64,000 bases of DNA from NCBI RefSeq assembly GCF_001742745.1, contig NZ_MJAK01000006.1, positions 62,001 to 126,000 on the forward strand. The letters are read 5' to 3'. The notes beneath the pieces were generated by a model. That model had not been told where the DNA came from. It worked only from the letters and a program-made list of their open reading frames with translations, and ran no database searches. How positions within the stretch are numbered: position 1 is the first letter of the stretch; each line of letters starts with the position of its first letter. The DNA comes from Curtobacterium sp. ER1/6 (GTDB lineage: Bacteria; Actinomycetota; Actinomycetes; Actinomycetales; Microbacteriaceae). The position numbers and the translations under genes were made by a program. This document shows, piece by piece, positions 1 to 64,000 of this stretch.

Positions 1-209
1 AGATCGACGCCCTGCTGCGAGACGTGACCGGGCAGAACAGTTACTCGATCATGGACCAGTTCTCCCTCGGGCAGGTCCTCGGGTTCTCCGTCGTGGTCGG
101 CATCCTCAACGTGGTCGTCGGCACCGTGCTCGGCGCCATCGTGAGCGTGCTCTACAACCTCAGTGTGCGGATCACGGGCGGGCTGCTCGTGGGCTTCACG
201 AACAACTGA
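1..209 (+). CDS. DUF3566 domain membrane protein, 3' part
   Basis: The reading frame is open from base 3 and stops with TGA at 207-209, so only the C-terminal 68 residues are inside the window. The visible part has two hydrophobic stretches (around FSVVVGILNVVVGTVLGAIVSVLYNL), as in the C-terminal membrane domain of DUF3566 proteins. In actinobacteria this family usually lies between gyrA and tRNA-Ile/tRNA-Ala, and both tRNAs follow here. The molecular function is not established. The family call rests on the segment pattern plus position. Confidence 0.75.
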   Translation, partial: IDALLRDVTGQNSYSIMDQFSLGQVLGFSVVVGILNVVVGTVLGAIVSVLYNLSVRITGGLLVGFTNN

Positions 210-242
210 CACACCCGGCCGGGTGGGTTCCCACCGCTCGAT

Positions 243-271
243 TTCGTTCTGCGGGATCGTTGGGGTAGGCT
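243..271 (+). promoter_or_regulatory. putative promoter of tRNA-Ile
   Basis: TTCGTT (243-248) and TAGGCT (266-271) are separated by 17 bp and end 14 bp before the tRNA, a typical distance for a vegetative sigma-70-type promoter. This was found by eye only. Confidence 0.4.
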
Positions 272-285
272 TTCATCCGGTCTGA

Positions 286-362
286 GGGGCTATAGCTCAG
301 GCGGTTAGAGCGCTTCGCTGATAACGAAGAGGTCCAAGGTTCAAGTCCTTGTAGCCCCACCA
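286..362 (+). tRNA. tRNA-Ile (GAT)
   Basis: The acceptor arms GGGGCTA (286-292) and TAGCCCC (352-358) pair perfectly. The anticodon stem CTTCG/CGAAG encloses loop CTGATAA with anticodon GAT. The T-arm GGTTCAAGTCC is present, and A plus an encoded CCA end the gene at 362. Isoleucine identity is clear. Confidence 0.97.
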
Positions 363-394
363 CTTCCCTCCGGGGCCGGTACGCTGGCCCGAAC

Positions 395-467
395 GGGGCC
401 TTAGCTCAGTTGGTAGAGCGCCTGCTTTGCAAGCAGGATGTCGGGAGTTCGATTCTCCCAGGCTCCA
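395..467 (+). tRNA. tRNA-Ala (TGC)
   Basis: The acceptor GGGGCCT pairs with AGGCTCC (one G-T pair). The anticodon stem CCTGC/GCAGG encloses TTTGCAA with anticodon TGC. The discriminator base is A467 and the 3' CCA is not encoded, unlike the neighbouring tRNA-Ile. The Ile-Ala pair here is outside any rRNA operon, as usual near the actinobacterial origin. Confidence 0.97.
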
Positions 468-474
468 CTCCCGC

Positions 475-510
475 AAGCCCCCGGGTGCCACTCCGTGGCC
501 CCGGGGGCTT
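475..510 (+). terminator. hairpin terminator after tRNA-Ala
   Basis: AAGCCCCCGGG (475-485) and CCCGGGGGCTT (500-510) form an 11-bp perfect stem 8 bp after the tRNA. There is no clear T tract, which is common in high-GC genomes. Confidence 0.7.
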
Positions 511-673
511 CGTCGTGCGCTCGCGCTGCGCCGCTCCGCGGTGGGCGCCCCGGGTTCCGCAATGACGGCATCTCGCGCGGCTGACGGGCTCTCCCTGGGA
601 CCCGGACGGCGACCGGGCGGCGTGTTCCGGGACCTCGAGGGGCGCACGCGGGCGCGTCTGTGATGCGGTGCGC

Positions 674-717
674 CGGACGGGAGGCGCGTGGCGGGGGTGC
701 ACCGCGCCTCCCGTCCG
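674..717. repeat. dispersed palindromic element, copy 1
   Basis: 15-bp arms CGGACGGGAGGCGCG and its complement (703-717) flank a 14-bp centre. It lies between tRNA-Ala (+) and the convergent gene ending at 1017. Six further copies share the CGGACGGGAGGC arm. Apart from this element I see no gene or RNA in 511-969. Confidence 0.8.
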
Positions 718-969
718 ACAGACGGTCACCCGTGCGCCGCGGGGGCCGGTCGGAGGTGGCGAGCGTCGTGCACCGCGCCGCACCTCGGCTCCCACGGAAG
801 CCGGGCAGGCGAGCCTCGCGCCGTCGGTTGCCGAGCGGGCAGGACGTGCCGCGTGCGTGGCGCCGAGCGGGCGCGATCTGTCGGGGAGGGCTGCTGAGGG
901 TGACAGGGGGTGCCCGTTCGCGGCGGGCGAGGGGTGCTGTGCGGCGGCGGGCAGGCCGGCGCGGGACGA

Positions 970-1002
970 CGAAGGGCCCCGGCGCAGTGCCGGGGCCCTT
1001 CG
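970..1002 (-). terminator. hairpin terminator of the 1017-1592 gene
   Basis: CGAAGGGCCCCGGC (970-983) and its exact complement (989-1002) form a 14-bp stem with a 5-base loop, 15 bp past the stop of the minus-strand gene. Confidence 0.75.
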
Positions 1003-1016
1003 ATCGAACCGGGAGG

Positions 1017-1592
1017 TCAGGCGGCGGGCTTCTCCGCCGAGTCGGCGTCGTCGGCGACCCAGAGGTCGTCGTCGGCGCGGAGCGTCTGGTACGCGGCGTA
1101 GGCGGCACCGGCGACGGCGACCACGCCGACGACGATCAGGGCGACCCCGCCGAAGCCGAGCCCCTTCTTCTGCTGGCCGGGCGTGTACTTCGCCGCGACC
1201 TTGCCGGCCTTCTTGCCCTTCTTCTGGGCTTCCTTCACGATCTTCTTGACGCGCGGGTCCTTCGCCAGGTCCTTCACGCTCAGCACGGAGCCGGCGGTCG
1301 CGACGAGACCGGGGACGACCTCGGTCTGGAAGCGGTGCGAGGCGCTCTGTGCGGCCGACGTCGCGGCGTGCACGCCGGTGGCGACCGCGGGGCGGATGCC
1401 GTTGTCGATCGCGTTCTGGACACGCGGTGCGATGTCCTTGCGAGCTGCGTCTGCTGCGTGCGAGCGGGCCTCGGCGAGGATCGCGTTCGCGTGCTCGAGG
1501 ACCTTGCGCTGCTCGCCGAGGAGCGAGGCGGTCTTGCCCTTGAGCTTCTTGATCTGCTTCCGACGCTTGCGCGGGATCTCGATCGTCGTCAT
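1017..1592 (-). CDS. basic single-pass membrane protein, unknown function
   Basis: A 191-aa protein. The start ATG ([13 protein letters not shown]) is set by GGAGG at 1599-1603. The N-terminus is very basic. The middle is rich in Ala, Val and His (apolipoprotein-like amphipathic helices). A Lys-rich stretch ([21 protein letters not shown]) follows, then one transmembrane helix near residues 152-175 ([23 protein letters not shown]) and an acidic tail. It is divergent from the cyclophilin gene. I do not recognise a named family. The helix-rich, highly charged make-up suggests a membrane-associated structural or nucleoid/envelope protein, but that is a guess. Confidence 0.7.
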
Positions 1593-1650
1593 CTGGTACC
1601 TCCATCGGAACGGCGTGACCCCCATCCTGCCACCGAGCACCCTGACAGGT

Positions 1651-1677
1651 CACGGATCGTCGGCTGTGTGATCCGTG
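1651..1677. promoter_or_regulatory. inverted repeat between divergent genes
   Basis: CACGGATC (1651-1658) and GATCCGTG (1670-1677) are perfect 8-bp arms spaced by 11 bp, in the 117-bp gap between the 1017-1592 gene and the cyclophilin gene. It could be an operator; no regulator is adjacent. Confidence 0.3.
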
Positions 1678-1709
1678 TCACCGTCGGGAGTACATGCGAG
1701 AATCGACAC

Positions 1710-2249
1710 ATGTCTCTGCACACCGCTGTCGCAACGATCCACACGAACAAGGGCGACGTCCGCGTCAACCTGTTCGGCAACCACGCTCCGAAGACCGTCA
1801 AGAACTTCGTCGACCTCGCGACCGGCAAGCAGGAGTGGACGCACCCCGGCACGGGCAAGGTCTCGACCGACAAGCTCTACGACGGTGTCGTCTTCCACCG
1901 CATCATCAAGGACTTCATGATCCAGGGCGGCGACCCCCTGGGCCAGGGCATCGGTGGCCCGGGCTACCGCTTCGACGACGAGATCTCCCCGGAGCTCACG
2001 TTCCAGGAGCCCTACATCCTGGCGATGGCGAACGCCGGCATCCAGGGTGGTCGTGGCACGAACGGGTCGCAGTTCTTCATCACCACCGTGGCCACCCCGT
2101 GGCTGCAGGGCAAGCACACCATCTTCGGTGTGGTCGCCGACGACGAGTCCCGTGCGGTCGTCGACGCGATCGAGGGCGTGCCGACCGACGGTCGCGACAA
2201 GCCCGTCGACGACGTCGTCATCGAGAGCATCGACGTCGAGGACGTCTGA
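1710..2249 (+). CDS. ppiA: peptidyl-prolyl cis-trans isomerase (cyclophilin)
   Basis: A 179-aa cytoplasmic cyclophilin that isomerises X-Pro bonds during folding. Seen directly: [15 protein letters not shown] (catalytic Arg/Phe region), [11 protein letters not shown], and W/H in [12 protein letters not shown], the residues that line the cyclophilin active site. There is no signal peptide. The ATG at 1710 has no good Shine-Dalgarno; a TGCGAGAAT extended -10-like sequence ends 7 bases upstream, so the mRNA may be leaderless. The length is typical of the actinobacterial PpiA family. The rhomboid gene starts 6 bp after its stop, so the two are probably co-transcribed. Confidence 0.95.
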
Positions 2250-2254
2250 ACTCG

Positions 2255-3121
2255 GTGACCGACCAGGGCTCCGACCGGGCGAACTACTGCTACCGGCACC
2301 CCGACCGGCAGAGCTTCATCCTCTGCCAGCGGTGCGGACGGACGATCTGCACCGAGTGCCAGACGCCGGCCGCCGTGGGTGTGCACTGCCCGGAGTGCGT
2401 GCGTGAGCAGCGGGCGCAGTTCCAGTCGAACCGTCGCGCGTCCGGCGCGCCGAGCAGCCTGACGGTCGCTCGGCGCCGGTTCGCCATGGTCGACCAGAAG
2501 GCGACCGTGGTGATCATCGCCGTCTCGGTCGTCATCTGGTTGGTGAACCTGCTCTCCGGCGGCCTCGTCAACCAGTGGCTGGCCTACTGGACCCCGCTGG
2601 TGGGGACGCAGCCGTGGCGGCTCGTCACCGGCCTGTTCGTGCACTCCTCGTTCCTGCACATCGCGTTCAACATGCTCGCGGTGTTCATCTTCGGGCGGAT
2701 GCTCGAGAACCTGCTCGGCACGTGGCGCTTCCTGGCGCTGTACTTCCTGGCCGGGCTCGGTGGCGACCTCGCCGTCTCCCTGCTGACGCCAGGGACGCCG
2801 GTCGTCGGGGCCTCGGGTGCGATCTTCGGGCTGTTCGCGGCGTTCTTCGTGATCCAGCGGAGCCTCGGCAACAACGCCGTGCAGCTCCTGGTCATCATGG
2901 GCCTGAACCTGCTGCTCGGCTTCCTGCCCGGGGCGAACATCTCCTGGCAGGCGCACGTCGGCGGGATCGTCCTCGGGTTCGTCACAGGGTTCGTGTTCTC
3001 GAAGACCCGGAACATCCGGCAGCGCCGGCTGCAGATCGGCCTGCTCGTGGCCGAGGCGGTGGTGCTCGTCGCCGGCATCGGCGCCGCGTACCTCACCGTC
3101 GGTGGCTACGTGATCGGCTGA
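2255..3121 (+). CDS. rhomboid family intramembrane serine protease with N-terminal zinc-binding module
   Basis: A 288-aa membrane protease. The first ~45 residues carry a B-box-like Cys/His cluster (CYRH, CQRC, CTEC, HCPEC) likely to bind zinc. About six membrane helices follow, with HIAFNMLAVFIFGRMLE, the catalytic serine in GASGAIFG and the catalytic histidine in AHVGGIVLG. Rhomboids cleave single-pass membrane proteins; the substrate here is unknown. The GTG at 2255 is chosen because the Cys/His module begins right after it and it sits 6 bp after ppiA. The same ppiA-rhomboid-crgA order is common near actinobacterial origins. Confidence 0.93.
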   Translation: MTDQGSDRANYCYRHPDRQSFILCQRCGRTICTECQTPAAVGVHCPECVREQRAQFQSNRRASGAPSSLTVARRRFAMVDQKATVVIIAVSVVIWLVNLLSGGLVNQWLAYWTPLVGTQPWRLVTGLFVHSSFLHIAFNMLAVFIFGRMLENLLGTWRFLALYFLAGLGGDLAVSLLTPGTPVVGASGAIFGLFAAFFVIQRSLGNNAVQLLVIMGLNLLLGFLPGANISWQAHVGGIVLGFVTGFVFSKTRNIRQRRLQIGLLVAEAVVLVAGIGAAYLTVGGYVIG

Positions 3122-3138
3122 CCGGCCGAACGACTCCT

Positions 3139-3178
3139 CGAACGCCCCGCTCCACCACTCGGTGGAGCGGGGCGTTCG
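3139..3178. terminator. rho-independent terminator
   Basis: An 18-bp perfect stem (3139-3156 with 3161-3178) has the 4-base loop ACTC and is followed by TTCGTTC. It lies 18 bp after the rhomboid stop. Confidence 0.85.
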
Positions 3179-3182
3179 TTCG

Positions 3183-3386
3183 TTCTCCACACCTCGCGCG
3201 CGAGTTCTCCACAACTGGGGAAAACTCGGTGAGTTACACCGGTGTGATTATCCCCACTGTGGACTCCGCTGTGGATAACTCCGGGGCTTGGATGTGGATG
3301 ATCGTGTGGAATGTGTGGAGAACTGTGGACAAGCCGCCGTTCTGGTGTGGACGAGCGTGCATCAGTGACCGCGGCCCTGTGGAGAG
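3183..3386. promoter_or_regulatory. cluster of DnaA-box-like 9-mers
   Basis: Forward boxes: TTCTCCACA at 3183 and 3205, TTATCCCCA at 3248. Reverse boxes (read as TGTGGANNN): 3270 (perfect TTATCCACA), 3293 (TCATCCACA), 3305 (CATTCCACA), 3314 (TTCTCCACA), 3324 (TTGTCCACA), 3346 (TCGTCCACA), 3378 (CTCTCCACA). This gives about ten sites in 204 bp, forward copies on the left and reverse copies on the right. No ORF explains the sequence. It may be part of oriC, an origin satellite, or a DnaA-titration or regulatory locus. Confidence 0.7.
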
Positions 3387-3458
3387 CGCGATCGAGGCCG
3401 GAACGACGACGCCCGCCGTACCGAGGGGTACGACGGGCGTGTGGTGTCGGGAGCGGGG

Positions 3459-3713
3459 TCAGCGCCACCGAGTGGTCATGAGGAAGCCGACGAACATGAT
3501 GCCGAAGCCGATGAGGATGTTCCAGGAACCGAGGGTCGGCACCGGCAGCGTCGTGTTCGAGATGTAGAAGACGATCACCCACGCGAGGCCGACGAGCATG
3601 AAGCCGAACATGACCGGCTTGAACCACACGGGGTTGGGCTGGTCACCCGCCGTGTCGACCGAGTCGGCTCGGGTCCTCCGGGCGGGCTTGGTGCGGTCCT
3701 TGTCCTTGGCCAT
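3459..3713 (-). CDS. crgA: cell division protein CrgA
   Basis: An 84-aa protein with a charged N-terminus (MAKDKDRTKPARRTRAD) and two transmembrane helices (KPVMFGFMLVGLAWVIVFYI and WNILIGFGIMFVGFLM), the standard CrgA layout. In actinobacteria CrgA is a septum protein that interacts with FtsZ, FtsQ and penicillin-binding proteins. The motif NPVWFKPVMFGFML and the ending TTRWR are typical. It is divergent from the glutaminase gene at 3796. The DnaA-box cluster lies just past its 3' end. Confidence 0.95.
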   Translation of the reverse strand: MAKDKDRTKPARRTRADSVDTAGDQPNPVWFKPVMFGFMLVGLAWVIVFYISNTTLPVPTLGSWNILIGFGIMFVGFLMTTRWR

Positions 3714-3795
3714 GGCCGGTATCCTACCGTGACCGCGTGTGTGGGAAGACCCTCAGGAGCCTGCGCACATCCCCCACGAGTACGGTGATCCGACC

Positions 3796-4440
3796 ATGAC
3801 CAAGATCCTCGTCATCGACAACTACGACAGCTTCGTCTACACGCTGAACGGGTACGTGCAGCAGCTCGGCGCCGAGACCGACGTCGTGCGCAACGACGCC
3901 TTCGCCGAGGACGAGATCGCCGAGCGGATCGCCGACTACGACGGCGTGCTGCTCTCCCCGGGTCCCGGCACACCCGCAGACGCCGGGCTGTCGATCCCGA
4001 CCGTGCACGCCGCGATGGCGGTGGAGAAGCCCCTGCTCGGGGTCTGCCTCGGGCACCAGGCCATCGCCGAGGCCCTCGGGGCGACGGTGACGCACGCCGA
4101 GGAGCTCATGCACGGCAAGACGTCGCAGGTCGACCACGACGACAGCGTGCTGTTCACGGGCGTGCCGCACCCCTTCACGGCGACCCGCTACCACTCGCTC
4201 GCGATCGTCGACGGCACCGTGCCCGACGAGCTCACCGTGACCGCCCGGACCGGCGGCGGCGTCATCATGGGCGTCGAGCACCGGGACCACCCGCTCTACG
4301 GGGTCCAGTTCCACCCCGAGTCGGTCTTGACCGAGGGCGGCTACCGCATGGTCGGCAACTGGCTCGAGACCACCGGCCTCGAGGGTGCCGCGGAGCGGGC
4401 GGCCGCGCTCAACCCGCTGATCGCCGAGCATCGCGCCTGA
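3796..4440 (+). CDS. glutamine amidotransferase of anthranilate/aminodeoxychorismate synthase
   Basis: A 214-aa class-I glutaminase (TrpG/PabA family) that releases ammonia from glutamine for aminodeoxychorismate or anthranilate synthase. Seen: VIDNYDSFVYTLNGYVQQLG, oxyanion SPGPGTP, nucleophile Cys in GVCLGHQAIAEALG, and the His-Glu of QFHPESVLTEGG. The ATG at 3796 lacks a clear Shine-Dalgarno and may be leaderless. No synthase large subunit is adjacent, so pabA and trpG cannot be told apart. In this origin-proximal position it is usually annotated as pabA or trpG. Confidence 0.92.
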   Translation: MTKILVIDNYDSFVYTLNGYVQQLGAETDVVRNDAFAEDEIAERIADYDGVLLSPGPGTPADAGLSIPTVHAAMAVEKPLLGVCLGHQAIAEALGATVTHAEELMHGKTSQVDHDDSVLFTGVPHPFTATRYHSLAIVDGTVPDELTVTARTGGGVIMGVEHRDHPLYGVQFHPESVLTEGGYRMVGNWLETTGLEGAAERAAALNPLIAEHRA

Positions 4441-4550
4441 GCGCACCGACCGCCTGCGACGGCAGCGCGAGCGCAGCGCGACGATCGCGCGGGAGGCGCA
4501 CGGCGGGGGACGGTACCGGCTGACCACGCCGGACCGGCGGGGCGGGCGCG

Positions 4551-4571
4551 AGCCGTGCCTCCCGGCCGGAC
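4551..4571. repeat. short repeat shared with 57049-57069
   Basis: A 21-bp stretch ending GCCTCCCGGCCGGAC is identical at 57049-57069. Both copies lie next to the 3' end of a minus-strand gene. It resembles a degenerate right arm of the CGGACGGGAGGC palindrome family. Nothing else is visible in 4441-4611. Confidence 0.5.
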
Positions 4572-4611
4572 CGAGCAGTCGGACCCGGTCGGTCGACCCC
4601 GGGCGCGCGGA

Positions 4612-6447
4612 CTACTGCCCGTCGCCGCCCTGGTCGCCGCCACCCTGGCCGCCGCCACCCTGACCACTGTTGCCCTGGCCGCCGTCCTGCGCGGGCGCCG
4701 ACGGCTGCTGCGAAGGCTGCCGCACCGGAGCGGCGCAGTAGGTGAGCACGACGGTGCTGCCCTGGGCGACGTCGCCCTCCGGGGCGCTCTGCTGCGTGAC
4801 CGTGTTGCCCGTGCAGGTGTAGGTCGGGGACGCCTGCACGTCGAGCCCGAGGTTCGCGAGCGTCGTGTTCGCCGCCGAGATCGGCTGCTGCGTGACGTTC
4901 GGCAGCCGGACCTTGCCGTTCGACACCGTCAGGTTGACGACGGAGCCCTTCTCGAGCTGCGTGCTGCTCGCCGGGTCGGTGCTCATGACCGTGCCCTCCG
5001 GCACGTCCGGTGAGTAGTCGGAGTTGATCGCGCCGACCTCGAAGCCGGCAGCCTCCAGAGCCTGCTGGGCAGCGTCCTGGCTCTGCTTCGACACGTCGGG
5101 TACGGCGACCTGCTCCGGTCCGAGCGACACCACCACCCGGATGCTCTGGTTGCGGGCCACGTTGGTGCCGGAGCCGGGCTCCGTGCGGATCACGGTGTCC
5201 TTCGCGACGTCGTCGGAGTTCTCACCGACCTCCACGGCGCCCAGGTCGCGCTTCTCGAGCTCGCCGCGCGCGGAGTCCCACGTTGCGCCGACGACGTTCG
5301 GCACCGACACCGACGACGACACCGGGGCCTTGCCCGGCTGGAGATTGGCGACGAAGAAGACGACACCGGCGATGACCGCGGCGGTGAGGATGATGCCGAG
5401 CCAGATCCACGCGACCGGCGGACGGTTCTGCGTACGCTGCGGACGGTGTTCCGCGGTGTCGTCGTCGAGCTCGCGGAAGGCGACGGCCGGGTTCGACGTC
5501 GTGCGCGGGTTGACGCCGAACAGCATGGTCGAGGCGTCGTGCGCGGCGTTCTGCTGGAGCGTGCGCGTCGAGACGGGGACCCGACCGGCGGCGGCTTGCT
5601 GCAGGTCGGTCCGGAACTCGGCGGCGTTCTGGAACCGCCGGGTGCGGTCCTTCACCATGGCGTGCAGCGTCACGGCGTCGAGTGCCGGCGACACGTCCGG
5701 CGAGAGGGTCGACGGGGCGACCGGCTGCTCGCTGACGTGCTGGTAGGCGACGGCGACCGGCGAGTCGCCGGTGAACGGCGGTCGGCCGGTCAGGAGCTCG
5801 AAGAGCACCACGCCCGTGGAGTAGAGGTCCGTCCGGGCGTCGACGGTCTCGCCGCGCGCCTGCTCCGGGGAGAAGTACGACGCGGTGCCGAGGATCGACG
5901 TCGTCTGCGCGACCGTGGCAGAGGTGTCGGTGATCGCCCGCGCGATGCCGAAGTCCATGACCTTGACCTGGCCGCTGTGCGTCACCATGACGTTCGCGGG
6001 CTTGATGTCGCGGTGCACGACGCCGGCGCGGTGCGAGTACTCGAGCGCGGTGAGGATGCCCTCGGTGATGCGGACCGCCTCGGCCGGGGCGAGCGGACCG
6101 TCCTCGAGGACGTCGGACAGCGCGCGGCCGTCGACGTGCTCCATGACGATGTAGGGAACCTGCACCTCGGCGCCGGAGGGCTCGGTGACCGTCTCCTCGC
6201 CGGCGTCGTAGACGCGGACGATGGTCGGGTGCGCCATGCGGGCCGCGGCCTGTGCCTCCTGCCGGAAGCGGATCCGGAAGGCGGGGTCGTTCGCCAGGCT
6301 CGGCTTGAGGAGCTTGACGGCGACCTTGCGTCCGAGCCGGGTGTCCGTGCCCACGTGCACCGTCGCCATGCCGCCGCGACCGATGACGTCACCGATCTCG
6401 TAGCGGTTCGCGAGGAGCGTGATCCCCGCGGTCACACCTTCAGGCAC
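4612..6447 (-). CDS. pknB: serine/threonine protein kinase with PASTA repeats (PknB type)
   Basis: A 611-aa membrane receptor kinase. The kinase domain spans residues ~15-285: glycine loop GRGGMATV (23-30), Lys45, HRDIKPAN (145-152), DFG (165-167), and an activation loop with Ser/Thr before SPEQ. One transmembrane helix lies at ~346-369. Three PASTA domains from ~379 onward (VPNVVGATWDSAR, VPDVSKQSQDAA, LPNVTQQPISAA) should bind peptidoglycan fragments or lipid II outside the cell. It ends in a Gly/Gln-rich tail. GTG is preceded by GGAGGAG. It is the last gene of the pstP-rodA-pbpA-pknA-pknB set that controls growth and division; PstP is the expected opposing phosphatase. Confidence 0.95.
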   Translation of the reverse strand: MPEGVTAGITLLANRYEIGDVIGRGGMATVHVGTDTRLGRKVAVKLLKPSLANDPAFRIRFRQEAQAAARMAHPTIVRVYDAGEETVTEPSGAEVQVPYIVMEHVDGRALSDVLEDGPLAPAEAVRITEGILTALEYSHRAGVVHRDIKPANVMVTHSGQVKVMDFGIARAITDTSATVAQTTSILGTASYFSPEQARGETVDARTDLYSTGVVLFELLTGRPPFTGDSPVAVAYQHVSEQPVAPSTLSPDVSPALDAVTLHAMVKDRTRRFQNAAEFRTDLQQAAAGRVPVSTRTLQQNAAHDASTMLFGVNPRTTSNPAVAFRELDDDTAEHRPQRTQNRPPVAWIWLGIILTAAVIAGVVFFVANLQPGKAPVSSSVSVPNVVGATWDSARGELEKRDLGAVEVGENSDDVAKDTVIRTEPGSGTNVARNQSIRVVVSLGPEQVAVPDVSKQSQDAAQQALEAAGFEVGAINSDYSPDVPEGTVMSTDPASSTQLEKGSVVNLTVSNGKVRLPNVTQQPISAANTTLANLGLDVQASPTYTCTGNTVTQQSAPEGDVAQGSTVVLTYCAAPVRQPSQQPSAPAQDGGQGNSGQGGGGQGGGDQGGDGQ

Positions 6448-6511
6448 GTACTCCTCCGAATGTCCGTCCGAGTCAGTGTACGGCAGCCCTCTCTGGTGGG
6501 AGGCTGACCAC

Positions 6512-6555
6512 GGGGGCCGCCGACGAACCGTTACACAACGGTGTCGACAGCCCCC
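6512..6555 (-). terminator. hairpin after pknA
   Basis: ACCGTT(acac)AACGGT (6527-6542) is nested inside GGGGGC (6512-6517) and GCCCCC (6550-6555), just past the pknA stop. On the minus strand TACACT (6480-6475) downstream may be a -10 for separate pknB transcription. Confidence 0.45.
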
Positions 6556-6568
6556 GTTCGGGTGACGG

Positions 6569-8341
6569 TCAGTTGGGGTCCTGCGGCGTGCCGCTGCTCG
6601 GGTTCGTGCCGTCGGACGGGTCCTGCGTCGGTTCGGCCGAGGCCTCCCACGTCGCGGTCGCCGAATCGGAGTTCTCCGAGGCGGCCAGCGTGCCGACGGA
6701 CTGGCTCGTGCAGGTCACGTTGTAGGCGAAGACGACCTGGTCGCCCGCCGCGTCTGCCTGGATCGTGACCGCGGTCGACGAGGTGTCGCCGGAGGTGGCG
6801 CCCGAGGCGTCCTTGCCGTTCGACACGGTCCACGTGTACTTCGACACGGAGTAGCCGTCCGGGCACGTCGCCGCCGACCAGCTGAAGGTGACCTGACCGG
6901 TCTCCGACACGGTGCCGGCGTTCGGGGTGTTCGGCTTGTTGGCCGTCGGCGGGGTCGTGTACTGCGTGATCGTGACGAGTGCGCCCTTGGTCACGCTCCC
7001 CGTCGGGGTGAGGTCGGCCACCGTGTTCGCCTGGTCGGCGGCCGGTGCCGGGCTGCCGTCCTGCACGGTCACCTCGAAGCCGAGGTCGCGGAGCGCCGAT
7101 GCGGCGTCGTCGGTGGCGCGGCCGACGTAGTCGCTCTTGTTCAGGAACAGGCGCGTTGCCGTGGGCGTGGCGCTCGGCGTCTGGCTCGGTGGCGGGGTGG
7201 TCCGGGTGGGCGCCGGCCGGGACGACGAGGCACTCGGGTCGGGCTGGCTCGAACCACCGAGAGCGAGGGCCGCGACGACCCCACCGATGACGAGGAGGGC
7301 GACGATGCCGACGACCCACCAGATCCAGGCGCGCTTCTTCCGCGGTTCCTCGTCCTCGGGCCCGACGGGCGACCCCGGGGTGCCGGGGGGACCACCGACC
7401 GCGCCACCGGCCTGCGTGCCGATGAGCGCCGTCGCGGCGTCGTTGCCCGCGCCCTGCGGCGGGTTGAACGCGACCGTGCCGTCGCCGCCGATCGCGGGGA
7501 CCGCCACGGTGGCCGCCGCGACGTCGCCACGGCGCAGGGCCTGGGCCGCGCGGGCGAGGTTGGCCGCGGTGGCGGGCCGGTCGGCCGGCTTCTTCGCGAT
7601 GCAGGAGAGCACGAGCGCGGACACCGGCTCGGGCACGTCGCCGGGCAGCGCGGGCGGCTGCTCGTTGATGTGCGCCATCGCGATCGCGACCTGCGACTCC
7701 CCGGTGAAGGGGCGACGCCCGGCCAGCGCTTCGTACGCGACGATGCCGAGCGAGTAGATGTCCGTGGAGGGCGAGGCCGGGTGCCCGCTGGCCTGCTCGG
7801 GCGACAGGTACTGCACCGTGCCCATGACCTGGCCGGTCGCGGTGAGCGGCACCTGGTCGGCGATGCGGGCGATGCCGAAGTCGGTGATCTTGACGCGGCC
7901 GTCCGGCGTGATGAGGAGGTTGCCCGGCTTGATGTCGCGGTGAACCAGGCCGACCGCGTGCGCGGCCTGCAGCGCGTTCGCGGTCTGCGCGACGATGTCG
8001 AGCACCTTGTCGACCGGCAGCGTGTGCTCCCGCTCGATCATGGTCGACAGTGCCTCGCCCGGGACGAGCTCCATCACGAGGTAGGCGCTGCCGTCCTCCT
8101 CGCCGTAGTCGAAGACGTTGGCGATGCCCTCGTGGTTGACGAGGGCGGCGTGCCGGGCCTCGGCGCGGAAGCGCTCGAGGAAGCCCGGGTCACCGAGGTA
8201 CTCGTCCTTCAGGATCTTGAGTGCGACGGTCCGGCCGATGACGAGGTCGGTCGCCTGCCACACCTCACCCATGCCGCCGATCGCGACCCGGGAGGAGAGC
8301 TGGTACCGCCCACCGAAGGTGAGTCCGCTGGTGGGTCTCAT
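6569..8341 (-). CDS. pknA: serine/threonine protein kinase (PknA type) with extracellular PASTA and Ig/FN3-like tail
   Basis: A 590-aa kinase. The kinase domain is at ~12-270: loop [10 protein letters not shown] (first glycine replaced by Ala), Lys42, HRDIKPGN (134-141), DFG (154-156), SPEQ. A transmembrane helix is at 339-361, then a Pro/Thr-rich linker, one PASTA-like unit (~397-461), and a ~90-residue beta-rich segment with Cys493 and Cys544 ([24 protein letters not shown]), likely an Ig or fibronectin-like fold. Typical mycobacterial PknA lacks such an ectodomain. The ATG overlaps the pbpA stop (ATGA). Confidence 0.93.
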
Positions 8342-9792
8342 TTGTTCAGCACCGCCTCCATGACCTTCTTCGCGACCGGAGCCGCGACCGTGTTGCCGAC
8401 GCCGGACTGCCCGAGCCCGCCGCCGTTCCCGACGACGACCGCGACGGCCACCTCGGGGTTCTTCGCCGGGGCGAACCCCGTGAACCAGAGCGTGTACGGG
8501 TCACCCGTACCGCCTTCCGCCGTCCCGGTCTTCCCGGCGACGTCGACACCGTCGATCCTGGCATTCGTGCCGGTCCCGCTGCTGACGACGCTCTGCATCG
8601 CCTCGGTCAGGTCGGCTGCCTCGGAGCCGGACAGCGGATCGCTGTACTGCTTCGGCGAGAACGACTGGACGGTCTTCAGGTCGCTGGTCGTGACCGAGTC
8701 GACGAGCGTCGGCTGCATGACCTTGCCACCGTTGGCGATCCCCGCCGAGATCATCGCCATCTGCAGCGGTGAGACACGGACGCTGGCCTGGCCGAAGGCG
8801 CTCAGCATGAGCTGGGCGGTCGAGTCGACGTCAGGGTACTGGCTCGCGGTCGCGCGCATCGGGACCTCGATCGCGTCACCGAAGCCGTACTCGTCCGCGA
8901 CGGACTTGATGGCGTCGTAGCCGAGCTTCTGGCCGAGCTCCGCGAAGGGGATGTTGCACGAGTTCTGGATCGCCGTGCGCAGCTTGACCGTGTCGCCACC
9001 GCCGCAGGAGCCGCCCTCGGCGTTGTTGATGTACGACGAGGTGCCCGGCAGCTGCAGGCGCGAGGGGTTCGGGAACTCGGAGTCGAGGTCGTACTTGCCG
9101 TCCTTGAGGGCCGCGGACGCCACGATGAGCTTGAAGACCGATCCCGGCGTGTACAGGTCGCCGCCGATCGCGCGGTTCTGCAGCGGCGTCGGGGTCTGCT
9201 GGAGCAGGGCGTCGTACTGTGCCTTGACCTCGGCGGTGTCGTGCGAGGTGAGCGCGTTCGGGTCGTAGTCGGGCTTCGACACCATCGCGAGGATCTTCCC
9301 CGTCGACGGCTCGATGGCGACGACCGCGCCCGTGTTCGTGCCGAGCGCGTCGTACGCCGCCCGCTGCACGTCGGGGTCGATCGTCAGGTTGACGTTGTCG
9401 CCCTGGACGTCCTGTCCGGTGAGGATGGCGTTGAGGTTCTGGAAGAACGACGCGTCCGAGTTGCCGGAGAGCACGGCGTTCTCGGCGCTCTCGATGCCGG
9501 CGTTGCCCTGACCGATCGTGAAGTACCCGGTGACGGCCGAGTACAGCCCGCCGTTCGTGTACTTGCGCTGGTACTGGTACTGGTCGTCCGAGGGGGTCGA
9601 CTCGGCGATCGGGCTGCCGTCGACCAGGATCGCGCCGCGCTTGGTCGAGTAGCTGTCGAGGATCGTGCGCGAGTTCCGCGAGTCGGCGCGCAGCGAGTCG
9701 GCAGCGAAGAACTGGATGGACGTGGTCGACACGAAGAGCGCGACGAACATGAGCACGATGACGGTCGAGACGCCGCGGAGCTGTCGGTTCAC
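8338..9792 (-). CDS. pbpA: penicillin-binding protein PbpA (class B transpeptidase)
   Basis: A 484-aa membrane-anchored D,D-transpeptidase that crosslinks peptidoglycan, partnered with the SEDS protein encoded immediately upstream. There is one N-terminal transmembrane helix (~8-30), a dimerisation-like domain, then the transpeptidase domain: SVFK (218-221), SCN (278-280), KTGT (421-424). The GTG start overlaps the rodA stop (GTGA), with GGAAGGAG 8 bases upstream. The product is M. tuberculosis PbpA-like in size and order. Confidence 0.95.
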
Positions 9793-11228
9793 CGGGTGCG
9801 CTCCTTCCTGGACGATCCGCGACCGCGAGCGGCGGCCGGGATCGCGCCCTGCTGGACGCGTTGTTCGGCGGGGATCGCGTCGGTGAGGCGCAGCAGCATC
9901 GCGGCGATGATCCAGTTGGCGATGAGCGACGATCCACCCGCGGCCATGAACGGCGTCGTGAGGCCCGTGACCGGGATGATCCGGGTGATGCCGCCGACGA
10001 CGACGAAGACCTGCAGCGCGATGATGAAGCCGAAGCCCACGCCGAGGAGCTTGCCGAAGTCGTCCTGCGCCATGAACGCGACGCGCAGGCCCCGGGATGC
10101 CAGGACGATGAACAGCGCGAGGATCGCGAAGACGCCGATGAGCCCGAGCTCCTCGCCGAGCGACGCGACGATGTAGTCCGCGTTGGCGACCGGGGTGATG
10201 TACGGGCGCCCCTGCCCGAGGCCGGTCCCGGTGATGCCGCCGTTGGCGAAGCCGAACAGGCCCTGGACCAGCTGGTAGCTGCCCTGGGTCTGCCGGTCGA
10301 AGATCGTCTGGTCGAACGGGTCGAGCCACTGCTCGAACCGGCCACGCACGTACACGAGGACCGACTGCGCGACGAGGGCACCGCCGACGAAGAGACCGAG
10401 GCCGATCACGACCCAGCCGAGCCGGGCCGTGGCGACGTAGATCATCACCAGGAAGAGCCCGAAGTAGAGCAGCGCCGTGCCGAGGTCGCGCTGGAACACG
10501 AGGACGGCCATCGCGGCGGCCCACATGACGAGGATCGGGCCGAGGTCGCGCGCTCGGGGGAACGTCATCCCGGCGAACTTCTTGCCGACGATCGACAGTG
10601 AGTCGCGCGCGGTCACGAGGTACCCGGCGAAGAACAGCGCCATGGTGATCTTCGCGAGCTCGCCCGGCTGGAACGAGAAGGGGCCGATCCGGATCCAGAC
10701 GCGCGCACCGCCGACGTTCGACCCGATGCCCGGCAGCATCGGCAGGAGGAGCAGCGCGATGGTGGCGGCCATGAAGATGTAGCGGTACCGCTGCAGGAAC
10801 CGGTGGTTCCGCACGGCCAGGAGCGTGATGGTCGCCAGGACCATGGCGAGCATCGTCCAGACGATCTGCTTGACGCCGATCGCGTCCCAGCCGGTCAGGC
10901 CGTTGTGCACGTCGATGCGGTAGATCTCGGCGATGCCGATGCCGTTGAGCACGAGCGCGATCGGCAGGACGAACGGGTCCGCGTTCTTGGCGACGACCCG
11001 GAGCACCACGTGCATGACGAGCGCGAGTCCGAGGATGCCGCCGCCGACCCACAGCACGCCGGTGTCGAACAGGCGTCCCTTGGTGCCGAGCTGCACGAGC
11101 ACCATCGCACCGGCGCAGATGCCGCAGGCGATGACGAGCAGCACGAGCTCGAGGTTCCGGGCGCGGGCGGGCTCACGCAGCTTGATCGTGATCGCCTGCG
11201 TGAACGACTGCGCGATCGCGGCGCTCAC
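9789..11228 (-). CDS. rodA: SEDS peptidoglycan glycosyltransferase RodA/FtsW
   Basis: A 479-aa polytopic protein with about ten or more helices. SEDS signatures are visible: GGARVWIRIGPFSFQPGELAKI, FQRDLGTALLY, GQGRPYITPVANADYIVASLGEELG and MAAGGSSLIANW. It polymerises lipid II into glycan strands at the membrane, working with PbpA. The GTG start overlaps the pstP stop by 4 bp. FtsW is the alternative name; the pairing with pbpA in the pknA/pknB cluster favours RodA. Confidence 0.93.
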   Translation of the reverse strand: MSAAIAQSFTQAITIKLREPARARNLELVLLVIACGICAGAMVLVQLGTKGRLFDTGVLWVGGGILGLALVMHVVLRVVAKNADPFVLPIALVLNGIGIAEIYRIDVHNGLTGWDAIGVKQIVWTMLAMVLATITLLAVRNHRFLQRYRYIFMAATIALLLLPMLPGIGSNVGGARVWIRIGPFSFQPGELAKITMALFFAGYLVTARDSLSIVGKKFAGMTFPRARDLGPILVMWAAAMAVLVFQRDLGTALLYFGLFLVMIYVATARLGWVVIGLGLFVGGALVAQSVLVYVRGRFEQWLDPFDQTIFDRQTQGSYQLVQGLFGFANGGITGTGLGQGRPYITPVANADYIVASLGEELGLIGVFAILALFIVLASRGLRVAFMAQDDFGKLLGVGFGFIIALQVFVVVGGITRIIPVTGLTTPFMAAGGSSLIANWIIAAMLLRLTDAIPAEQRVQQGAIPAAARGRGSSRKERTR

Positions 11229-12595
11229 CGGCGGGCTCCCGGCGACGCCGACGGCGAGGCGCTGCCCGACGGCGCGGCGGAGCGGGACGGCGTCGGCGTG
11301 GGTGACGACGATCCGCCGTCCCCACCGGTGCCGGCCTGGTCCTGCCCGGTCTCGGCGGCCTTGCGCAGGCGGTCGACGATGTCGCGCGCGTCCGACAGGG
11401 ACTGCGCGTTGATCGTCGAGCGGACGTTCTCCCGCGTGTAGTCGGGCAGCGACGAGACGGTGACGTCGGTGTCCTCGTACACGTCGGAGAGGGCGATCGG
11501 GCCGATCGACTGCTGCACGCCGCGGTAGATCGCGACGGTGCCGCGGTCGGTCCCGACGTAGTAGTGCGCCTGGGTGATCCGCCAGCCGAGCCAGACCGCA
11601 CCGACGAGGGCGGCGACGGCGACCACGAGGGCGATCGTCCACGCGATCCGGCGACGGATCCGACGCCGGCGGTCCTCGGCGATGAGCTCGGCGAAGAACT
11701 GGTCGGACTCCGGCTCGAAGTGCGAGTCCTCGGGGGCGGTGGAGACCTTGAGCGGGTGGAGCAGGATCGTGGGGAGGCGGATCGGCTTGCGGCCGGTCGA
11801 CGCCTCGAACGTGAGCGGAGCGGCCGCGGACCCGACGGTCGTCGCGGCGTCGTCGTCGTCCTCGGGCTCGGAGTCGGTGACGTCCATCACGACGACGGTG
11901 ACGTTGTCCGGGGCGCCGTGGTCGAGCGTCTCCTTGACGAGTCGCTGCGTCACCTGGTTGGCGTCCATCGTGGACGCCAGCGCGTGCCGGATCCGCTCCT
12001 CGGCCAGGTACGACGACAGACCGTCCGAGCAGAGCAGCCAGCGGTCACCGGTCTGGATGTCCATGACGGCCGTGTCGACCTCGGGCGCGGCGTCGACGTC
12101 GCCGAGCACGCGCATGAGCACCGACCGGCGCGGGTGCACGGCCGCCTCCTCCGGCGTGATCCGGCCGCTGTCGACCAGCCGCTGGACGAACGTGTGGTCC
12201 GACGTGATCTGCTGCAGCTCGCCGTCGCGCATCCGGTAGATGCGCGAGTCGCCGATGTGGGCGATGGCGATCTGCTCGCCGACGCGGATGAGGGCGGACA
12301 CCGTGGTGCCCATGCCGGTGAGCTCCTGGTGCTCGAAGACCGTCTCGGTGACGAGCTGGTTCGCGGCGATGAGCGCGGACTGCAGAGCGAACTCGGCGTC
12401 GTGCGCGGAGGGGAACTCGCGGTCGACCTCGCGGATCCGGCGGATGGCGATCGCCGAGGCGACGTCGCCACCGGCGTGCCCGCCCATGCCGTCGGCGACG
12501 GCGAACAGGTGCGTGCCGGCGTACCCGGAGTCCTGGTTGTTGGCACGGATGCGCCCCACGTGGGACACAGCGGCGCTCAGCGTGCGAGCCGTCAT
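11225..12595 (-). CDS. pstP: PP2C-family serine/threonine phosphatase PstP
   Basis: A 456-aa metal-dependent phosphatase. The catalytic domain is at ~1-240 with RANNQDSG (Asp22), VADGMGGHAGG (Asp35), GDSRIYR, LLCSDGL and GAPDNVTVVVMD. An acidic linker leads to one transmembrane helix (IALVVAVAALVGAVWLGW) and a ~100-residue extracytoplasmic region ending in a Ser/Ala/Pro-rich tail. In this operon it dephosphorylates PknA, PknB and their FHA-protein targets. It starts 7 bp after fhaB. Confidence 0.95.
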   Translation of the reverse strand: MTARTLSAAVSHVGRIRANNQDSGYAGTHLFAVADGMGGHAGGDVASAIAIRRIREVDREFPSAHDAEFALQSALIAANQLVTETVFEHQELTGMGTTVSALIRVGEQIAIAHIGDSRIYRMRDGELQQITSDHTFVQRLVDSGRITPEEAAVHPRRSVLMRVLGDVDAAPEVDTAVMDIQTGDRWLLCSDGLSSYLAEERIRHALASTMDANQVTQRLVKETLDHGAPDNVTVVVMDVTDSEPEDDDDAATTVGSAAAPLTFEASTGRKPIRLPTILLHPLKVSTAPEDSHFEPESDQFFAELIAEDRRRRIRRRIAWTIALVVAVAALVGAVWLGWRITQAHYYVGTDRGTVAIYRGVQQSIGPIALSDVYEDTDVTVSSLPDYTRENVRSTINAQSLSDARDIVDRLRKAAETGQDQAGTGGDGGSSSPTPTPSRSAAPSGSASPSASPGARR

Positions 12596-12602
12596 GTCCC
12601 GG

Positions 12603-13160
12603 TTACCGCCGCAGCTCGAACGTCGTCGTCCCGATCGTGATCGGCGTCCGTTCCGCGACGTGCACGGGAGCGGTCACCTTCTGACCGTCGACGAACGTGC
12701 CGTTCGTGGACTCGAGGTCGGACAGGACCCAGCCGTCGGCCCGGAGGTCGAGGCGGGCGTGGTTGGTCGAGGTGTAGTCGTCACGGATGACGACGTTCGA
12801 CTCGCTGGAGCGCCCGATGGTGATGGGGCCGCCGCCGAGGGGCATCTCCAGGCCCTCGCGCGAGCCCTCGGTGATGACGAGCCGCGTGGGCGTGCCCGTG
12901 GTGGACGGACGCTGCTGTCCGCCGGCGGGCTGGCCGATGATCTCGGTGAACGCACCCGCCCCGGCGGGAGCCGCGGCGGCCGCTGCCGGCACCGTCGGGG
13001 TCGTCGGACCGGACGCGCCGGCCTTCGGATCGGTCGGGACGGTGCGGACGCGTTGGCCGAACAGGTCGCTCCGCAGCGCGAAGACGATCACGAAGACGAA
13101 CAGCCACAGCACCGCGAGGAAGGCGAAGCGCAGGACGAGCAGGGTCAGGCCTGTGGTCAT
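12603..13160 (-). CDS. fhaB: FHA-domain protein FhaB (FipA)
   Basis: A 185-aa protein with an N-terminal transmembrane helix (~5-28), an Ala/Pro linker and a C-terminal FHA domain (~100-182) with the phosphothreonine-binding pattern ITIGRSSESNVVIRDDYTSTNHARL and LESTNGTFVDG. It recruits phosphorylated partners of PknA/PknB to the membrane. The mycobacterial homolog links to FtsZ/FtsQ and to the Pbp/Rod machinery. ATG overlaps the fhaA stop by 4 bp. Confidence 0.93.
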   Translation of the reverse strand: MTTGLTLLVLRFAFLAVLWLFVFVIVFALRSDLFGQRVRTVPTDPKAGASGPTTPTVPAAAAAAPAGAGAFTEIIGQPAGGQQRPSTTGTPTRLVITEGSREGLEMPLGGGPITIGRSSESNVVIRDDYTSTNHARLDLRADGWVLSDLESTNGTFVDGQKVTAPVHVAERTPITIGTTTFELRR

Positions 13161-13837
13161 CGAGCACCTCCGTCGCTCTCGGGGATCACCCGGAACACCA
13201 TACGGGTACGACCGATCTCGATGGTCGAGTCCGGCTCGACGATGGCCTGCTCGAAGCGCTCCCCGTCGAGCTTCGACCCGTTCGTGGACCCGAGGTCGTT
13301 CGCCTGGGCGTGCTTGCCGTCCCAGATGACCTCGACGTGCTTCCGGCTCGTCCCGGTGTCCGCCACGGTGATGTCGGCGTCGGTCCCGCGCCCGATCACG
13401 GTGCGGCCGCGTCGGAGCCGGTGGCGCTGGGATCCGATGTCGAGCACGGCGACCCAGGCGACGTCGCGCTGCACGGTCGAGGCGTCGATCTCGAGGAGAC
13501 CGGTCGAGAGCGTGCCGTCCTGCTGCAGCCGGATCGAGACCGGGCCGGAGAACGAGTAGTTCTGCGCGACGGCGTGCTGCTGCACCATCTGCGTCAGTTC
13601 GTCGATGAGCGGCTGGCCGACGTCGTGCATGCGCGAGTGGTCCGGCGGGGCGAGCCGCACGGTGAACTCGTTGGGCACGAGGATCCGCTCGCGGGAGACC
13701 ACGGCCGCCTTCGTGTCGAGCTCGCGGCGCAGGGCGCTCGAGATCTCCACGGGCTGCACGCCGGAGCGGAAGGTCTTCGCGAACGCGCCGTTCACGGCGC
13801 GCTCCAACCCACGCTCGAAGCTGTCCAAGAGGCCCAT
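13157..13837 (-). CDS. fhaA: FHA-domain protein FhaA
   Basis: A 226-aa protein. The N-terminal DUF3662-type domain (MGLLDSFERGLERAVNGAFAKTFRSGVQPVEI) is followed by a C-terminal FHA domain (~140-220: TVIGRGTDADITVADTGTSRKHVEV, DLGSTNGSKLDG). In mycobacteria FhaA binds phosphorylated MviN and RodA-linked factors. It is shorter than the mycobacterial protein because the linker is nearly absent. It is the first gene of the minus-strand operon; a TACCAT -10-like sequence lies at 13871-13876. Confidence 0.93.
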   Translation of the reverse strand: MGLLDSFERGLERAVNGAFAKTFRSGVQPVEISSALRRELDTKAAVVSRERILVPNEFTVRLAPPDHSRMHDVGQPLIDELTQMVQQHAVAQNYSFSGPVSIRLQQDGTLSTGLLEIDASTVQRDVAWVAVLDIGSQRHRLRRGRTVIGRGTDADITVADTGTSRKHVEVIWDGKHAQANDLGSTNGSKLDGERFEQAIVEPDSTIEIGRTRMVFRVIPESDGGAR

Positions 13838-13947
13838 GTGTCTTCCCGGTCGTCGGTCAGGGACCCCTGCATGGTAGTGGCTGGCGCTCCTGCTCGTCTG
13901 TGCGTGGTCACGGGCACCGTCCGCCGCGTGCTAGTGTTGCCGGGCTG

Positions 13948-14034
13948 GCGCGAGTGGCGGAATTGGTAGACGCGCACGGTTCAGGTCCGTGTGCTGGAAA
14001 CGGCGTGGGGGTTCAAGTCCCCCCTCGCGCACCA
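13948..14034 (+). tRNA. tRNA-Leu (CAG)
   Basis: The acceptor GCGCGAG/CTCGCGC pairs perfectly. The anticodon stem CACGG/CCGTG has loop TTCAGGT (anticodon CAG). A long class-II variable arm, T-arm GGGGGTTCAAGTCCCCC and an encoded CCA complete it. A TAGTGT -10-like box lies at 13932-13937. Confidence 0.97.
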
Positions 14035-14040
14035 GGTGGG

Positions 14041-14074
14041 GAACGGCCCCCGGGAGGAATCCCGGGGGCCGTTC
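14041..14074 (+). terminator. terminator of tRNA-Leu
   Basis: A 15-bp perfect stem (14041-14055 with 14060-14074) with loop GGAA lies 6 bp past the CCA end. The 14075-14274 stretch beyond it holds no gene that I can see, only the ribosome-binding site of the next gene. Confidence 0.8.
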
Positions 14075-14274
14075 CGCGTTCCCGCGCGGTCGTCACGACC
14101 CGCGGGACCCGGCCTGGAGGCTCGCCCCGCCCCCGTCTCGTCGGTCACCCGGTCGGTCGGCGACACCCGGACGGGGCATCCCGGGTCGGGGGGTTGACCG
14201 TCCCGCGGAGCGTTGCGCACACTGATCGGCGTCGCTCCGGGTCCGTCCGGTGCTCGTGCCCCAGGAGGCCCATC

Positions 14275-15270
14275 GTGCGGACGCCGTCCGTGATCGCTGC
14301 CGCGGTCGCCCTCTCGACCGTGCTCGTCGCGATCGTGTCCACGTCCGTCGGGGTCGCGCCCGCCGAGGCCGCGTCGACGTGCAGCGGTGACCGCATCACC
14401 GTCCGCGACCTCGGCCGCGGGTGCGCCGTCGAGCGCGGCACGGTCACGCTGCCGGACGGCCGCCGCTTCGTGGTGCCGTCGCCCGGCACGACCGTGTCGG
14501 CGCTCCCGGTCGCGGCCGCGGGCGCGGTCGACCCCGGGGACGTGTCGATCACGAACACGGGCCGCTCGGGCGTCGCGGTGGCGGTCGAGGGCGAGTGGTC
14601 TGGTGCGCCGGCGGCGATCCGCAAGGTCCGGAGCCTGCACGAGGGGCTGACCGGTGGTGGCACGACCGCGCACCCGATGGCGGCGACCGCGACGAAGCCC
14701 GCTCCCGCGTCGAGCTGCACGAACCGGACGTACGCGCTGCTCGGGTACCGGTGGACGACGCCCGTCCGCTGGTCGTCGAACCCGTCCGGGGCCCGGGCGA
14801 CGGACGCCGCGGCGCTCAGGGCGGCCGCGAACGCCTGGACCGGGACCCTGAAGACCTGCGGTCGGACGATCACCTCCGGTGCCGCGAACACCTACCTCGG
14901 CACGACCACGCAGGCCCCGGCCGTCACGGCGAACGGCGGCTGCGGTTCGCCGAGCGGTGCGAGCGTCACCGGGTGGGGCTCGCTGCGCTCGGGCACCCTC
15001 GCCACCACGTGCGTGTGGTCGCGTTCCGGCGTCGCGGTCGAGATGGACCAGCGGTACACGACCTCGTACGCGTGGTCGTCGTCGGCGACGTGCTCCGGGG
15101 CGCGGTTCGACCTGCGCGGCGTCGCGACGCACGAGTGGGGGCACGCCTACGGGCTCGGCCACACGGCGCAGGCGTCCGGACTCGTCATGAAGCCCGCGTC
15201 GTCGCAGTGCGACCTGGCGCAGCGCACCCTCGGGCTCGGCGACGCCCTGGGGATCGACGCCGCGAGCTGA
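14275..15270 (+). CDS. secreted matrixin-like zinc metalloprotease
   Basis: A 331-aa exported protease. GTG is preceded by AGGAGG (14263-14268). The signal peptide (VIAAAVALSTVLVAIVSTSVGVAPAEA) is cut around residue 30. The catalytic motif HEWGHAYGLGH fits HExxHxxGxxH, with a Met-turn-like VMKPASSQC after it, and the ending AQRTLGLGDALGI matches actinobacterial matrixin (M10) domains. Six or more cysteines in the mature part suggest disulfides. It likely degrades extracellular or host proteins. It is convergent with the two-component genes, 7 bp apart. Confidence 0.88.
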   Translation: MRTPSVIAAAVALSTVLVAIVSTSVGVAPAEAASTCSGDRITVRDLGRGCAVERGTVTLPDGRRFVVPSPGTTVSALPVAAAGAVDPGDVSITNTGRSGVAVAVEGEWSGAPAAIRKVRSLHEGLTGGGTTAHPMAATATKPAPASSCTNRTYALLGYRWTTPVRWSSNPSGARATDAAALRAAANAWTGTLKTCGRTITSGAANTYLGTTTQAPAVTANGGCGSPSGASVTGWGSLRSGTLATTCVWSRSGVAVEMDQRYTTSYAWSSSATCSGARFDLRGVATHEWGHAYGLGHTAQASGLVMKPASSQCDLAQRTLGLGDALGIDAAS

Positions 15271-15277
15271 CCCGGCG

Positions 15278-15964
15278 TCAGGCGGGAGCCGGTCCGTCCT
15301 CGCGGGCGCCCGCGAGCCCGTGGTCGTGCGCGTAGACGACGAGCTGCACCCGGTCGCGCAGCGCGAGCTTGCCGAGGATGCTCGAGATCTGCGTCTTCAC
15401 GGTGGACTCGGTGACGAACTCCCGGGCGGCGATCTCCGCGTTGGAGAGCCCTCGGGAGGCCCACCCGAACACGATGCGCTCCCGGTCCGTCAGCGTCTGG
15501 AAGGCCTCGGGCTGCGGGGCCGGTGCGCGGTCGACGTCCGCGCCGAACAGCTGCGACAGGTCGTTCGGCGCGATCACCGAGCTGCCCTCGTGGACGGCCC
15601 GCACCGCCGCGAACAGGAAGGGCGGGGTGGTGTCCTTGAGCAGGAAGCCGCTCGCGCCGAGGCGGATCGCGGTCGCCGCGGCCGGGTCCAGCCCGAACGT
15701 CGTGAGCACCACCACGCGGGGGAGCGGTCCCTCGACCTCGCCGGAGAAGAGCCGACGCACGGTCTCCACCCCGTCGACGCCCGCCATCCGCATGTCGAGC
15801 AGGACCACGTCGGGGTGGAGCTCGCGGACGCGGTCGAGTGCCTCGGCGCCGTCGGAGGCCTCGCCGACCACCTCCATGTCGGGCTGTGCGTCGAGCACGA
15901 CGCGCAGCCCGGCGCGGAAGAGCGCCTGGTCGTCGGTGAGCAGGATGCGGATCGGGTCGGTCAT
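15278..15964 (-). CDS. NarL/LuxR-family response regulator
   Basis: A 228-aa protein. The receiver domain carries the Asp pocket (LLTDDQ), phospho-acceptor Asp in VVLLDMRMAG, Thr in VVLTTFG and Lys in FLLKDTTPP. A C-terminal LuxR helix-turn-helix follows (LTDRERIVFGWASRGLSNAEIAAREFVTESTVKTQISSILGKL). It is paired with the histidine kinase encoded just upstream (ATGA overlap). The targets cannot be read from the sequence. Confidence 0.93.
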   Translation of the reverse strand: MTDPIRILLTDDQALFRAGLRVVLDAQPDMEVVGEASDGAEALDRVRELHPDVVLLDMRMAGVDGVETVRRLFSGEVEGPLPRVVVLTTFGLDPAAATAIRLGASGFLLKDTTPPFLFAAVRAVHEGSSVIAPNDLSQLFGADVDRAPAPQPEAFQTLTDRERIVFGWASRGLSNAEIAAREFVTESTVKTQISSILGKLALRDRVQLVVYAHDHGLAGAREDGPAPA

Positions 15965-17250
15965 CGTGTCGTCCCCCCTCGGACGTCGAACGGGATGCGG
16001 GCGCGCGCGACGAACACGGCGTCCAGCACGGCGGCGTCGAAGGACCCGCCGATCGTGGTCAGTCGGGTCTGCATGCCGGTCAGGCCGCGCCCGGAACCGC
16101 GGGTGCCGGCGACCGTCGGCTGCTCGCCGGTGACGGGGCGCGCGGCGAGCTCCTCGAGTCCGAGCTCGCCGCCGACGGGCAGGGCAGCGGTCGGCACGGC
16201 GTTCTCCACCTCGAGCACGAGGTCGGCCGAGCGCCAGGTCTCGCGGACCTCGACGGAGCCGCCGGGCACCCCGTGGCGCAGCGCGTTCGTGAGCATCTCC
16301 TGCAGGACCCGTCGTGCCGCCGTGCCGTGCACCGCACCGAGCGGTCGGGCGACACCGCGGACGGCGTGGTCGACATCGACACCGGCCTCGCGGATGCCGC
16401 GGACGATCTCGTCGAACGACGTCGGGTCCGCTGCGGCCTCGGACCCGTCGATGTGCCCGAGCACCTGCCGGACCTCGACGAGGGAGCTGCGGGCGGTGCT
16501 CGCGATGGTGGCGCTGACCTCGCGGATGCGGGCCTCGTCGTCGAGGAACGGCACCGAGTCGGCCTGGGCGATGATGACCGCGAGCGAGTGCCCCACGACG
16601 TCGTGGACGTCACGGGCGATGTCGGCGCGGATGCGTTCAGCCTCGGCCTCGTCGACCGCGCGGGTGGCGACGGCCTCGGCCCGGTTGGCCACGGCCTCGG
16701 CGCGGCTCGCGGCCGCCTCGGCCTCGGCACGCCGTGCGGCCTCGGCGACCTGCGAGCGGACGGCCCGCCCGGCGAGTCCGCCGGCCCACACGGAGAGCAG
16801 GACGAGCGACGGGGCCGCGAGGACGAGGGCGACCTGATCGCTCGGCCCGTTCAGCAGCAGCGCGTAGCGGTAACCGGTCGAGGAGAGGTACATGGATGCC
16901 GAGACCCCGGCGACCACGGCGAGCATGCCGGCGACCACAGCCTCGGTCCGGGTGCCGAGGACGGCGGCGGTGCCGATGACCACGGCGATCGCGAGGTCGA
17001 CGAGGGAGGGGCGCTCACCGCCCGTGACCTGCACGGCCCCGAGGACGACCGTCATCACCATCGCGCCGCTCGGCGTCAGGCGGCGCAGGGCGATCGCGGC
17101 GCACGCGGCGACGACCGCGAGCAGGCTCGCGCGCTCGAGCTCGAGCTCGATCGGCGCGGTGAAGAGCAGCGCGGCGAGTGCGGCCCAGACGAGGTCGGCG
17201 ACGATCGACCGGATCCGCATCGGCCGGAGGAACGTGCGCCGGTCCGTCAC
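15961..17250 (-). CDS. sensor histidine kinase (HisKA_3 type)
   Basis: A 429-aa protein from GTG at 17250; another in-frame GTG lies at 17283 and an ATG at residue 11. About five or six membrane helices form the sensor. A coiled coil of Ala/Glu/Arg repeats (EAEAAASRAEAVANRAEAVA) leads to the dimerisation motif DIARDVHDVVGHSLAVIIAQ with the phospho-His, then an HATPase (LQEMLTNALRHG, GRGLTGMQTRL). Such kinases usually sense membrane or cell-wall state. The cognate regulator gene overlaps its 3' end. Confidence 0.9.
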   Translation of the reverse strand: MTDRRTFLRPMRIRSIVADLVWAALAALLFTAPIELELERASLLAVVAACAAIALRRLTPSGAMVMTVVLGAVQVTGGERPSLVDLAIAVVIGTAAVLGTRTEAVVAGMLAVVAGVSASMYLSSTGYRYALLLNGPSDQVALVLAAPSLVLLSVWAGGLAGRAVRSQVAEAARRAEAEAAASRAEAVANRAEAVATRAVDEAEAERIRADIARDVHDVVGHSLAVIIAQADSVPFLDDEARIREVSATIASTARSSLVEVRQVLGHIDGSEAAADPTSFDEIVRGIREAGVDVDHAVRGVARPLGAVHGTAARRVLQEMLTNALRHGVPGGSVEVRETWRSADLVLEVENAVPTAALPVGGELGLEELAARPVTGEQPTVAGTRGSGRGLTGMQTRLTTIGGSFDAAVLDAVFVARARIPFDVRGGTTR

Positions 17251-17287
17251 GGCTCGATCATCGCACGACGGCCGCGCGGCCACCGGC

Positions 17288-17389
17288 TCACGGGACGGGC
17301 GACATCGCGACGAGCGCGACGGCGGTCACCACGACGATGGCGGCGCAGGTGGCGAGGGTGGCGATCACGTGCTTGGTCGAACTCTCCAT
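17288..17389 (-). CDS. possible 33-aa single-pass membrane peptide
   Basis: ATG at 17389 to TGA at 17288 encodes MESSTKHV followed by a 22-residue hydrophobic helix (IATLATCAAIVVVTAVALVAM) and SPVP. The Shine-Dalgarno is weak (GGTGG). It lies 37 bp upstream of the histidine kinase on the same strand, so it may be a leader or accessory peptide of the sensor operon. The hydrophobic pattern is clear, but translation is unproven. Confidence 0.4.
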   Translation of the reverse strand: MESSTKHVIATLATCAAIVVVTAVALVAMSPVP

Positions 17390-17493
17390 GCCACCGAGCC
17401 TCGCCGATCACCCGGTAGCGGGGCATCGGGCGGAGGGACGAAGGCCGTCGTCCTGCAGGACGAAGCGAGCACGGCTCGTGACCTGCCACGCAT

Positions 17494-17537
17494 CGGACGG
17501 GAGGCCCGTGGCGGCCGCACCGCGCGCCTCCCGTCCG
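17494..17537. repeat. dispersed palindromic element, copy 2
   Basis: Left arm CGGACGGGAGGC (17494-17505) and right arm GCCTCCCGTCCG (17526-17537) flank a degenerate GC-rich centre. It lies 30 bp past the stop of the SDR gene (minus strand). Confidence 0.75.
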
Positions 17538-17566
17538 GCACGGCGTCCAGTCAGATCGGTGCCCCG

Positions 17567-18250
17567 TCAGATCGTGAGCTGCCCGAGCACGCGGTGCGCG
17601 ATCGACACGGATTCGCCGCTCACCGCGGACCGCGGTGAGGCGAGGAACGCGACCAGGTCCGCGATCTGCTGTGGGCTGGACTCCCCGCCGGCGCCCCGCT
17701 GCACCTCGGCAGCGGGCTCGTCCGTCACGGAGCCGGGGTTCACGACGTTGACGGCGACGCCCGTGCCGGCCACCTGGTCGGCGAGGTTCTTCGCGATGAT
17801 GCTCGTCGCCGCGTTCCGGAGCGACGTCGTGACGTTCCCGGCCAGGTAGGCGTTCTGCCCGCTGATCACGACCACGCGTCCGGACCCGGCCGCGCGCTGG
17901 TGCGGCAGCACCGCGTTCGCGACCCGCAGGAAGCCGAGCGCCTTGCCGTCGATCGCCGCCGCGACCTGCTCCGGGTCCGACGCGCGCTCGGGGTCCAGGG
18001 TGCCGGCCGCCGGCGCCGCGGTCACGACGAGGACGTCGATGCGGCCGTGCTGCTCGAGCACCCGGGCGACGGCCGCGTCGACCGACTCCTGCAAGGCGGT
18101 GTCCATCGCGACGGCGTCGTCGCCGTCCGCGCTCCGCGAGGCGACCACGACCCGCGCGCCCTCCCGACGGAGGGTCTCGGCGACGACGGCGCCGATGTAC
18201 CCCCGTCCGCCGACGACGAGGGCGACACGGTCACGCAGTTCGAGGTCCAT
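17567..18250 (-). CDS. SDR-family Rossmann protein lacking the usual YxxxK
   Basis: A 227-aa protein. ATG at 18250 begins MDLELRDRVALVVGGRGYIGAVVAETL; GGRGYIG is a variant of the TGxxxGxG dinucleotide site. The strand motif VLVVTAAPAAG replaces NNAG. Where classical SDRs have YxxxK the alignment reads AYLAGNVTTSLRNAATSIIAKNLA, so the tyrosine/lysine pair seems absent. NVVNPGSV and a C-terminal SGESVSI fit the family. It may be non-catalytic or use other residues. It is divergent from the Mn-catalase gene. Confidence 0.75.
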   Translation of the reverse strand: MDLELRDRVALVVGGRGYIGAVVAETLRREGARVVVASRSADGDDAVAMDTALQESVDAAVARVLEQHGRIDVLVVTAAPAAGTLDPERASDPEQVAAAIDGKALGFLRVANAVLPHQRAAGSGRVVVISGQNAYLAGNVTTSLRNAATSIIAKNLADQVAGTGVAVNVVNPGSVTDEPAAEVQRGAGGESSPQQIADLVAFLASPRSAVSGESVSIAHRVLGQLTI

Positions 18251-18266
18251 GCCGCACACCGTAGGC

Positions 18267-18318
18267 CGATCCGGAACCGGCGGTCCGCGCGATCCGGCCA
18301 CCGATCCCGCGCGATCCG
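18267..18318. repeat. three CGATCCG direct repeats between divergent genes
   Basis: CCGCGCGATCCG occurs at 18285-18296 and 18307-18318 (22 bp apart), and the shorter CGATCCG core at 18267-18273 (23 bp from the next). Two-turn phasing between the divergent SDR and Mn-catalase promoters suggests regulator half-sites. Confidence 0.4.
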
Positions 18319-18398
18319 TCCAGCCCGGACGGGCACCCAGACGGCCGCGCGGACCGTCGGACTCGACGACCCGACCGCCAACGAAGCAGGAGAACGCG

Positions 18399-19280
18399 TT
18401 GTACTTCCACAAGCAGGAACTCCAGTTCAAGTCGACCCCGGACAAGCCGGACGCCGTGTACGCACGCAAGCTGCAGGAGGTGCTCGGCGGTCAGTACGGC
18501 GAGATCTCCGTCGCGATGCAGTACCAGTTCCAGGCGTGGAACATGCACATGCCCGGCAAGTACCGCGACATGGTCTTCGGCATCGGTGCCGAGGAGATGG
18601 GCCACGTCGAGATGCTCGCGACGATGATCGCGCAGCTGCTCGAGAAGAGCCCCCTCGGCATCACGGAGGACGCCGTGCAGGACGACCCGACGGTCGCCGC
18701 GGTCGTCGGGGGCACCGACATCCAGCAGGGCATCGTCGCCGGCGCGGGCGCGCGCCCTGTCGACAGCAACGGCAACCCCTGGCAGGGCAGCTACATCACC
18801 GCGAGCGGCAACCTGCTCGCCGACTTCACGGCGAACGCCAACGCCGAGATGCAGGGCCGCGTGCAGGTCGCTCGGCTCTACCACATGACCGACGACCACG
18901 GCGTGCGGGACCTGCTCTCGTTCCTCCTCGCCCGCGACACGATGCACCAGAACATGTGGGCAACGGCCGCGGCCGAGCTGCGTGAGAAGGGGATCGAGGA
19001 CTTCCCCGTCCCGAACAAGTTCCCGCAGGCGAAGGAGCACACGGAGTTCAGCTACCAGTACCTGAACTTCTCGGACGGGAAGCAGGCCGGTGACGGCCCG
19101 TGGGCGAGCGGTCCGTCGTTCGACGGCAAGGGCGAGTACTCGTACCACGACGGCCCCACCTCGTCGGTGCCGATGCCGCCGCCCACGCACCCGGACGTGC
19201 GGTTCTACGGCACGACCGAGCTGCCGAACGTCGTCGAGAAGACGGCCGGCCTGGTGCAGGACAAGCTCAACAAGGAGTGA
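18399..19280 (+). CDS. manganese catalase
   Basis: A 293-aa non-haem catalase that converts hydrogen peroxide to water and oxygen at a di-manganese site in a four-helix bundle. All five expected ligands can be placed: Glu35, Glu66 and His69 (EEMGHVEM), Glu150 and His183 (TMHQNMW), near the spacing of the Lactobacillus enzyme. The start is TTG at 18399, fixed by CAGGAG (18387-18392) and by the conserved N-terminus YFHKQELQF. The C-terminus is the usual extended tail. It probably protects against peroxide or desiccation. Confidence 0.93.
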   Translation: MYFHKQELQFKSTPDKPDAVYARKLQEVLGGQYGEISVAMQYQFQAWNMHMPGKYRDMVFGIGAEEMGHVEMLATMIAQLLEKSPLGITEDAVQDDPTVAAVVGGTDIQQGIVAGAGARPVDSNGNPWQGSYITASGNLLADFTANANAEMQGRVQVARLYHMTDDHGVRDLLSFLLARDTMHQNMWATAAAELREKGIEDFPVPNKFPQAKEHTEFSYQYLNFSDGKQAGDGPWASGPSFDGKGEYSYHDGPTSSVPMPPPTHPDVRFYGTTELPNVVEKTAGLVQDKLNKE

Positions 19281-19324
19281 CGGTCATCCGGGTCGCCTGA
19301 CAGGATCGTCCGGCGCGACCCGAC

Positions 19325-19372
19325 GACGGACGGGAGGCCCGGTGCGAGCGTGCACCGGGCCTCCCGTCCGTC
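19325..19372. repeat. dispersed palindromic element, copy 3 (bidirectional terminator)
   Basis: Perfect 21-bp arms (19325-19345 and 19352-19372) with a 6-base loop lie between the convergent catalase and membrane-protein genes. The arm begins GACGGACGGGAGGCCCGG. Confidence 0.85.
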
Positions 19373-19378
19373 AGGTGG

Positions 19379-19693
19379 TCACTGCTCCGCGCCCACGGTC
19401 ACCAGGGCGGCCGTGTCGTCGTGCGCGACCGGTCGCGGCGGCTCGAAGATGCCGGACCAGAGGCGCGTCGCGCTCCACAGCGCGATGAGCGCGACCGTCC
19501 CGCCCACGGCGGCGAGCCACGGCACGACCGGGATCCCCGACCAGGCGTCCGGCGCGACGAGCCAGGTGAGGAAGCTGCCCGTCGTGCTGCCGGCCGCGCC
19601 GAGGAGGACCGCGGTCCGGCGGTCGAGGCTCGTCACGACGAGGGCCGCCGTGACGACCGCGACGGCGAGGAGCGCGTTGATGAACGTCGTCAC
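19379..19693 (-). CDS. small membrane protein, unknown function
   Basis: A 104-aa protein with about three hydrophobic segments (FINALLAVAVVTAALVV, AVLLGAAGSTTGSFLTWLV, VPWLAAVGGTVALIALW) and a short polar C-terminus. The GTG start at 19693 follows GGCGGGGG and lies 11 bp after the hsp20 stop, so it is probably the second gene of the heat-shock transcript. No family is recognised. Confidence 0.7.
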   Translation of the reverse strand: MTTFINALLAVAVVTAALVVTSLDRRTAVLLGAAGSTTGSFLTWLVAPDAWSGIPVVPWLAAVGGTVALIALWSATRLWSGIFEPPRPVAHDDTAALVTVGAEQ

Positions 19694-19704
19694 CGCGCCC
19701 CCGC

Positions 19705-20145
19705 CTACTGCTCGGCGGTGCCGACCGCGAGCTGCTGGGCGCCGCCACCGGTGGTGACGTCGATCCGGCGGGGCTTCGCCGACTCCTTGACCGGGATCGT
19801 CACGCTCAGCACGCCGTTGTCGTAGGCGGCGGTGATGCGTGCGGTGTCGAGGTGGTCGCCGAGCGTCAGCTGCCGGACGAACGTGCCGGGCTGGCGTTCG
19901 CGGGTGAGCCACTGCGAGCCCTCCGGAGCACCGAGGGTGCGCTCCGCCCGGATGGTGAGCACGGAACCGTCGACGTCCACGTCGACCGAGCCCGGGTCGA
20001 TGCCCGGCAGGTCGACGTCGAGGACGTAGTGGTCACCCGTGCGGTACAGGTCCATCGGCATGGAGCGCGGAGCACCGGCTCCGGCCCCGAGCAGGGAGCC
20101 GGCGAGTCGGTCGAGCTCGCGGAACGGGTCGAACTGCATCGTCAT
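19705..20145 (-). CDS. Hsp20/alpha-crystallin small heat-shock protein
   Basis: A 146-aa ATP-independent chaperone that holds unfolding proteins. The N-terminus FDPFRELDRLAG and the alpha-crystallin domain (~35-125: YVLDVDLPGIDPGSVDVDVDGSVLTIRAER, ITAAYDNGVLSVTIPV) are clear. ATG at 20145 has AAGGAG nine bases upstream. A HAIR inverted repeat and a GGAA-N18-GTT promoter-like pair precede it, which points to HspR repression and an alternative stress sigma factor. Confidence 0.95.
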   Translation of the reverse strand: MTMQFDPFRELDRLAGSLLGAGAGAPRSMPMDLYRTGDHYVLDVDLPGIDPGSVDVDVDGSVLTIRAERTLGAPEGSQWLTRERQPGTFVRQLTLGDHLDTARITAAYDNGVLSVTIPVKESAKPRRIDVTTGGGAQQLAVGTAEQ

Positions 20146-20169
20146 CGAGATCAACTCCTTCGTGTCCTG

Positions 20170-20190
20170 GTTGAGTCCCCTCGACTCAAC
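20170..20190 (-). promoter_or_regulatory. HAIR element (HspR operator) of hsp20
   Basis: TTGAGT (20171-20176), seven bases, ACTCAA (20184-20189). This is the HspR-associated inverted repeat core (known consensus CTTGAGT-N7-ACTCAAG) with G/C at the outer positions. It lies 25 bp upstream of the hsp20 start. Confidence 0.8.
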
Positions 20191-20212
20191 TGCGATCTGT
20201 TGTAGCACTTCC
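20188..20212 (-). promoter_or_regulatory. SigH/SigR-like promoter of hsp20
   Basis: On the minus strand GGAA (20212-20209) and GTT (20190-20188) are 18 bp apart, matching the GGAA-N18-GTT pattern of actinobacterial SigR/SigH promoters. The -10 half overlaps the HAIR element. Confidence 0.4.
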
Positions 20213-20253
20213 CCCTCAGGAGTGCCGAGAGAGCGCTCGGAAGGAACTGGGAG

Positions 20254-20724
20254 TCAGGATGTGGGCGGCGGGGTGATCTCGTGGTGCAGGCGCTCGAGGG
20301 CGGGGAGGGCGGCGGCCAGCGCGGCACGGTCGTCCGCGGACAGGCGACCCAGTGCGTCCACGAGGACGGTGGTCGCGGCCTCGTCGTAGGTGCGGAGTCG
20401 CTCGGCCGCGAGCGGGGTCAGGTGCACGGTGGCACGCCGTCCGTCGCCGCCGACGAGCCGCCGCTCGACCAGGCCCGCCTGCTCCATCGACGACACGAGG
20501 TTGCTGACGGTCGAGCGCGCCAGGCCGAGGCGGGACGCCAGTGCCGACGGTGCGGAGCCGGCCTCGTCGGCCCCGAGCGCCCGCATGACCTCGACCTGGG
20601 CGTCCGGGATGTCGGGCAGACCGGCGGCGACCCGCGAGGTCCGCAGGAGCGTTCGGCGGAACGGACCGATCCGGTCGCTCAGTCGCCGTGCGACCCGTGC
20701 CGTCTCGTCCCCGGTACCCCGCAT
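20254..20724 (-). CDS. MarR-family repressor of the phenolic-acid module
   Basis: A 156-aa winged-helix regulator (start [15 protein letters not shown]; an upstream GTG at 20766 is less likely because it would run through the operator). The recognition region reads [43 protein letters not shown]. It is divergent from padC with a perfect palindrome between them. By analogy with known PadR/MarR control of padC it likely dissociates on binding hydroxycinnamates; the ligand is inferred. Confidence 0.88.
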
Positions 20725-20744
20725 GCTCGGCAGACTACCAGGCA

Positions 20745-20778
20745 GTTTTGTTTGCAACAAAACCACTTCGGGTACACT
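20745..20778. promoter_or_regulatory. operator palindrome and padC promoter
   Basis: GTTTTGTT (20745-20752) and AACAAAAC (20756-20763) are perfect arms spaced by TGC, strikingly AT-rich for this genome. TTTGCA (20751-20756) and TACACT (20773-20778), 16 bp apart, form a plausible padC promoter whose -35 lies in the operator. The start codon is 8 bp after the -10, so the mRNA may be almost leaderless. Confidence 0.75.
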
Positions 20779-20786
20779 CTGGGGGC

Positions 20787-21314
20787 ATGGACACCACCAC
20801 CTCCGTCGAGCACCCCGAACCGCCCCAGGACCTGACCGGCATCGTCGGCCACCGCTTCGTCTACACGTACGCCAACGGCTGGCAGTACGAGATGTACGTC
20901 AAGAACGCCACGACCATCGACTACCGCATCCACACCGGCCACGTCGGCGGTCGCTGGGTCAAGGACCAGACGGTCGACCTCGTCGCGCTGGCGCCCGGCG
21001 TGTACAAGGTCTCCTGGAACGAGCCGACCGGCACCAGCGTCGTCGTCAACGTCCTGCCCGAGCAGCGCGTCCTGCACGGCACCATCTTCTTCCCGCGCTG
21101 GATCGAGCTCGACGGGCAGAAGACCGTCCTCTTCCAGAACGACCACCTCGACGAGATGCAGCGGTTCCGCGACGAGGGACCGACCTACCCGATCTACGTC
21201 GTGCCCGAGTTCGCGCACATCACGCTGTTCGAGCACGTCGGCGAGGACGACGAGTCCGTGGTCGACACCGCGCCCGGCGACCTGCCGGCCGGGTGGGCGG
21301 ACCGGACGAACTGA
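20787..21314 (+). CDS. padC: phenolic acid decarboxylase
   Basis: A 175-aa cofactor-free decarboxylase that converts p-coumaric, ferulic and caffeic acids to 4-vinyl derivatives. Compared with the Bacillus enzyme the catalytic set is complete: Tyr26 and Tyr28 (FVYTYANGW), Arg56 ([10 protein letters not shown]) and Glu79 (VSWNEPTGT). The conserved [17 protein letters not shown] is also present. It is divergent from a MarR repressor and overlaps the next gene by 1 bp (TGATG). It serves detoxification of plant phenolics. Confidence 0.95.
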
Positions 21315-22105
21315 TGGCGACCGTGCCCCTGCGCGGCGTCGACCCCCGGACCACCGCGACGACCCTCGAGCACCGCGGGGCGACGATCCGCGGATGGCAG
21401 TGGGAACCGCGGGACGGTGCCGCACCGGACGCCCCCGTGGTGCTGCTCGTCCACGGCTTCAGCGACAGCGCCCTCGGCGGCCACCAGCTGTTCGTGCAGA
21501 CCGCACGGCACCTGGTCGCCCGGGGCGCGGTGGTCCGCAGCCACGACCGGCTCGGACAGGGCGCGAGCGACGGTGAGTTCGCCGACATCACCATCCGTGA
21601 CGAGGTCGAGCAGGTCGTCGCGATGATCAACGCCGCCGACCGGGGGCAGGGCGTGCACGTCGTCGCGCACAGCCTCGGCGCGGTGGAGTCGGCGCTCGCC
21701 GCGGCCCGGGTGCCGGACGCGGTGCGCAGCCTGACGCTGTGGTCGCCGGCGGGCGTCGTCGTCGACGACATCACCGAGCACGACGCGATCCAGGGCCAGC
21801 CCCTCGCCCCGGCGCGGGAGCAGGGGTGGTTCGACTTCGGGGGGATGGTGCTCGGCACGGCGTTCCTCGCCGACGTCGAGGACGATCTCGACGTGTACGC
21901 GCCCGTCGCCGAGTACACCGGCCCGGCGGACGTCGTGCACGGCACCGAGGACGCGATCGTGCCGGTGTCGTACGGGCGCCGCTACGCCGAGCTCCTGCCG
22001 GGCGCCGTCCTGACGGTCGTCGAGGGGGCGGACCACGGGTGGTCGTCGGTGCCGTTCCGGCAGCGGCTGCTCGAGGTGCTCGACGCGCGGCTCGGGCTGG
22101 CCTGA
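21314..22105 (+). CDS. alpha/beta hydrolase, cinnamoyl/feruloyl esterase-like
   Basis: A 263-aa cytoplasmic hydrolase with no signal peptide. Oxyanion HGFSDSA, nucleophile Ser in VAHSLGA, Asp in HGTEDAIVP and His in EGADHGWSS are visible. The motif DRLGQGASDGEFADITI resembles the GHGDSDGKFENMT stretch of lactobacillar cinnamoyl esterases. Translational coupling to padC supports the job: hydrolysing hydroxycinnamate esters such as chlorogenate or feruloyl esters and passing the free acid to PadC. The substrate is inferred. Confidence 0.82.
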   Translation: MATVPLRGVDPRTTATTLEHRGATIRGWQWEPRDGAAPDAPVVLLVHGFSDSALGGHQLFVQTARHLVARGAVVRSHDRLGQGASDGEFADITIRDEVEQVVAMINAADRGQGVHVVAHSLGAVESALAAARVPDAVRSLTLWSPAGVVVDDITEHDAIQGQPLAPAREQGWFDFGGMVLGTAFLADVEDDLDVYAPVAEYTGPADVVHGTEDAIVPVSYGRRYAELLPGAVLTVVEGADHGWSSVPFRQRLLEVLDARLGLA

Positions 22106-22120
22106 CGCGACGCTCCCGCT

Positions 22121-22196
22121 CCCGCAGAACGCAACATCGGCGGGTGGGCGCAGCGGTATCGCGCTGCGCGCACCCGCCGACGTTGCGTCTTGCGGG
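22121..22196. repeat. long imperfect inverted repeat between convergent genes
   Basis: 35-base arms (22121-22155 and 22162-22196) match at about 31 positions; they contain GACGCAAC/GTTGCGTC and CGGCGGGTG blocks. It fills the gap between the esterase and the aldo/keto reductase, so it probably acts as a bidirectional terminator. It is unrelated to the CGGACGGGAGGC family. Confidence 0.75.
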
Positions 22197-22208
22197 AAGG
22201 GGCGGGGG

Positions 22209-23252
22209 TCAGCTCACCTGGCCGGAACGGGCGCCGGACCACAGGTCGACGTCGAGGACGCCGACCGAGTGCTCGTCGATCCGACGGAGCTCGTCGTCGG
22301 TGAACGACAGGTTCCCGAGCGCCGCGACGTTCTGCTCGAGCTGCTCGACGCGCGACGCACCGATCACGAGTGAGGTCACCCGCTCGTCGCGGAGCGCCCA
22401 CGCGAGCGCGAGCTGCGCCAGGCTCTGGCCGCGCTCGGACGCGATGTCGTTCAACGCTCGGAGGTGCTCGACGACCTCGTCCGTCAGGGTGCCGGCGTCG
22501 AGGGACTTGCCCGCCGCCGCGCGCGAGTCCGACGGCACACCGTCGAGGTACCGCCCCGTGAGCAGGCCCTGGGCGAGGGCGGTGAAGCCGATCACGCCGA
22601 AGCCCAGGTCGCCGGCGGCGTCGAGGAGCCCCTCGGTCTCGATCCAGCGGTTGAGCATCGAGTACGAGGGCTGGTGGATGAGCAGCGGGGTCCCGAGGTC
22701 ACGGAGGATCGCGGCGGCCTGCCGGGAGCGCTCGGCGTCGTAGGACGAGATGCCGACGTACAGCGCCTTGCCCTGCTGCACGGCGGTGTGCAGCGCGCCC
22801 ATCGTCTCCTCGAGCGGCGTCGAGGCGTCGAGGCGGTGCGAGTAGAAGACGTCGACGTAGTCGAGACCCGTGCGCTGCAGGGACTGGTCGAGCGACGCGA
22901 GCACGTACTTGCGCGAGCCGCCGCCCTGACCGTAGGGACCGGGCCACATGTCCCACCCGGCCTTGGTCGAGACCACCATCTCGTCGCGGTACGGCCGGAA
23001 GTCCTCGCGCATGAGCCGACCGAAGTTCACCTCGGCCGCACCGTAGGGCGGCCCGTAGTTGTTGGCGAGGTCGTGGTGCGTGATGCCGAGGTCGAAGGCG
23101 CGGCGGCTGATCGCGCGCTGCGTCTCGAACGGCTTGTCGTCCCCGAAGTTGTGCCAGTAGCCGAGCGAGAGCAGCGGCAGGTCGAGGCCCGAGCGGCCGG
23201 TCCGGCGGTAGGGCATGGAGTCGTAGCGGTCGTCCGCGGCGATGTAGGCCAT
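22209..23252 (-). CDS. aldo/keto reductase (L-glyceraldehyde 3-phosphate reductase type)
   Basis: A 347-aa NADPH-dependent aldehyde reductase close to E. coli YghZ/Gpr: PYRRTGRSGLDLPLLSLGYWHNFGD, FDLGITHHDLANNYGPPYGAAE (catalytic Tyr), STKAGWDMWPGPYGQGG (catalytic Lys), FYSHRLD (His) and a C-terminal LVIGASRVEQLEQNV cofactor site. It is a TIM barrel without a signal peptide. ATG at 23252 is preferred; another ATG lies 9 bases upstream. Its role is likely aldehyde detoxification. Confidence 0.92.
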   Translation of the reverse strand: MAYIAADDRYDSMPYRRTGRSGLDLPLLSLGYWHNFGDDKPFETQRAISRRAFDLGITHHDLANNYGPPYGAAEVNFGRLMREDFRPYRDEMVVSTKAGWDMWPGPYGQGGGSRKYVLASLDQSLQRTGLDYVDVFYSHRLDASTPLEETMGALHTAVQQGKALYVGISSYDAERSRQAAAILRDLGTPLLIHQPSYSMLNRWIETEGLLDAAGDLGFGVIGFTALAQGLLTGRYLDGVPSDSRAAAGKSLDAGTLTDEVVEHLRALNDIASERGQSLAQLALAWALRDERVTSLVIGASRVEQLEQNVAALGNLSFTDDELRRIDEHSVGVLDVDLWSGARSGQVS

Positions 23253-23406
23253 GGGACCCATCCTGGCCCCGCCCCGTCGAGTGCTGCGCGAACCGTACAG
23301 AACGCGAAAGGTTCGTTGCGCTGATCGTTCGCGCCGTGAAACAGTTCTGCCGTCCGGACCGGACGACACCGACGGACGCCACCGACGCAGGAAGGCGGGA
23401 CCACGC

Positions 23407-23589
23407 ATGTACAGCACCTACTCCGGGATGCCGAGGACCGCACGACCCACCGCGACCTCCACGCGGGTGGGCCTGACCGACCCGGCCGTCATCGACGCCT
23501 ACGTGTCCCGCCGCATCCACGACCCGGCGCTCCTGTCCGTGCGGACCGAACCGTCGTACGCTGACTTCTTCACGGCGCCCACCGCGTAG
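23407..23589 (+). CDS. 60-aa small protein with EPSYADFFTA tail
   Basis: ATG at 23407 follows GGAAGG (23391-23396) at normal distance. Residues ~20-36 (RVGLTDPAVIDAYVSRR) and the C-terminal EPSYADFFTA align with the 59-aa protein at 54028-54207 (RRGMTAPAELDRMISER ... EPSYADFFTA). Both sit just upstream of transcription-regulator genes. There is no signal peptide and no membrane segment. The function is unknown. Conservation between two loci in one genome argues that it is real. Confidence 0.75.
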   Translation: MYSTYSGMPRTARPTATSTRVGLTDPAVIDAYVSRRIHDPALLSVRTEPSYADFFTAPTA

Positions 23590-23636
23590 CCCTCCGCTCC
23601 GACCGGATCCGCCCGACAGAGAGACCCGACCCGCAG

Positions 23637-24194
23637 ATGCCACTGACCGTCGTCCGCCGTGAGCACGTGCACCTCTACGCCCGGGAGCCGCGGTCGCGCG
23701 CGGCCAAGGTCGCCGTGGACGCCCTGCTCCGGCTGCAGCACGCCGAGGAGCAGCAACTCGAGCAGGCCCGGACCGAGAGCGGTCTGACGAAGAACGAGTT
23801 CCTGACGGTCCGGTACATGCTGCAGGCCCACCGCGACGGGCGCGCGATGGGCCCGAAGGACCTCGCGGTGATGCTCAACGTGTCGAACGCCTCGGTCACG
23901 AAGATCGTCGACGGCCTGGTGGCGAAGGGCGACATCGTCCGCGTGCCGCACCCGACCGACCGCCGCGCACAGGTGCTCGAGCCGACGGTGCAGGCCGCCG
24001 AGAAGATCGACTCGTCCTACGCCCGGTTCCACGAGGCGGTCGTGGGCGTGATGGACCACCTGTCGAGCGAGGACAACGAGGTGCTCGCACGGTGCCTCAC
24101 GCAGATCACCGACGCGCTCGCCGGCGGTGCCCCGACCCCGGTCGACGAGTACACGGTCGACCCCGACGGCGCCGCGGAGCCGATCGACTCGTAG
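23637..24194 (+). CDS. MarR-family transcriptional regulator
   Basis: A 185-aa winged-helix protein: LTKNEFLTVRYMLQAHRDGRAMGPKDLAVMLNVSNASVTKIVDGLVAKGDIVRVPHPTDRRAQVLEPT. It begins 47 bp after the 60-aa small-protein gene and is probably co-transcribed with it. An N-terminal extension of ~40 residues precedes the MarR core. The ligand is unknown. Confidence 0.88.
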   Translation: MPLTVVRREHVHLYAREPRSRAAKVAVDALLRLQHAEEQQLEQARTESGLTKNEFLTVRYMLQAHRDGRAMGPKDLAVMLNVSNASVTKIVDGLVAKGDIVRVPHPTDRRAQVLEPTVQAAEKIDSSYARFHEAVVGVMDHLSSEDNEVLARCLTQITDALAGGAPTPVDEYTVDPDGAAEPIDS

Positions 24195-24269
24195 CGCCCG
24201 ACGAGGACGGCCCGACGAGGGCGCCCCGGCGAGGGTGGTGCGAAAACCTTCCAGCGGTAAGTTGGGGGG

Positions 24270-24884
24270 ATGACGCACGAGGTCGACGACGACGCGACCC
24301 CGCCCCGGCGCGGCGGGTACCGCAAGGGCACCGAGCGTCGCGCCCAGATCCTCGACGAGATGATCCGGATGGTCGCCGCGCAGGGCGTGGACGCCTCGTC
24401 CCTCCGATCGGTGGCCGACGCGCTCGGCATCACCCACGCCGCGCTCCGGCACTACTTCCCGAGCCGCGACGAACTCCTGCTCGCGGTCTACCGCGAACAC
24501 GAGGTGCGCGAGCAGGACGCCCCCGACCGGATGCGGTCGGCGATCGGCGACATGCGGGAGAGCGCCTCGCGGAACCGCGAGGTGCCCGGGCTCGTGCAGC
24601 TGTACACGACCCTCGCCGCCGACGCGGTGCAGGAGGGGCACCCCGCGACACGTGAGTTCATGCGGGAGCGCTTCACCCGGCTCCGCGCGGACCTGGCGGA
24701 GCTCATCGCAGCCGACCAGGCAGCCGGACGCATCCGGGCCGACCTCGACCCGGTCGACCTGGCGAGCCTCGGCATCGCCGCGTCCGACGGTCTGCAGGTC
24801 CAGTGGCTGCTCGACCCGGAGGCCGTCGACGGGGAGCGCGTGCTCCGGCTGCTCGAGACGATCATCCCGCCCGCGGACGGCTGA
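24270..24884 (+). CDS. TetR/AcrR-family transcriptional regulator
   Basis: A 204-aa protein. The N-terminal helix-turn-helix (RRAQILDEMIRMVAAQGVDASSLRSVADALGITHAALRHYFPSRDELLLAVY) is classic TetR. The C-terminal ligand domain (VQLYTTLAADAVQEGHPATREFMRERF) resembles the TetR group whose members often control sugar or beta-glucoside genes. The hexosaminidase gene is convergent and just downstream, but regulation of it is only a possibility. Confidence 0.9.
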   Translation: MTHEVDDDATPPRRGGYRKGTERRAQILDEMIRMVAAQGVDASSLRSVADALGITHAALRHYFPSRDELLLAVYREHEVREQDAPDRMRSAIGDMRESASRNREVPGLVQLYTTLAADAVQEGHPATREFMRERFTRLRADLAELIAADQAAGRIRADLDPVDLASLGIAASDGLQVQWLLDPEAVDGERVLRLLETIIPPADG

Positions 24885-24928
24885 CGACGCGGGACGACCC
24901 GGCCACCGCGGCGGGACCGACCACGCAA

Positions 24929-24972
24929 CGGACGGGAGGCGCGGTGCCGGCCCGCCCCGTGCCTCCCGTCCG
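24929..24972. repeat. dispersed palindromic element, copy 4
   Basis: CGGACGGGAGGC (24929-24940) and GCCTCCCGTCCG (24961-24972) lie between the convergent TetR and hexosaminidase genes. The centre is imperfect. Confidence 0.8.
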
Positions 24973-24986
24973 TCCGCCGGTGACGC

Positions 24987-26690
24987 CTACTGCGCCGGCG
25001 CACCGTCCGCGATGTTCGCGGTGATCGCGTCGATGTAGGCCGCGCGCTCCTCGCGGCTGTGCGGCCGTCCCGGCACGCCGGGCCGCTCCTCCCACGGTCG
25101 CGGGCCGGACTCGTGGCGGTACTCGACGCCGAGGGCGTCGAGCCGTGCGAGGTGCTCCTCGAGCCGCCGCCGGAAGTCCGCGACGTCCCGCGGTCGGGCG
25201 ACGTCGGCCGACCAGAGTGCCTCGGACAGGGCGACCACGCGCGGGAACAGCTGGTAGTCGAGCCGACGGACGGTGTCGACGTGCTCGGTCCACATGTTCG
25301 CCTGGCCGCCGATGACGTGCGCGCGCTCCTCGTCGGTCAGCGAGGTGGGGACCGGGTCGAACGCGTACACGTCGTCGAGCGTCAGCACGATCGACACCGG
25401 GATCGGCTCGTTCGGCAGGTGGCTCTGGCGGTAGTCGAGGTACACCTGGTCGTCCGGCGTGGAGATGACGTCGTGACCCCGGCGCGCTGCCGTGACCGCA
25501 CCCTGCAGACCGCGCCACGACACGACGGTCGCGGACCGCGAGAGCGTCCCGCCCTCGAGGATCTCGTCCCACCCGAAGGCCCGACGGCCGTGCGACTCGA
25601 GGTGCGCGGCGAGCTGCCCGACGATCCACGCCTGCAGCTGCTCCTCGTCGTGGAGCCCGAGCTCGCGGATGCGCTCCTGGATCCGCGGGTCGTCCTCCCA
25701 CTGGTCCTTCGGGCACTCGTCCCCGCCGAGCCCGATGTACTCGGAGGGGAACAGCGCGACGACCTCGTCGAACACGTCGCGGAAGAACTGCACCGTGCTG
25801 TCCTCGGCGTTCAGGACGTCGTGCGCGATGCCCCACTCGGTCCACACGTCGAGGTCGCGCTCGGGGTGCACGCCGAGCTCCGGGTAGGCGGCGAGGGCGG
25901 CGCGGACGTGGCCCGGCGTCTCGATCTCCGGGACCACGGTGACGAAGCGGTCCTCGGCGTAGGCGACGATCTCCCGGATGTCGTCCTGGGTGTAGGAGCC
26001 GCCGTGCGGGCGGCCGTCGTAGCCCGCCACCTGCAGCGTGCCGTCGGCGTCCGGGACGTGCGCGCCGACCTGCGACTCGGTGCGCCACGAGCCGACCTCG
26101 GTGAGCCTCGGGTACTTCTTGATCTCGATCCGCCAGCCCTGGTCCTCGGTGAGGTGGAAGTGCAGGCGGTTGATGCGGTGCACCGCGAGCTGGTCGACCA
26201 GGCGCAGGACCTCGGCCTTCGTGCGGAAGTGCCGAGCGACGTCGAGCATCACCCCGCGCCAGGCGAAGGCCGGGGCGTCCTCGACGACCGTGACCGGGAG
26301 CGTCCACCCGTCGGTCCGCACCTGGCCGCGGCGGTACACGTCGGCGGGCAGGAGCTGGAGCAGGGCCTGGACGCCGTAGAAGACGCCCGCGGGGCCGCCG
26401 CCGGTGACCAGCACGCCGTCCGTGGTGACCTCGAGCCGGAAGGCCTCGGAGCGGTCGCCCCCGGGGCCGGCCGGCAGCCCCTCGGGATCGGTGGCGATCC
26501 GCAGGGCGACGACCGGCACGTCGGTCGCGTCGCCGGCACCGAGGAGGGGCAGTCGGGTGGAGGCGCGCAGCACCTGCTGCAGGTACTGCGCGACCGGCTC
26601 GGCGGCCGGGTCCGCGGCGACGCGGGTCCGCTCGTCGAGCGTGAACGTGCCGACACCGTCGACACGGGAGCGGGGCTGGGGGATGAGCAT
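24987..26690 (-). CDS. GH20 beta-N-acetylhexosaminidase
   Basis: A 567-aa glycosidase that removes terminal GlcNAc or GalNAc. An N-terminal GH20b-type alpha/beta domain (~1-130) precedes the TIM barrel: FAWRGVMLDVARHF, HRINRLHFHLTEDQGWRIEI, VVPEIETPGHVRAA and the catalytic Asp-Glu in YIGLGGDECPKDQW; FGWDEILEGG and GGQANMWTEHV complete the site. There is no signal peptide, so it acts on imported sugars. It starts 23 bp after the Tat-protein gene, so it is last in the minus-strand operon of the sugar locus. AAGGA lies 8 bases before ATG. Confidence 0.93.
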   Translation of the reverse strand: MLIPQPRSRVDGVGTFTLDERTRVAADPAAEPVAQYLQQVLRASTRLPLLGAGDATDVPVVALRIATDPEGLPAGPGGDRSEAFRLEVTTDGVLVTGGGPAGVFYGVQALLQLLPADVYRRGQVRTDGWTLPVTVVEDAPAFAWRGVMLDVARHFRTKAEVLRLVDQLAVHRINRLHFHLTEDQGWRIEIKKYPRLTEVGSWRTESQVGAHVPDADGTLQVAGYDGRPHGGSYTQDDIREIVAYAEDRFVTVVPEIETPGHVRAALAAYPELGVHPERDLDVWTEWGIAHDVLNAEDSTVQFFRDVFDEVVALFPSEYIGLGGDECPKDQWEDDPRIQERIRELGLHDEEQLQAWIVGQLAAHLESHGRRAFGWDEILEGGTLSRSATVVSWRGLQGAVTAARRGHDVISTPDDQVYLDYRQSHLPNEPIPVSIVLTLDDVYAFDPVPTSLTDEERAHVIGGQANMWTEHVDTVRRLDYQLFPRVVALSEALWSADVARPRDVADFRRRLEEHLARLDALGVEYRHESGPRPWEERPGVPGRPHSREERAAYIDAITANIADGAPAQ

Positions 26691-26713
26691 GCGGCTGTCC
26701 TTCGAGGAGGTGG

Positions 26714-27997
26714 TCAGAGGCGGAAGGGGTTGGTCCCGCGGGCGGCGAGCAGGTACCAGGCCGTGGCGCCGAGGTGGAGTGTCTGGTTGTAGGTGTCCCC
26801 GAAGCCGGTGACGAGCCCGTCGTTCGACGCGGCGACGATGCCCCGGCCGTCGCCGTTCGCGGCGCGGCCCTGGGCGTCCTGGATGCTCGAGACGAGGGTC
26901 GTGTACCGCGCCGGGTCGCCGGACGCACCCCGTGCACGGACGGCGAGGGCGAGGTGCGCGGTGCCCTCGAACCAGACCTTCGAGACGTCGGAGGTGCTGT
27001 ACGACGAACCGCTGTACCCACCGTCGGACGCCGCGAGCGTGGTGATCACCCAGGTCACCGCCGGTGAGTACTGCGGGTCGAGCGTCGCGAGGTACGCCCA
27101 GTTCTGCACGTCGCCCGGCACCGGGGACCGGTTGACGGTGACGCCGTCCGCGCCGGTCCCGGTCCAGAGGTGCCCGGTCGCGCTGTCCCGCATCGCGGCG
27201 ACGAACGAGAACGCTGACGACGCGCGGAAGGACCACACCGCGTCACCGGACAGCGTCGCCAGCATCGTGAAGAACGCACCGACGTCGATGTTGTGCTCGG
27301 TTGCCTTGTAGGTGATCGCCGCGTTGTTGCCGTCCCGCCCGCCGGTGTAGCCCACCGGCGACCGCTGCCCGTCCCACGCCACGGACTGGATCCACTGCGC
27401 GAGCCGGAGTGCACCCTGCAGGAATCGCGACTGGTTCGTCGCCCGGTACAGGCGGAGCAGGGCCATGCCCACCCACGCCTGGTTGCCGGTGTTGCTCGCG
27501 GGGGAGCCGATGGACGGGCCGTTCGCGGTCCGGAACGGGTCGGGCTGGTACGAGGCGCGGGTCCGACCGTCGGCGTACGGGTCGTTCGACTGCGCCCAGA
27601 GCAGCGAGTCGGCGAGCACCGTGGCGTACTGCAGGCTCGTGGCGTCGCCGGCCGCGACCCAGGCCGCGATGACGATCGCGTCGTCGTAGGCGAAGCTCGA
27701 CACGAACCCGGACCGCCCCTCGACCCCGCCGGTGTAGCTCTGCGGGACGCGGAGGGTGCTGCCGGTGCCGTACTGGTCCATCTTCGCGGCGAGGAACGCC
27801 GAGGCGGCGCCGGTCGACGCGGCCGTGGGGGCGGTCGTCGCCGTGGTCGCGGCGCTCGCCGCCGCCGCGGGACGGGTACCGCCCGCGAGCGACCCGGACA
27901 CCGCGACGACCGCGGCGGCTCCGGCGCCGAGCAGGAGGCCTCGTCGGCTCACCAGGCGGGCGTCCACCGGGTCGCCCGACTGCGGTCCGGCGCTCAC
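26714..27997 (-). CDS. Tat-exported six-hairpin-like protein A, unknown substrate
   Basis: A 427-aa protein. GTG at 27997 overlaps the upstream stop (GTGA). A twin-arginine signal (SRRGLLLGAGAAAVVAVSGSLAGG) leads to a mature region of repeated helices with SSFAYDDA, TGNQAWVG, YTGGRDGN, TYKATEHNIDV, DVQNWAYLATLD and VWFEGTAH. This pattern fits (alpha/alpha)6-barrel proteins related to glycosidases, but no established family is named with certainty. It is a tandem paralog of protein B (clearly over half identical by eye). It probably acts on a polysaccharide outside the cell. Confidence 0.8.
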   Translation of the reverse strand: MSAGPQSGDPVDARLVSRRGLLLGAGAAAVVAVSGSLAGGTRPAAAASAATTATTAPTAASTGAASAFLAAKMDQYGTGSTLRVPQSYTGGVEGRSGFVSSFAYDDAIVIAAWVAAGDATSLQYATVLADSLLWAQSNDPYADGRTRASYQPDPFRTANGPSIGSPASNTGNQAWVGMALLRLYRATNQSRFLQGALRLAQWIQSVAWDGQRSPVGYTGGRDGNNAAITYKATEHNIDVGAFFTMLATLSGDAVWSFRASSAFSFVAAMRDSATGHLWTGTGADGVTVNRSPVPGDVQNWAYLATLDPQYSPAVTWVITTLAASDGGYSGSSYSTSDVSKVWFEGTAHLALAVRARGASGDPARYTTLVSSIQDAQGRAANGDGRGIVAASNDGLVTGFGDTYNQTLHLGATAWYLLAARGTNPFRL

Positions 27998-29358
27998 CGG
28001 CGGGGTCCGCGGTCGAGGCGGTACGGGTTGGACCCGGTGACGGCCAGCAGGTACCAGGCGGTCGCACCGGTGTGGAGGCTCGCGTAGTAGAGGTCGCCGA
28101 AGCCGGTGTCGAGGCCGTCGGAGGACGCCGAGACGATGCCCCTGCCGTCCCCGTTCGGCTCCGTGCGCTGCGCGAGCTGCACGCTGTCGAGGATCGACGC
28201 CGCACGCGCCCGGTCTCCCCGCGCACCCCGGGCCTCCAGTGCGAGTGCCAGGTGGCCGGACCCCTCGAACCAGACCTTGCTCGTGTCCGCGTCGGAGAAC
28301 GACGGGCCCGTGTACGGCCCGTCGTGCGCGGTCAGCCGGTCGAGCACCCAGGTGACCGACGACGAGTACCGACGGTCGAGCGTGGCGAGGTACGCCCACG
28401 TCTGCACGTCCTCCGGGATCGGGGTGCGGTTGATCGTCGTGCCGTCGGGGTCGGTGCCGGTCCAGAGGTGCCCGTCGGTCGGGTCCTGCATCGCGCGGAC
28501 GAACGACTCGGCCAGCGCGGCACGGCGCGCCCACGTCCGGTCGCCGGTGAGCTGGGCGAGCTGGGTGAAGAAGCCCGTGACGTCGATGTTGTGCTCGGTC
28601 GACTTGTAGGTGATCGGCTGGTCGTCCGCGTTCCGGCCGCCCGTGTAGCCCGCGGGTCGACGCGCGTCGTCACGGGCGTTCGTCTCGATCCACGTGCCGA
28701 GGCGGAGCGCCCCGTCGAGGAACCGACGCTGCCGGGTCACCGCGAACAGCCGGCAGAACGCCAGGCCGACCCAGGACTGGTTGCCCGTGTACGCCGCCGG
28801 CGAGCCGATGTCGATCGGCCGCGGGGGGTCCGCGACCGGGAAGGTGTCCGGCTGGTACGAGGCCCGGGTGCGGCCGTCGCCGATCGGGTCGGCCGCCTGC
28901 AGGGCGAGGAGGGCATCGCCGAGCGCCGTCGCACGCTGCACGTCACCGCGTCGGCGGCGTGCCAGCCAGGCGAGGACCATGAGTGCGTCGTCGTAGGCGA
29001 AGGAGGACACGAACTCGGTCGGCAGCGTCGCGAAGTACCCGCCGGAGTACGAACGTGGCAGGCGGGGCGCGCTGCCCGCGCCGTACTCGTCCATGCGGAG
29101 GTCGAGGTAGTCGTAGGCGAGGTCCCGCGACCGGCTGCGCGAGAGCGCGGGGCGACCGGGTCGGTGCGCCGTGGCCGTGGACGCGGCGCCGCTCGGGGCG
29201 GCGGACGCCACGCTCGGCGTTCCGAGGGCGACGGCGGCCGCGGCGACGGTGGCGGCACCGCCGAGCACCATCCCGCGTCGGGTCAGGGTGGGCGGCGTAC
29301 CGGGTGTCCGGTCGCCGAGGCCGCTCCGGGGGGCGGACGGACGGTTCGTCTCGGTCAT
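27994..29358 (-). CDS. Tat-exported six-hairpin-like protein B, unknown substrate
   Basis: A 454-aa protein from ATG at 29358. The Tat signal (LTRRGMVLGGAATVAAAAVALGTPSVASA) is followed by the same conserved blocks as protein A: SSFAYDDALMVLAWL, GRTRASYQPDTF, TGNQSWVGLAF, YTGGRNADDQPITYKSTEHNIDV, DVQTWAYLATLD and KVWFEGSGHLALAL. The conserved Asp and Glu residues in DVQTWA and WFEG are candidates for catalysis. The tandem duplication inside a hexosaminidase/ROK operon suggests sequential or complementary action on one glycan. Confidence 0.8.
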   Translation of the reverse strand: MTETNRPSAPRSGLGDRTPGTPPTLTRRGMVLGGAATVAAAAVALGTPSVASAAPSGAASTATAHRPGRPALSRSRSRDLAYDYLDLRMDEYGAGSAPRLPRSYSGGYFATLPTEFVSSFAYDDALMVLAWLARRRRGDVQRATALGDALLALQAADPIGDGRTRASYQPDTFPVADPPRPIDIGSPAAYTGNQSWVGLAFCRLFAVTRQRRFLDGALRLGTWIETNARDDARRPAGYTGGRNADDQPITYKSTEHNIDVTGFFTQLAQLTGDRTWARRAALAESFVRAMQDPTDGHLWTGTDPDGTTINRTPIPEDVQTWAYLATLDRRYSSSVTWVLDRLTAHDGPYTGPSFSDADTSKVWFEGSGHLALALEARGARGDRARAASILDSVQLAQRTEPNGDGRGIVSASSDGLDTGFGDLYYASLHTGATAWYLLAVTGSNPYRLDRGPRR

Positions 29359-29440
29359 GGGTTGCTCACTTCCGCCGCGTCGGTGCGGCGATCGGTGGAT
29401 CCGTGCAGGGGAGGCGGTGCGGGCGGCCGGTCGGTCCGCG

Positions 29441-30346
29441 TCAGGCGGGCGCGACGGCTGACTCGGGCGCGGTGAACGCGGCACCGAGTGCGGCGAGCGG
29501 CTGGTCGGTGGGCGCGAGGAGCACGCGGGACGACAGGCCGAGCGACGCGACGAAGGGGGAGGAGCGGGCAGCGGCGTCGAAGCAGGCGCGCAGGGGAGCG
29601 AGCAGGCGGTCGCCGAGGACGGCGAGCCCGCCCCCGATCACGACCGACTCGACGTCGACCGTGACGACGAGGATCCGGACCGCCGAGGCGACGCCCGCGA
29701 CGAAGCGGTCCCGCACGGCGACCGCGGTGGGGTCGCCCGCGTCCGCGCAGTCGAAGAGGTCCGTCGCGGCGTTGCCGGCGTGCCCGGGCCACGCGGTGGC
29801 GAGCGCGGACCCGGAGGCGACGGTCTCGAGGCAGCCCCGCTGCCCGCACACGCAGGACAGTCCGTCCGCCAGGACCGGGATGTGGCCGATCTCGCCGGCG
29901 TTCCCCCGCGCTCCGCGCCAGAGCCGTCGGTCCACGACGAGTCCGGCCGCCAGACCCGTGCCGATGTTCAGGTACGCCCGCGGTCCGTCCAGCTGCATGG
30001 CCTGCGCGGCACCGAGGGCGGCGACGTTGACGTCGTTCTCCACCTGCACCGGCACCCGGAGCGCGTCGGCGACCAGCGGGCCGAGGGCGACCTCGGACAG
30101 CCCGAGGTTGACCGCGTGCCGGACCCAGCCGGTCTCGTGGTCGATCAGCCCCGGGATGCCGATGCCCACCGCGGTCGTCGGGGTCCCGGTCCGGTCGACC
30201 AGGGACCGGATCACCCGCAGGGTGTTCGCGAGCACGGCGTCCGGTCCGGACCCGGTCGCGACGCGCACCCGGTCGAGCACCGCACCGGACGGTGCGACGG
30301 CGACGCCGTCGATCTTCGTCCCGCCGATGTCCAGGCCGATCCTCAT
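29441..30346 (-). CDS. ROK-family sugar kinase
   Basis: A 301-aa cytoplasmic kinase: phosphate motif MRIGLDIGGTKIDG, GIGIPGLID, VENDVNVAALGA (catalytic Asp), EIGHIPV and the zinc site CVCGQRGCLET. ROK kinases phosphorylate glucose, GlcNAc, ManNAc or related sugars. Next to a hexosaminidase, GlcNAc (or another hexosamine) is the likely substrate. It is first in the minus-strand arm, divergent from a ROK repressor. Confidence 0.92.
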   Translation of the reverse strand: MRIGLDIGGTKIDGVAVAPSGAVLDRVRVATGSGPDAVLANTLRVIRSLVDRTGTPTTAVGIGIPGLIDHETGWVRHAVNLGLSEVALGPLVADALRVPVQVENDVNVAALGAAQAMQLDGPRAYLNIGTGLAAGLVVDRRLWRGARGNAGEIGHIPVLADGLSCVCGQRGCLETVASGSALATAWPGHAGNAATDLFDCADAGDPTAVAVRDRFVAGVASAVRILVVTVDVESVVIGGGLAVLGDRLLAPLRACFDAAARSSPFVASLGLSSRVLLAPTDQPLAALGAAFTAPESAVAPA

Positions 30347-30413
30347 GGTGTTCCCGTCGTCAGGGCGAGCGACCTCGCCGTCGAGGACGCCGCGTCAGGG
30401 CAGCGCATGCGGG

Positions 30414-30535
30414 TTAGTAAACACGCCTAACTGTCCCCTGGCAAGCGTCTTCTACGCCACGTTTCCCCGAGATCACGCGGATGTTACGGCTGCAGATCGG
30501 GGGTTGACAGTGGATTAGGAACGGTCCTTTACTAA
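30414..30535. promoter_or_regulatory. ROK operator half-sites and divergent promoters
   Basis: TTAGTAAA (30414-30421) and its complement TTTACTAA (30528-30535) bracket the intergenic region, each with a second TTAG/CTAA nearby (CTAA at 30427, TTAG at 30515). TTGACA (30504-30509) with TTTACT (30528-30533) is a plausible promoter for the repressor/transporter arm whose -10 lies inside the right half-site. Two sites ~114 bp apart would allow looping. Confidence 0.55.
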
Positions 30536-30561
30536 GGCAACCGCTCGACGAGGGAGATCTG

Positions 30562-31710
30562 ATGGTGAACGAGACGGATGCTCCGGCACCCTTCGCCCCG
30601 CAGCTCCGCCGCCCGCGGAGCAAGGCGCTCCCGCAGCACAGCCGGGCCCTGAACCGGTCGCTCATCCTGCAGACGCTCTTCACCGACGGCGCGATGAGCC
30701 GAGCCGACCTGTCGCGCCACTCGGGCCTCACCCGGCCGACCGTGTCGGGCCTCGTCGCGGAGCTCGAGGCCGACGCCCTCGTCACCGAGCTCGGGCCGCG
30801 CGGCGACCTCCGCGTGGGCAAGCCCGCGACCCTCATCAACCTGAACGTCGACGCCTTCCACATCGTCGTCGTCGACCTGTCCGTCCCGGACCACTTCGTC
30901 GGCGCGGTCACCAACCTGCGCGGCGACGTGGTGGACAGCGCCAGGATCGAGGTCGACGGTGCCGTCGGGGACCAGGCGCTCAACCGCATCATCCGCCTGG
31001 TCGAGCGGCTCTCCGCGATGACCTCGCGCCGCCTGCTCGGGATCGCCGTCGGGTGCCCGGGTGTCATCGACGAGACCGGGACGGTCCTCGACTCGGTGGC
31101 CCTCGGCGGCGGCCTGCCCCTCCAGCAGCAGCTCGCGGACCACTTCCGACTCCCCGTGCACGTGCTCAACGACGCCAACGTCGCCGCGCTCGGGGTGCAC
31201 GCCTTCGAGGCCGACCCGACCCGCGACCTGCTCGTCGTCGCGCTCGAGCACGGCGTCGGCACGGGCATGGTGCTCGGCGGGCGCCTCGTCCTCGGCGAAC
31301 GGTACGCCGCCGGTGAGATCGGGCACCTCACGATCGACGAGGACGGCGAACCCTGCCCCTGCGGGCGGCGCGGGTGCCTCGAGGTCATCATCGGGGCCGA
31401 CCACCTGGCGCGACGGCTCGACGCTGCGCCCGCAGCCGACCGCGAGGCCCTGCTCGGCTCCGCCGGCGACACCCTCGGCCGTGTCCTCGCCCCGATCATC
31501 AGCGCGGTCAACATCACCGAGATCGTCGTCACGGGACCGGCCGAACTGGTCGAGGGTCCCTTCGTCGACGCGGTGCACGCCACGGTCTCGGCCCGGACGC
31601 TCGCGAGCGTCGGCGACGACCTCGCCGTCACGGCCACCTCCACCAACAGCGACCTGATCCTCCGGGGCGGAGCAGCCTTCCTGCTCGCCGCGGAGCTCGG
31701 GGTCAGCTGA
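30562..31710 (+). CDS. ROK-family transcriptional repressor (NagC/XylR type)
   Basis: A 382-aa protein. The N-terminal winged helix (LILQTLFTDGAMSRADLSRHSGLTRPTVSGLVAELEADALVTELG) is fused to a ROK domain with GIAVGCPGVID, VLNDANVAALG, EIGHLTI and the zinc motif CPCGRRGCLEV. The ATP-binding N-terminal DxGGT is degenerate, as in repressors. AGGGAG precedes the ATG. It likely senses the transported or phosphorylated sugar and controls both arms through TTAGTAAA sites. Confidence 0.92.
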   Translation: MVNETDAPAPFAPQLRRPRSKALPQHSRALNRSLILQTLFTDGAMSRADLSRHSGLTRPTVSGLVAELEADALVTELGPRGDLRVGKPATLINLNVDAFHIVVVDLSVPDHFVGAVTNLRGDVVDSARIEVDGAVGDQALNRIIRLVERLSAMTSRRLLGIAVGCPGVIDETGTVLDSVALGGGLPLQQQLADHFRLPVHVLNDANVAALGVHAFEADPTRDLLVVALEHGVGTGMVLGGRLVLGERYAAGEIGHLTIDEDGEPCPCGRRGCLEVIIGADHLARRLDAAPAADREALLGSAGDTLGRVLAPIISAVNITEIVVTGPAELVEGPFVDAVHATVSARTLASVGDDLAVTATSTNSDLILRGGAAFLLAAELGVS

Positions 31711-31744
31711 CCCGACACAGCAGAACGACCACCAAGGAGAAGCA

Positions 31745-33073
31745 ATGCGTACGAAGAAGTTCGCGGCAGCAGCTGCCGTGGCCCTGACCGTCGCCCTCGG
31801 GATGACCGCCTGTTCCAGCGCCGGCAACGCCGGCGCCGGTGGCAGCGGCGGCACCAAGGCGATCGGCGACGTCGAGGGCGACGGCAAGACGCTGACCGTG
31901 TGGGCGATGACCGGGGACTACTCCGACGGGACCATCGCCGCGATCAACGAGCAGTTCGAGAAGGAGACCGGCGCGAAGGTCAAGGTGCAGATCCAGCAGT
32001 GGGACGGCATCACCACGAAGGTGTCCACCGCACTCGCGACGAACACCCCGCCGGACGTGATCGACCTCGGCAACACGCAGGTGGCGAGCTACGCCGCGAA
32101 CGGTGCGCTGCTCGACCTGACGCCGTACAAGAAGGACCTCGCGCAGGGGCAGACGTGGCTCGACGGCCTGTCCGACCCGGCGACGGTCGACGGCTCGCTG
32201 TACGGCGTCCCCGGGTTCGCCGGTGCGCGGTCGGTCATCTACAACAAGCAGATGTGGAAGGACGCCGGCATCACCTCGGCGCCGACCACGTACGAGGAGC
32301 TCACCGCAGACCTCGACAAGGTCAAGGCGAAGAACTCCGCGAGCGACTTCTCGGCCTTCTACCTGCCCGGGCAGTACTGGTACGCCGGCATGCAGTTCGT
32401 GTGGGACGCCGGCGGCGAGATCGCCACGGAGGACGGCGGCAAGTGGAAGGCCGGCTTCGGCGACGCGAAGGCGCAGCAGGGCCTGCAGGACTTCAAGGAG
32501 TTCGCGAACGCGTACTCGACGAAGGCGTCGGCGACGCTCAACACCGACAGCCCCGACATGACCCAGGTCTTCGCGGACGGCAAGTCCTCGGCGATCCTCA
32601 GCACCAGCGGCGCACTCGGGCTCATCGAGAAGGCGAACCCGAAGATGACCGCCGACGCCCTCGGCACCTTCCCGTTCCCGGGGAAGTCCGGGAAGACCCA
32701 GCCGGTCATGCTCGGTGGCTCCGACTGGGGCATCGCGGCGAAGTCCAAGAACTCCGACCTGGCGCTGGCATGGGTCAAGATCGCGACGAGCCCCGACGTG
32801 CAGAGCAAGTACGTCTACGGCGACACCGGGTGGATCCCGAACAGCGCCGAGGGCATCAAGGCCGCTGACTCGAGCCTGAGCGAGATCAACAAGGCGTTCT
32901 TCACCGCCGCGCTCAACTCGAAGGCGACCCCCGCGAACGCCCGGTGGGCGGACCTCGAGGGCGACCTGAGCATCAACGACCTGTTCTCGAGCGTCGTCTC
33001 CGGCTCGAAGACTCCCGAGCAGGCCGCGGCGACCTTCGACGGGGCCGCCGACAGCACCCTCAACAAGCAGTAG
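31745..33073 (+). CDS. ABC transporter sugar-binding lipoprotein
   Basis: A 442-aa family-1 solute-binding protein. The lipobox is ALGMTACSSAG (lipidated Cys at ~23), then a Gly-rich linker and the SBP fold: KTLTVWAMTGDYSDGTIAAINEQFEKETGAKVKVQIQQWDGITTKV, NTPPDVIDLGNTQ, GVPGFAGARSVIYNKQMWKDAG. It captures an oligosaccharide outside the membrane for the permeases encoded next. AAGGAGAAGC precedes the ATG. A strong hairpin follows its stop. Confidence 0.93.
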   Translation: MRTKKFAAAAAVALTVALGMTACSSAGNAGAGGSGGTKAIGDVEGDGKTLTVWAMTGDYSDGTIAAINEQFEKETGAKVKVQIQQWDGITTKVSTALATNTPPDVIDLGNTQVASYAANGALLDLTPYKKDLAQGQTWLDGLSDPATVDGSLYGVPGFAGARSVIYNKQMWKDAGITSAPTTYEELTADLDKVKAKNSASDFSAFYLPGQYWYAGMQFVWDAGGEIATEDGGKWKAGFGDAKAQQGLQDFKEFANAYSTKASATLNTDSPDMTQVFADGKSSAILSTSGALGLIEKANPKMTADALGTFPFPGKSGKTQPVMLGGSDWGIAAKSKNSDLALAWVKIATSPDVQSKYVYGDTGWIPNSAEGIKAADSSLSEINKAFFTAALNSKATPANARWADLEGDLSINDLFSSVVSGSKTPEQAAATFDGAADSTLNKQ

Positions 33074-33085
33074 GACGACCCAGCA

Positions 33086-33119
33086 GGACGGTGCGGGTGC
33101 TCCGGCACCCGCACCGTCC
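33086..33119 (+). terminator. intra-operon hairpin after the binding-protein gene
   Basis: A 15-bp perfect stem (33086-33100 with 33105-33119) with loop TCCG lies between the binding protein and the first permease. Such stems usually stabilise the upstream mRNA or reduce permease expression. It has no T tract. Confidence 0.7.
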
Positions 33120-33141
33120 GACCCTCACGGAAAGGCCAGAC

Positions 33142-34125
33142 GTGACCGTCTCCGCCACCCGCCCGAGCCTGGAGCGCCCGGACCGTCCCACACGCTCGCG
33201 CGGCGATCGCCCCGGCGGCCCCCCGCGGCGCCGCACCACCCGCTCGTCCGCCCCCTTCTGGCTGCTCACCCCGGCCGGGCTGGTGCTCGTCTTCGTGACG
33301 GTCGCCCCGATCGTCTTCCTGGTCTTCACGTCGTTCACCGACTACGACCAGCGCTCGCTGTTCACCGGTGCCTACGACGCCGTCGGCCTCGCGCAGTACG
33401 GGCAGATCCTGACCGATCCGGCCTTCTGGGCGGCGCTGGTCCGGACGGTGCTGTTCACCGCCGCGATGGTGGTCGGCAGCATCCTCATCGGTGCGGGTGT
33501 CTCCCACCTCATGACCCGGCTCGGCGTCGTGCTGCGGTACGCCGTCACGATCGTGCTCATCTTCGCGTGGGGCATGCCGAACGTGGCGTCGTCGCTCGTG
33601 TGGAACTGGCTGTTCCAGCCCGGGTACGGGGTCGTCAACTGGGCCCTCACGCAGCTCCGGGTCTTCGGTGACATGACGGACACCGACTGGGGCAACAGCG
33701 CCGGGCTCGCCTACACGTCGATCTGGATGCTCGTGGTCTGGCAGGCGGTGCCGTTCATCGCCCTGACGCTGTACGCGGCCGAGACCCAGATCCCGCTCGA
33801 GGTGAAGGAGGCCGTCCGGCTCGACGGCGGCTCTGAGTGGACCGTCTACCGCGTGGTGACCATCGAGTACCTCCGCCCGACGCTCCTGCTCGTGACGATG
33901 CTCTCGATCATCTGGGACTTCAACGTCTTCAACCAGATCTGGCTCGTCTCGCAGGGCGGTCCCGACGGGGCCACCTCGACCCTGGGCGTCTTCACCTACG
34001 TCACCGCCTTCGTCGGGCACGACATCGGCACCGGGTCCGCGGTCGCCGTGATCGCCGCGCTCATCCTCATGGTGCTGAGTGCGCTGTACATCCGGAACCT
34101 CGTCCGATCGGGAGAAGACCTGTGA
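33142..34125 (+). CDS. ABC sugar permease 1 (MalF-like)
   Basis: A 327-aa membrane protein. GTG at 33142 is preceded by AAAGG. There are six helices after a basic N-terminus. The coupling loop is EAVRLDGGSEWTVYRVVTIEYLRP, the EAA motif that docks to the ATPase. FWLLTPAGLVLVFVTVAPIVFLVFTSFTDY is typical of family-1 sugar permeases. Confidence 0.93.
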   Translation: MTVSATRPSLERPDRPTRSRGDRPGGPPRRRTTRSSAPFWLLTPAGLVLVFVTVAPIVFLVFTSFTDYDQRSLFTGAYDAVGLAQYGQILTDPAFWAALVRTVLFTAAMVVGSILIGAGVSHLMTRLGVVLRYAVTIVLIFAWGMPNVASSLVWNWLFQPGYGVVNWALTQLRVFGDMTDTDWGNSAGLAYTSIWMLVVWQAVPFIALTLYAAETQIPLEVKEAVRLDGGSEWTVYRVVTIEYLRPTLLLVTMLSIIWDFNVFNQIWLVSQGGPDGATSTLGVFTYVTAFVGHDIGTGSAVAVIAALILMVLSALYIRNLVRSGEDL

Positions 34126-35048
34126 CCACCGCGATGCCGACGGGCGTCCCCGTCGAGGCCGACGTCCCCACTGCCGTCCCGACCCCGGAGGGCATCGCGG
34201 CGACGAAGCGGATCCGCCGTCGTCGTCGCCCGGTCCGCTGGATCAGCAACACCATCGCGGTCGTGTTCTGCCTGGTGTGGATCTTCCCCGTCTACTGGAT
34301 GGTGAACACCGCGTTCAAGCCGCGGTCCGAGGCCCTGACGAGCACACCGCTGTTCGCGCCCGCCCACCCGACGATCGAGAACTTCGTCACGGCGTTCACC
34401 CGGGCCGACTTCCTCGTCTACCTCGGGAACTCGACGATCGTGGTCGTCGGTGCCGTCGTGCTGTCGCTCGCGCTCGGCATCCTGGCGTCGGCCGCGCTGT
34501 CGCGGTTCCGGTTCCGCGGGCGCCGCCCGATCCTCGTCGCGATCCTGCTCGTGCAGATGCTGCCCGGCACCGCACTGCTCATCCCGCAGTTCCTCATCTT
34601 CAACCAGGTCGGTCTGACCGGCACCTACGCCGGGCTCATCCTGGCGTACGTGGCCGCGGTGCTGCCGTTCTCGATCTGGGTGATGCGCGGGTTCTTCCTG
34701 GCGATCCCGATGGAGGTCGAGGAGGCCGCCCGCATCGACGGCGCGAGCACGTGGCAGGTCCTGACGAAGGTGCTGTTCCCGCTGGTGATGCCGGGGATGA
34801 TCGCGACGAGCGTGTTCGCGTTCATCGCTGCGTGGAACGACTACATCGTGGCGTACACGTTCATGCAGGACCAGGCGCAGTACACGTTGCCGGTCTGGCT
34901 CGCGTCGTTCACCACGCAGACGACCGGGACGGACTTCACGGGGCAGATGGCGGCGTCGGTGCTGTTCTCGCTGCCGGTCGTCGTGTTCTTCATGATCGTC
35001 CAGCGCAACCTGGTCTCCGGGATGTCCGCCGGCGCCGTCAAGGGCTGA
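34122..35048 (+). CDS. ABC sugar permease 2 (MalG-like)
   Basis: A 308-aa membrane protein. GTG at 34122 overlaps the previous stop (GTGA), with GGGAG upstream. The EAA motif EEAARIDGASTWQVLTKVLFPLVMPG is clear, and the N-terminal FPVYWMVNTAFKP is standard. No nucleotide-binding subunit is encoded nearby, so the system probably uses a shared MsiK-type ATPase, as many actinobacterial sugar importers do. Confidence 0.93.
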   Translation: MTTAMPTGVPVEADVPTAVPTPEGIAATKRIRRRRRPVRWISNTIAVVFCLVWIFPVYWMVNTAFKPRSEALTSTPLFAPAHPTIENFVTAFTRADFLVYLGNSTIVVVGAVVLSLALGILASAALSRFRFRGRRPILVAILLVQMLPGTALLIPQFLIFNQVGLTGTYAGLILAYVAAVLPFSIWVMRGFFLAIPMEVEEAARIDGASTWQVLTKVLFPLVMPGMIATSVFAFIAAWNDYIVAYTFMQDQAQYTLPVWLASFTTQTTGTDFTGQMAASVLFSLPVVVFFMIVQRNLVSGMSAGAVKG

Positions 35049-35052
35049 CCGT

Positions 35053-35096
35053 CGGACGGGAGGCGCGGTGCGGGCCCGCACCGCGCCTCCCGTCCG
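35053..35096. repeat. dispersed palindromic element, copy 5 (perfect 44-bp palindrome)
   Basis: Both 22-base halves are exact complements with no spacer: 35053-35074 (CGGACGGGAGGCGCGG, then TGCGGG) and 35075-35096. It begins 4 bp after the permease stop, between convergent genes. Confidence 0.9.
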
Positions 35097-35139
35097 TCCG
35101 CTGGTCGCGTCGCGGATCCGCCCGCCTGCTGCGGTCCGG

Positions 35140-36132
35140 TCAGCCCCGGCTCGTGACCGGGCTCGGGGGACCGAGCAGCCGCGTGGTCCAGTCGGCCAGG
35201 GCTGCGGTCGCGGACCGCGACACCGCGGCACCGGGCACCATGCTCGTGAAGCCGTGGAACGCGCCCGGCCAGACGTGCAGCTCGGCGTCGACCCCGGCCG
35301 CCCACAGGGCACTCGCCCAGGCGACGGTCTCGTCGCGGAACACCTCGGCGCTGCCGCAGTCGATGTACGTGCGCGGGAGCCCGGACAGGTCGTCCGCGCG
35401 GGCGGGTGCCGCGTACGGCGAGACGTCGGCCGTACCGCGTCGGTCGCCCAGGTAGGCGCCCCAGCTGAAGTGCATCGCCTGTCGGTCCGCGATCCCCACC
35501 CCGTCGATCTGGTGCGTCGACACGGTGTCGTCGCGGTCGTCGAGCATCGGGGAGACCAGGACCTGGGCGAACAGCTCCGGCCCCCGGCGGTCGCGGGCCA
35601 GCAGTGCGGTCCCGGCGGCGAGCCCGCCGCCGGCGCTCTGGCCGGCGACGACGATGCGTGCGGGGTCGATGCCGAGCTCGTCCGCGTGGTCCGCGACCCA
35701 CACGAGCCCGGCGTAGCAGTCCTCGACGGGGGTGGGGTCCGGGTGCTCGGGGGCGAGGCGGTAGTCGACGCTGACGAGCACGACGTCGTGGTCGAGCAGC
35801 CAGTCGTCGTAGGAGTCGAGGTTGCCGAGGTGGTGCCCCATCACCATCCCGCCGCCGTGGATTGTGTAGACCGCGGTGGTCGGGCCGGTCCGTCCGGTGC
35901 GCTGGATCACCGCCAGGTCGATCGGGACGCCGAGGTGACCGGGGACGCTGACGGTGCGGCGCTCGTACCCGCGGGCGCGCAGGCGGTCGTCGAGCTCCTG
36001 CTCGGTGACCTCGAGCGCACGCATGCGGGGGAGGGCGGCGGCGTCGATCGTGAACGGACCCCGGGCCGTCAGCGCGGTGAGGAAGACGTCGAGCTCGGGG
36101 TCGAACGGCGGGCGGGTCGTGGTGTCAGGCAC
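35140..36132 (-). CDS. alpha/beta hydrolase, hormone-sensitive-lipase family
   Basis: A 330-aa esterase: oxyanion IHGGGMVMGH, SVDYRLAPEHPDPTPVEDCY, nucleophile Ser in VAGQSAGGGLA, Asp in CGSAEVFRDE and His in PGAFHGF. There is no signal peptide. It hydrolyses short acyl or aryl esters. GTG at 36132 overlaps the MFS stop by 8 bp with AGGAG upstream, so the two are coupled; the exporter may remove the ester or its product. Confidence 0.9.
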   Translation of the reverse strand: MPDTTTRPPFDPELDVFLTALTARGPFTIDAAALPRMRALEVTEQELDDRLRARGYERRTVSVPGHLGVPIDLAVIQRTGRTGPTTAVYTIHGGGMVMGHHLGNLDSYDDWLLDHDVVLVSVDYRLAPEHPDPTPVEDCYAGLVWVADHADELGIDPARIVVAGQSAGGGLAAGTALLARDRRGPELFAQVLVSPMLDDRDDTVSTHQIDGVGIADRQAMHFSWGAYLGDRRGTADVSPYAAPARADDLSGLPRTYIDCGSAEVFRDETVAWASALWAAGVDAELHVWPGAFHGFTSMVPGAAVSRSATAALADWTTRLLGPPSPVTSRG

Positions 36133-37648
36133 GGGAAGACTCCTGGGAGGTGGTGGGTGCGGGCTGCTGCGTGGACGGGAGGGGAGCGGAGGTCGGTGCG
36201 GGGTCGGTGCGGCGCCGTCGACCGCGCAGGACGCCGACGCCGACGAGCAGTGCGGCGGCGCACGTCACGACGGCACCGGCGACCTGGACGGCACCGAGGA
36301 CCGCCGTCGTGTGGGCTGCGGTGGGGTGCGCAACGGTGACGCTGCCGGGGACGAGCACGGCGAGGACCGTGCCGGTGGCGGCGATGCCCACCGCGGTGGC
36401 GAGCTCGCTCGCGGTGTCGACGAGTGCCGCGCCGATCGAGGTGCGGTCGGCGGGCAGCCCGGAGAGGACGTTGCTCCCCGCCACAGCGCCCACGACCCGC
36501 ATGCCGACCGCCACCAGGGCGAGTGCGCCGGCGACCGCGGGGTAGCCCGTCCGACCGGCGACGGTGAAGACCGCCAGGCCGACGACGACCGCGGTGGCGC
36601 TGGTCCACGCGGCACGCTCGAGCCCGACGCGCCGCACGAAGGGTCCGACGAAGCGTCCGGCGGCGAGCAGGACGACGACCTGGGGCAGGGTGCCGACGGC
36701 GGCGAGTGCGGGCGGCCACCCCCAGGCGGACTGGAGCTGCAGGGTCACCAGCCACGAGAGCCCGGCAGTCGCCAGGCCCGCGGCCGCCTTGTGCGCGAGC
36801 CCGCTGGCGACGAGCGGCCGGGCGAGCAGGGCGATGTCGAGCATCGGCGAGCGGGCGGTGCGCTCGCGCAGGACGAACCCCACGACGGCCGCGATCGTCG
36901 CGGCGGCGACGGCCCACGCGACCGTCCCGGCACCCTCGACCGCGAGGGTCGGCGTGACGAGGACACCGGTGACGGCGGCCGTGCCGAGGGCGGCGCCGAC
37001 CAGGTCGAGCGGCTCGCGGTGCAGGTCGTCGGGGCCGTCGGGTCGCACCCCGGCACGGATGCCGACCAGCGCGACCAGTGCGATCGGGGCGTTCGCGACC
37101 AGGAGGACCTGCCACGGGGCCACCGCCAGGACGAGGCCGCCGATCGTCGGCCCGACCGCGAGCCCGACGAGGCCCGCGGTCGACACCACCGTGAGAGCGC
37201 GGACCCGCAGGTCATCGGTGGCGACGAGCCGGAAGGTCAGTGCCATCGAGCCGGGCGTCGTCATCGCGGCGGCGAGCCCCATCAGAGCACGGACGACGAC
37301 GAGCTGCTCCACCGACGTGACGAGGGGGGTCGCCGCGCTGACCAGGGCGAGGAGCACCAGGCCGGTGAGCATCGTGCGCCGTCGGCCGAACCGGTCGGCG
37401 ACCGACCCGAACAGGAGCATGAGCCCGCCGAACGCCACGGAGTAGGCGCCGGAGACCCACTGCAGCGACGTGGTCGACGCGGAGAGGTCCCGTCCGATGG
37501 TGGGCAACGCCACGGTGAGGACCGAGTTGTCGAGCATCTCGAACAGGAAGACCGCGGACAGTCCGGCGAGGGCGACCCACGCGTCGCGCAGGCGGGCGGG
37601 CTCGGTGCGAGCGGGTGGGGTGTGAGCAGGCGGGATCCGAGTAGGCAC
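36125..37648 (-). CDS. MFS drug exporter, DHA2 (EmrB/QacA) family
   Basis: A 507-aa protein with about 14 helices. Motifs: FLFEMLDNSVLTVALPTIGRDL, GSVADRFGRRRTML (motif A) and GLVGLAVGPTIGGLVLAV (motif C of proton-driven exporters). GTG at 37648 follows AAGGAG by 7 bases. The C-terminal tail is polar. It is divergent from an SDR gene, and no TetR-type repressor is adjacent. Confidence 0.9.
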   Translation of the reverse strand: MPTRIPPAHTPPARTEPARLRDAWVALAGLSAVFLFEMLDNSVLTVALPTIGRDLSASTTSLQWVSGAYSVAFGGLMLLFGSVADRFGRRRTMLTGLVLLALVSAATPLVTSVEQLVVVRALMGLAAAMTTPGSMALTFRLVATDDLRVRALTVVSTAGLVGLAVGPTIGGLVLAVAPWQVLLVANAPIALVALVGIRAGVRPDGPDDLHREPLDLVGAALGTAAVTGVLVTPTLAVEGAGTVAWAVAAATIAAVVGFVLRERTARSPMLDIALLARPLVASGLAHKAAAGLATAGLSWLVTLQLQSAWGWPPALAAVGTLPQVVVLLAAGRFVGPFVRRVGLERAAWTSATAVVVGLAVFTVAGRTGYPAVAGALALVAVGMRVVGAVAGSNVLSGLPADRTSIGAALVDTASELATAVGIAATGTVLAVLVPGSVTVAHPTAAHTTAVLGAVQVAGAVVTCAAALLVGVGVLRGRRRRTDPAPTSAPLPSTQQPAPTTSQESSRA

Positions 37649-37748
37649 GGGTGCACTCCTTCGATGAAGAAGTGGCGACTCCCGTGAGACGCGTGCTCGC
37701 TCCCGTCCGCCGGAGCGGAGCAGGATTTTTCCCTCTGGGCGTGACTGT

Positions 37749-37762
37749 ACCGCGATCGCGGT
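37749..37762. promoter_or_regulatory. 14-bp perfect palindrome in divergent promoter region
   Basis: ACCGCGATCGCGGT lies 34 bp before the SDR start and ~100 bp before the MFS start. It could be an operator for both genes. Confidence 0.35.
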
Positions 37763-37795
37763 CGACCGCGCCACCGCCGGGTGTACGCAGGATCC

Positions 37796-38599
37796 ATGAG
37801 CCGTCCCCACTCTCCCTTCCGCGGCCTCCGAGCCCTCGTCACCGGCGCCAGCGGGGGGATCGGCGAGGCGCTCGCCCTCGGGCTCGCCGCAGCCGGCGCC
37901 GACGTCGTGCTGGTCGCCCGGTCCGAGGGGCGGCTCGACGCGCTCGCCGAGCGCATCCGCCGCGACCACGGCGTGACGGCGACGGTGCTCCCCGCGGACC
38001 TCGCCACGGCGGACGGCGTCGACGGGATCGTCGAACGGCTCGAGGGCACCCGGGTCGACATCGTCGTCGCGAACGCCGGCGTCGGGGACCACGGTCCCTT
38101 CGCCGCCGCGACCGACGACCGGCTCCGGACTCAGGTCGACCTCAACTGCACCGCGGTCGTCCGGCTCGTGCACGCGTTCCTGCCCGCCATGCTCGAGCGC
38201 CGGATCGGCGGCGTCATGACCGTGGCGTCGACGGCCGCGTTCCAACCGACGCCGCAGATGGCCGTCTACGGCGCGACGAAGGCGTTCGTGCTGTCCTTCA
38301 CCGAGGCGGTCTGGCAGGAGAACCGGGGGAGCGGAGTCAGGTTCCTCGCGCTCTGCCCCGGCCCCACCGCGACGGGCTTCTTCGACGAGGCGGCGCGGGG
38401 AGCGGGGTCGGCGGGCGTCATGGAACGCGGGCGGCAGTCGGCGGAGCAGGTCGCGGCCGTGGGACTCCGGGCGTTCGCGCGGCAGGGCGGCCCGACGGTG
38501 GTGTCCGGCCTCGGCAACGCGGTGACGGCGAACGCGCACCGGTTCGTCCCGCGCGGACTGATGGCACGGATGTCGGCGCTCGTCACCGGCGGGGAGTGA
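37796..38599 (+). CDS. short-chain dehydrogenase/reductase
   Basis: A 267-aa oxidoreductase. TGASGGIGEALA (cofactor site, NADP-type with Arg in VARSEGRL), VANAGVGDHG, Ser in VASTAAFQ, YGATK (catalytic Tyr and Lys) and CPGPTATGFF. It belongs to the DltE-like classical SDR group. ATG at 37796 has AGGA upstream. The substrate is unknown. Confidence 0.9.
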   Translation: MSRPHSPFRGLRALVTGASGGIGEALALGLAAAGADVVLVARSEGRLDALAERIRRDHGVTATVLPADLATADGVDGIVERLEGTRVDIVVANAGVGDHGPFAAATDDRLRTQVDLNCTAVVRLVHAFLPAMLERRIGGVMTVASTAAFQPTPQMAVYGATKAFVLSFTEAVWQENRGSGVRFLALCPGPTATGFFDEAARGAGSAGVMERGRQSAEQVAAVGLRAFARQGGPTVVSGLGNAVTANAHRFVPRGLMARMSALVTGGE

Positions 38600-38633
38600 T
38601 CGTCCGGGCCGGCTGGTCACCGGGAGGGGCTGC

Positions 38634-39140
38634 TCACCCGTAGCCCTCGCTGTACAGCCGCCAACCGTCGGCGGTGTGGCGGAAGCAGAACTGCCACCCC
38701 GCGAGCGTCCCCGGGTCGTCGCCGGTCATGTTCGTCTGCGTGACGTCCACCGGGATGCACTGCACCGCGACCCCGCCGTTCTCGTCCGCGGGCCGTCGCT
38801 CGACGCTGCCGACGTTCCGGTGGGCGAGCAGGTCCGGGTGCTCGTCGAGCCAGGACGTCGGCTGCCGCTGCCCGCACCACGCCTGGTCGGGTGACGACGG
38901 TGCGTGCGCAGCCGTGAGGGCTTCGGTCACCGCGCAGTCGTGGGCCTCGGCGGCGCGGAGGTACACCCGCAGCACCTGCTCCGACGAGGCGCTCGCCGGA
39001 GGGAGGCGTCGCGCGGTCTCGGCGGCGTGCTCGAGGTGCACGCCGACGCCGGCCCCCGTGACGACGACGGCCAGCGCGGCAGCCGGCACGAGGACCGGCA
39101 GGCCCCGTCGTCGTGGTGCTCGGTCGTGCGTCGTGTCCGT
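38634..39140 (-). CDS. membrane-anchored exported protein, apparent ACG start
   Basis: A frame of ~168 codons encoding a basic N-terminus (HDRAPRRR), one helix (LPVLVPAAALAVVVTGAGVGV) and an outside domain with four cysteines (HDCAV, AWCGQ, VQCIP, QFCFR) and GWRLYSEGYG. A strong AGGAGG (39145-39150) is followed at 4 bases by ACG, not ATG; no ATG/GTG/TTG lies in frame near it. The first in-frame GTG (39089) would remove the basic residues. Either ACG starts translation or the gene lost its start. No family is recognised. Confidence 0.6.
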   Translation of the reverse strand, partial: TDTTHDRAPRRRGLPVLVPAAALAVVVTGAGVGVHLEHAAETARRLPPASASSEQVLRVYLRAAEAHDCAVTEALTAAHAPSSPDQAWCGQRQPTSWLDEHPDLLAHRNVGSVERRPADENGGVAVQCIPVDVTQTNMTGDDPGTLAGWQFCFRHTADGWRLYSEGYG

Positions 39141-39414
39141 GGCGCCTCCTTCGACAAGCGGTCGGATCCCCCTCGTCCCGACCCTGACACGGCACCCCTT
39201 CCGTCGGCATCCTCCTGCGGGACGAAGCCGACCGGCCGGTCGGCTGGTCGGACCGTCGGAACGACGACGCACGGTGCCGGAGCCAGCAGGGAGTCCCTCA
39301 GCCCGTGACACGAGGGAAGCCTGTGGTATATCACACGCGGTCCCGGGGTCCTTTCCGCTTACGGTCGGACTGCCGGGAGTGAAGGCCTCCCGGTTCTCGA
39401 GAGAGGGAGGAACC

Positions 39415-39969
39415 ATGTCGAACTTCCGGAGCCGATCGATCGGTGTCGCACTCGCCGGCGCTCTCGTCATCACCGGCGGGCTGGTCAACGCACCCGTTGC
39501 GAACGCTGCCACTGGCCCACCGGTCGACGCGTCCGTCGTCCCGATCGACGCCGGCAGCCGTCCGCTCGCGATGGAGACCGTCCGGCGAGCCGTCGAGGAA
39601 GCCCGATCGGCAGGTGCTGTCGCGGACGAGCGTACCGAGGCCGACGGAACGAAGACCGTCGTGATCGAGGGCGACGACGGGGCAACGCTGGAACTGAACA
39701 CGGGCGGGACCAGTGCTCGGCTGGGTGCTGGGACCGACAAGTACGGCATGTTCGTCGCCTTCAACGCGTTCGACCAGAACCTGATCATCAGCGGTGCGTT
39801 GACGGCGATCGCGTCCGGCATGTGCGCGCTCGGTCCCGCGGTGTGCGCAGTCGCCCAGGTGGCTGCACTCCTCGCCAGCAACGCCATCAGCAACGGTGGT
39901 GGTGTCCGGTGCGGTACCAAGTCCCTCCGCGTCTACCCGATCTCGCACAGGGCACCCCGGTGCGCCTGA
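39415..39969 (+). CDS. secreted protein with hydrophobic Cys-containing C-terminus, bacteriocin-like
   Basis: A 184-aa protein. GGGAGG precedes the ATG. The signal peptide (SIGVALAGALVITGGLVNAPVANA) is cut near residue 29-31. A polar acidic region (~30-120) leads to a hydrophobic segment (NLIISGALTAIASGMCALGPAVCAVAQVAALLASNAISNGGG) and a basic tail with two more Cys (VRCGTKSLRVYPISHRAPRCA). A pro-region plus hydrophobic, cysteine-bearing C-terminus resembles precursor layouts of secreted antimicrobial proteins. The family is not recognised. The next gene overlaps it. Confidence 0.7.
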   Translation: MSNFRSRSIGVALAGALVITGGLVNAPVANAATGPPVDASVVPIDAGSRPLAMETVRRAVEEARSAGAVADERTEADGTKTVVIEGDDGATLELNTGGTSARLGAGTDKYGMFVAFNAFDQNLIISGALTAIASGMCALGPAVCAVAQVAALLASNAISNGGGVRCGTKSLRVYPISHRAPRCA

Positions 39970-40184
39970 AGGCCCGAGCCGTGGCGTCGGTCCTGACGAA
40001 CGTCTGGTTCGCGGTCGCCGTTGCCGTGGTGCTGCTGGTGGCCGGCTCTGCGTTCTTCTCCAGCACCGTGGACACGCCCTATCAGTGGGTGGGCGCGGCG
40101 CTCAACGGGCTCGCCGTGGGGGTGAGCGGCGTCTACGTCGGCACGACGGCTCGCCATCCCCGTCGACGGGACACGAGGCCCTGA
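39960..40184 (+). CDS. 74-aa membrane protein, candidate immunity protein
   Basis: GTG at 39960 lies inside the 3' end of the secreted-protein gene (10-bp overlap). It encodes two transmembrane helices (VLTNVWFAVAVAVVLLVAGSAFF and WVGAALNGLAVGVSGVYVG) and a basic C-terminus (RHPRRRDTRP). Small basic two-helix proteins directly after a secreted peptide gene are often immunity proteins; that role is inferred from layout only. Confidence 0.65.
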   Translation: MRLKARAVASVLTNVWFAVAVAVVLLVAGSAFFSSTVDTPYQWVGAALNGLAVGVSGVYVGTTARHPRRRDTRP

Positions 40185-40189
40185 ACCGA

Positions 40190-40230
40190 CGGACGGGAGG
40201 CGCGGTGCCAGCTGGCACCGTCCTCCCTCG
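40190..40230. repeat. dispersed palindromic element, copy 6 (decayed right arm)
   Basis: CGGACGGGAGGCGCGG begins the left arm. The centre GGTGCCAGCTGGCACC (40204-40219) is a perfect 16-bp palindrome, identical to that of copy 7, but the right arm is broken. Confidence 0.7.
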
Positions 40231-40241
40231 CAAGCTCGGTC

Positions 40242-40288
40242 GGCGCGCCCCGCACAACGCTTCGCGTTGCCGCTGAGCGGGGCGCGCC
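40242..40288. terminator. long hairpin between convergent genes
   Basis: GGCGCGCCCCGC (40242-40253) pairs with GCGGGGCGCGCC (40277-40288), and AACGC/GCGTT form an inner stem. It lies 16 bp past the oxidoreductase stop. Confidence 0.75.
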
Positions 40289-40303
40289 CGTCCTGGTGGC
40301 TGA

Positions 40304-41419
40304 CTACGCGTCCACGCCCTCCGCGAGCACGGCGGCCGCGGGGTCGAAGTCCTCCGGCAGTGGCTCCGGCTTCGTGATGCGCGAGGTGATCTCGACGGCC
40401 TGGCCGGAGTCGGCGGCGTCGCGGATGCCGAGCATCACGTCGAGCGCGTGCGACGCGACGGCGCCGGAGGCACGCTCCGGGCGGCCCTCGGCGATGGCGC
40501 GTGCCATCTCGACGACGCCCGTGCCGCGACCCCACGTGGAGCCCTTGTGCTCGAGGGTCGTCGGCTCGTCCTTGCCGAGCGTCCACAGCGTGCTGTCGCC
40601 GTCGAAGACGTTCGGGTCCGGGAGCACGATCGTGCCCTCGGAGCCGTTGATCTCGACGAAGCCGTTGCGGGGCAGGGCGTGCTGGAACGACAGGGTCGTC
40701 TGCGCGGACTGGCCGTCGGCGAACGAGATGAGCGCGGCGTGGTGCGTGGGCACCTCGACGGGGAACTCGGTGCCGGCGCGGGGACCCGAGCCGATCACGC
40801 GGGTCTCGCGCGACTTCGACGCCACCGCCTGCACGCGCGAGGCGGAGCCGAACGCGTGGAGCAGGGTCGTGACGTAGTACGGGCCGATGTCGAACAGCGG
40901 ACCGGCGCCCTGCGCGTACAGGAACTCGGGGTCCGGGTGCCACTGGTCCGGGCCGGGGACGTGGAACATCGTCGTCGCGGTGAGCGGCGTGCCGATGTCA
41001 CCGCGGGCGATGGCGCGGATCGCGGTCTGGATGCCGGCACCGAGCACGGTGTCGGGGGCGGTCGCGTACCGGACACCGGCGGCCGACGCGGCGGCGAGCA
41101 GCGCCTGGGCGTCCTCGGCCGTGGTGGCGACCGGCTTCTCGCTCCAGGTGTGCTTGCCGGCGGCGATGATCTGCTGGCCGACCTTGGCGTGCTCGGCCGG
41201 GATCGTGATGTTGACGACGATCGAGATGTCGTCGCGGGCGAGGAGCTCCTCGACCGTGCCGGACGCGGGAACGCCGTACTTCTCGGCCTGCGAGGCCGCG
41301 CGCTCGAGGATGAGGTCGGCGACCATCAGGACCTCGACGTCGGCGAACTGCGTCAGGTTGGTCAGGTACTGGTCCGAGATGTTGCCGGCACCGATGATGC
41401 CGACTCCGACGCGGGTCAC
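40304..41419 (-). CDS. Gfo/Idh/MocA-family oxidoreductase
   Basis: A 371-aa NAD(P)-dependent sugar or polyol dehydrogenase. The Rossmann fold has VGIIGAGNISDQYL; the EKP motif is SEKPVATT; the C-terminal domain has GPLFDIGPYYVTTLLHAFG (Asp and Tyr near the active site). GTG overlaps the stop of the isomerase gene (GTGA). With the isomerase/epimerase and an MFS importer it forms an inositol- or sugar-type catabolic set; the exact sugar is not visible. Confidence 0.92.
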   Translation of the reverse strand: MTRVGVGIIGAGNISDQYLTNLTQFADVEVLMVADLILERAASQAEKYGVPASGTVEELLARDDISIVVNITIPAEHAKVGQQIIAAGKHTWSEKPVATTAEDAQALLAAASAAGVRYATAPDTVLGAGIQTAIRAIARGDIGTPLTATTMFHVPGPDQWHPDPEFLYAQGAGPLFDIGPYYVTTLLHAFGSASRVQAVASKSRETRVIGSGPRAGTEFPVEVPTHHAALISFADGQSAQTTLSFQHALPRNGFVEINGSEGTIVLPDPNVFDGDSTLWTLGKDEPTTLEHKGSTWGRGTGVVEMARAIAEGRPERASGAVASHALDVMLGIRDAADSGQAVEITSRITKPEPLPEDFDPAAAVLAEGVDA

Positions 41420-42216
41420 TTGTCGTTGCCCTTGAGCCAGGCGAGCGACTCGGTGATGCCCTGGAAGACGTCGCCGGAGTACGCGTCGAACTCGACCACG
41501 CGGATCGCCTGCGGCGCGGCGGCGAGGATGCCCGCCACGTCGACGTCGCCCTGGCCGGCCGGGGTCTGGTTCTCGAAGGCACGCTGCAGGGCCTCGGGCA
41601 CGACGAGCGCGCTCTCGGACGAGGGCAGCGCGGTGAGGATGTCACCGTCGACCTTGCCGTCCTTGACGTGGATCGCGACGACGCGGTCGCCGAGCGACTG
41701 CAGGACGGCCGGTGCGTCGGCGCCGCCGACGGTCGCCCAGAAGGTGTCGACCTCGAGGACGGTCTCCGGCGAGAGCTGCGACACGAAGAGCTCGTAGACG
41801 GTCCGGCCGTCGACCTTGTTCGTGAACTCCCACTGGTGGTTGTGGTAGCCGAAGCGCAGGCCGCGGGCGGTGGCCTCGGCGGTGAGCTCGTTGACGCGCT
41901 CGGCGATCTTCGCGACGTCGTCGGCGGTCTGCCAGCGGTCGGTCGGGATGAACGGGTCGATGACCGTCTGGATGCCGAGACGCTCGGCGGCGTCCCAGAT
42001 CGGCGCGGTGTCCTCGGCGTCGATCACGGCGACGTGACCGGACGGGGCCTTGAGGCCCGTGGCGGCGAAGGCCTTCTCGAGGTCGGCGGCGCGCTCGACG
42101 AACGCGTACGGCTCGACGTTCTCGTAGCCGATCTCGCGCACCCGGGCGATGGCCTTGTCGAGGTCTTCGGCGATGGCGTCGCGCAGCGAGTACAGCTGCA
42201 CAGAGGTGGTGGGCAT
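41416..42216 (-). CDS. sugar phosphate isomerase/epimerase (xylose-isomerase-like TIM barrel)
   Basis: A 266-aa metal-dependent TIM-barrel enzyme: SVQLYSLRDAIAEDLDKAIARVREIGYENVEPY, GYHNHQWEF, LEVDTFWA, VAIHVKDG and VVEFDAYSG supply the usual Glu/Asp/His metal ligands. Related proteins act as inosose dehydratases or ketose epimerases. AAGGAG precedes the ATG. It is first gene of a two-gene operon, divergent from an MFS gene. Confidence 0.9.
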   Translation of the reverse strand: MPTTSVQLYSLRDAIAEDLDKAIARVREIGYENVEPYAFVERAADLEKAFAATGLKAPSGHVAVIDAEDTAPIWDAAERLGIQTVIDPFIPTDRWQTADDVAKIAERVNELTAEATARGLRFGYHNHQWEFTNKVDGRTVYELFVSQLSPETVLEVDTFWATVGGADAPAVLQSLGDRVVAIHVKDGKVDGDILTALPSSESALVVPEALQRAFENQTPAGQGDVDVAGILAAAPQAIRVVEFDAYSGDVFQGITESLAWLKGNDK

Positions 42217-42316
42217 GGCAGAGGGCTCCTTCGGTCCTGTCTGGGTGTCGCGGCATCTGGTGTCGCAGCCCGTCGAGGATCGATGCTCCCCGGCGAGATC
42301 GATCACGACGCTACCC

Positions 42317-42440
42317 CAAAAACCACCCGCTGTGTAGTTTTTGTCGCGCGTCGTCCATCGGCAATTTGCGCAACACGTGTCGCACGCGGGCCGAGCGATG
42401 TACACTCGCCGACGGAAAACCTTGCAGCACAAGGTTTCCG
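42317..42440. promoter_or_regulatory. divergent control region with several inverted repeats
   Basis: CAAAAACCAC (42317-42326) faces GTAGTTTTTG (42334-42343) with one mismatch. TTGCGCAA is at 42366-42373. CGGAAAACCTTG (42413-42424) faces CAAGGTTTCCG (42430-42440), perfect but for one extra A. TACACT (42401-42406) is a likely -10 for the MFS gene, so the last repeat lies over its start site. No regulator gene is adjacent. Confidence 0.6.
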
Positions 42441-42459
42441 TTCGACTCAAGGAGGCGTC

Positions 42460-43752
42460 ATGAGCACACCCGAACCCGGCAGCCGCGCGGTACTGGACCC
42501 GGAGGGCATCACCCAACCCGTCAGCACCATGCGGGTCGGCATCGGCTACCAGGTCGCCCTGTTCCTCGGGCAGTTCGGCCTCTTCGTGGCACTCATGGCC
42601 CCGGTCTACGTGAGCATGCAGATCAAGGCGCAGGCCCTGGTCGGTGACGACGCCGCGACCGTGATCGGCTCGGTCCTGCCGATCGGCGCGTTCGGCGCGC
42701 TCATCATGAACCCCCTCGCCGGTGCCCTGTCGGACCGCACCCGCACCCGCTGGGGTCGTCGGCGCCCGTGGCTGCTCGGCGGCGTCGTGGTCTTCGCGAT
42801 CGCCCTGGCCTGGATCGCCTACGCGCCGGACGTCCTCAACCTGACACTCGGGTGGCTGCTCGCCCAGCTCGCGGCCAACGCCACGCTCGCCACGCTGCTC
42901 GCGAGCTTCGCCGACAACGTGCCGCAGCTGCAGCGCGGCCGGTCGTCGAGCATCATCGCCCTCGCGCAGAACACCGCCGTGCTCGCGGGCACCTACCTGT
43001 CGGTGTTCTTCGTGGCGAACCTGCCGGTCCTGTTCATCGCGCCGGGCATCCTGGCGATCGTCCTCGTGCTCGTCTACGCCCTCGTCGCCCGCGACGAGCT
43101 CCCGACGTACACGCTGAAGAAGTTCACCTGGCTGAACCTCGTCTCGTCGTTCTGGACGAACCCGATCAAGAACCCGGACTTCGCGTTCGCGTGGTGGTCG
43201 CGCTTCCTCATCATCCTCGCGACCTTCATGTTCACGACGTACCGCCTGCTCTACATGCAGGAGCACCTCGGGATCGAGAAGCTGCAGGACGCCACCGCGG
43301 CCGTCGCGTTCGGCGTGCTCCTGTACACGCTCGCCCTGCTCGTGAGCGCGGCGCTGTCCGGCTGGGCGTCGGACCGGCTCGGCCGCCGCAAGGTGTTCGT
43401 CGGTGGGTCGACGGCGCTGTTCGCCGTCGGGCTCGTGGTGCTGGCACACGCCGACACCGTGACCGGGTTCTACGTGGCCGAGGTCGTCATGGGCTTCGCC
43501 TACGGCATCTACTCCGCGATCGACACCGCGCTGGTCGTCGACGTGCTGCCGAACGCCGACCGGCCGGGCAAGGACCTCGGCGTGATCAACATCGCGAACG
43601 CGCTGCCGCAGTCGCTCGCCCCGGCGATCTCGCTGTTCTTCCTGTCGATCGGCAGCGTGCACGCCGACAACTACACGCTCATGTGCTGGGCCGCCGGGGT
43701 GGTCGCCCTGCTGGGCGCCCTCGTGGTCATCCCGATCAAGCGGGTCCGGTAG
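42460..43752 (+). CDS. MFS transporter, sugar/glycoside importer type
   Basis: A 430-aa protein with 12 helices. AAGGAGG precedes the ATG. Motifs: NPLAGALSDRTRTRWGRRRPWLLGG, the pattern of GPH and sucrose/glycoside symporters, and a second GWASDRLGRRKVFVGG. It probably imports the substrate of the divergent oxidoreductase/isomerase pair. Confidence 0.88.
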   Translation: MSTPEPGSRAVLDPEGITQPVSTMRVGIGYQVALFLGQFGLFVALMAPVYVSMQIKAQALVGDDAATVIGSVLPIGAFGALIMNPLAGALSDRTRTRWGRRRPWLLGGVVVFAIALAWIAYAPDVLNLTLGWLLAQLAANATLATLLASFADNVPQLQRGRSSSIIALAQNTAVLAGTYLSVFFVANLPVLFIAPGILAIVLVLVYALVARDELPTYTLKKFTWLNLVSSFWTNPIKNPDFAFAWWSRFLIILATFMFTTYRLLYMQEHLGIEKLQDATAAVAFGVLLYTLALLVSAALSGWASDRLGRRKVFVGGSTALFAVGLVVLAHADTVTGFYVAEVVMGFAYGIYSAIDTALVVDVLPNADRPGKDLGVINIANALPQSLAPAISLFFLSIGSVHADNYTLMCWAAGVVALLGALVVIPIKRVR

Positions 43753-43775
43753 CGGCGGTCGCGACACGCGACACC

Positions 43776-43825
43776 GGACGGACGGGAGGCGCGGTGCCAG
43801 CTGGCACCGTGTCTCCCGTCCGTCC
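43776..43825. repeat. dispersed palindromic element, copy 7
   Basis: A 50-bp near-perfect palindrome with GGACGGACGGGAG (43776-43788) and its complement (43813-43825), centre GGTGCCAGCTGGCACC. It lies after the MFS gene and before a gene on the same strand, so it is not limited to convergent gaps. Confidence 0.85.
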
Positions 43826-43850
43826 ACTGGTTCCTGGGTACCGTGAACGG

Positions 43851-45173
43851 ATGCTCCAGCCCGTCACCCGTCCCTTCGACACCCCTGCCGGCACGATCGA
43901 GGCGGTGGTCGACGGCGACGTGACCCGTGCGATGGGGATCCCCTACGCACGGGCGGCGCGCTTCGCGCCGCCGGAGCCGCAGCCGGCGTTCGCCGAACCG
44001 TTCCGCGCGGACACGCCGGCGCCCGTCCCGCCGCAGCCGACCGCGCTCCTCGTCGACCAGCTGCTGCCGCGGATGGACCACCTGCGGGTCGACGAGCACT
44101 GCCAACGCCTCACGGTCACGGTGCCCTCGGACGTGGGTGCGGACGACCGGCTGCCCGTGATGGTCTGGATCCACGGCGGGTCGTACGTCCTGGGCGGCGG
44201 CGACCTGCCGATCCACGACGCGCACGACCTCGTCACCGAGCAGCGGGTCGTCGTGGTGACGGTGACCTACCGACTCGGCGTGCTCGGGTTCCTCGGCGAC
44301 GGTGGGTCGGTGCCGGCCAACCTCGGACTGCTCGACCTGGTCGAGGCGCTGCGCTGGGTGCAGCGGAACATCGCCGCGTTCGGCGGGGACCCCGGGACGG
44401 TCACCGTGTTCGGGCAGTCCGCCGGGGGCGACGCCGCCGCGCACCTGATGATCAGCGACGGGGCACGGGGACTCTTCCGTCGCGCGATCGTGCAGAGCGC
44501 GCCGCTCGGCCTCTCCCGCGGGCGGGCTCGGATGAACCGGGCGATGGTCCGGGCCGTGGGGACGGTGGCGGAGGACGCCCCGCTCGACACGGTCCTCGAG
44601 CGCCAGGAGCTCGCGACGAAGGCCGGTGCGCGGTACGGGCTCGCCGGGGGCATGCCGTTCGGGACGCAGTACGGCTTCGCGCCGCTGCCCGCCGAGCGGG
44701 ACACGGATCGGGCCTGGCGCGCGGTCGCCCCCGACGTCGACGTGCTCATCGGCTCGGGGTCCGACGAGGCGGGCACGTACGTGCCGCTCGTGCCCGGCCT
44801 CGGGAGGGCGGCACGGTCGCGACTCGTGCGACCCCTGCTGCGCTGGCTGCTCGTCCGACCGCTGACCGAGGTGATCTACGGGCGCGACGCCCGCCGGTTC
44901 GCCCGGCGGCACCGGGCGGCAGGCGGCCGCGCGACCGTCTACCGGCTGCTGCGGCACCCGTCGGTGGTGCCGGTGGGTGCCGTCCACATGAGCGACCTGC
45001 CGCTGCTGCTCGGCGGACGGGAGGTGTGGGGCGGCAGCCGCTTCGTCCCCGAGCGCGACCTGGCGGAGGTCGAGCGGCGCGGGCGGGCCTTCCGTGCGGT
45101 GTGGGCGGAGTTCGCCCGGACGGGTACCGTGACCGCGCCGGACGACGAGACGCTCGTGTTCGACCGGGGCTGA
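43851..45173 (+). CDS. type-B carboxylesterase
   Basis: A 440-aa serine esterase: VMVWIHGGSYVLGGG (oxyanion), NLGLLDLVEALRWVQRNIAAFGGDPGTVTVFGQSAGG (nucleophile Ser), and SGSDEAGTYVP with a downstream His in VGAVHMSDLPLL. It is shorter than the ~500-aa norm but complete in core motifs. There is no signal peptide. The start is ATG at 43851. It hydrolyses ester bonds of unknown substrates. Confidence 0.9.
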   Translation: MLQPVTRPFDTPAGTIEAVVDGDVTRAMGIPYARAARFAPPEPQPAFAEPFRADTPAPVPPQPTALLVDQLLPRMDHLRVDEHCQRLTVTVPSDVGADDRLPVMVWIHGGSYVLGGGDLPIHDAHDLVTEQRVVVVTVTYRLGVLGFLGDGGSVPANLGLLDLVEALRWVQRNIAAFGGDPGTVTVFGQSAGGDAAAHLMISDGARGLFRRAIVQSAPLGLSRGRARMNRAMVRAVGTVAEDAPLDTVLERQELATKAGARYGLAGGMPFGTQYGFAPLPAERDTDRAWRAVAPDVDVLIGSGSDEAGTYVPLVPGLGRAARSRLVRPLLRWLLVRPLTEVIYGRDARRFARRHRAAGGRATVYRLLRHPSVVPVGAVHMSDLPLLLGGREVWGGSRFVPERDLAEVERRGRAFRAVWAEFARTGTVTAPDDETLVFDRG

Positions 45174-45272
45174 CCGGGTCCGGCGGGAGCACCCGTGTCG
45201 CCTCGGCCGGGGATCGGTGACGCCCCCGAACGGGCGGTCGCGGCGGTCCGCGCGCCCGTGCAGGATCGACGC

Positions 45273-45863
45273 ATGCCCGAGAGCGACGTCGACCTCCGCG
45301 CCCGCATCGTCCGCGGTGCCGCCGACGCGTACCGGGCGACGGACTTCCACCAGGTCGGTCCGGTGGAGGTCGCGGCGCACGCCGGGGTCACCGTCGAGGA
45401 GGTCCGGCGGGCCTTCCCGTCCTGGGACCTCCTCGTCGTCGCGGTGGTCGACCGCTGGAGCAACGGCGGGCGACGAGCCACCTGGAGCGTGGCGGAGCGG
45501 CACGGTGCGGTCGCGTACCTGCGCGCGCGCCTGGAGGACGGGCAGCGCGAGCCCGGGCTCGTGCGGCTCCGGATCGCCCTGCTGAGCGCCGCCTCCGCAC
45601 CGGGGCACCCGGCGTCCGGGTGGTTCCGGCACCAGTACACGAGTTCGTTCGAGGACGTCGCCCTCGCCCTCGTGCGCGACGTCGTCGCCGGACGGGAGAC
45701 GCGGGGGACCTCGCCGCGGCACGCCGCCGAGCAGCTCGTCGCGCTCTTCGAGGGGCTGCAGCTGCAGGCGATGCTCCTCGACGGGACGGACCTGCTCGCC
45801 GGCTGGGACCGGGCCGTCGCGCGCATGCGGGCGGGCTGGGCCGGCGCGGCCGTCACGGCCTGA
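45273..45863 (+). CDS. TetR-family transcriptional regulator
   Basis: A 196-aa protein. The helix-turn-helix (LRARIVRGAADAYRATDFHQVGPVEVAAHAGVTVEEVRRAFPSWDLLVVAVV) is a weak but recognisable TetR domain. The C-terminal ligand domain is helical (YTSSFEDVALALVRDVVAG). It lies ~100 bp after the carboxylesterase gene on the same strand. ATG at 45273 is chosen over a distal GTG at 45195. Confidence 0.82.
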   Translation: MPESDVDLRARIVRGAADAYRATDFHQVGPVEVAAHAGVTVEEVRRAFPSWDLLVVAVVDRWSNGGRRATWSVAERHGAVAYLRARLEDGQREPGLVRLRIALLSAASAPGHPASGWFRHQYTSSFEDVALALVRDVVAGRETRGTSPRHAAEQLVALFEGLQLQAMLLDGTDLLAGWDRAVARMRAGWAGAAVTA

Positions 45864-45882
45864 ACGGCACGACGGCCTGAGC

Positions 45883-45898
45883 ACGCCCCCGTGGGCGT
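45883..45898. terminator. small hairpin between convergent genes
   Basis: ACGCCC(ccgt)GGGCGT, a 6-bp stem, lies between the TetR stop and the convergent DUF4184 gene. Confidence 0.4.
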
Positions 45899-45916
45899 CC
45901 GCTTCGTCGCGTCCTG

Positions 45917-46684
45917 CTAGCGGGCCACCCGCTCCGTCCCACGACCGGTCCACCGGTGGTTCGCGAAGAGGACCACCGCCCCCGCGACGAGCGCGACCGC
46001 GACGAGGGCCGGCACACGGAAGGCCAGCGCCGTGACGACGTCCGTCGCTCCGCCGCCGGCCACCACGACCCGGACCCCGACGACGAGGGCGGCGCCGACG
46101 ACCCCGACGAGGGCGACCACCGGCACCGCGACCTCGACCCTGCCGAGCGGACGGACCGCGCGGGCCTCGGCCCGACGCCACCACACCACCGCCGCGACGA
46201 GCAACGCGAGCAGCCCGAGCACGCTCGACGCGTCCTGCAGGAGGAACGGCAGCGGGTAGGTGCCGACCGTTGCGTCCCGGAGTGCGGGCCAGGCGCGCAC
46301 CACGAACCCGGACTCGTGCGTGAAGCCGTCCCACACGACGTGCGTGACGCTCCCGAGCACGCAACCGGCCAGCACGGGGACCACGTCGCGGACGGTGGGG
46401 GTCGGCCGCCGGTGCCACGCCGTGGGCAGCCGTCGCCGGGCGGCCGGCACGACCGGGGTCCAGGCCGGGCGGACGACGAACCACCACACCGCGAGCACCA
46501 CGAGGGAGACGGCGAGGTCGATCGTCAGCACGCCCCACCAGGAGTGGGCCGCGTCGTACGGCGGCAGGAACGGGGCGAAGAGCACGGCGTCGGGCGCCAT
46601 CGACCCGACCGCGACGGCGGCGACCGGCAGGGGCAGCCGGCGCACGCCCAGGGCGACGACCGCGTGGCTCACGGTGAAGGGCAC
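45917..46684 (-). CDS. DUF4184 family membrane protein
   Basis: A 255-aa protein with about six helices. The N-terminus VPFTVSHAVVALGVRRLPLPVAAVAVGSMAPDAVLF and the motif LGSVTHVVWDGFTHESGF (His/Asp cluster) mark DUF4184, a relative of membrane-bound metal-dependent hydrolases. The GTG at 46684 is chosen to match that conserved start. The biochemical function is unknown. Confidence 0.85.
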   Translation of the reverse strand: MPFTVSHAVVALGVRRLPLPVAAVAVGSMAPDAVLFAPFLPPYDAAHSWWGVLTIDLAVSLVVLAVWWFVVRPAWTPVVPAARRRLPTAWHRRPTPTVRDVVPVLAGCVLGSVTHVVWDGFTHESGFVVRAWPALRDATVGTYPLPFLLQDASSVLGLLALLVAAVVWWRRAEARAVRPLGRVEVAVPVVALVGVVGAALVVGVRVVVAGGGATDVVTALAFRVPALVAVALVAGAVVLFANHRWTGRGTERVAR

Positions 46685-46703
46685 GGTCGGGTCCTCGTCC
46701 TCG

Positions 46704-47987
46704 TCATCGGGCCAGGTGCGTCCGGTGCATGAACCACACGACGCCCTCGGCCAGGGCGACACCGGCGGTGTGCCAGTCGTGTCCACCATCCTCGACCACC
46801 CGTTCGGTCACGGCGACCCCGGCGGCACGGGCGGCGGCCGCGACCCGGGGCACGACCGGCCCGTAGCGGGTGTCGTCGGCACCCGCTGCGATGAACGCTG
46901 CGGAGTCGGGGTAGGGCGCGTGCTCGGCGAGCACCTGGAGGGGTTGTGCCGCCCGGAACGCCGCATCGTCACCGCGGAAACCCCTCGTGATGGTGTCGTC
47001 ACGATCGCGCAGCATCGGCCCGAGCTGTCCGGAGACGTCGATCCACGAGCCGAAGCGGTCCGGCCGTCCGGTCCCGAGCTGCAGGGCGCACGTGCCGCCC
47101 TGCGAGAACCCCGAGACCGCCCAGTCGGCGCCGTCGGTCGCCGCGTGCAGGTGCGCCTGCACCCATGCCGGGACGTCCCGCGTCAGGTAGGTCGCGCTGT
47201 TGCCGAGCGGACCGTCGACGCACATCGGGTTGTTCGTCGCCTCGGCGAGCTGGTCCGGCATCACCACGATCGGGGCGAGCCCGTGGTGCCGCCGTGCGAC
47301 CTCGTCGAGCCGGTCCGCCATCCGTCCGGCCTCGAGGATGTTCGCCGGGGCCGCCCCCGGACCCTGCCCGGACAGCATCACGACGACGGGGAGTTCCGGG
47401 GCGTGGTCGACCAGCGCGGCCGGCGGCAGCCACACGAGCGCCGGACGCGCGCGGAAGTGCGAGACCGTCCCGGGGATCCGCACCGAACCGTACCGACCGT
47501 GTGCGGGCAGGTCGTGCGGCGGCCGCCAGTCCGACGCGTCGGCGAGCCGCGGCCCCGGGTGCGGGTCCGTCGGCAGACGGAGCGCCGGCACGTGGGACTC
47601 GCCCAGCGCGTCCGCGATCGTCGGGAAGAGTCCCGCGTCACGGTTCACCGCGAGTCCGCCCGAGACGAGCGCGAGCGGCACCAGCAGGACCGCCACCGTC
47701 CGGGCGAGCAGGCGTCCGCGCACGAGCCCGACCACCGCGACGGCGAGCAGGGCGCACACGACCCCGGTCCACACCCGGTCGACCCAGGTGGGCGGGATGC
47801 CGAGGACGTCCAGCACGTCGCCGAGGAACCACGACAGCAGCGTCCCGAGCAGTGCGCCCGCGACGACCGCCACCGCGACCCACCGCCACGACCGGCGCAC
47901 CGCGGCGGCGACGACCACCGCGGCCAGCAGGGTCAGCGCGTACAGCGGCAGGAGCACGTGGGCGGAGAGGAGCGGCAGGGTCGTCAC
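46704..47987 (-). CDS. membrane-anchored esterase of the Ag85/esterase-D fold
   Basis: A 427-aa protein. Four N-terminal helices (~residues 5-125) are followed by an outside alpha/beta-hydrolase: VSHFRARPALVWLPPAAL, VVVMLSGQGPGAAP, NNPMCVDGPLGNSATYLTRDVPAWV, nucleophile Ser in GFSQGGTCALQLG and His in DGGHDWHT. The hydrolase half is a close paralog of the protein at 60511-61635. It probably acts on cell-envelope or extracellular esters. GTG at 47987 has a weak Shine-Dalgarno. Confidence 0.85.
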   Translation of the reverse strand: MTTLPLLSAHVLLPLYALTLLAAVVVAAAVRRSWRWVAVAVVAGALLGTLLSWFLGDVLDVLGIPPTWVDRVWTGVVCALLAVAVVGLVRGRLLARTVAVLLVPLALVSGGLAVNRDAGLFPTIADALGESHVPALRLPTDPHPGPRLADASDWRPPHDLPAHGRYGSVRIPGTVSHFRARPALVWLPPAALVDHAPELPVVVMLSGQGPGAAPANILEAGRMADRLDEVARRHHGLAPIVVMPDQLAEATNNPMCVDGPLGNSATYLTRDVPAWVQAHLHAATDGADWAVSGFSQGGTCALQLGTGRPDRFGSWIDVSGQLGPMLRDRDDTITRGFRGDDAAFRAAQPLQVLAEHAPYPDSAAFIAAGADDTRYGPVVPRVAAAARAAGVAVTERVVEDGGHDWHTAGVALAEGVVWFMHRTHLAR

Positions 47988-48281
47988 GGGTGGTTCCGGC
48001 GGTCGGGGCCCTCCCGGGTGCCGGCGGCGGGGGACGGGCGGGAGCGGCGTCGTCCCGCGACCGTAGCGAGCGGAGGTGTCCGCACGGCGCCGGGATCGAG
48101 CTTCCTCGGCGCCTTCCCGGCTGACCCTGAGCAGGCCCGCACCGAACGTGGCCGGGTGACGGGACCGCCGTCTCCGGTCGGCCACCGATCGGCGGCCGAC
48201 GGTGGACGCACCGGCGCCTCGAGCCCGACGTGCGCGGCGCGTCTGGGAGCCGCGGGTGGTCCGTGCTGGCAGGGTCGGCGG
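47988..48281. other. divergent intergenic region, no gene seen
   Basis: About 290 bp between the membrane esterase and the NUDIX gene. I see no convincing ORF, hairpin or operator. Promoters of both genes must lie here. Confidence 0.4.
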
Positions 48282-48722
48282 ATGGAGTACACGGACTACG
48301 ACACCCGGCTCGCCGCCTACGCGGTGGTCACCGAGGGCGACCGCGTGCTCCTCGCCCGCCTGCGCGTCCCCGAGGCCGGGACGTGGACGCTCCCCGGCGG
48401 CGGGGTCGAGTTCGACGAGACCGTCGAGCAGGCCGTCGTGCGCGAGGTCCTCGAGGAGACCGGGTACGAGGCCATCTGCGGCCCCCTGCTCGGCGTGCGG
48501 CACCACATCGTGCCGAAGGAGCGCCGGATGCACGACAACGGCCGGCCGATGAAGGCGGTGCAGGTGGTCTTCCGGGCGACCGTCACCGGCGGCACCCTGC
48601 GCAACGAGACCGACGGCTCGACGGACGAGGCCGCGTGGGTGCCGGTCGCGGAGCTGCCCCGTCGCCGGCACGGGCTGCTCGTCCCGATCGCCCTCGGCTG
48701 GGCGGGGGCCCTGCGCGCCTGA
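48282..48722 (+). CDS. NUDIX hydrolase
   Basis: A 146-aa pyrophosphohydrolase. The full NUDIX box GGGVEFDETVEQAVVREVLEETGYE is visible (~43-67), with strands YAVVTEGDRVLLARL before it. It acts on nucleoside diphosphate derivatives; the exact substrate is unknown. ATG at 48282. Confidence 0.92.
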   Translation: MEYTDYDTRLAAYAVVTEGDRVLLARLRVPEAGTWTLPGGGVEFDETVEQAVVREVLEETGYEAICGPLLGVRHHIVPKERRMHDNGRPMKAVQVVFRATVTGGTLRNETDGSTDEAAWVPVAELPRRRHGLLVPIALGWAGALRA

Positions 48723-48827
48723 GCGCGGTGCCCGCCCGTCCGGCTGCCGACCGCCCGGACCACTGACCACTGACCGCTGAGGGCGTCCGGGTACCCTCGG
48801 CGGCGTGACGAACCGAGGAGGACGGAC

Positions 48828-49178
48828 GTGAGCGGTGCTGCCACCGACCTGTCCGCGCGCCTCTGGGACGAACGCGACGTGCTCGGGCGCCTGGTCCTCG
48901 CGGTCGACGACGCGGCCCGCGCCGACCCCCTGCTCGACCGGTTGCAGACGCTGCGCCTCGAGCAGGACGTCCTCGTGCACGCCCTCGCCGAGCAGTGGGG
49001 GGCCGCTCCGGACACCGCCACGCTCCGGTCCCTGGAACGCGTCGCGCCACCGCCGTGGGACCTGCTCCTGCCGGACCACCTGGCGGCGCTGACGACGCTG
49101 ACGGCCGAGCTCGACGGCATCGTGCCCGTCGGTCCGGTCGGGGATCGGTGGGACCGACTGCGGTCCGCCCCGCGCTGA
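48828..49178 (+). CDS. small helical protein, unknown function
   Basis: A 116-aa protein. GAGGAGG precedes the GTG at 48828. The sequence is rich in Leu, Ala, Asp and Arg in heptad-like spacing (LWDERDVLGRLVLAVDDAARADPLLDRLQTLRLEQDVLVHALAEQW), so it probably forms a helical bundle like FlgN-type chaperones. No flagellar genes are near, so that link is weak. Confidence 0.65.
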   Translation: MSGAATDLSARLWDERDVLGRLVLAVDDAARADPLLDRLQTLRLEQDVLVHALAEQWGAAPDTATLRSLERVAPPPWDLLLPDHLAALTTLTAELDGIVPVGPVGDRWDRLRSAPR

Positions 49179-49206
49179 ACCGGATCGGGTGCCGGACCCG
49201 GCCGCG

Positions 49207-49575
49207 TCAGGACTCGAGCACGCTGAGCACGTTGCCCGACGGGTCCGTGAACCAGGCGATGAGCGGGCCGCCCCGTCGGTTCACGCCCCGCTCGTCGGTG
49301 ACGCCCTCGTACCGGAGGAACGCGATCCCCTTCGCCGTGAGCTCGTCGACCGCGGCGTCGACGTCCGGCACGGGGAAGTTCAGCACCGTGAACGACGCCG
49401 GTTCGTGCGCCGGACCCTTCGGGTACACCAGCACCCCGGGACCGTCGCCGACCTCGAGCACGAGCATGCCGTGGTCCTCGCGGACGGGGAGCCCGAGCAC
49501 GCCCTCGTAGAAGGCCCGGGCCTCGGGCACGTCACGGACCGAGAACCCGCTGAACGCCGTCGTCGCGTCGACCAT
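49207..49575 (-). CDS. VOC-superfamily protein (glyoxalase/bleomycin-resistance fold)
   Basis: A 122-aa protein with paired beta-alpha-beta-beta-beta units: [24 protein letters not shown] and [30 protein letters not shown] ... [14 protein letters not shown]. The C-terminal Glu in SVLE is a usual metal ligand. The role is unknown: resistance or small-molecule isomerisation. It is divergent from the kinase gene. Confidence 0.88.
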
Positions 49576-49612
49576 GCGGCCAGTGAACCACCCGGCCTGC
49601 GAGGATGGACGC

Positions 49613-50254
49613 GTGACCGGTACCGAGCTGTCCGTCGACGACGCCGTCGACCGGGCCGTCGCGCTCGCCGCAGCACCGGGGCGGACGGTCCTCGGCATCA
49701 CCGGGGCTCCCGGCGCGGGCAAGTCCACCCTCGCCCGGCGGATCGTCGCCGCCGTCGACGCCGCCCACGGCACCGGGACGGCCGTGCAGGTGCCGATGGA
49801 CGGCTTCCACCTGGCGAACGCGGCACTCGACGCCCTCGGCCGCCGTGGTCGGAAGGGCGCGGTCGACACGTTCGACGCGGGCGGCTACGTCGCGCTCGTG
49901 CGCCGCCTGGTGGCCGCGGACGAGGACGTCGTCTGGGCCCCGGACTTCGACCGTCGCGTCGACGAACCCGTGGCCGGGAGCATCCCCGTGCCCCGTTCGG
50001 CCCGGCTCGTGGTCACCGAGGGCAACTACCTGCTCGACGCCGACGAGCCCTGGTCGGCCCTGCCGACCCTGTTCGCCGAGACCTGGGCGTGCGTCGTCGA
50101 CGACCGGGTCCGCGTCGACCGCCTGGTCGGGCGGCACATGCGCCACGGACGCGACCACGAGGCGGCCCGCAGCTGGGCGCTCGAGGTCGACGGCGTGAAC
50201 GCGGCGAGGGTCGCGACCACGATGACCCGTGCCTCCCGGACGGTCCGGACCTGA
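49613..50254 (+). CDS. P-loop nucleoside/pantothenate-like kinase (YggC/FrcK type)
   Basis: A 213-aa kinase. The Walker A motif is [39 protein letters not shown] is the substrate loop typical of the uridine kinase/pantothenate kinase-like group; [18 protein letters not shown] and an Arg-rich lid ([14 protein letters not shown]) follow. GTG at 49613. It phosphorylates a small metabolite, possibly a sugar or nucleoside. Confidence 0.88.
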
Positions 50255-50312
50255 CCTGACCCGACCCACCAGTCCGCCGACACGCCAGCCCGACGACACG
50301 ACAGGAGCGACC

Positions 50313-51146
50313 ATGACCATCGCCATCACCGGGGCCACCGGCAACATCGGCGGCGCCGTCGCCCGCGCGCTCGCCGCGGCGGGCACGCCCGTCCGCCTGC
50401 TCGTCCGCGACGCGTCCCGGGCACCGGAACTCCCCGGCGCGGAGGTCGCCGTGGCGTCCTTCGCCGACGCCGGCGCCAGTCGTGCCGCACTCGAGGGCGT
50501 GGACCTGCTCCTCATGGTCTCCGGCGCCGAGGCGCGGGACCGTCTCGACCAGCACCGCACCTTCGTGGCGGCGGCCGCCGACGCCGGCGTCGGGCACGTC
50601 GTCTACACGTCCTTCGTCGGCGCGGCCCCCGACGCGACGTTCACGCTGGGTCGGGACCACTGGGCGACCGAGCGGGCGATCGAGGAGTCGGGCGCGGCGC
50701 ACACCTTCCTGCGGGACTCGTTCTACCTGGACTTCGTCGAGGACCTGGTCGGCGAGGAGGGCGTGATCCGCGGGCCGGCGGGGGTCGGTGCGATGGCCGC
50801 GGTCGCCCGGGCGGACGTCGCACGGGTCGCCACCGAGGTGCTGCTCCACCCGGACGAGCACCGTGACCGCACCTACGAGCTGACCGGACCCGAGGCGATC
50901 ACCCTCGCGCAGGCCGCCGCCACCGTGTCCGAGGTCCGGGGCCGTGCGGTGACGTACCACCCGGAGTCGGTGGAGGAGGCGTACGCGTCGCGGGCGCGGT
51001 GGAACCCGGAGTCGTGGCAGGCGGACGCCTGGGTGAGCACGTACACCGCGATCGCCGAGGGTGCGCTCGCGCACGTGTCGACGGACGTCGAGCGCGTGAC
51101 CGGTCGACGTCCGCTGTCCCTGCGCGAGGTCCTGCAAGCCGGTTGA
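50313..51146 (+). CDS. NmrA-like NAD(P)-binding oxidoreductase (QOR2 type)
   Basis: A 277-aa atypical SDR: ITGATGNIGGAVARALAAAG (cofactor site), LLVRDASRAPELPG, VVYTSFVGAAPDATFTLGRDHWATERAIEESG and DVARVATEVLL. Known relatives are NADPH-quinone or redox-sensing proteins. ATG at 50313 has CAGGAG upstream. It follows the kinase gene by 58 bp. Confidence 0.9.
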   Translation: MTIAITGATGNIGGAVARALAAAGTPVRLLVRDASRAPELPGAEVAVASFADAGASRAALEGVDLLLMVSGAEARDRLDQHRTFVAAAADAGVGHVVYTSFVGAAPDATFTLGRDHWATERAIEESGAAHTFLRDSFYLDFVEDLVGEEGVIRGPAGVGAMAAVARADVARVATEVLLHPDEHRDRTYELTGPEAITLAQAAATVSEVRGRAVTYHPESVEEAYASRARWNPESWQADAWVSTYTAIAEGALAHVSTDVERVTGRRPLSLREVLQAG

Positions 51147-51154
51147 GCCGGCGA

Positions 51155-51175
51155 GGGAGAACGATCGTTCTTCCC
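51155..51175 (+). terminator. hairpin after the NmrA-like gene
   Basis: AGAACGATCGTTCT (51158-51171) is a perfect palindrome extended by GGG/CCC with one bulge, 8 bp past the stop. Confidence 0.55.
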
Positions 51176-51483
51176 GCGTTGTGGGTCTCGTGGTGCCCGC
51201 CGACGAGGTGGTCTGATGGACGGGTGTCCGGCGCTCGCGCCGGGATCGCTGCAGCCCTCCGGGGCGGCGGTCGACGTGTCTGGCTGTGTTCGGGTCACGG
51301 CCAGGCACCGCACCCAGCGCCGGCCCGGTGTCTGTCCGGATGACGCACGCACCTGGGAGCGTCTCCGACCGCGCCTCGTAGTGTCGTCGGCGCTACTCCG
51401 CGCCGTACCCTGCGCGGAAGCCCGGATCCCTGTTCCCGGGCTGGTCTCGTCTCACCCAGCGTCGGACCCGACGGCGCCGTAGC
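51176..51483. other. 308-bp stretch without a supported gene
   Basis: A frame of ~88 codons from 51216 is open on the plus strand, but it has poor amino-acid make-up, no ribosome-binding site and no recognisable motif. I see no RNA gene. Confidence 0.4.
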
Positions 51484-51528
51484 GCGAGGGTGCCCGCCCG
51501 TGACCCGAACACCTACGGGCACCCTCGC
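51484..51528 (-). terminator. inverted repeat at the 3' end of the AraC gene
   Basis: GCGAGGGTGCCCG (51484-51496) and its exact complement (51516-51528) lie 26 bp past the stop of the first AraC gene. Confidence 0.6.
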
Positions 51529-51554
51529 AACCCCCGACCGGTGGTCGGTCCCGG

Positions 51555-52526
51555 TCAGGCGTGCCGCTCCCGGGCCGCCCGGAGCGTCTCACCCGGGAGC
51601 TCGCCGAACTCCTCGCGGTACGCACCCGAGAACCGGCCGAGGTGCGTGATCCCGACGGCCCGCGCGACGTCCGCGACCGCGGCGTGCTGTCCGGTCTCGA
51701 GCTGCTGCCGCGCCATCAGGAGCCGGACGCTCCGCAGGTAGCTCATCGGCGTGGTGCCGTGGATGCGCTGGAACGCGCTCTGCAGGCCGCGGACGCTCAT
51801 GCCGGCGGCCGCGGCGACGTCGTCGACGGTGATGCGCTCGGCGACGTGGTCGAGGAGGAACGTCTCGGCGTCGGCGAGGCCGGCGTGGGCGGTCCGCGGT
51901 GTGTCGACCTGCGCGGGCCAGTGCGGGATCGCGGTGAGCAGGCCCGCGGCGGCCATCGCGGCGAGCTCGTGCTCGCGGGCCAGGGAGACCTCGCCCGTGG
52001 TGCCGAGGATCTCCGCGGCGACGGTGCGGACCATCAGCCACCACGCGGCGAGCGGTGCCCCGTCCGGGATGTGGTTCGGCTCGAACTCGAGCGGCCCCGG
52101 CTCCCACCCGCCGCGCTCGGCGGCGACGCGCTCGACGACCTCGCGGTCGATGCGCAGGACGTCCTTCTGGAACCGGTCCCACTGCACCTGCTGGCGACCG
52201 GGCGAGTACAGGACCGGACGACCGATCGGCAGCTGCTGGCCACCCACCACGGCGTGGCCGGCCTTCAACCAGACCAGGACGATCGCAGCGGTCGCGTCGA
52301 CCTCGCCGCGTACCGTGCCGGTGCAGCTGGTCGACTCGAGGGTCAGCAGCGGCGTGCCGGTCAGGGTCTCCTCGAACGTGAAGTCGCTGCTGCCGGTCAC
52401 GTCGAGGCCGCGCACCAGGAAGGTGTGCAGGATCGCGTTCCGGGCGGTCGCGGTGTCGCGGGTCCGCGTCACGAGGCGCGTCCGCGTGATGGTCGCGGCG
52501 ACCGGGTCGTCGTCGTGGTCGTGCAT
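51555..52526 (-). CDS. AraC-family regulator 1
   Basis: A 323-aa protein. The N-terminal cupin-like sensing domain (AraC_binding_2 style: HAVVGGQQLPIGRPVLYSPGRQQVQWDRFQKDVLRIDREVVERVA) is followed by two C-terminal helix-turn-helix units (~235-320: ITVDDVAAAAGMSVRGLQSAFQRIHGTTPMSYLRSVRLLMARQQL and VADVARAVGITHLGRFSGAYREEFGELP). It lies 11 bp downstream of regulator 2 on the same strand, so both come from one transcript. Confidence 0.9.
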   Translation of the reverse strand: MHDHDDDPVAATITRTRLVTRTRDTATARNAILHTFLVRGLDVTGSSDFTFEETLTGTPLLTLESTSCTGTVRGEVDATAAIVLVWLKAGHAVVGGQQLPIGRPVLYSPGRQQVQWDRFQKDVLRIDREVVERVAAERGGWEPGPLEFEPNHIPDGAPLAAWWLMVRTVAAEILGTTGEVSLAREHELAAMAAAGLLTAIPHWPAQVDTPRTAHAGLADAETFLLDHVAERITVDDVAAAAGMSVRGLQSAFQRIHGTTPMSYLRSVRLLMARQQLETGQHAAVADVARAVGITHLGRFSGAYREEFGELPGETLRAARERHA

Positions 52527-52537
52527 GCGTCCGTTCC

Positions 52538-53491
52538 TCAGCTGCGGCGGAGGGTGTCGCGGGGGTACTCCCCGTGCTGTTCAGCGTAGGAGGCGGAGAA
52601 CCGACCGGCGTGCGCGAAGCCCCAGTGCCGTGCGACGTCGGCGATGTTCGTCGTCGCCGGGTCGCCGGCGAGCAGCGCGTCCCGCACCCGGTCGAGCCGG
52701 ACGTGCCGGATGTAGCCGTTCGGGCTCATCGCGACGGTTCGCTGGAAGGCGTGCTGCAGGGCACGGAGGCTGAGGTTCGCGACCGAGGCCAGGTCCGCCG
52801 TGGTGATCGGCAGGTGGGCGTGCTCGTGCACGTACTCCACGGCGGTCCGGACGTGGCTGTTCTTCGGCAGCAGCAGGTCGGCCGGCAGCGACGCGGAGAC
52901 GACCGGGTACAGCTCGAGCAGGGCGAGCGCCCCCAGTCGGCCCATCTCGGCCTGCAGGAGCGGTGACGCCTGACGGTCCATCACGGTGTGGGAGATGAGC
53001 TGCACGCTGCTGCGCCACACCTGCAGGGCCCGGTCGTCCGGGCGGACCGTGTGGTCGAGTCGCAGGTCACCGGGTGCCGTGCCGCGCTCGCCCGCCACGG
53101 TCTCGAGCGCCGCACGGTTCACCTGGACGATGCGCTGGTCGTAGTCGTCGTACGAGAACGCCGCACCCTGCTGCGGCCAGAGCTGCGGCCGACCGGGCTC
53201 CATCCGGACCTGGTCGTCACCGGTGCCGATCGTCGCGGTGCCCTTCGTCGTCCACTGCACGACGAAGTCCTCGGACGGGGTCATCACGCCGTCGAGGTGT
53301 CCGTCGAACCGGATCGTCCTGAGCGTCATGGACCGGTCACCGACGGCGGTGTACCGGAACGAGAACGGCTGCCGGGTCTGGTCGGCACTCCACTGCTGGC
53401 CCGCGTACGCCTCGGAGAGGAAGTCGCGAGCGACATCGAGGTCGGTGCTCTGCGTCGCTTCCTGGACACGGGTCGGGTTCGGGTCATCCAT
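52538..53491 (-). CDS. AraC-family regulator 2
   Basis: A 317-aa protein (ATG at 53491) with the same domain layout as regulator 1: sensing domain FVVQWTTKGTATIGTGDDQVRMEPGRPQLWPQQGAAFSYDDYDQRIVQVNRAALETVAGE and HTH units ITTADLASVANLSLRALQHAFQRTVAMSPNGYIRHVRLDRV and IADVARHWGFAHAGRFSASYAEQHGEYP. It is divergent from the small-ORF operon, with 22-bp-spaced direct repeats between them, so it is the likely regulator of that operon. Confidence 0.9.
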   Translation of the reverse strand: MDDPNPTRVQEATQSTDLDVARDFLSEAYAGQQWSADQTRQPFSFRYTAVGDRSMTLRTIRFDGHLDGVMTPSEDFVVQWTTKGTATIGTGDDQVRMEPGRPQLWPQQGAAFSYDDYDQRIVQVNRAALETVAGERGTAPGDLRLDHTVRPDDRALQVWRSSVQLISHTVMDRQASPLLQAEMGRLGALALLELYPVVSASLPADLLLPKNSHVRTAVEYVHEHAHLPITTADLASVANLSLRALQHAFQRTVAMSPNGYIRHVRLDRVRDALLAGDPATTNIADVARHWGFAHAGRFSASYAEQHGEYPRDTLRRS

Positions 53492-53588
53492 GGGGTGGCA
53501 GCAGTGTGCCGGAGGAACCGGGCAGGGGCCGACCAGTATCCGGAACACGTCAGGATCTGACCCGACCGGCGCCGTCCCCACGCAGCCA

Positions 53589-53626
53589 CATCCGCTATCC
53601 GACGGCACCGCATCCGCTATCCGACG
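53589..53626 (+). promoter_or_regulatory. two direct repeats, likely AraC-type operator
   Basis: CATCCGCTATCCGACG occurs at 53589-53604 and again at 53611-53626, exactly 22 bp apart (two helical turns). Direct-repeat half-sites at about two turns are what AraC-family dimers bind. They lie ~105 bp before the first small ORF and ~98 bp before the AraC start. Confidence 0.65.
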
Positions 53627-53730
53627 AGCTCGTCGCCGGTGGTCGCGGGCGTCGCCACCCGCGCCGTACGGTCGGACCACCGCCCGACGCCACTCCCGAT
53701 CCGGCGCCGAGCAGAACGAGGGACACCCCC

Positions 53731-53949
53731 ATGACCACCATCACCGCCACCGACCTCCAGGTCGCGCCGACGACCGCGCACGACGCCGTGTCGCTCCGTC
53801 GCCGTCGCCGTCCGGCACAGCGCAGCCCCTTCACCGAGGTCCTCGAGGCGCGTCGGCAGCACACCCTGCAGGTGGCAGCCGTGAGCTCCGGCATCCTGTC
53901 CGTCACCGTCGCGGCCTCCGCGGCGATCATCCTCACCCTCTCCGCATGA
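53731..53949 (+). CDS. 72-aa small membrane protein of the small-ORF operon
   Basis: MTTITATDLQVAPTTAHD leads to a basic middle (SLRRRRRPAQRS) and a C-terminal transmembrane helix (LQVAAVSSGILSVTVAASAAIILTLSA). It is tail-anchored in appearance. The stop overlaps the next start (ATGA). The family is unknown. ACGAGGGACACC upstream gives a weak ribosome-binding site (GAGGG). Confidence 0.65.
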   Translation: MTTITATDLQVAPTTAHDAVSLRRRRRPAQRSPFTEVLEARRQHTLQVAAVSSGILSVTVAASAAIILTLSA

Positions 53950-54035
53950 GCGCCCTGCTCGCGCACGACGATCTGGCCACCCAGGCCATCGACATGACCG
54001 CCCTCCTCGCAGAACAGGACCGCACCGATGCGTGA
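53946..54035 (+). CDS. 29-aa peptide ORF
   Basis: ATG at 53946 overlaps the previous stop by 4 bp and its own stop overlaps the next ORF by 8 bp. The sequence MSALLAHDDLATQAIDMTALLAEQDRTDA is acidic and amphipathic with no signal. Translational coupling on both sides is the main support; alone it would not be credible. Confidence 0.5.
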   Translation: MSALLAHDDLATQAIDMTALLAEQDRTDA

Positions 54036-54207
54036 CCGCCACGACCTCGCCGCCCTCCGCCAGGACCCGACCGAGTGGCACCGCCGCGGCATGACCGCTC
54101 CGGCGGAGCTCGACCGGATGATCTCCGAACGCCTCGGGGCGCAGTTCTCCAGCACCGCCCGCTCCGCCTTCGAACCGTCCTACGCGGACTTCTTCACCGC
54201 GGCCTGA
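54028..54207 (+). CDS. 59-aa small protein with EPSYADFFTA tail
   Basis: MRDRHDLAALRQDPTEWHRRG leads to MTAPAELDRMISERLGAQFSS and the C-terminal FEPSYADFFTAA. It is a paralog of the 60-aa protein at 23407-23589: RxGhTxPAxhDxhhSxRh (h = hydrophobic) and the exact EPSYADFFTA are shared. It is soluble, helical and of unknown function. It overlaps the 29-aa ORF and is followed 70 bp later by a TetR gene. A regulator also follows the paralog at 23.4 kb. Confidence 0.78.
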   Translation: MRDRHDLAALRQDPTEWHRRGMTAPAELDRMISERLGAQFSSTARSAFEPSYADFFTAA

Positions 54208-54277
54208 TCCCGGCCGCGCCCGACCCGGGTGCCGGTCAGCACCCCGATCGGACCCCGCACAACGGACACGTCACACC

Positions 54278-54874
54278 ATGACCCTCCTCACCCTCACGCC
54301 CTCCCGCCGCGAGACCGACGTGCAGCGCGCCGCCTCCGGTGCCGCCGACGCCCTCTTCACCGAGCGCGGTGTCATCCCGGTCACGCTCGAGGACGTCGCG
54401 GACCGCGCGGGGCTGACCCTCGCCGAGCTCACCGCCGCCTACCCGACCAAGCGTGACCTGGTCGTCGCCGTGCTCCAGCGGTGGCACGGGGCCTGGCGCC
54501 GGGCGCTGGACCGGATCGCGTCGTCCGAGAGCGATCCGCGGGACGAGGTCCTCGCGATCTTCGGGTACCTCGAGGAGTGCTTCGAGGACGAGGGGTGGCG
54601 CGGCTGCGCCTTCATCAACGGCCACGCGGAGCTCGGTCGGCAGGACCCGGGCGTCGCCGAGCTCGCGCGCGAGCACTTCCTCGACGTCCAGCGGCACCTC
54701 ACGCTCGTCTGCGAGCGGGGCGCGATGCCGGCGCACATCGCGCAGGGCCTGTCGCTCCTGATCGAGGGCGCGCGGGTCGAGTCCGCCGTCCAACGGTCGG
54801 CTCAGCCGGCGCGCTCCGCTCGGCTGGCCGCGGCCGTGCTCATGTCGGTCTACGAGTCGCGTCCGACCTTCTGA
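54278..54874 (+). CDS. TetR-family transcriptional regulator
   Basis: A 198-aa protein. The N-terminal HTH (AASGAADALFTERGVIPVTLEDVADRAGLTLAELTAAYPTKRDLVVAVLQRWHGAWRRAL) and the C-terminal domain with GWRGCAFINGHAELG (a pattern common in the TetR_C group around AcuR-like regulators) are clear. It is probably the last gene of the small-ORF operon. Confidence 0.88.
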   Translation: MTLLTLTPSRRETDVQRAASGAADALFTERGVIPVTLEDVADRAGLTLAELTAAYPTKRDLVVAVLQRWHGAWRRALDRIASSESDPRDEVLAIFGYLEECFEDEGWRGCAFINGHAELGRQDPGVAELAREHFLDVQRHLTLVCERGAMPAHIAQGLSLLIEGARVESAVQRSAQPARSARLAAAVLMSVYESRPTF

Positions 54875-54922
54875 CGCCGCGCGCGGGCGTGGCGACGCTC
54901 GCGCGGGCGGCGACAGGCGCGT

Positions 54923-54989
54923 GTCGAACCACGTTGCCGACATCGAACCAGGCGTCGACACTGGTTCGATGTCGCAAGCGTGGTTTGAC
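54923..54989. repeat. long imperfect inverted repeat between convergent genes
   Basis: 29-base arms (54923-54951 and 54961-54989) match at 25 positions, with GACATCGAACCAG/CTGGTTCGATGTC perfect, around a 9-base loop. It is less GC-rich than its surroundings and unrelated in sequence to the CGGACGGGAGGC family. It lies after the TetR gene and before the convergent MFS gene. Confidence 0.75.
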
Positions 54990-55050
54990 GCGATCCCGCG
55001 CGCACCCGCACGCCGCACGCCGCGCCGCGCGACGGCGCAGCCCGCCCGCG

Positions 55051-56322
55051 TCAGTCGACGCGCCGCGCCGCGATCGTCCCCGCGACGCCGAGCGTCAGCA
55101 CCGCGACGAGCACGACGAGCAGGGGTGCCGTCCAGGTGCCGGTCGCACCGTGCAGGGAGCCCGCGACGAGCGGCCCCGCCGAGCCGATCAGGTACCCGCC
55201 GCCCTGCACGAACGCGGACATCCGCCGGGCGTCGTCGTCGCTCGTCACGATCCGGACGATCACGATGAAGATGACCGTGATGCCTCCGCCCTGCGCGGCC
55301 CCGCCGAGGATCGACCAGAGCAACCAGAGCTGCGGCGCGAACAGCAGCCCGAGCGGCATCGCGAGCCAGAGGAAACCCACCAGGGCGATGATCCCGCGCG
55401 GCCGGAACCGGGTCGCGAGCACCGGGACCCCGAGTGCGCCGACGACCGCCATGATCTGGAACACCGACGAGCTCGCGCCGGACGACTCGGCCGAGAAGCC
55501 GATCTCGTCGTGCAGCAGGGTCGGGATCCACGCCGTGAGCGCGTAGTACGAGAACGCCTGCCCGCCGAAGGCCAGCGTCAGCCCCCACGTGATGAGCCGT
55601 CGGGCCGGTCGCACCGGCTCGGCCGCGGCACCGGACCGCGAAGTCGACGCGACGGTGCGGATCGACCCGGTCTCGGTCAGCAGCTCGACGGGCCCCGTGG
55701 CCGCGACGGGCTCGTGGTGGAGCGGCCGGAGCCACGCGGCCCGGGCGCCGACGGTGTACGTCCACGCGAGTCCGGCGACGACGGCGAAGACCGCCCACAC
55801 GGCGATCGCGACGGGCCAGCCCCACGCGGCGGCGATCGGCGCGGTGCCGAGCGAGGTGATCATCGACCCGACGTTGAGCGCCGACGTGTACACGCCCGTG
55901 ACGATGCCGACGCGCTCGGGGGAGGTGTCCCGCCGGATGACCACCGGGACGACCACGTTGCCGATCGTGATGCCGACGCCGATCACCGCGGTGCCGACGA
56001 GCAGCGCGGCCGACGACGGCAGCGACCGCACGACCGTGCCCACGAGCACGATGAGGAGCGAGAGCGAGACCGCACGCTCGGGGTCGGCCTTCGCGATGAC
56101 CCAGCTCGCGAACGGCGTCGCGAGCGAGAAGCACAGCACCGGGATCGTCGTGAGGAGCCCGGCGATCGTCGCGGTCAGCCCGAGGTCGACCCGGACCTCG
56201 CCGATCACCGGCGCCGGCGCGACGATCGGGCCGCGGAAGTTCAGGGCGATGAGGACGATCGCGGCGGGCAGCAGCCAGGCGGCCCCGCGGAGTCCGCGGC
56301 GGACCGCGGTGCCGTCCGTCAC
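55051..56322 (-). CDS. MFS transporter, CynX/NimT family
   Basis: A 423-aa protein with 12 helices: ALNFRGPIVAPAPVIGEVRVDLGLTATIAGLLTTIPVLCF is the typical CynX/NimT opening, and GGQAFSYYALTAWIPTLLHDEIGFSA is typical of the second half. Known members carry cyanate, nitroimidazole or small organic anions. GTG at 56322 overlaps the HAD gene stop (GTGA), so they form one operon. Confidence 0.88.
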   Translation of the reverse strand: MTDGTAVRRGLRGAAWLLPAAIVLIALNFRGPIVAPAPVIGEVRVDLGLTATIAGLLTTIPVLCFSLATPFASWVIAKADPERAVSLSLLIVLVGTVVRSLPSSAALLVGTAVIGVGITIGNVVVPVVIRRDTSPERVGIVTGVYTSALNVGSMITSLGTAPIAAAWGWPVAIAVWAVFAVVAGLAWTYTVGARAAWLRPLHHEPVAATGPVELLTETGSIRTVASTSRSGAAAEPVRPARRLITWGLTLAFGGQAFSYYALTAWIPTLLHDEIGFSAESSGASSSVFQIMAVVGALGVPVLATRFRPRGIIALVGFLWLAMPLGLLFAPQLWLLWSILGGAAQGGGITVIFIVIVRIVTSDDDARRMSAFVQGGGYLIGSAGPLVAGSLHGATGTWTAPLLVVLVAVLTLGVAGTIAARRVD

Positions 56323-56981
56323 GAGGCCGGCAGCAGGATCGGCAGCAGGTCGAGCGGGGTCGCGGCCTGCGCCACGGTCCCCTCGGCCTCGGACGGGGCA
56401 CCGTAGCCCCACTCGGCGAAGACCACCGGGACGCCGTGCACGCGGGCGCCCTCGACGTCGTGCAACCGGTCGCCGACCAGCACCGGGCGGCTGACGTCGT
56501 GGCCAGCAGCCTCCAGGCGGCGCAGGGCCTCGGCGACGACGTCGGCCTTGGCGCTGCGGACCTCGTCGTCGCTGGCGCCGGTGACGAAGTCGATGTACCG
56601 CGTCAGGCCGTAGTGGTCGAGGATGACGGTCGCCGGGGTCTCGGGCTTGCTCGTCGCGGTCGAGATCGGCAGCCCGGCCTCGTGCAGGGTGCGGAGGACG
56701 ACGTCGATCCCGGGGAACATCGCCGAGTCGAGCGCGCCGCGGGACAGGTAGTGCTCGCGGTAGACGGCGAGCGTGTGCTCCGCCTGCGCGTCGTCCATGC
56801 CCATCGCGGTCCGGAAGGTGTCCATGATCGGCGGGCCGACGAACGACATCAGCGTCGCGTGGTCGGGCACGGGCACGCCGACCGTCCGGAAGGTGTGCGT
56901 CATGCTCTCGAGGATCCCCGGAGCGGAGTCGCTGATGGTGCCGTCGAGGTCGAACAGGATGGCGGTGTACGGGCGCGTCAT
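56319..56981 (-). CDS. HAD-family hydrolase (phosphoglycolate phosphatase-like)
   Basis: A 220-aa phosphatase: ILFDLDGTISDS (nucleophile Asp), cap domain ~20-85, STATSKPE (motif II), Lys region and VLVGDRLHDVEGARVHG (motif IV). It is close to Gph/PgmB-type phosphatases. It is the upstream gene of the pair with the MFS transporter. The substrate is unknown. Confidence 0.9.
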   Translation of the reverse strand: MTRPYTAILFDLDGTISDSAPGILESMTHTFRTVGVPVPDHATLMSFVGPPIMDTFRTAMGMDDAQAEHTLAVYREHYLSRGALDSAMFPGIDVVLRTLHEAGLPISTATSKPETPATVILDHYGLTRYIDFVTGASDDEVRSAKADVVAEALRRLEAAGHDVSRPVLVGDRLHDVEGARVHGVPVVFAEWGYGAPSEAEGTVAQAATPLDLLPILLPAS

Positions 56982-57048
56982 GTCCTGCCCAGCCTAGTCG
57001 GGGCGGTGGCGGCGACCACGGGACGGCCGCAGCGGGGTGGCGGACCGC

Positions 57049-57093
57049 AGCCGTGCCTCCCGGCCGGACGTCAGAACCGGCCGGACGTCAGAA
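57049..57093. repeat. repeat unit and 17-bp tandem duplication at the nucS 3' end
   Basis: 57049-57069 equals 4551-4571. Immediately overlapping, CCGGCCGGACGTCAGAA occurs twice in tandem (57060-57076, 57077-57093). The second copy contains the nucS stop codon, so the stop region has been duplicated. Confidence 0.7.
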
Positions 57094-57783
57094 GAGGCGG
57101 GTGTGCCCGCCCTCGATGCCGCGCATGGCGTCGTAGTCGAGCACCAGGACGCGGATGCCGCGGTCCTCGGCGAGGGTGCGCGCCTGCGGCGCCACCGTCT
57201 GCGCGGCGAGCACGCCCTGCACCGGACGCAGGTGCGGGTCGCGGTTCATGAGTTCGAGGTACCGGGTGAGCTGCTCGACGGCGTCGATGTTCGCGTTGCG
57301 CTTCATCTCGACCGCGACGCTCGCCCCCGCGTCGTCGCGCGCCAGGATGTCGACCGGTCCGATGGCTGTCATGTACTCGCGGCGGACGAGCGTGTGCCCG
57401 TCACCGAGGAGTTCGATCTGCTCCGCGAGGAGCTGCTGCAGGTGCGCCTCGACGCCGTCCTTCACCAGGCCCGGGTCGGTGCCGAGGTCGTGGCTCTCGT
57501 CGGCGAGGACCTCGTACAGGCTCACGATGAGCTTGTCCTGCGTCTTCTTCTGCGTGACCGTCCACACCTGCGTGATGCCGGCGCTCGCCTGCTCCTCGTC
57601 GGGCTCGCCGATCTCGACGGAGCACGGCGGGCTCATCCAGTTCAGCGGCTTGTAGCTGCCGCCGTCGGAGTGGACGAGCAGCGAGCCGTCCGCCTTGAGC
57701 ATGAGCAGGCGGGTCGCGAGCGGCAGGTGGGCCGACAGGCGTCCGGCGTAGTCGACGGAGCAGCGGGCGATGACGAGACGCAC
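57088..57783 (-). CDS. nucS: mismatch endonuclease NucS (EndoMS)
   Basis: A 231-aa PD-(D/E)XK nuclease that cuts at mismatches and replaces MutS/MutL in actinobacteria. The N-terminal DNA-binding/dimer domain ([50 protein letters not shown]) is followed by the catalytic [21 protein letters not shown] (Asp and ExK) and a C-terminal GGHTRLF, the region that contacts the sliding clamp. The length is normal. Confidence 0.95.
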
Positions 57784-57792
57784 CCGGCGATC

Positions 57793-59148
57793 CTAACGGT
57801 CGGTGTGCGCTCCGGCGTCCGTCGGCTCGGCCTGGAGGCGCGAGGCACGCCCGTCGTCGGTCGTCCCGTCCGTCCCGTGGTCACCGTCCGACCCGTGGTC
57901 GCCCCCGTCCCGCCGCGCACGTCGGCGCCGCAGCGTCTCCGCCGCCGCACCCGTCTCGCGGGCTGCGCCCGACGCCAGGCCGGCCGCGATGATGAACACG
58001 AACACCACGAGCAGTGCGCCGAGCAGGCCGATGTGCTCGCCGAGGAAGCCGATGAGCGGGGGGCCGGCCAGGAACGCCACGTAGCCGATCGTCGCCACCG
58101 CGCTGACCTTGAGCGCTGCCGAGCGGGGATCGTCGGCCGCGGCGGACATGCCCATCGGGAAGCCGAGGCTGGCACCGAGGCCCCAGAGCACCACGCCGAC
58201 GATCGCGATCGGGACGACGTCCACGAAGATGAGCATGCCGAGGCCCACCACGGCGACGATCGCGCTCGCCCGGAGCACCGGCACCCGGCCGAACCGGTCG
58301 ATGAGCGGGCTGCCGGCGATGCGTCCCGCGGTCATCGCCGCGAGGAACACCGTGAGCACCGCGGAACCGGCCGCGTTGTCGAGCCCGTGCCCGTCGATCA
58401 TCGCGAGGGGCAGCCAGTCGTTGGCGGAGCCCTCGGCCAGCGCCATGCCGAGCACGATCACGCCGATGAGGATCGTCGACGGCTGCGCCCAGACCTGCCA
58501 GCGCGTGAGCTGCACGGGCGTCGGGCTCGTGGCGGTGGACTCGTGCTCCTCGTACCGGTGCTCGTCGCCGAACCGCGACGCGGCCGCGAGCATGACCAGG
58601 CAGACCACGACCCCGAGGACCGCGAAGTGCAGCACGACGGGCACCTCGAGGGCCTCGGTCAGTGCGCCGAGGCCGGCACCCGCGAGCGTCCCGACGCTGA
58701 AGGCCGCGTGGAACAGCGGCATGATCGTGCGGCCGCCGGCCTTCTCGGCGGCGGCGCCGGAGACGTTCATCGAGACGTCGACCAGGCCGTTGCCGAAGCC
58801 GAAGGCGATCAGCCCGACCCAGATGGCCGCGAAGCCCCAGCCGTACGTGACGGCGAAGCCGGCGAACACCAGCCCGACGGCCAGGCACACGGACGCGACC
58901 TGCACGCCCCGACGGGCGCCGACCTTCGACACGATGTGCCCGGCGAACGTCAGGCCACCGATGGAGCCGACGGCCATGCCGAGGACGAGCAGACCCATCT
59001 CGAAGGTCGTCGCGCCGAGCGAGTCACGGACGCTCGGGATCCGGCCGAGCCAGGTCGCGATGGCGAGCCCGGAGAGCGTGAAGGCCACGAAGACCGCGGT
59101 GATCCACACCCGGGTCGTCGGGGCGGTGCGGGTGGACGTCGTCGTCAT
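57793..59148 (-). CDS. MFS transporter (FucP/YbjJ-like)
   Basis: A 451-aa protein with 12 helices and a ~55-residue polar, Asp/Gly/His-rich C-terminal tail. Features: LSGLAIATWLGRIPSVRDSLGATTFEMGLLVLGMAVGSIGGLTFAG and GSANDWLPLAMIDG, the pattern of YbjJ-type permeases. It is divergent from a LacI gene with a 16-bp palindrome between them, so it is probably that regulator's target. Confidence 0.88.
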   Translation of the reverse strand: MTTTSTRTAPTTRVWITAVFVAFTLSGLAIATWLGRIPSVRDSLGATTFEMGLLVLGMAVGSIGGLTFAGHIVSKVGARRGVQVASVCLAVGLVFAGFAVTYGWGFAAIWVGLIAFGFGNGLVDVSMNVSGAAAEKAGGRTIMPLFHAAFSVGTLAGAGLGALTEALEVPVVLHFAVLGVVVCLVMLAAASRFGDEHRYEEHESTATSPTPVQLTRWQVWAQPSTILIGVIVLGMALAEGSANDWLPLAMIDGHGLDNAAGSAVLTVFLAAMTAGRIAGSPLIDRFGRVPVLRASAIVAVVGLGMLIFVDVVPIAIVGVVLWGLGASLGFPMGMSAAADDPRSAALKVSAVATIGYVAFLAGPPLIGFLGEHIGLLGALLVVFVFIIAAGLASGAARETGAAAETLRRRRARRDGGDHGSDGDHGTDGTTDDGRASRLQAEPTDAGAHTDR

Positions 59149-59211
59149 GTCGGTTCCGGTCTCGTGCTGGTGGCGGCTGCTGGACTGCGGATGCGGTGCG
59201 TCCCGGCGGTT

Positions 59212-59227
59212 GTCGAATCGATTCGAC
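59212..59227. promoter_or_regulatory. 16-bp perfect palindrome, LacI-type operator
   Basis: GTCGAATCGATTCGAC lies between the divergent MFS and LacI genes, 27 bp before the LacI start. A central CG and an odd-even perfect dyad are typical of LacI-family operators. TACGCT (59241-59246) is a likely -10 for lacI. Confidence 0.75.
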
Positions 59228-59254
59228 CGCTCGGTGTGACTACGCTAACGGGCG

Positions 59255-60409
59255 ATGGACCAACCGGCAACAGCACGCGGCGCGTCCGGGACCGACGGCT
59301 CCCGCGACCACGTCGCCGGATCGGCGCGCCGTGGGCCCCGCCCCACGCTGGCCGCTGTGGCCCGTGCGGCGGGCGTCGCCCCGTCGACCGCCTCGCTCGC
59401 GTTCAGCGGCGCCGGACCGGTGTCCGAGGACGCGAAGGCCCGTGTGCTCGCCGCCGCCGCGGAGCTCGGGTACGGCGGACCCGACCCCCGCGCACGGTCG
59501 CTCCGCCGCGGGCGCTCCGGGGTGATCGGCGTCGTCATGGACGAACGCCTGAGCGACGCGTTCCGCGACCCGGTGAACGTCCTGACGCTCGACGGGATCG
59601 CCGAGGTCGCGGGCGAGGCCGGGGCGTCACTGCTGCTCGTCCGCAGTCCCCTCGACGACGAGCGCGGCACCGGGCCCATCGTCGACGCCCCGATGGACGC
59701 CGTCGTCCTGGTCGGGTGCAACGTGCGCATCGACCCCGCGGTCGCCGTCCTCCGCCGTCGGCAGATCCCCGTCGTCGCGATCGAGGCGGACGACATCGAG
59801 GGCGCGGTGCCGATCCACCTCGACAACCGCGACGCCTCGCGGCGGGCGGCCTCCTACCTCGCCGAGCTCGGCCACACCGCCGTGACGATCGTGACCCTGC
59901 CGCTCGACGCCGAGCGCCGCTGCGGACCGGTCGACGCTGCCCGCGAGGCCGCCGGCGTCGCGCACACGACGCTCGAGCGGTTGCGGGGCGTCCGCGAGGT
60001 CTACCCGGACGCGGCCGCGGTCGAGGCCGCCGGGAGTTCGGTGGAGGACGGCCGCGCCGCCGCACGGACCCTGTTCACCGACGGAGCGCCCGTGCCCACC
60101 GCAGTCGTGGCGCAGAGCGACCTGCTCGCCGTCGGGGTGATCTCGGCCGCGCTCGACGCCGGGCTCCGCGTGCCGGAGGACGTCAGCGTGATCGGGTTCG
60201 ACGGCATCACCGTCGACGACAGCCTGCTGCACCGCTCGCCGATCCAGCGGCTGACGACGCTCGAGCAGCCGTTCGAGCAGAAGGGCCGGGCCGCGGCACG
60301 TGCGGCGCTGGCGATGCTCGAGGGGGTCCAGCCGGAGCCGGCCGCCTTCCGGTCGGAGCTGCGGATCGGGGACACGACCGGGCCGGTGCGCGCGGCGATC
60401 GGCGGCTGA
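59255..60409 (+). CDS. LacI-family transcriptional regulator
   Basis: A 384-aa protein. After a ~28-residue extension, the HTH (PTLAAVARAAGVAPSTASLAFSGAGPVSEDAKARVLAAAAELGY) and hinge precede a periplasmic-binding-like domain (GVIGVVMDERLSD, VIGFDGITVDDSLLHRSPIQRLTTLEQPFEQKGRAAARAAL). It likely represses the divergent MFS gene and itself through the palindrome. The -10 sits 8 bp before the ATG, so the mRNA may be leaderless. Confidence 0.92.
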   Translation: MDQPATARGASGTDGSRDHVAGSARRGPRPTLAAVARAAGVAPSTASLAFSGAGPVSEDAKARVLAAAAELGYGGPDPRARSLRRGRSGVIGVVMDERLSDAFRDPVNVLTLDGIAEVAGEAGASLLLVRSPLDDERGTGPIVDAPMDAVVLVGCNVRIDPAVAVLRRRQIPVVAIEADDIEGAVPIHLDNRDASRRAASYLAELGHTAVTIVTLPLDAERRCGPVDAAREAAGVAHTTLERLRGVREVYPDAAAVEAAGSSVEDGRAAARTLFTDGAPVPTAVVAQSDLLAVGVISAALDAGLRVPEDVSVIGFDGITVDDSLLHRSPIQRLTTLEQPFEQKGRAAARAALAMLEGVQPEPAAFRSELRIGDTTGPVRAAIGG

Positions 60410-60510
60410 GCACCCCGTCCCACACCCCGGACGTCGGCTGGTGGTTCCCTCAGCGCCGGCGAGCCGCCGTCGACCCGGACCCGGAGGTGCCGTCCCTACG
60501 ATCCGTCCTC

Positions 60511-61635
60511 GTGCAGCGTGTCCAGCGTGTCGGAGTCGTGACGAGGGTCGTCCTCGTCCTGGTGGTCGCCGTGACGTCGGCAGCGGTCGCCGTCGCCCTG
60601 GTCGGGTGGTTCCGTCCGCCGGACCGATCTGCCGCCGCTGCTGCCCCGGTCCCGAGCGCGACCCCGACCGCAGCGTCGACCCCGACCGCCGACGGACTCG
60701 GGTCCAGGCTGTCCGTGTTCCGGCCGCTGGTGCTCGGTTCGACGGTCCCCGCGGGCGAGCGCCCGACCCCGGACGAGCCGTCGACCGTCGACCTCGCGAC
60801 GACCTGGGTGGCGCCGTCGGACATGCCGCAGACCGGTCGGCTGCTGCACGTGTCGATCCCGGGCACGACGTCGCACTTCACCGCCCGCGACGCCCTGCTC
60901 TACCTGCCCCCGGCGGCCCTCGTCGCGGACCCGCCGCCCCTGCCGGTGGCGGTCGTGATGCCCGGGCAGTCGCGGGGGTCCGGCCCGGACGACCTGCAGA
61001 ACGGCGGGCACATCGAGCAGACGATGGACGCGATCGCCGAGCTGCACCGTGGTCTGACCCCGATCGTCGTCGTCCCCGACCAGCTCGGCCCGGAGTCGGG
61101 CAACCCGATGTGCGTCGACGGGCCGCTCGGCAACAGCCGGTCGTACCTCGAGCACGACGTCCCCGCATGGATCACGAGCCACCTGCGCGTGCAGACCGGT
61201 GCCGCGGCCTGGACGATCGGCGGGTTCTCGCAGGGCGGCACGTGTGCGATCCAGCTCGGCGCCGGGGACCCCGACCGCTTCGGGAACATCATCGACGTCT
61301 CCGGCGAGCTCGGCCCCTCCCTCGGGGACCCGGCGCGGACGATCGCCCGCGGGTTCTCGGGGAACGCGGCGGCGTACCGGGCGGCCCAGCCCCTGGCGGT
61401 CATGGCCCGGCACGGCCACTACGCGTCGACGTGGGCGTTCTTCACCGCGGCGCAGCTCGACACCCACTACGGCCCGGCGATGCCCGTCGTCGCGGAACGT
61501 GCGGCGGCGGTCGGGATGCACGTGACGCGGTGGGTCCTGCCCGGTGCTCGGCACAACTGGACGATGGCGCGGGCGGCGATCGCCGCGGGTATGGCGTGGC
61601 TGGAGCCGCACGTGGGGCTGGCGCCCGCCGGCTGA
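60511..61635 (+). CDS. secreted esterase of the Ag85/esterase-D fold
   Basis: A 374-aa exported hydrolase. GTG at 60511 lies 8 bp after TACGAT (likely -10). A signal-anchor helix (VVLVLVVAVTSAAVAVALVGWF) and a Pro/Thr/Ala linker lead to the hydrolase: VSIPGTTSHFTARDALLYLPPAAL, VVMPGQSRG, NPMCVDGPLGNSRSYLEHDVPAWI, nucleophile Ser in GFSQGGTCAIQLG, His in GARHNW. It is a paralog of the hydrolase half of 46704-47987, with one helix in place of four. Confidence 0.87.
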   Translation: MQRVQRVGVVTRVVLVLVVAVTSAAVAVALVGWFRPPDRSAAAAAPVPSATPTAASTPTADGLGSRLSVFRPLVLGSTVPAGERPTPDEPSTVDLATTWVAPSDMPQTGRLLHVSIPGTTSHFTARDALLYLPPAALVADPPPLPVAVVMPGQSRGSGPDDLQNGGHIEQTMDAIAELHRGLTPIVVVPDQLGPESGNPMCVDGPLGNSRSYLEHDVPAWITSHLRVQTGAAAWTIGGFSQGGTCAIQLGAGDPDRFGNIIDVSGELGPSLGDPARTIARGFSGNAAAYRAAQPLAVMARHGHYASTWAFFTAAQLDTHYGPAMPVVAERAAAVGMHVTRWVLPGARHNWTMARAAIAAGMAWLEPHVGLAPAG

Positions 61636-61669
61636 CGGTCCGGATCGAGCACGACGTCCACGGAGCGCG

Positions 61670-62815
61670 CTACGACCCAATGTTCCTGACGAAGGCGGCG
61701 AACCCGGGGATCGTGAACTCCAGCGACCCGCGTTCAGCAGGCTGGACGAGTCCCTTGTCGATGAGCCGAGCGCGAGGTGTCGACAGCTGGTTGCTCCCGG
61801 TGCCCAGGGCCTCCGCGATCGCCGCCCGAGGGGTCGGGCCGTCGCCGAGGCCGGCCATCGCGGTGAGCAGTCGTCGTTCCGAGGGCGAGCACGCTGCCCA
61901 CCGCGCGCGGAAGAGTGCGTCGAGGTCCGCCTGCATGGCACGGTGTCCGCGTTCGACCGCTGGGAGGTCGATCACGGCACCCGGATCCGGACGGCCCGCG
62001 GCCGCCCATGACGCATCCGCGATGAGCTGCACGGAGTACGGGTAGCCCTGAGCGATCGCCAGTGCTCGGTCGACGGCATCGGGTGTCCAGTCGACACCGA
62101 GCACGCGAGCCGGACCGATCAGGGCCACCTCCTCAGCATCACGGTGCAGTGGACCGAGCGGTCGGTACGCGAGGCGCTCGCTGAAGGTGACGACACCGGC
62201 GATGGTCTCCGGTGCGTTGGGCAGGCCGGCGGCGAAGACAGCGGCCGGGACGTCCGCGCCTTCGGCCTGCAGGTGCTGCCACGCGTAGACGAGGATCCGC
62301 AGGCCCTCGGGATCGGCCGACTGTATCTCGTCGACGAGGATCACCAGCGGCTGGTCTTCTGCAGCTGCACGGATCACCGATTCGAACGCGCGAGCTCCCG
62401 CCGGAGCGCTGTCGGTACCGGCTCTGGGCTCCGGAGACCGGAGCGTGGTGGTGGCCGTCGCCACTCCGGGGATGCCGACGGAGAGTTGCAGCGACTCGAT
62501 GGTGCGCAGGAGTGCAGCCCGGTCTGCTTCGTCCGCCACGTGACGGAGTTCCTCCGCGATCTGTGCGACGAGCCCGTGCGTCTCGCCGGCCGTCACCCAC
62601 ACCGTACGAGCACCGCGCAGGGCCGCGCGGCGCTGGTACTCGCGGAGCAGTGACGTCTTCCCGAACCCGCGGGCAGCGTGGTCGACCCGGATCCGGCCGA
62701 CGAGACGCCTGAGATCGACCAGTACGGACAGGCGTTCGTCCATCTCGGCGAGCTGCAGCGCGCGCCCGGGGACCGCACGCGCGATCTCGCCTGGAGTGTA
62801 GGGACTGGGTTGCAC
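61670..62815 (-). CDS. AAA-type ATPase with C-terminal winged helix
   Basis: A 381-aa STAND/Orc-like ATPase. The phosphate loop is the variant ARGFGKTSLLREYQ, Walker B is PLVILVDEIQSADPEG, and a sensor region and lid follow (LAIAQGYPYSVQLIADASWAAAG). The C-terminal ~90 residues form a winged helix (CSPSERRLLTAMAGLGDGPTPRAAIAEALGTGSNQLSTPRARLIDKGLVQPAERGSLEFTIPGF). Such proteins may act in DNA transactions, defence or toxin control; no partner gene is visible. GTG at 62815, with a 9-bp-arm AT-rich palindrome upstream. Confidence 0.85.
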   Translation of the reverse strand: MQPSPYTPGEIARAVPGRALQLAEMDERLSVLVDLRRLVGRIRVDHAARGFGKTSLLREYQRRAALRGARTVWVTAGETHGLVAQIAEELRHVADEADRAALLRTIESLQLSVGIPGVATATTTLRSPEPRAGTDSAPAGARAFESVIRAAAEDQPLVILVDEIQSADPEGLRILVYAWQHLQAEGADVPAAVFAAGLPNAPETIAGVVTFSERLAYRPLGPLHRDAEEVALIGPARVLGVDWTPDAVDRALAIAQGYPYSVQLIADASWAAAGRPDPGAVIDLPAVERGHRAMQADLDALFRARWAACSPSERRLLTAMAGLGDGPTPRAAIAEALGTGSNQLSTPRARLIDKGLVQPAERGSLEFTIPGFAAFVRNIGS

Positions 62816-62830
62816 GGATCCTCGATGAGT

Positions 62831-62856
62831 TGTTATGAAGTGCCCTGTTCATAACA
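62831..62856. promoter_or_regulatory. AT-rich inverted repeat upstream of the AAA ATPase
   Basis: TGTTATGAA (62831-62839) and TTCATAACA (62848-62856) are perfect 9-bp arms around 8 bp, ending 16 bp before the ATPase start codon. The low GC stands out. It is probably an operator, perhaps for the ATPase's own winged helix. Confidence 0.6.
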
Positions 62857-62858
62857 GA

Positions 62859-64000
62859 CTATCGCGGAGCCTCCTGGTCGGGTGTGGTGCGCTGGTGACC
62901 GCTCCGCAGGCCCAGCACCACCACCGCCACCAGGTTCACCGCGCTCCCCACGAGGAACCCCGTGGTCCCCCCGGCCACCCCGGTCGACGGCGCGAGCACC
63001 GCCATGAGCACCACGCCCACGACGAACCCCGCCACCGACGCCAGCGCCACCTGCCGTGACCGACCGGACGCCAGCAGGAGCGCCGCCGGCACGAGTCCGA
63101 CGGTGAACACCCACACGCCGACCATCAGGTACCGCAGGTCCGCGACCGCGGCGGCTCCCTCGGCCGGGTAGACCAGCGGCAGGAACCACCCGGCGAGCCA
63201 GGCGACGAGGCCGAACACCACGGCGGTGCCCGCGGCGAACCCGCCGACGAGCAGCAGCACCCCGCGGGAGCGCAGTGACCCGCCGTCCGACCGGTGCGCG
63301 AACGCCGGCACGAGCACCTGCCCCAGGGCCTGGCCGACCATCGACGCGGGTGTCGCGAGCGTGAAGGCCGCGGCGTAGACCCCGGCCTCGAGCGCCGAGG
63401 AGGACACCTGCGCCGAGATCATCGTCAGCTGCAGCAGGCCGTTCGAGGTCACGACAGCGAGCACGTTCCACGCCGCGAAGCCGAGCACCCCCGCGGTCGG
63501 CTCCGGAGTGCCGGCGGCCCGGTTGCCGCGCGGCCAGCAGGCGATCGCGAAGACGGTGTACCCGACGGCCAGGGGGAGCAGGACGAGCGGCTCGAGCCGG
63601 GCGACGCACGCCGCGACGAGCAGTCCGAGCGCGAGCAGGCTCGTGACCGTGTCCCACAGCGCGACGCGTGGTGCGCGGTCGTACCCGAGCTGGGCGCCGC
63701 GGGCGTAGCAGTACAGGCCGTACCCGACGACGACCCCGACCCCACCGACCACCATGCCGGGGCTCGCACCCCAGGCGATCGCGACCGGTACGGTCACCGC
63801 GGCGAGCACGACGCTCGACACCGCCATCGAGGCCCCGAGCAGTCGGTTCACCGCCGTGTCGGACCGGTGCCCGCGCAGCGCGATCGCCAGCACCCGCGAG
63901 GCGGTGTTGCCCGCCGCGTTCGGCCACAGCAGGGCGGTGAACACCGAGAGGGACAGCAGGGCCGTCGTCTGCCCGAGGGTCTCGGTGCCGAACACCCGCC
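62859..64000 (-). CDS. polysaccharide flippase-like membrane protein, 5' end outside window
   Basis: The frame is open to the window edge, so the N-terminus is missing; 380 residues are visible with about eleven hydrophobic helices. Patterns such as FGTETLGQTTALLSLSVFTALLWPNAAGNTASRVLA and SNGLLQLTMISAQVSSSALEAGVYAAAFTLATPASMVGQALGQVLVPAFAH fit Wzx/MATE-like oligosaccharide flippases. It would move lipid-linked glycans across the membrane. The stop is 3 bp from the AT-rich palindrome. Confidence 0.82.
   Translation of the reverse strand, partial: RVFGTETLGQTTALLSLSVFTALLWPNAAGNTASRVLAIALRGHRSDTAVNRLLGASMAVSSVVLAAVTVPVAIAWGASPGMVVGGVGVVVGYGLYCYARGAQLGYDRAPRVALWDTVTSLLALGLLVAACVARLEPLVLLPLAVGYTVFAIACWPRGNRAAGTPEPTAGVLGFAAWNVLAVVTSNGLLQLTMISAQVSSSALEAGVYAAAFTLATPASMVGQALGQVLVPAFAHRSDGGSLRSRGVLLLVGGFAAGTAVVFGLVAWLAGWFLPLVYPAEGAAAVADLRYLMVGVWVFTVGLVPAALLLASGRSRQVALASVAGFVVGVVLMAVLAPSTGVAGGTTGFLVGSAVNLVAVVVLGLRSGHQRTTPDQEAPR

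Follow-up and report, generated by a model that had tools for sequence, protein, structure and literature searches.

In the SDP system of Bacillus, the toxin derives from SdpC, a Sec-secreted precursor with a pro-region; the toxin itself is hydrophobic and has a pair of cysteine residues, and a dedicated membrane protein provides immunity. A second secreted antibacterial protein is CmmAMP-I of Clavibacter michiganensis (Liu et al. 2013, a reference cited in PMC7259588). CmmAMP-I is reported to have a mass of about 14 kDa, to be secreted through Sec, and to inhibit a close relative; it is not known to have homologs. For Rhodococcus erythropolis JCM 2895, a review describes RapA (Kitagawa et al. 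2018), a small heat-stable antibacterial protein, together with the immunity protein RapB, which may lie in the membrane, and places rapA and rapB on a 5.4-kb plasmid (PMC7502451). The genome announcement for the same strain reports two plasmids of such kind (PMC9753674). For Curtobacterium, a 2024 paper on actinobacterial bacteriocins lists this genus and Microbacterium among those without described bacteriocins (PMC11580447), although flaccumfacin, the name given to temperature-resistant bacteriocins of Curtobacterium flaccumfaciens, was reported by Gross and Vidaver in 1979, as summarized in a later source (PMC11206981).

We analyzed a window of 64,000 nucleotides from Curtobacterium sp. 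ER1/6, in which two adjacent small genes, here termed A and B (Table 1), had been proposed to form a toxin/immunity pair. From their sequences and those of their relatives, we consider it likely that A is the precursor of a Sec-secreted bacteriocin and that B is its dedicated immunity protein. A–B combines a predicted secreted product with an adjacent membrane gene that is kept without the proposed toxin in other strains, features of the bacteriocin/immunity class. The nearest described layout is that of RapA and RapB, for which the review describes an antibacterial protein, small and secreted, and downstream of it a small immunity protein of the membrane. Plasmid pREC01 (L156) carries a 93-aa secreted ORF (705–986) and, downstream of it, a basic two-helix ORF of 65 aa (1020–1217), and from the plasmid size and layout we infer that these are rapA and rapB. 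Unlike A, the RapA candidate is only half as long and has a different cysteine spacing. Homology was not detected by hhalign either between alignment A3 and the RapA candidate or between alignment A2 and the RapB candidate (probability 0.2 in both cases), so that A–B resembles RapA–RapB in layout but not in sequence.

Similar likenesses and differences emerge with the other systems. A and SdpC have in common a Sec precursor, a pro-region, a hydrophobic toxin (a proposed role in the case of A) with a Cys pair, and a membrane immunity protein. A differs from SdpC in its four cysteines and basic tail, and an SdpC-type model is absent among its NCBIfam matches; no SdpA- or SdpB-like neighbors of A were noticed. 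Without its signal peptide, A has a computed mass of 15.3 kDa, similar to that of CmmAMP-I, and Sec secretion is a further likeness; CmmAMP-I could be a member of the A family. Flaccumfacin comes from the same genus as A, and the passage that summarizes it names no gene. One may speculate that the A family holds the missing genes behind the Curtobacterium bacteriocin activity of 1979.

Table 1 Features of the A–B locus, numbered from the first nucleotide of the window
Feature	Position	Strand	Basis
Gene A, precursor of proposed bacteriocin, 184 aa	39415..39969 (incl. stop codon)	+	ORF, ribosome-binding site, homologs, dN < dS
Signal peptide of A, residues 1–31, predicted cleavage ANA-A	39415..39507	+	By eye, sequence and alignment A1
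Acidic pro-region of A, residues 32–102, pI 4.4	39508..39720	+	Charge and alignment; evolves faster than core
Basic core of A, residues 103–184, Cys 137/144/166/183	39721..39966	+	Conserved columns, 30 members
Gene B, proposed immunity protein of the membrane, 74 aa, basic, two helices	39960..40184	+	ORF, homologs behind A and orphan copies
Accessory segment carrying A and B	39252..40187	.	Absent, with ~130 bases instead, at the same site in two Curtobacterium genomes

The ATG start of A at 39415 is preceded by a good ribosome-binding site (gagagggaggaacc). By eye, the N terminus opens with basic residues, continues as a hydrophobic segment, and ends at the predicted cleavage site, and similar signal-peptide-like N termini are seen in the aligned homologs. 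The signal peptide is followed by a pro-region that is polar as well as acidic, in agreement with the original prediction of a signal-peptide protein with a polar pro-region. The prediction also named a hydrophobic segment with two cysteines and a basic cysteine-containing tail, and both are found in the core, which has a computed mass of 8.2 kDa and pI of 9.2: Cys137 and Cys144 lie in a hydrophobic stretch (residues ~120–160), and Cys166 and Cys183 in a tail (residues 161–184) with a computed pI of 10.9. The core is marked by an FN..DQ motif, a hydrophobic hairpin region, and an LRVY....RC tail, and the N, D, and Q residues and all four cysteine columns are invariant in an alignment of 30 members. 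From this conservation we place the boundary between pro-region and core at Arg102, a residue that varies in the distant member sequences. Structure prediction, which had been suggested as a check, gave a weak model, and we base no structural claim on it: the AlphaFold model of the precursor has helices in the core (~118–125, 128–139, and 141–160), but its confidence is too low for reliance (mean pLDDT 61.2, pTM 0.51), and Foldseek matched it to no fold in the PDB at E ≤ 0.001.

Both ORFs were confirmed from the sequence at the positions first assigned to them, including a 74-aa basic two-helix product for B. B has a pI of 11.6, two hydrophobic segments, and basic ends; therefore, both ends are predicted to lie inside the cell. 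The reported overlap of the two genes depends on the start codon of B. A start at GTG 39960 gives a 10-base overlap with A, whereas the alternative GTG 39981 gives a 67-aa protein and abolishes the overlap; in several homologs, B starts 3 to 17 bases after the A stop, leaving a gap instead.

The view that neither protein belongs to a known family holds for A, since Pfam, NCBIfam, PHROGs, PADLOC, and PDB sequences yielded nothing usable either for A itself or for its relatives, and is qualified for B by a subthreshold match to DUF2530 (Pfam PF10745; E 5e-5, 23.9 bits against a cut-off of 25.5). Neither Pfam nor NCBIfam has a curated model of SdpC or of another bacteriocin family that matches A, and bacteriocin models were likewise absent among the Pfam matches of 20 A relatives and the NCBIfam matches of 30. 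DUF2530 matched at E ≤ 0.1 in only one of 20 B members. With a score under the gathering cut-off and a match not common to its relatives, we rejected the assignment of B to DUF2530. Assignments of single B members as holins or DUFs were rejected as well, these being weak Pfam matches of a generic two-helix type. An Rfam scan was empty, and neither a sigma-70-type promoter nor a U-tailed terminator was found.

The association of A with a two-helix gene is close and extends well beyond the window. At each of the 20 A loci from the 60 Curtobacterium genomes, the start of a B-type ORF falls within −25 to +17 of the A stop; this and the finding of dN < dS in both genes (pairwise, nine pairs) place the layout beyond chance. 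We also applied a fixed criterion for pairing (an ORF of 45–110 aa that has exactly two hydrophobic segments and a net charge of at least +2 and that starts between −60 and +120), by which a basic two-helix ORF follows A at 44 of 51 loci (19/21 in Curtobacterium and 25/30 elsewhere). As background, the window and ten named loci supplied 897 other ORF ends, of which 8 passed this criterion, a count in which we kept one ORF antisense to an A copy; under a stricter background, it was 7 of 920, six of which are A–B pairs themselves. Another background match, an 84-aa two-helix ORF in the window (~3459–3713, minus strand), resembles the cell-division protein CrgA. Where the criterion fails, L012 and L018 do contain a B homolog that misses the hydropathy cut-off, the candidate in L048 is 130 aa long and lies at +91, and L055 has an 81-aa two-helix ORF that is divergent and upstream of A rather than downstream (L118 2443–2688, minus strand). 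No partner candidate was found for A in L050, L052, and L054 (3 of the 51 loci examined). The original prediction had named as evidence against it any homolog of the secreted protein that lacks the membrane gene. None was seen in the genus, and such cases are confined to distant members: the three loci for which no candidate was found and, with its two-helix gene in divergent orientation, L055. For these counts, L056–L058 and L064 had been dropped as spurious, L062 because it duplicates L061, and L065 because it duplicates L050; the L154 protein is the same as that of L153 and was also dropped, L072 was left out for its cut flank, and the near-identical L042–L044 were entered as three loci.

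A is patchily distributed among close relatives of the window's genome. It is present in 17 of 99 relatives searched. All 17 are among the 60 Curtobacterium genomes, and together they hold 20 A loci. In a draw from the Microbacteriaceae, 21 of 398 genomes matched A; three of these were judged spurious, and the 18 that we kept fall in nine genera. With the A3 core profile, 9 matches were obtained among 297 genomes at the level of the order and 2 among 396 at that of the phylum, the latter two being the window's own genome and one judged spurious. A tblastn search with more distant members found A relatives on four Corynebacterium and two Rhodococcus plasmid records, in all of which they are annotated as hypothetical proteins. 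The family therefore ranges across the Microbacteriaceae, other actinomycete families, and plasmids of Corynebacterium and Rhodococcus. This distribution bears on the idea that A acts on a eukaryote such as a plant, fungus, or insect while B shields the producer membrane. Curtobacterium lives on plants, a habitat that would suit such a target, but patchy occurrence within one genus and the retention of B alone (see below) fit competition between bacteria, and the plasmids with distant A–B pairs come from skin, milk, and soil bacteria; we regard a eukaryotic target as highly improbable.

We also considered whether A or B belongs to a phage or a plasmid at the window locus and rejected this: neither the 50,697 phage records nor the 72,556 plasmid records matched the window's own A, its B had no match in the plasmid records, and 11 pattern stretches in viral contigs included no relatives. 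Several of the plasmids with distant members carry other small gene pairs in the vicinity. On both Rhodococcus plasmids, a Fic/VbhA toxin–antitoxin pair lies within ~0.5 kb of A–B (L153 4066–5123 and L154 4207–5264), and on a Corynebacterium bovis plasmid, a RelE/HigA toxin–antitoxin pair lies ~0.9 kb upstream of the A relative (L151 1327–1909). On the Rhodococcus qingshengii plasmid, A–B is followed by a second small two-helix ORF (L154 3832–4020), possibly a second immunity gene.

At the window's own site, the pair is gained or lost as a unit. In two Curtobacterium genomes, G055 (L121) and G023 (L123), the flanks up to 39246–39251 and from 40188 are joined by the ~130 bases noted in Table 1, which are unrelated sequence, whereas G054 (L122) and G015 (L127) carry A–B at the same site. 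G055, empty here, carries A at two other places. The gene to the left of the pair (~38634–39210, minus strand) is conserved beside the site both with and without A–B, and it seems to encode a small cysteine-containing protein that is either secreted or anchored to lipid. On the right, between B and an oxidoreductase gene, there is a near-perfect palindrome (40188–40227) that recurs in the window at 43777–43810, with shorter pieces at 24928–24948 and 35053–35071, and is repeated tens of times in the genome on both strands; it could be a REP-like element or a type of terminator without a U-tail. Since the repeat borders the pair, we considered a mobile element as the carrier of A–B. The site that lacks the pair also has the palindrome, however, and most other A loci do not, so that it does not explain the movement of the pair. 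A longer repeat of ~102–114 bases, which in the window spans ~107 bases (40188–40295), occurs at four other places in the genome with 87–92% identity.

The two genes differ in how they are retained. A profile of B identified 45 places in the 60 Curtobacterium genomes, counted at E ≤ 1e-7 because weak matches of so short and hydrophobic a protein could arise by chance; 20 are behind A, and 25 are without an intact A. Remnants of A are found beside three of the 25 orphan copies: the C-terminal 14 residues in L097, the N-terminal 67 in L107, and 34 residues near the end in L113. An intact ORF with a start codon is preserved in 22 of the 25 orphans, and dN < dS relative to the nearest relative holds for all 22. 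The converse, A without B, was not seen among the 60 genomes. Decay of A beside a whole B is also seen in L022, where the signal of A is gone along with the greater part of the pro-region, and in L051 and L061/L062, which have internal losses in A. Loss of a toxin with retention of its immunity explains this asymmetry simply; a structural partner or a maturation factor does not. A could in principle be a secreted envelope or structural protein, such as an adhesin or surface-active protein, with B as its membrane partner or chaperone, a reading that the secretion signal, hydrophobic core, and tight pairing would also fit. We consider it improbable in view of the numerous open B copies under dN < dS that lack an intact A, the presence of A in fewer than a third of the genus genomes (17/60), and the gain or loss of the pair at a site.

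Where A and B occur together, they diverge together: over 19 loci (L022 was left out), the distances of A and B correlate with r = 0.855, a value reached by none of 2000 permutations. In the nine pairs, dN/dS is lowest in the A core and higher in the pro-region and in B; the pro-region of the truncated L022 was too short to judge in its pair. This co-divergence and the translational overlap would also suit a role for B in the maturation or export of A rather than in immunity, as SdpA and SdpB serve SDP. Such a function for B nevertheless seems quite unlikely, as a dedicated factor would not be expected to outlast A, yet B does, and a protein of 60–85 aa with two helices leaves little room for an enzyme. 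In another arrangement, A would be a signaling precursor, or pheromone, with B as its membrane receptor; the pro-region is in keeping with this, and the orphan B copies could then be orphan receptors. The flanks that were read show no regulator conserved at the pair, a hydrophobic core of 82 residues with four cysteines would be an unusual signal, and the tails and loops of B are short, making this a very remote prospect. The toxin/immunity layout of the original prediction is thus supported, as an inference, by the absence of A without B in the genus, the orphan B copies, the decay of A, and the co-divergence of the pair.

In the bacteriocin reading, A would be exported through Sec and its signal peptide removed. 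Until its cleavage or displacement, the acidic pro-region may mask the core, which is hydrophobic and basic, and so hold it in a soluble, harmless state. Presumably held by two disulfides, the core would then insert as a helical hairpin into the membrane of Gram-positive bacteria closely related to the producer, making this membrane leaky and so killing the target. In the producer membrane, B would form a hairpin of two helices, with its basic ends both on the inner side, and could protect the cell by blocking insertion or assembly of the core. Against the bacteriocin reading we counted the weak AlphaFold model and its lack of a PDB fold match, the partnerless L050, L052, and L054, the lack of a detected promoter or terminator, and the absence of sequence homology between A–B and RapA/RapB.

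In the accessible portion of the literature on Curtobacterium, Clavibacter, and Microbacteriaceae bacteriocins, which has most subscription papers outside its scope, we recognized no account of the A–B pair. The best reading of A–B is as an actinobacterial bacteriocin/immunity family that is unnamed in the searched databases. A wider claim, to which we give an even chance, is that A–B founds a large family of this kind, with a four-Cys N..DQ core, a range from chromosomes to plasmids, diverged partners, and a reservoir of orphan immunity genes. If our reading is right, A–B would provide a concrete Curtobacterium gene pair for bacteriocin work and a route to many more such pairs that are now called hypothetical proteins in genomes. 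It would also point to natural producers and to immune and sensitive strains for competition studies in plant- and skin-dwelling actinobacteria.

Follow-up and report, generated by a model that had tools for sequence, protein, structure and literature searches.

The window analyzed here is a stretch of 64,000 nt from Curtobacterium sp. ER1/6, a member of a plant-associated genus common on leaves and in soil. Within it, three overlapping small genes, designated TMP, P29, and SP, are followed by a TetR gene and face two AraC genes on the opposite strand (Table 1). TMP overlaps P29 by 4 bp (ATGA), P29 overlaps SP by 8 bp (ATGCGTGA), and a gap of 70 bp separates SP from TetR. A sequence-only reading of this DNA had described small ORFs of these sizes with the two overlaps, a TetR gene after them, and two AraC genes opposite, and the sequence, the ORF lists, and Pfam confirmed its coordinates and overlaps.

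Table 1. Features of the TMP-P29-SP cassette and of a related gene in the same window
Feature	Position	Strand	Evidence and remarks
Second AraC-family regulator	51555..52526	-	Pfam; largely confined to the clade closest to the window
AraC-family regulator, divergent, proposed activator	52538..53491	-	PF14525 (9e-08) and HTH_18 (PF12833, 2.3e-18)
Putative distal operator copy, CACATCCGCTATCCGAC	53587..53603	+	Motif matrix
Putative proximal operator copy, CGCATCCGCTATCCGAC	53609..53625	+	Direct repeat, 22 bp from the distal copy
Putative -10 element, TACGGT	53667..53672	+	41 bp after the proximal operator
TMP (ORF1), 72 aa	53731..53949	+	ORF list; basic N-terminal part, TM helix at the C-terminus
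Predicted TM segment of TMP, residues ~48-68	53872..53934	+	Hydropathy (KD21 maximum 2.11 at 48-68); C-tail of 4 residues
P29 (ORF2), 29 aa	53946..54035	+	Start lies inside the TMP stop (ATGA)
SP (ORF3), 59 aa, soluble	54028..54207	+	Genus-wide paralogue family
SP core motif, WHRRGMTAP	54076..54102	+	Invariant or near-invariant columns
SP C-terminal motif, EPSYADFF	54172..54195	+	Conserved columns; in other genera, the small ORF that follows TMP/P29 likewise has YADFF or YASFF close to its C-terminus
TetR-family regulator, 198 aa, last gene of the cassette	54278..54874	+	PF00440 (8.8e-07)
SP paralogue, 60 aa, with EPSYADFF	23407..23589	+	Followed by MarR-like and TetR-like genes (named from sequence, not Pfam)

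The TMP protein has a charged, basic N-terminal part, a conserved SPF[ST]EV motif, and one C-terminal helix. Hydropathy profiles of 15 TMP members showed a single C-terminal hydrophobic helix with a C-tail of 1–7 residues and no N-terminal signal, the features of a C-tail-anchored membrane protein, and insertion into the membrane is predicted. P29 has a conserved core, T[EQ][PA][IFL]D[MVIL]xxL. Curtobacterium sp. MCJR17_020 carries, on its plasmid P20, a fusion of P29 and SP into a single 92-residue protein, encoded downstream of TMP and MarR (locus L184). The AF2 model of SP (pLDDT 78, pTM 0.45) has helices at residues 2–12, 14–19, and 25–46, plus a short one near the C-terminus (54–57) that falls within YADFF; a Foldseek search with this model found no significant fold match.

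Because dN/dS over all pairs was uninformative at high divergence, selection was assessed in close pairs, with shifted frames as controls. The in-frame pN/pS was 0.39 for TMP, 0.44 for P29, and 0.37 for SP, compared with 0.96–2.4 in the shifted frames of the same small ORFs and 0.26 for TetR and AraC. Furthermore, the order TMP-P29-SP recurs in divergent cassettes with the same 4- and 8-bp overlaps, which are kept in almost every cassette that carries P29; in cassettes lacking P29, a 4-bp overlap of TMP with SP is the usual arrangement. A small number of starts are ambiguous. When frame disruption was looked for in close strains, none was found, and the loss of P29 was clean, as in L036, where TMP and SP then overlap by 4 bp. 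These patterns indicate that TMP, P29, and SP are all under purifying selection and, through the recurrence in divergent cassettes together with the in-frame constraint, that the overlapping layout exceeds chance. The proposal of the sequence-only reading, a single coupled unit of a tail-anchored membrane protein, a short peptide, and a conserved soluble protein with AraC and TetR regulators, is supported.

A profile search detected SP in all 66 genomes of the genus, usually in 3–9 copies each, and in a protein search every congener tested matched several times. The present genome has eight copies, several of them beside regulators. The best 80 named SP loci were Curtobacterium records, apart from some that bear just the label Microbacteriaceae bacterium PS02332 or PS02333. 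Beyond Curtobacterium, matches were weak at most, with about 21 candidates scored per genome, a depth at which distant members may be missed, and the viral contigs and phage records contained no SP homologue. TMP occurred in 57 of the 66 Curtobacterium genomes. All 38 TMP loci scored had a same-strand SP gene no more than 500 bp away, and both an AraC2-type gene and TetR were present in 35 of them, although these loci include the same genome twice in some cases and are not 38 independent cases. The orientation of AraC varies among cassettes (divergent, convergent, or downstream and codirectional); therefore, the gene set stays together through rearrangement. The cassette occupies different places in many Curtobacterium genomes, with flanking genes that differ between clades, and one copy is carried on plasmid pCspYC1, where the interval equivalent to P29 contains no listed gene (the gene table is incomplete).

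Membership of the cassette also varies. P29 is missing in several clades, SP often occurs alone, and SP and TMP paralogues exist without TetR. Other SP copies adjoin MarR, LacI, argG, purA, or tsaE (most neighbors were named from sequence); those at the purA, argG, and tsaE loci have no adjacent regulator, and solo copies are found in the same housekeeping neighborhoods (purA, argG) across different strains. In some strains, an SP paralogue flanked by AraC genes lies within or next to a CsbD/Asp23/Transgly_assoc cluster. A solo P29 homologue of 38 aa was likewise observed in or beside such a cluster in some Curtobacterium strains (L143:1767-1883, L144:2188-2304, and L151:2120-2275); the L151 homologue is 51 aa as called, and its true start may be an inner Met. 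At the argG loci L035, L061, L063, and L069, an ORF of 34–36 aa, with no obvious relationship to either TMP or P29, precedes the SP paralogue with a 4-bp overlap.

With profile A7, members of the TMP family were found in at least four further genera of Microbacteriaceae (g23, g24, g26, and g56), often beside MarR or AraC regulators; a limited first scan of other families of the order gave nothing convincing. In g56, the order TMP, P29, and a small ORF recurs with short overlaps, with YADFF or YASFF present in the third ORF at L177 and L189. The neighboring regulator in this genus is MarR at L182 and L189, and at L177 there are two adjacent ORFs that jointly match AraC2, possibly a frameshifted gene. 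In g26, MarR adjoins a TMP gene that overlaps an ORF with a YADFF tail, and in g24, TMP lies near purF without SP. In one genus outside Curtobacterium (L170–L173), TMP occurs without P29 or SP. A recurrent small protein of approximately 60–90 aa with the pattern FxGT[IV] ... YxGxF adjoins TMP or SP in several genera (L184:3540-3806, L141:4171-4377, and L172:2626-2874); the L184 copy had no Pfam match.

Upstream of the AraC-type cassettes, the motif GAYRTCCGnnWTYCGAC recurs on the coding strand. Because EM motif finding without a seed yielded only GC-rich triplets, the matrix was seeded by eye from the same sequences; with a leave-one-group-out procedure, which mitigates this bias but does not remove it, 15 of the 18 groups scored higher than almost all mononucleotide shuffles (p≤0.004), and the motif was lacking in the L042-type, L138, and L150 groups. 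Some cassettes show one copy only. The core pattern has four exact matches in the 3.37-Mb genome, two of which are those in Table 1, and comparable sites are mostly absent upstream of solo SP genes. A TAnnnT element starts 40–41 bp after the proximal operator in 23/25 cassettes listed, the two exceptions being cassettes in which the site chosen was weaker and more proximal. This spacing would put the center of the proximal site roughly 60 bp ahead of the inferred start site; a position near -60 is usual for an activator. The direct repeats are non-palindromic, which we infer to fit AraC better than TetR, and the cassette shows both features expected of an AraC-activated operon, an adjacent AraC/XylS HTH gene and putative direct-repeat sites at a fixed distance upstream of the -10 element. 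A scan for sigma-70 and terminator consensus sequences found nothing, nor did Rfam.

No significant match to the small proteins was found in Pfam, NCBIfam, PHROGs, PADLOC, or PDB sequences (not every library was run for each protein). Pfam gave no hits for TMP, P29, or SP, and PADLOC also gave none, so that no defence-system model matched. An eL29-like similarity (E 0.14) and a YlbE match (E 0.05) were weak and were judged to be chance. The open-access literature search found nothing on the cassette. The earlier statement that the layout is not assignable to a known system therefore holds for the family libraries searched, and the TMP-P29-SP cassettes are a previously uncharacterized multi-copy family of small-protein operons conserved throughout Curtobacterium, with recognizable counterparts in further Microbacteriaceae genera. 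This family matches none of the domain databases searched and is partly unannotated (the P29 equivalent on pCspYC1), yet it is under selection and has a sharply defined putative promoter.

Regulators and a small protein also share one locus in mar-type systems (marRAB), from which the cassette differs in gene order and protein families; no homology is claimed. The nearest analogues in logic are the whiJ-bldB-abaA clusters of Streptomyces, which, like XRE-DUF397 pairs, comprise multi-copy small proteins whose biochemical function is unknown, beside transcription factors; WhiJ9 recognizes and binds direct repeats within the adjoining intergenic region, and XRE-DUF397 pairs have been proposed as toxin-antitoxin systems (PMC10294661, PMC6262351, PMC10364602). 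Small paralogous proteins, adjacent regulators, and direct repeats are common to the cassette and whiJ-bldB-abaA, a likeness without relatedness, and several paralogous copies per genome beside regulators are a feature of both whiJ-bldB/XRE-DUF397 and the cassette (eight SP copies here). However, the regulators of the cassette are AraC and TetR (MarR at other loci) rather than of the WhiJ or XRE type, and SP, TMP, and P29 match neither DUF397 nor any other Pfam family; by these comparisons, membership fails on both defining protein families. The cassette also includes a tail-anchored protein, keeps its overlaps fixed at 4 and 8 bp, and was encountered here in no family other than Microbacteriaceae. 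ElaB of E. coli, a tail-anchored small inner-membrane protein with one C-terminal helix that is under stress regulators (PMC6389858), serves as the analogue for a tail anchor controlled by stress. TMP is similarly small with one C-terminal anchor helix; however, no Pfam match links the two, and TMP appears translationally coupled to two further microproteins.

The explanation we favor, tentatively and at somewhat less than even confidence, is that the cassette is an AraC-switched, translationally coupled microprotein operon that acts as a membrane-attached response module. As the proximal operator copy is centered near -60 relative to the inferred start, the AraC-type protein encoded beside it probably activates a promoter without a good -35 element. 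TMP, P29, and SP would then be made in series through translational coupling, given the fixed overlaps, and TetR at the end of the operon may provide a second, presumably ligand-responsive, input. TMP would insert by its C-terminal helix with its N-terminal part in the cytosol, and P29 and SP may bind each other and TMP to form a small complex on the inner membrane face. We can only guess that, in the presence of the AraC or TetR ligand, this complex modulates some membrane or regulatory target, that the ligand might be a stress or plant-derived compound, and that other SP paralogues might use the same partner via the common YADFF tail. The regulatory half of this explanation is better supported than the effector half, in which the membrane complex and the stress role are proposed from motifs, one type of fusion, and gene neighborhoods. 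Moreover, because P29 is dispensable, SP frequently stands by itself, and TMP has neither P29 nor SP beside it in one other genus, a fixed three-part complex is not obligatory. In a wider and rather less probable formulation, the cassettes would be lineage-specific modular microprotein complexes of Microbacteriaceae, each built from a tail anchor, a TxPIDM adaptor, and a YADFF-tailed effector, in which AraC, TetR, or MarR links small-molecule sensing to a common membrane or regulatory target. If the products do act as a complex, the family would offer a compact model of micro-operons being built, fused, and re-wired to new regulators.

Alternatively, the small proteins may be feedback partners of the regulators, with SP and/or P29 binding AraC, TetR, or MarR and tethering it at the membrane or inhibiting it, by analogy with BldB and WhiJ. 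The repeated location of SP and TMP genes next to regulators (AraC plus TetR, MarR, LacI) and the resemblance of the paralogue expansion and direct repeats to whiJ/bldB loci (PMC10294661) are consistent with such a role; however, a common binding surface is hard to see for regulators of unrelated families, and the regulator-free SP copies at purA, argG, and tsaE also argue against it, so that we regard it as unlikely. Still less probable is an addiction module of the toxin-antitoxin kind, in which TMP would be a membrane-active toxin, SP (with P29) its antidote, and TetR and AraC the control. In the Curtobacterium loci scored, TMP was never without SP while SP occurs alone, and cassettes are present on plasmids and in several unrelated places, as expected for such a module. 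However, the recurrence of solo SP in the same housekeeping neighborhoods across strains, the TMP without SP beside purF in another genus, and the lack of a match to any known toxin or antitoxin family (no PADLOC hits; no Pfam hits for the small ORFs) point away from it. It is very improbable that only TetR and AraC matter and that the small ORFs serve as a translated stretch ahead of TetR, tuning its translation: TetR is indeed the last gene, 70 bp after SP, but the small ORFs show protein-level constraint and conserved amino-acid motifs, and SP and TMP paralogues occur without TetR. We give hardly any credence to secreted peptide signaling, in which P29 or part of TMP would be exported and sensed as a pheromone, since, despite the small sizes and the presence of regulators only as adjoining genes, P29 has no secretion signal apparent on visual inspection, the cassettes read share no conserved transporter or peptidase, the hydrophobic segment of TMP is C-terminal rather than N-terminal, and the fusion of P29 to SP in one polypeptide suggests an intracellular partner. 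Accordingly, of the signaling or stress-peptide system raised in the sequence-only reading, the secreted signal is disfavored, by the lack of an apparent export signal and the P29-SP fusion, and the stress link gains weak support from the solo P29 and the SP paralogue by CsbD/Asp23/Transgly_assoc genes.

Two further features were observed around the cassette. Between TetR and an MFS gene, there is a near-perfect palindrome of approximately 70 bp (window 54920-54992; RNA fold z -7.4), related copies of which occur at about 30–40 sites in the genome (51 alignments); it looks like a dispersed palindromic (REP/MITE-like) element. The region is also flanked by two similar esterase-like proteins (window 46704-47987 and 60487-61635) that have the motif GNPMCVDGPLGNS in common.

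What the first reader, a model, noticed from the sequence alone, without database searches (positions are those of the whole stretch)
54028..54207. A two-copy family of ~60-aa proteins ending in EPSYADFFTA
The 59-aa protein here and the 60-aa protein at 23407-23589 share RxGhTxPAxhDxhhSxRh (h = hydrophobic) and an exact 10-residue C-terminal EPSYADFFTA, 30 kb apart. Each is followed by regulator genes (TetR here, MarR then TetR there). They have no signal peptide or membrane helix. I know of no described family with this tail. A conserved free C-terminus next to regulators suggests a docking tag, a regulator ligand, or a peptide signal.
Basis: partly seen in the sequence, partly recalled or inferred. 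Interest (0 to 1): 0.82.

Follow-up and report, generated by a model that had tools for sequence, protein, structure and literature searches.

The report
Tail-sharing tiny proteins in coupled operons
The two small proteins belong to an undescribed multi-copy family of the bacterial genus Curtobacterium and are one part of a mix-and-match set of tiny proteins, encoded in tightly coupled genes beside regulators, that was found in only one bacterial family and may help cells cope with envelope or drying stress.

Summary
Both ORFs exist and are homologous; this genome has 8 copies, and all 60 Curtobacterium genomes searched have 3-9. Profile searches of about 390 other genomes of the family and order found none. 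No Pfam, NCBIfam, PHROGs, PADLOC, PDB-sequence or Foldseek match exists. The core copy is under purifying selection (dN/dS 0.21).

The copy at 54028 is the third cistron of a translationally coupled operon: A (72-aa membrane-anchor-like microprotein, 53731), B (29 aa, IDMTALLAEQ, 53946), C (this protein), then TetR, with two divergent AraC genes. Searching with A alone found related operons in six other Microbacteriaceae genera. In eight of these, a differently built C protein carries the same tail (EPSYADFF, DPCYADFF, VCYADFF, VSYASFF), some beside MarR. B and C are fused in one Curtobacterium ORF. Further modules D, E and F join the same overlapping operons.

So the tail is a modular linear motif and does not need a free C-terminus. 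The best explanation is a regulator-controlled, membrane-tethered microprotein assembly whose tail docks to a common partner. Neighbouring Asp23, Transgly_assoc and sigma-factor genes hint at envelope or desiccation stress. The biochemical function remains inferred.

The parts
54028..54207 (+). C: 59-aa protein of the finding, EWHRRGMTAPAEL..MI..RL + EPSYADFFTAA; start overlaps the end of B by 8 nt
   Evidence: family
53946..54035 (+). B: 29-aa micro-ORF, MSALLAHDDLATQAIDMTALLAEQDRTDA; start overlaps the A stop (ATGA)
   Evidence: conserved in 14 of 22 cassettes read
53731..53949 (+). A: 72-aa microprotein with conserved SPF[ST]EV..ARR and a C-terminal hydrophobic stretch (putative tail anchor)
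   Evidence: relatives in six further genera
54278..54874 (+). TetR-family regulator, last gene of the cassette
   Evidence: TetR_N, E 8.8e-7; same position in many cassettes
52538..53491 (-). AraC-type regulator, divergent from A (start taken from the codon-usage call; a longer frame opens at 53680)
51555..52526 (-). Second AraC-type regulator in tandem
   Evidence: same cluster c0
23407..23589 (+). C paralogue of the second locus, 60 aa, ..EPSYADFFTAPTA
   Evidence: orthologues L137-L141
23637..24194 (+). MarR-family regulator directly behind the 23407 copy
   Evidence: 53% identical over 150 aa to the MarR behind an A-E operon of another genus
24270..24884 (+). TetR-family regulator behind the MarR gene
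   Evidence: TetR_C_6, TetR_N

Best explanation
The protein is the C component of a modular, translationally coupled microprotein operon found so far only in Microbacteriaceae. Shown: operon order A-B-C(-D/E/F) with 4-8-nt overlaps; purifying selection on the core C gene; the same tail on differently built C proteins of other genera; a B-C gene fusion; recurrent MarR/TetR/AraC neighbours. Inferred: coupled translation delivers A, B and C together; A is a tail-anchored membrane protein; B and C are carriers of short linear motifs (TQP[IL]D[ML]..L and [DE]P[ST]YADFF) that assemble with it; the YADFF tail docks to a partner shared by all paralogues and encoded elsewhere; the linked regulators set expression, probably by autoregulation; and, from linked Asp23, Transgly_assoc and ECF-sigma genes, the assembly acts in envelope or desiccation stress.
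For: Family of 3-9 copies in 60/60 Curtobacterium genomes. Core copy dN/dS 0.205 over 703 pairs. A-B-C-TetR cassettes at many unrelated sites and on plasmid pCspYC1 with the same order in public annotation. Search with A alone, which is blind to the tail, finds operons in six other genera whose C position carries EPSYADFF, DPCYADFF, VCYADFF, LCYADFF or V[ST]Y[AG]SFF (L202, L162, L161, L200, L166, L187-L189), with 4-nt overlaps throughout. B-C fusion (L208; plasmid P20). Homologous MarR genes beside the operons across genera. Stress links: Asp23 beside the C1:626751 copy, ECF sigma and Asp23-like genes beside E, Transgly_assoc beside B; published drying response of C. aetherium induces Asp23, GlsB, CsbD, MarR, TetR and sigma-factor genes (PMC12029717).
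Against: No expression, localisation or binding data for any of these proteins. Membrane anchoring rests on hydrophobicity by eye. The core C copy and several others stand without A or B, so C can work outside the coupled operon. Accessory copies evolve fast (dN/dS up to 1.15). Stress linkage rests on few loci, some Asp23 hits are below the Pfam cut-off, and the paper does not name these genes.
Confidence: 0.42

Rival explanations
1. Regulator ligand or anti-regulator: C, through its tail, binds the adjacent TetR, MarR or AraC protein and releases or activates it, giving a small feedback switch.
For: C lies directly before TetR or MarR in many loci with short gaps; the cassettes hold regulators and microproteins but no enzyme or transporter; MarR genes of the same kind recur beside related operons in other genera.
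Against: Regulators of three fold classes share one tail; the near-universal core copy and the C17 and C3 copies have no such neighbour; regulator genes and microproteins recombine independently.
Confidence: 0.2
2. Adaptor or degradation tag: the tail delivers C, and whatever B and A hold, to a protease or chaperone.
For: Several members end in AA after the motif, reminiscent of C-terminal degrons; one common partner would explain the constant tail.
Against: Core copies end in RG or RS and other members have up to about 20 residues after the motif, so a terminal degron is not conserved.
Confidence: 0.12
3. Toxin-antitoxin or defence cassette: A is a small membrane toxin, C or B its antidote, regulators control the pair.
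For: Small hydrophobic protein plus small soluble proteins plus regulator; cassettes at variable genomic sites and on plasmids.
Against: No PADLOC or Pfam match; no link to defence genes seen; core copies are fixed in the genus without A.
Confidence: 0.08
4. Exported peptide signal or modified-peptide precursor.
For: Small size, conserved tail, regulators next door.
Against: No signal peptide by eye, no transporter, peptidase or maturation enzyme in the cassettes; the motif also sits inside longer proteins.
Confidence: 0.04

Closest known systems
Asp23/Gls24 and Transgly_assoc (GlsB/YeaQ) stress genes (Pfam PF03780, PF04226)
   Same: Small proteins, membrane link, and genomic neighbours of some C, B and E genes; such genes are induced by drying in Curtobacterium (PMC12029717)
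   Different: A, B, C, D, E and F show no sequence match to these families
Small tail-anchored bacterial membrane proteins such as Prli42 or SpoVM-type anchors (from general knowledge)
   Same: A would work like a miniature membrane anchor for soluble partners
   Different: No homology shown; several coupled microproteins and a shared linear motif are not part of those systems
Lineage-restricted bacterial microproteins as surveyed in Enterobacteriaceae (PMC11188072)
   Same: Short, taxon-restricted ORFs, often unannotated (title and abstract only)
   Different: Here several microprotein families share operons, swap modules, fuse and carry one linear motif beside regulators
WXG100/ESX substrates with the C-terminal YxxxD/E signal (from general knowledge)
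   Same: Small helical actinobacterial proteins with a W..G element and an aromatic-acidic tail
   Different: About 57 rather than about 100 residues, no WXG turn, tail is YADFF rather than YxxxD/E

Membership tests
Any curated protein family (Pfam-A, NCBIfam, PHROGs, PADLOC) | Profile match of C above threshold | tested here: not met
   no significant match
Any family with a solved structure | Sequence or fold match in the PDB | tested here: inconclusive
   Profile search: none; Foldseek: none, but the model is only modest (pLDDT 78.5, pTM 0.44)
Microprotein operon described here (A-B-C) | Profile match to the C family with tail PxYxDFF | tested here: met
   54028 copy (E 3.5e-26) and 23407 copy (E 2.7e-18)
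Microprotein operon described here (A-B-C) | Coupled A and B upstream of C | tested here: met
   Met for the 54028 copy; not met for the 23407 copy, which has no A or B in the window
WXG100/ESX (type VII) substrates | WXG turn and C-terminal YxxxD/E | tested here: not met
   Alignments: no W-x-G, Y is followed by ADFF
RiPP precursor | Adjacent maturation enzyme and conserved leader with variable core | tested here: not met
   neighbours are regulators and microproteins; the conserved part is the C-terminal motif
Exported signalling peptide (PapR, Phr or RRNPP type) | Secretion signal and cognate adjacent receptor of the RRNPP type | tested here: not met
   Adjacent regulators are TetR, MarR and AraC; no signal peptide by eye; no dedicated predictor available
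Toxin-antitoxin pair | Toxicity of one partner, neutralised by the other | not testable with these tools
   Needs expression experiments
Asp23/Gls24 family | Asp23 domain (PF03780) | tested here: not met
   no match for A, C, D, E or F; only neighbours match

The most novel reading that the evidence does not exclude
Microbacteriaceae own a private, combinatorial scaffolding or signalling system built from interchangeable microproteins. Modules A-F are swapped and fused between regulator-controlled, translationally coupled operons, and each carries a short linear motif; the PxYxDFF motif docks all C-type members to one hub protein at the membrane under envelope or drying stress.
Probability: 0.33. 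Interest if true: 0.86.

Novelty: categorically new. Interest (0 to 1): 0.7.

Why it matters
It turns an apparently isolated orphan gene into a system: several undescribed microprotein families, coupled reading frames, a shared linear motif on differently built proteins, module fusion and defined regulators. One of its ORFs (B, 29 aa) is missing from the gene table of the plasmid that carries the same cassette. A common partner of the tail can be fished out directly, and published Curtobacterium desiccation RNA-seq could test the stress idea without new experiments.

Tried and rejected
Foldseek of the C model against the PDB: no match. Foldseek of the E model (core pLDDT above 90): nothing better than E 0.2. 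PDB sequence searches of C and E: nothing. Viral contigs: nothing. Shared DNA words upstream of A: none clearly above shuffled controls. Sigma-70 promoter and terminator scan of the cassette: none. Literature: searches combining Curtobacterium or Microbacteriaceae with small proteins, microproteins, MarR or GlsB gave no paper on these proteins; the useful one is on desiccation genes. The last ORF of L162 resembles a GlsB protein by eye at its start, but Pfam gave no hit, so it is not used. The one non-family match to P-x-Y-x-D-F (C1:503632) is internal to a 234-aa membrane protein. A first tail-conservation count from the 80 loci was set aside as evidence because that scan selects for the tail; the A-based searches are used instead.

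Full report
1. Observation. The two proteins share an exact EPSYADFFTA; its DNA differs at wobble bases, so the match is at protein level. A tblastn of the 59-aa protein against its own 3.37-Mb genome finds the second copy and five more below E 1e-3. A 21-row profile finds eight copies, the weakest at E 4.8e-10. The degenerate DNA pattern for P-x-Y-x-D-F hits the genome eight times, seven in this family, and its reversed control none (the eighth is an unrelated membrane protein). The 'two-copy family' is therefore an eight-copy family.

2. Distribution. The genus is Curtobacterium (record titles). All 60 genomes sampled from the genus carry 3-9 copies (with a single query). With the profile, 3 of 150 genomes of the bacterial family and 1 of 248 of the order match, all of them Curtobacterium. 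A pattern scan of 84,980 species genomes returned only Curtobacterium and two unclassified Microbacteriaceae isolates among the 80 best (that scan selects for the tail, so it cannot measure tail conservation). Viral contigs hold none. Three Curtobacterium plasmids hold copies. No Pfam, NCBIfam, PHROGs, PADLOC or PDB entry matches.

3. The gene is real. The near-universal copy (own genome C15:33832, between a 1209-aa protein gene and purA by synteny) has dN/dS 0.205 over 703 pairs from 38 loci. In the accessory copies dN/dS is higher and scattered (0.23-1.15 in the window type), while R19, G21, P25, P50, Y52, D54, F55 and F56 are invariant among 43 rows (many rows come from the tail-selected scan). 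AlphaFold2 gives three helices and a short helix at the tail at modest confidence, with no PDB fold match.

4. The operon. Neighbourhood clustering of 86 loci shows the window arrangement repeatedly at unrelated sites: AraC divergent, then a roughly 70-aa hydrophobic protein (A), then C, then TetR (for example L062, L065, L066, L070, L077, L123). Public annotation of plasmid pCspYC1 shows the same order independently: two AraC-type regulators, hypothetical, hypothetical, TetR. Between A and C lies a further ORF (B, 28-38 aa). Its start overlaps the A stop and its stop overlaps the C start, and T[QE].IDMTALLAEQ is conserved in 14 of the 22 cassettes read, including the window (53946-54035). In pCspYC1 the B ORF is present but not annotated.

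5. Beyond the genus. Searching with A only, which carries no information about the tail, finds relatives in six further genera of the family. Reading the ORFs downstream gives coupled strings, mostly with 4-nt overlaps: A-B-C-D (g35: L166, L187-L189), A-C (g5: L161, L202), A-B-C-D-x-E (L162), A-B-E (L169), A-E followed by MarR (L157, L185, L209). In eight of these operons the C position holds a 66-106-aa protein with a different N-terminal half (V...RI..YPKR) and the same kind of tail: EPSYADFF (L202), DPCYADFF (L162), VCYADFF (L161), LCYADFF (L200), V[ST]Y[AG]SFF (L166, L187-L189). This is the strongest evidence that the tail is a functional linear motif, and because up to about 20 residues follow it, a free C-terminus is not required. 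Other A operons lack C (g2, g3) or have a tail-less C position (L164). In a Curtobacterium genome and on plasmid P20, B and C are one fused 92-aa ORF followed by E and F (L208; L249).

6. Other modules. E (73-109 aa; five strands and a helix in a confident model) occurs in 68 of 150 Microbacteriaceae genomes and 45 of 85 genera, but not outside the family in a class-wide sample (7 of 297, all the same family). It often lies beside MarR genes. D (29 aa, YFDT.IDDDDLD) and F (DAHR..W.RL.RLHTA) extend some operons. None has a Pfam or NCBIfam match.

7. Regulators. The MarR protein behind the 23407 copy is 53% identical over 150 residues to the MarR behind an A-E operon of another genus. The MarR before the C1:636674 copy is 46% identical to that of the g5 A-C operon L161. 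So both window loci tie into the same regulator-linked system, although the 23407 locus has no A or B of its own. Regulator linkage is not universal: in the own genome the C15, C17 and C3 copies have no MarR, TetR or AraC as direct neighbour, and the C12 copy lies behind a LacI gene with one ORF between.

8. Hints of function. The C1:626751 copy lies next to a sigma-70 region 2 frame and an Asp23-family gene (PF03780, 28.7 bits, cut-off 28). E lies next to sigma-factor genes followed by Asp23-like genes (below cut-off) in L218 and L232. B of C1-type loci is followed by a Transgly_assoc (GlsB/YeaQ type) gene. The core copy is often next to an MT0933_antitox gene. In Curtobacterium aetherium, genes for Asp23/Gls24, GlsB/YeaQ/YmgE and CsbD proteins, sigma factors, MarR regulators and a TetR regulator are induced by drying (PMC12029717). 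This is circumstantial: the paper does not name the genes studied here.

9. Mechanism. I commit to a regulated, membrane-tethered microprotein assembly with the PxYxDFF tail as docking motif for a common partner (0.42). Operon structure, overlaps, selection, fusion and motif sharing are shown; anchoring, assembly, docking and the stress role are inferred. A common partner fits better than a regulator ligand because the tail is constant while the neighbouring regulator changes fold class or is absent.

Noticed in passing
window 53946-54035; L248 3916-4008: Conserved 29-30-aa ORF (B) is absent from the gene table of plasmid pCspYC1 although it is conserved and overlaps both neighbours.
   Followed up: yes
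L164 1947-2375; L174 2-349; L249 428-1492: BLUF (blue-light sensor) genes lie near three of the A/B/C operons, in one case about 310 nt upstream of A. A light link is possible but the number is small.
   Followed up: partly
L011 5296-6199; L218 1924-3140; L232 1802-3188: Sigma-factor plus Asp23-like gene pairs lie beside a C copy (own genome) and beside E genes in two other genera.
   Followed up: partly
L076 3005-3274 and L080, L107 equivalents: A Transgly_assoc (GlsB/YeaQ type) small membrane protein gene follows B in C1-type Curtobacterium loci.
   Followed up: partly
L010 4737-4895; L132: The C17-type C copy lies on the opposite strand within a conserved cluster of housekeeping-like genes, in two genomes.
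   Followed up: no
L142 5676-5999; L143 5900-6223; L144 4934-5257: A very conserved 107-aa protein of unknown type (MGRRRENRWQPPEHPEVERPRAYSLSEDARG) precedes the C12-type C copy in all three genomes looked at.
   Followed up: no
about 55-60 nt upstream of A in L014, L062, L065, L066, L070, L083, L133 and others: A TA[CT]NGT element (such as CGTACGGTC) recurs by eye and could be a -10 promoter element; word counts were not above shuffles.
   Followed up: partly
L135 3909-4289: A second, degenerate B-C pair (PPTQPIDITHLL; PPSAWQRAGLTPPHE) without the tail stands upstream of an intact A-B-C operon, perhaps a decaying duplicate.
   Followed up: no
own genome C15:63663-64294 (L217): Two tandem E genes about 30 kb from the core C copy; in several other Curtobacterium genomes the E genes lie within about 3 kb of it, beyond purA.
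   Followed up: partly
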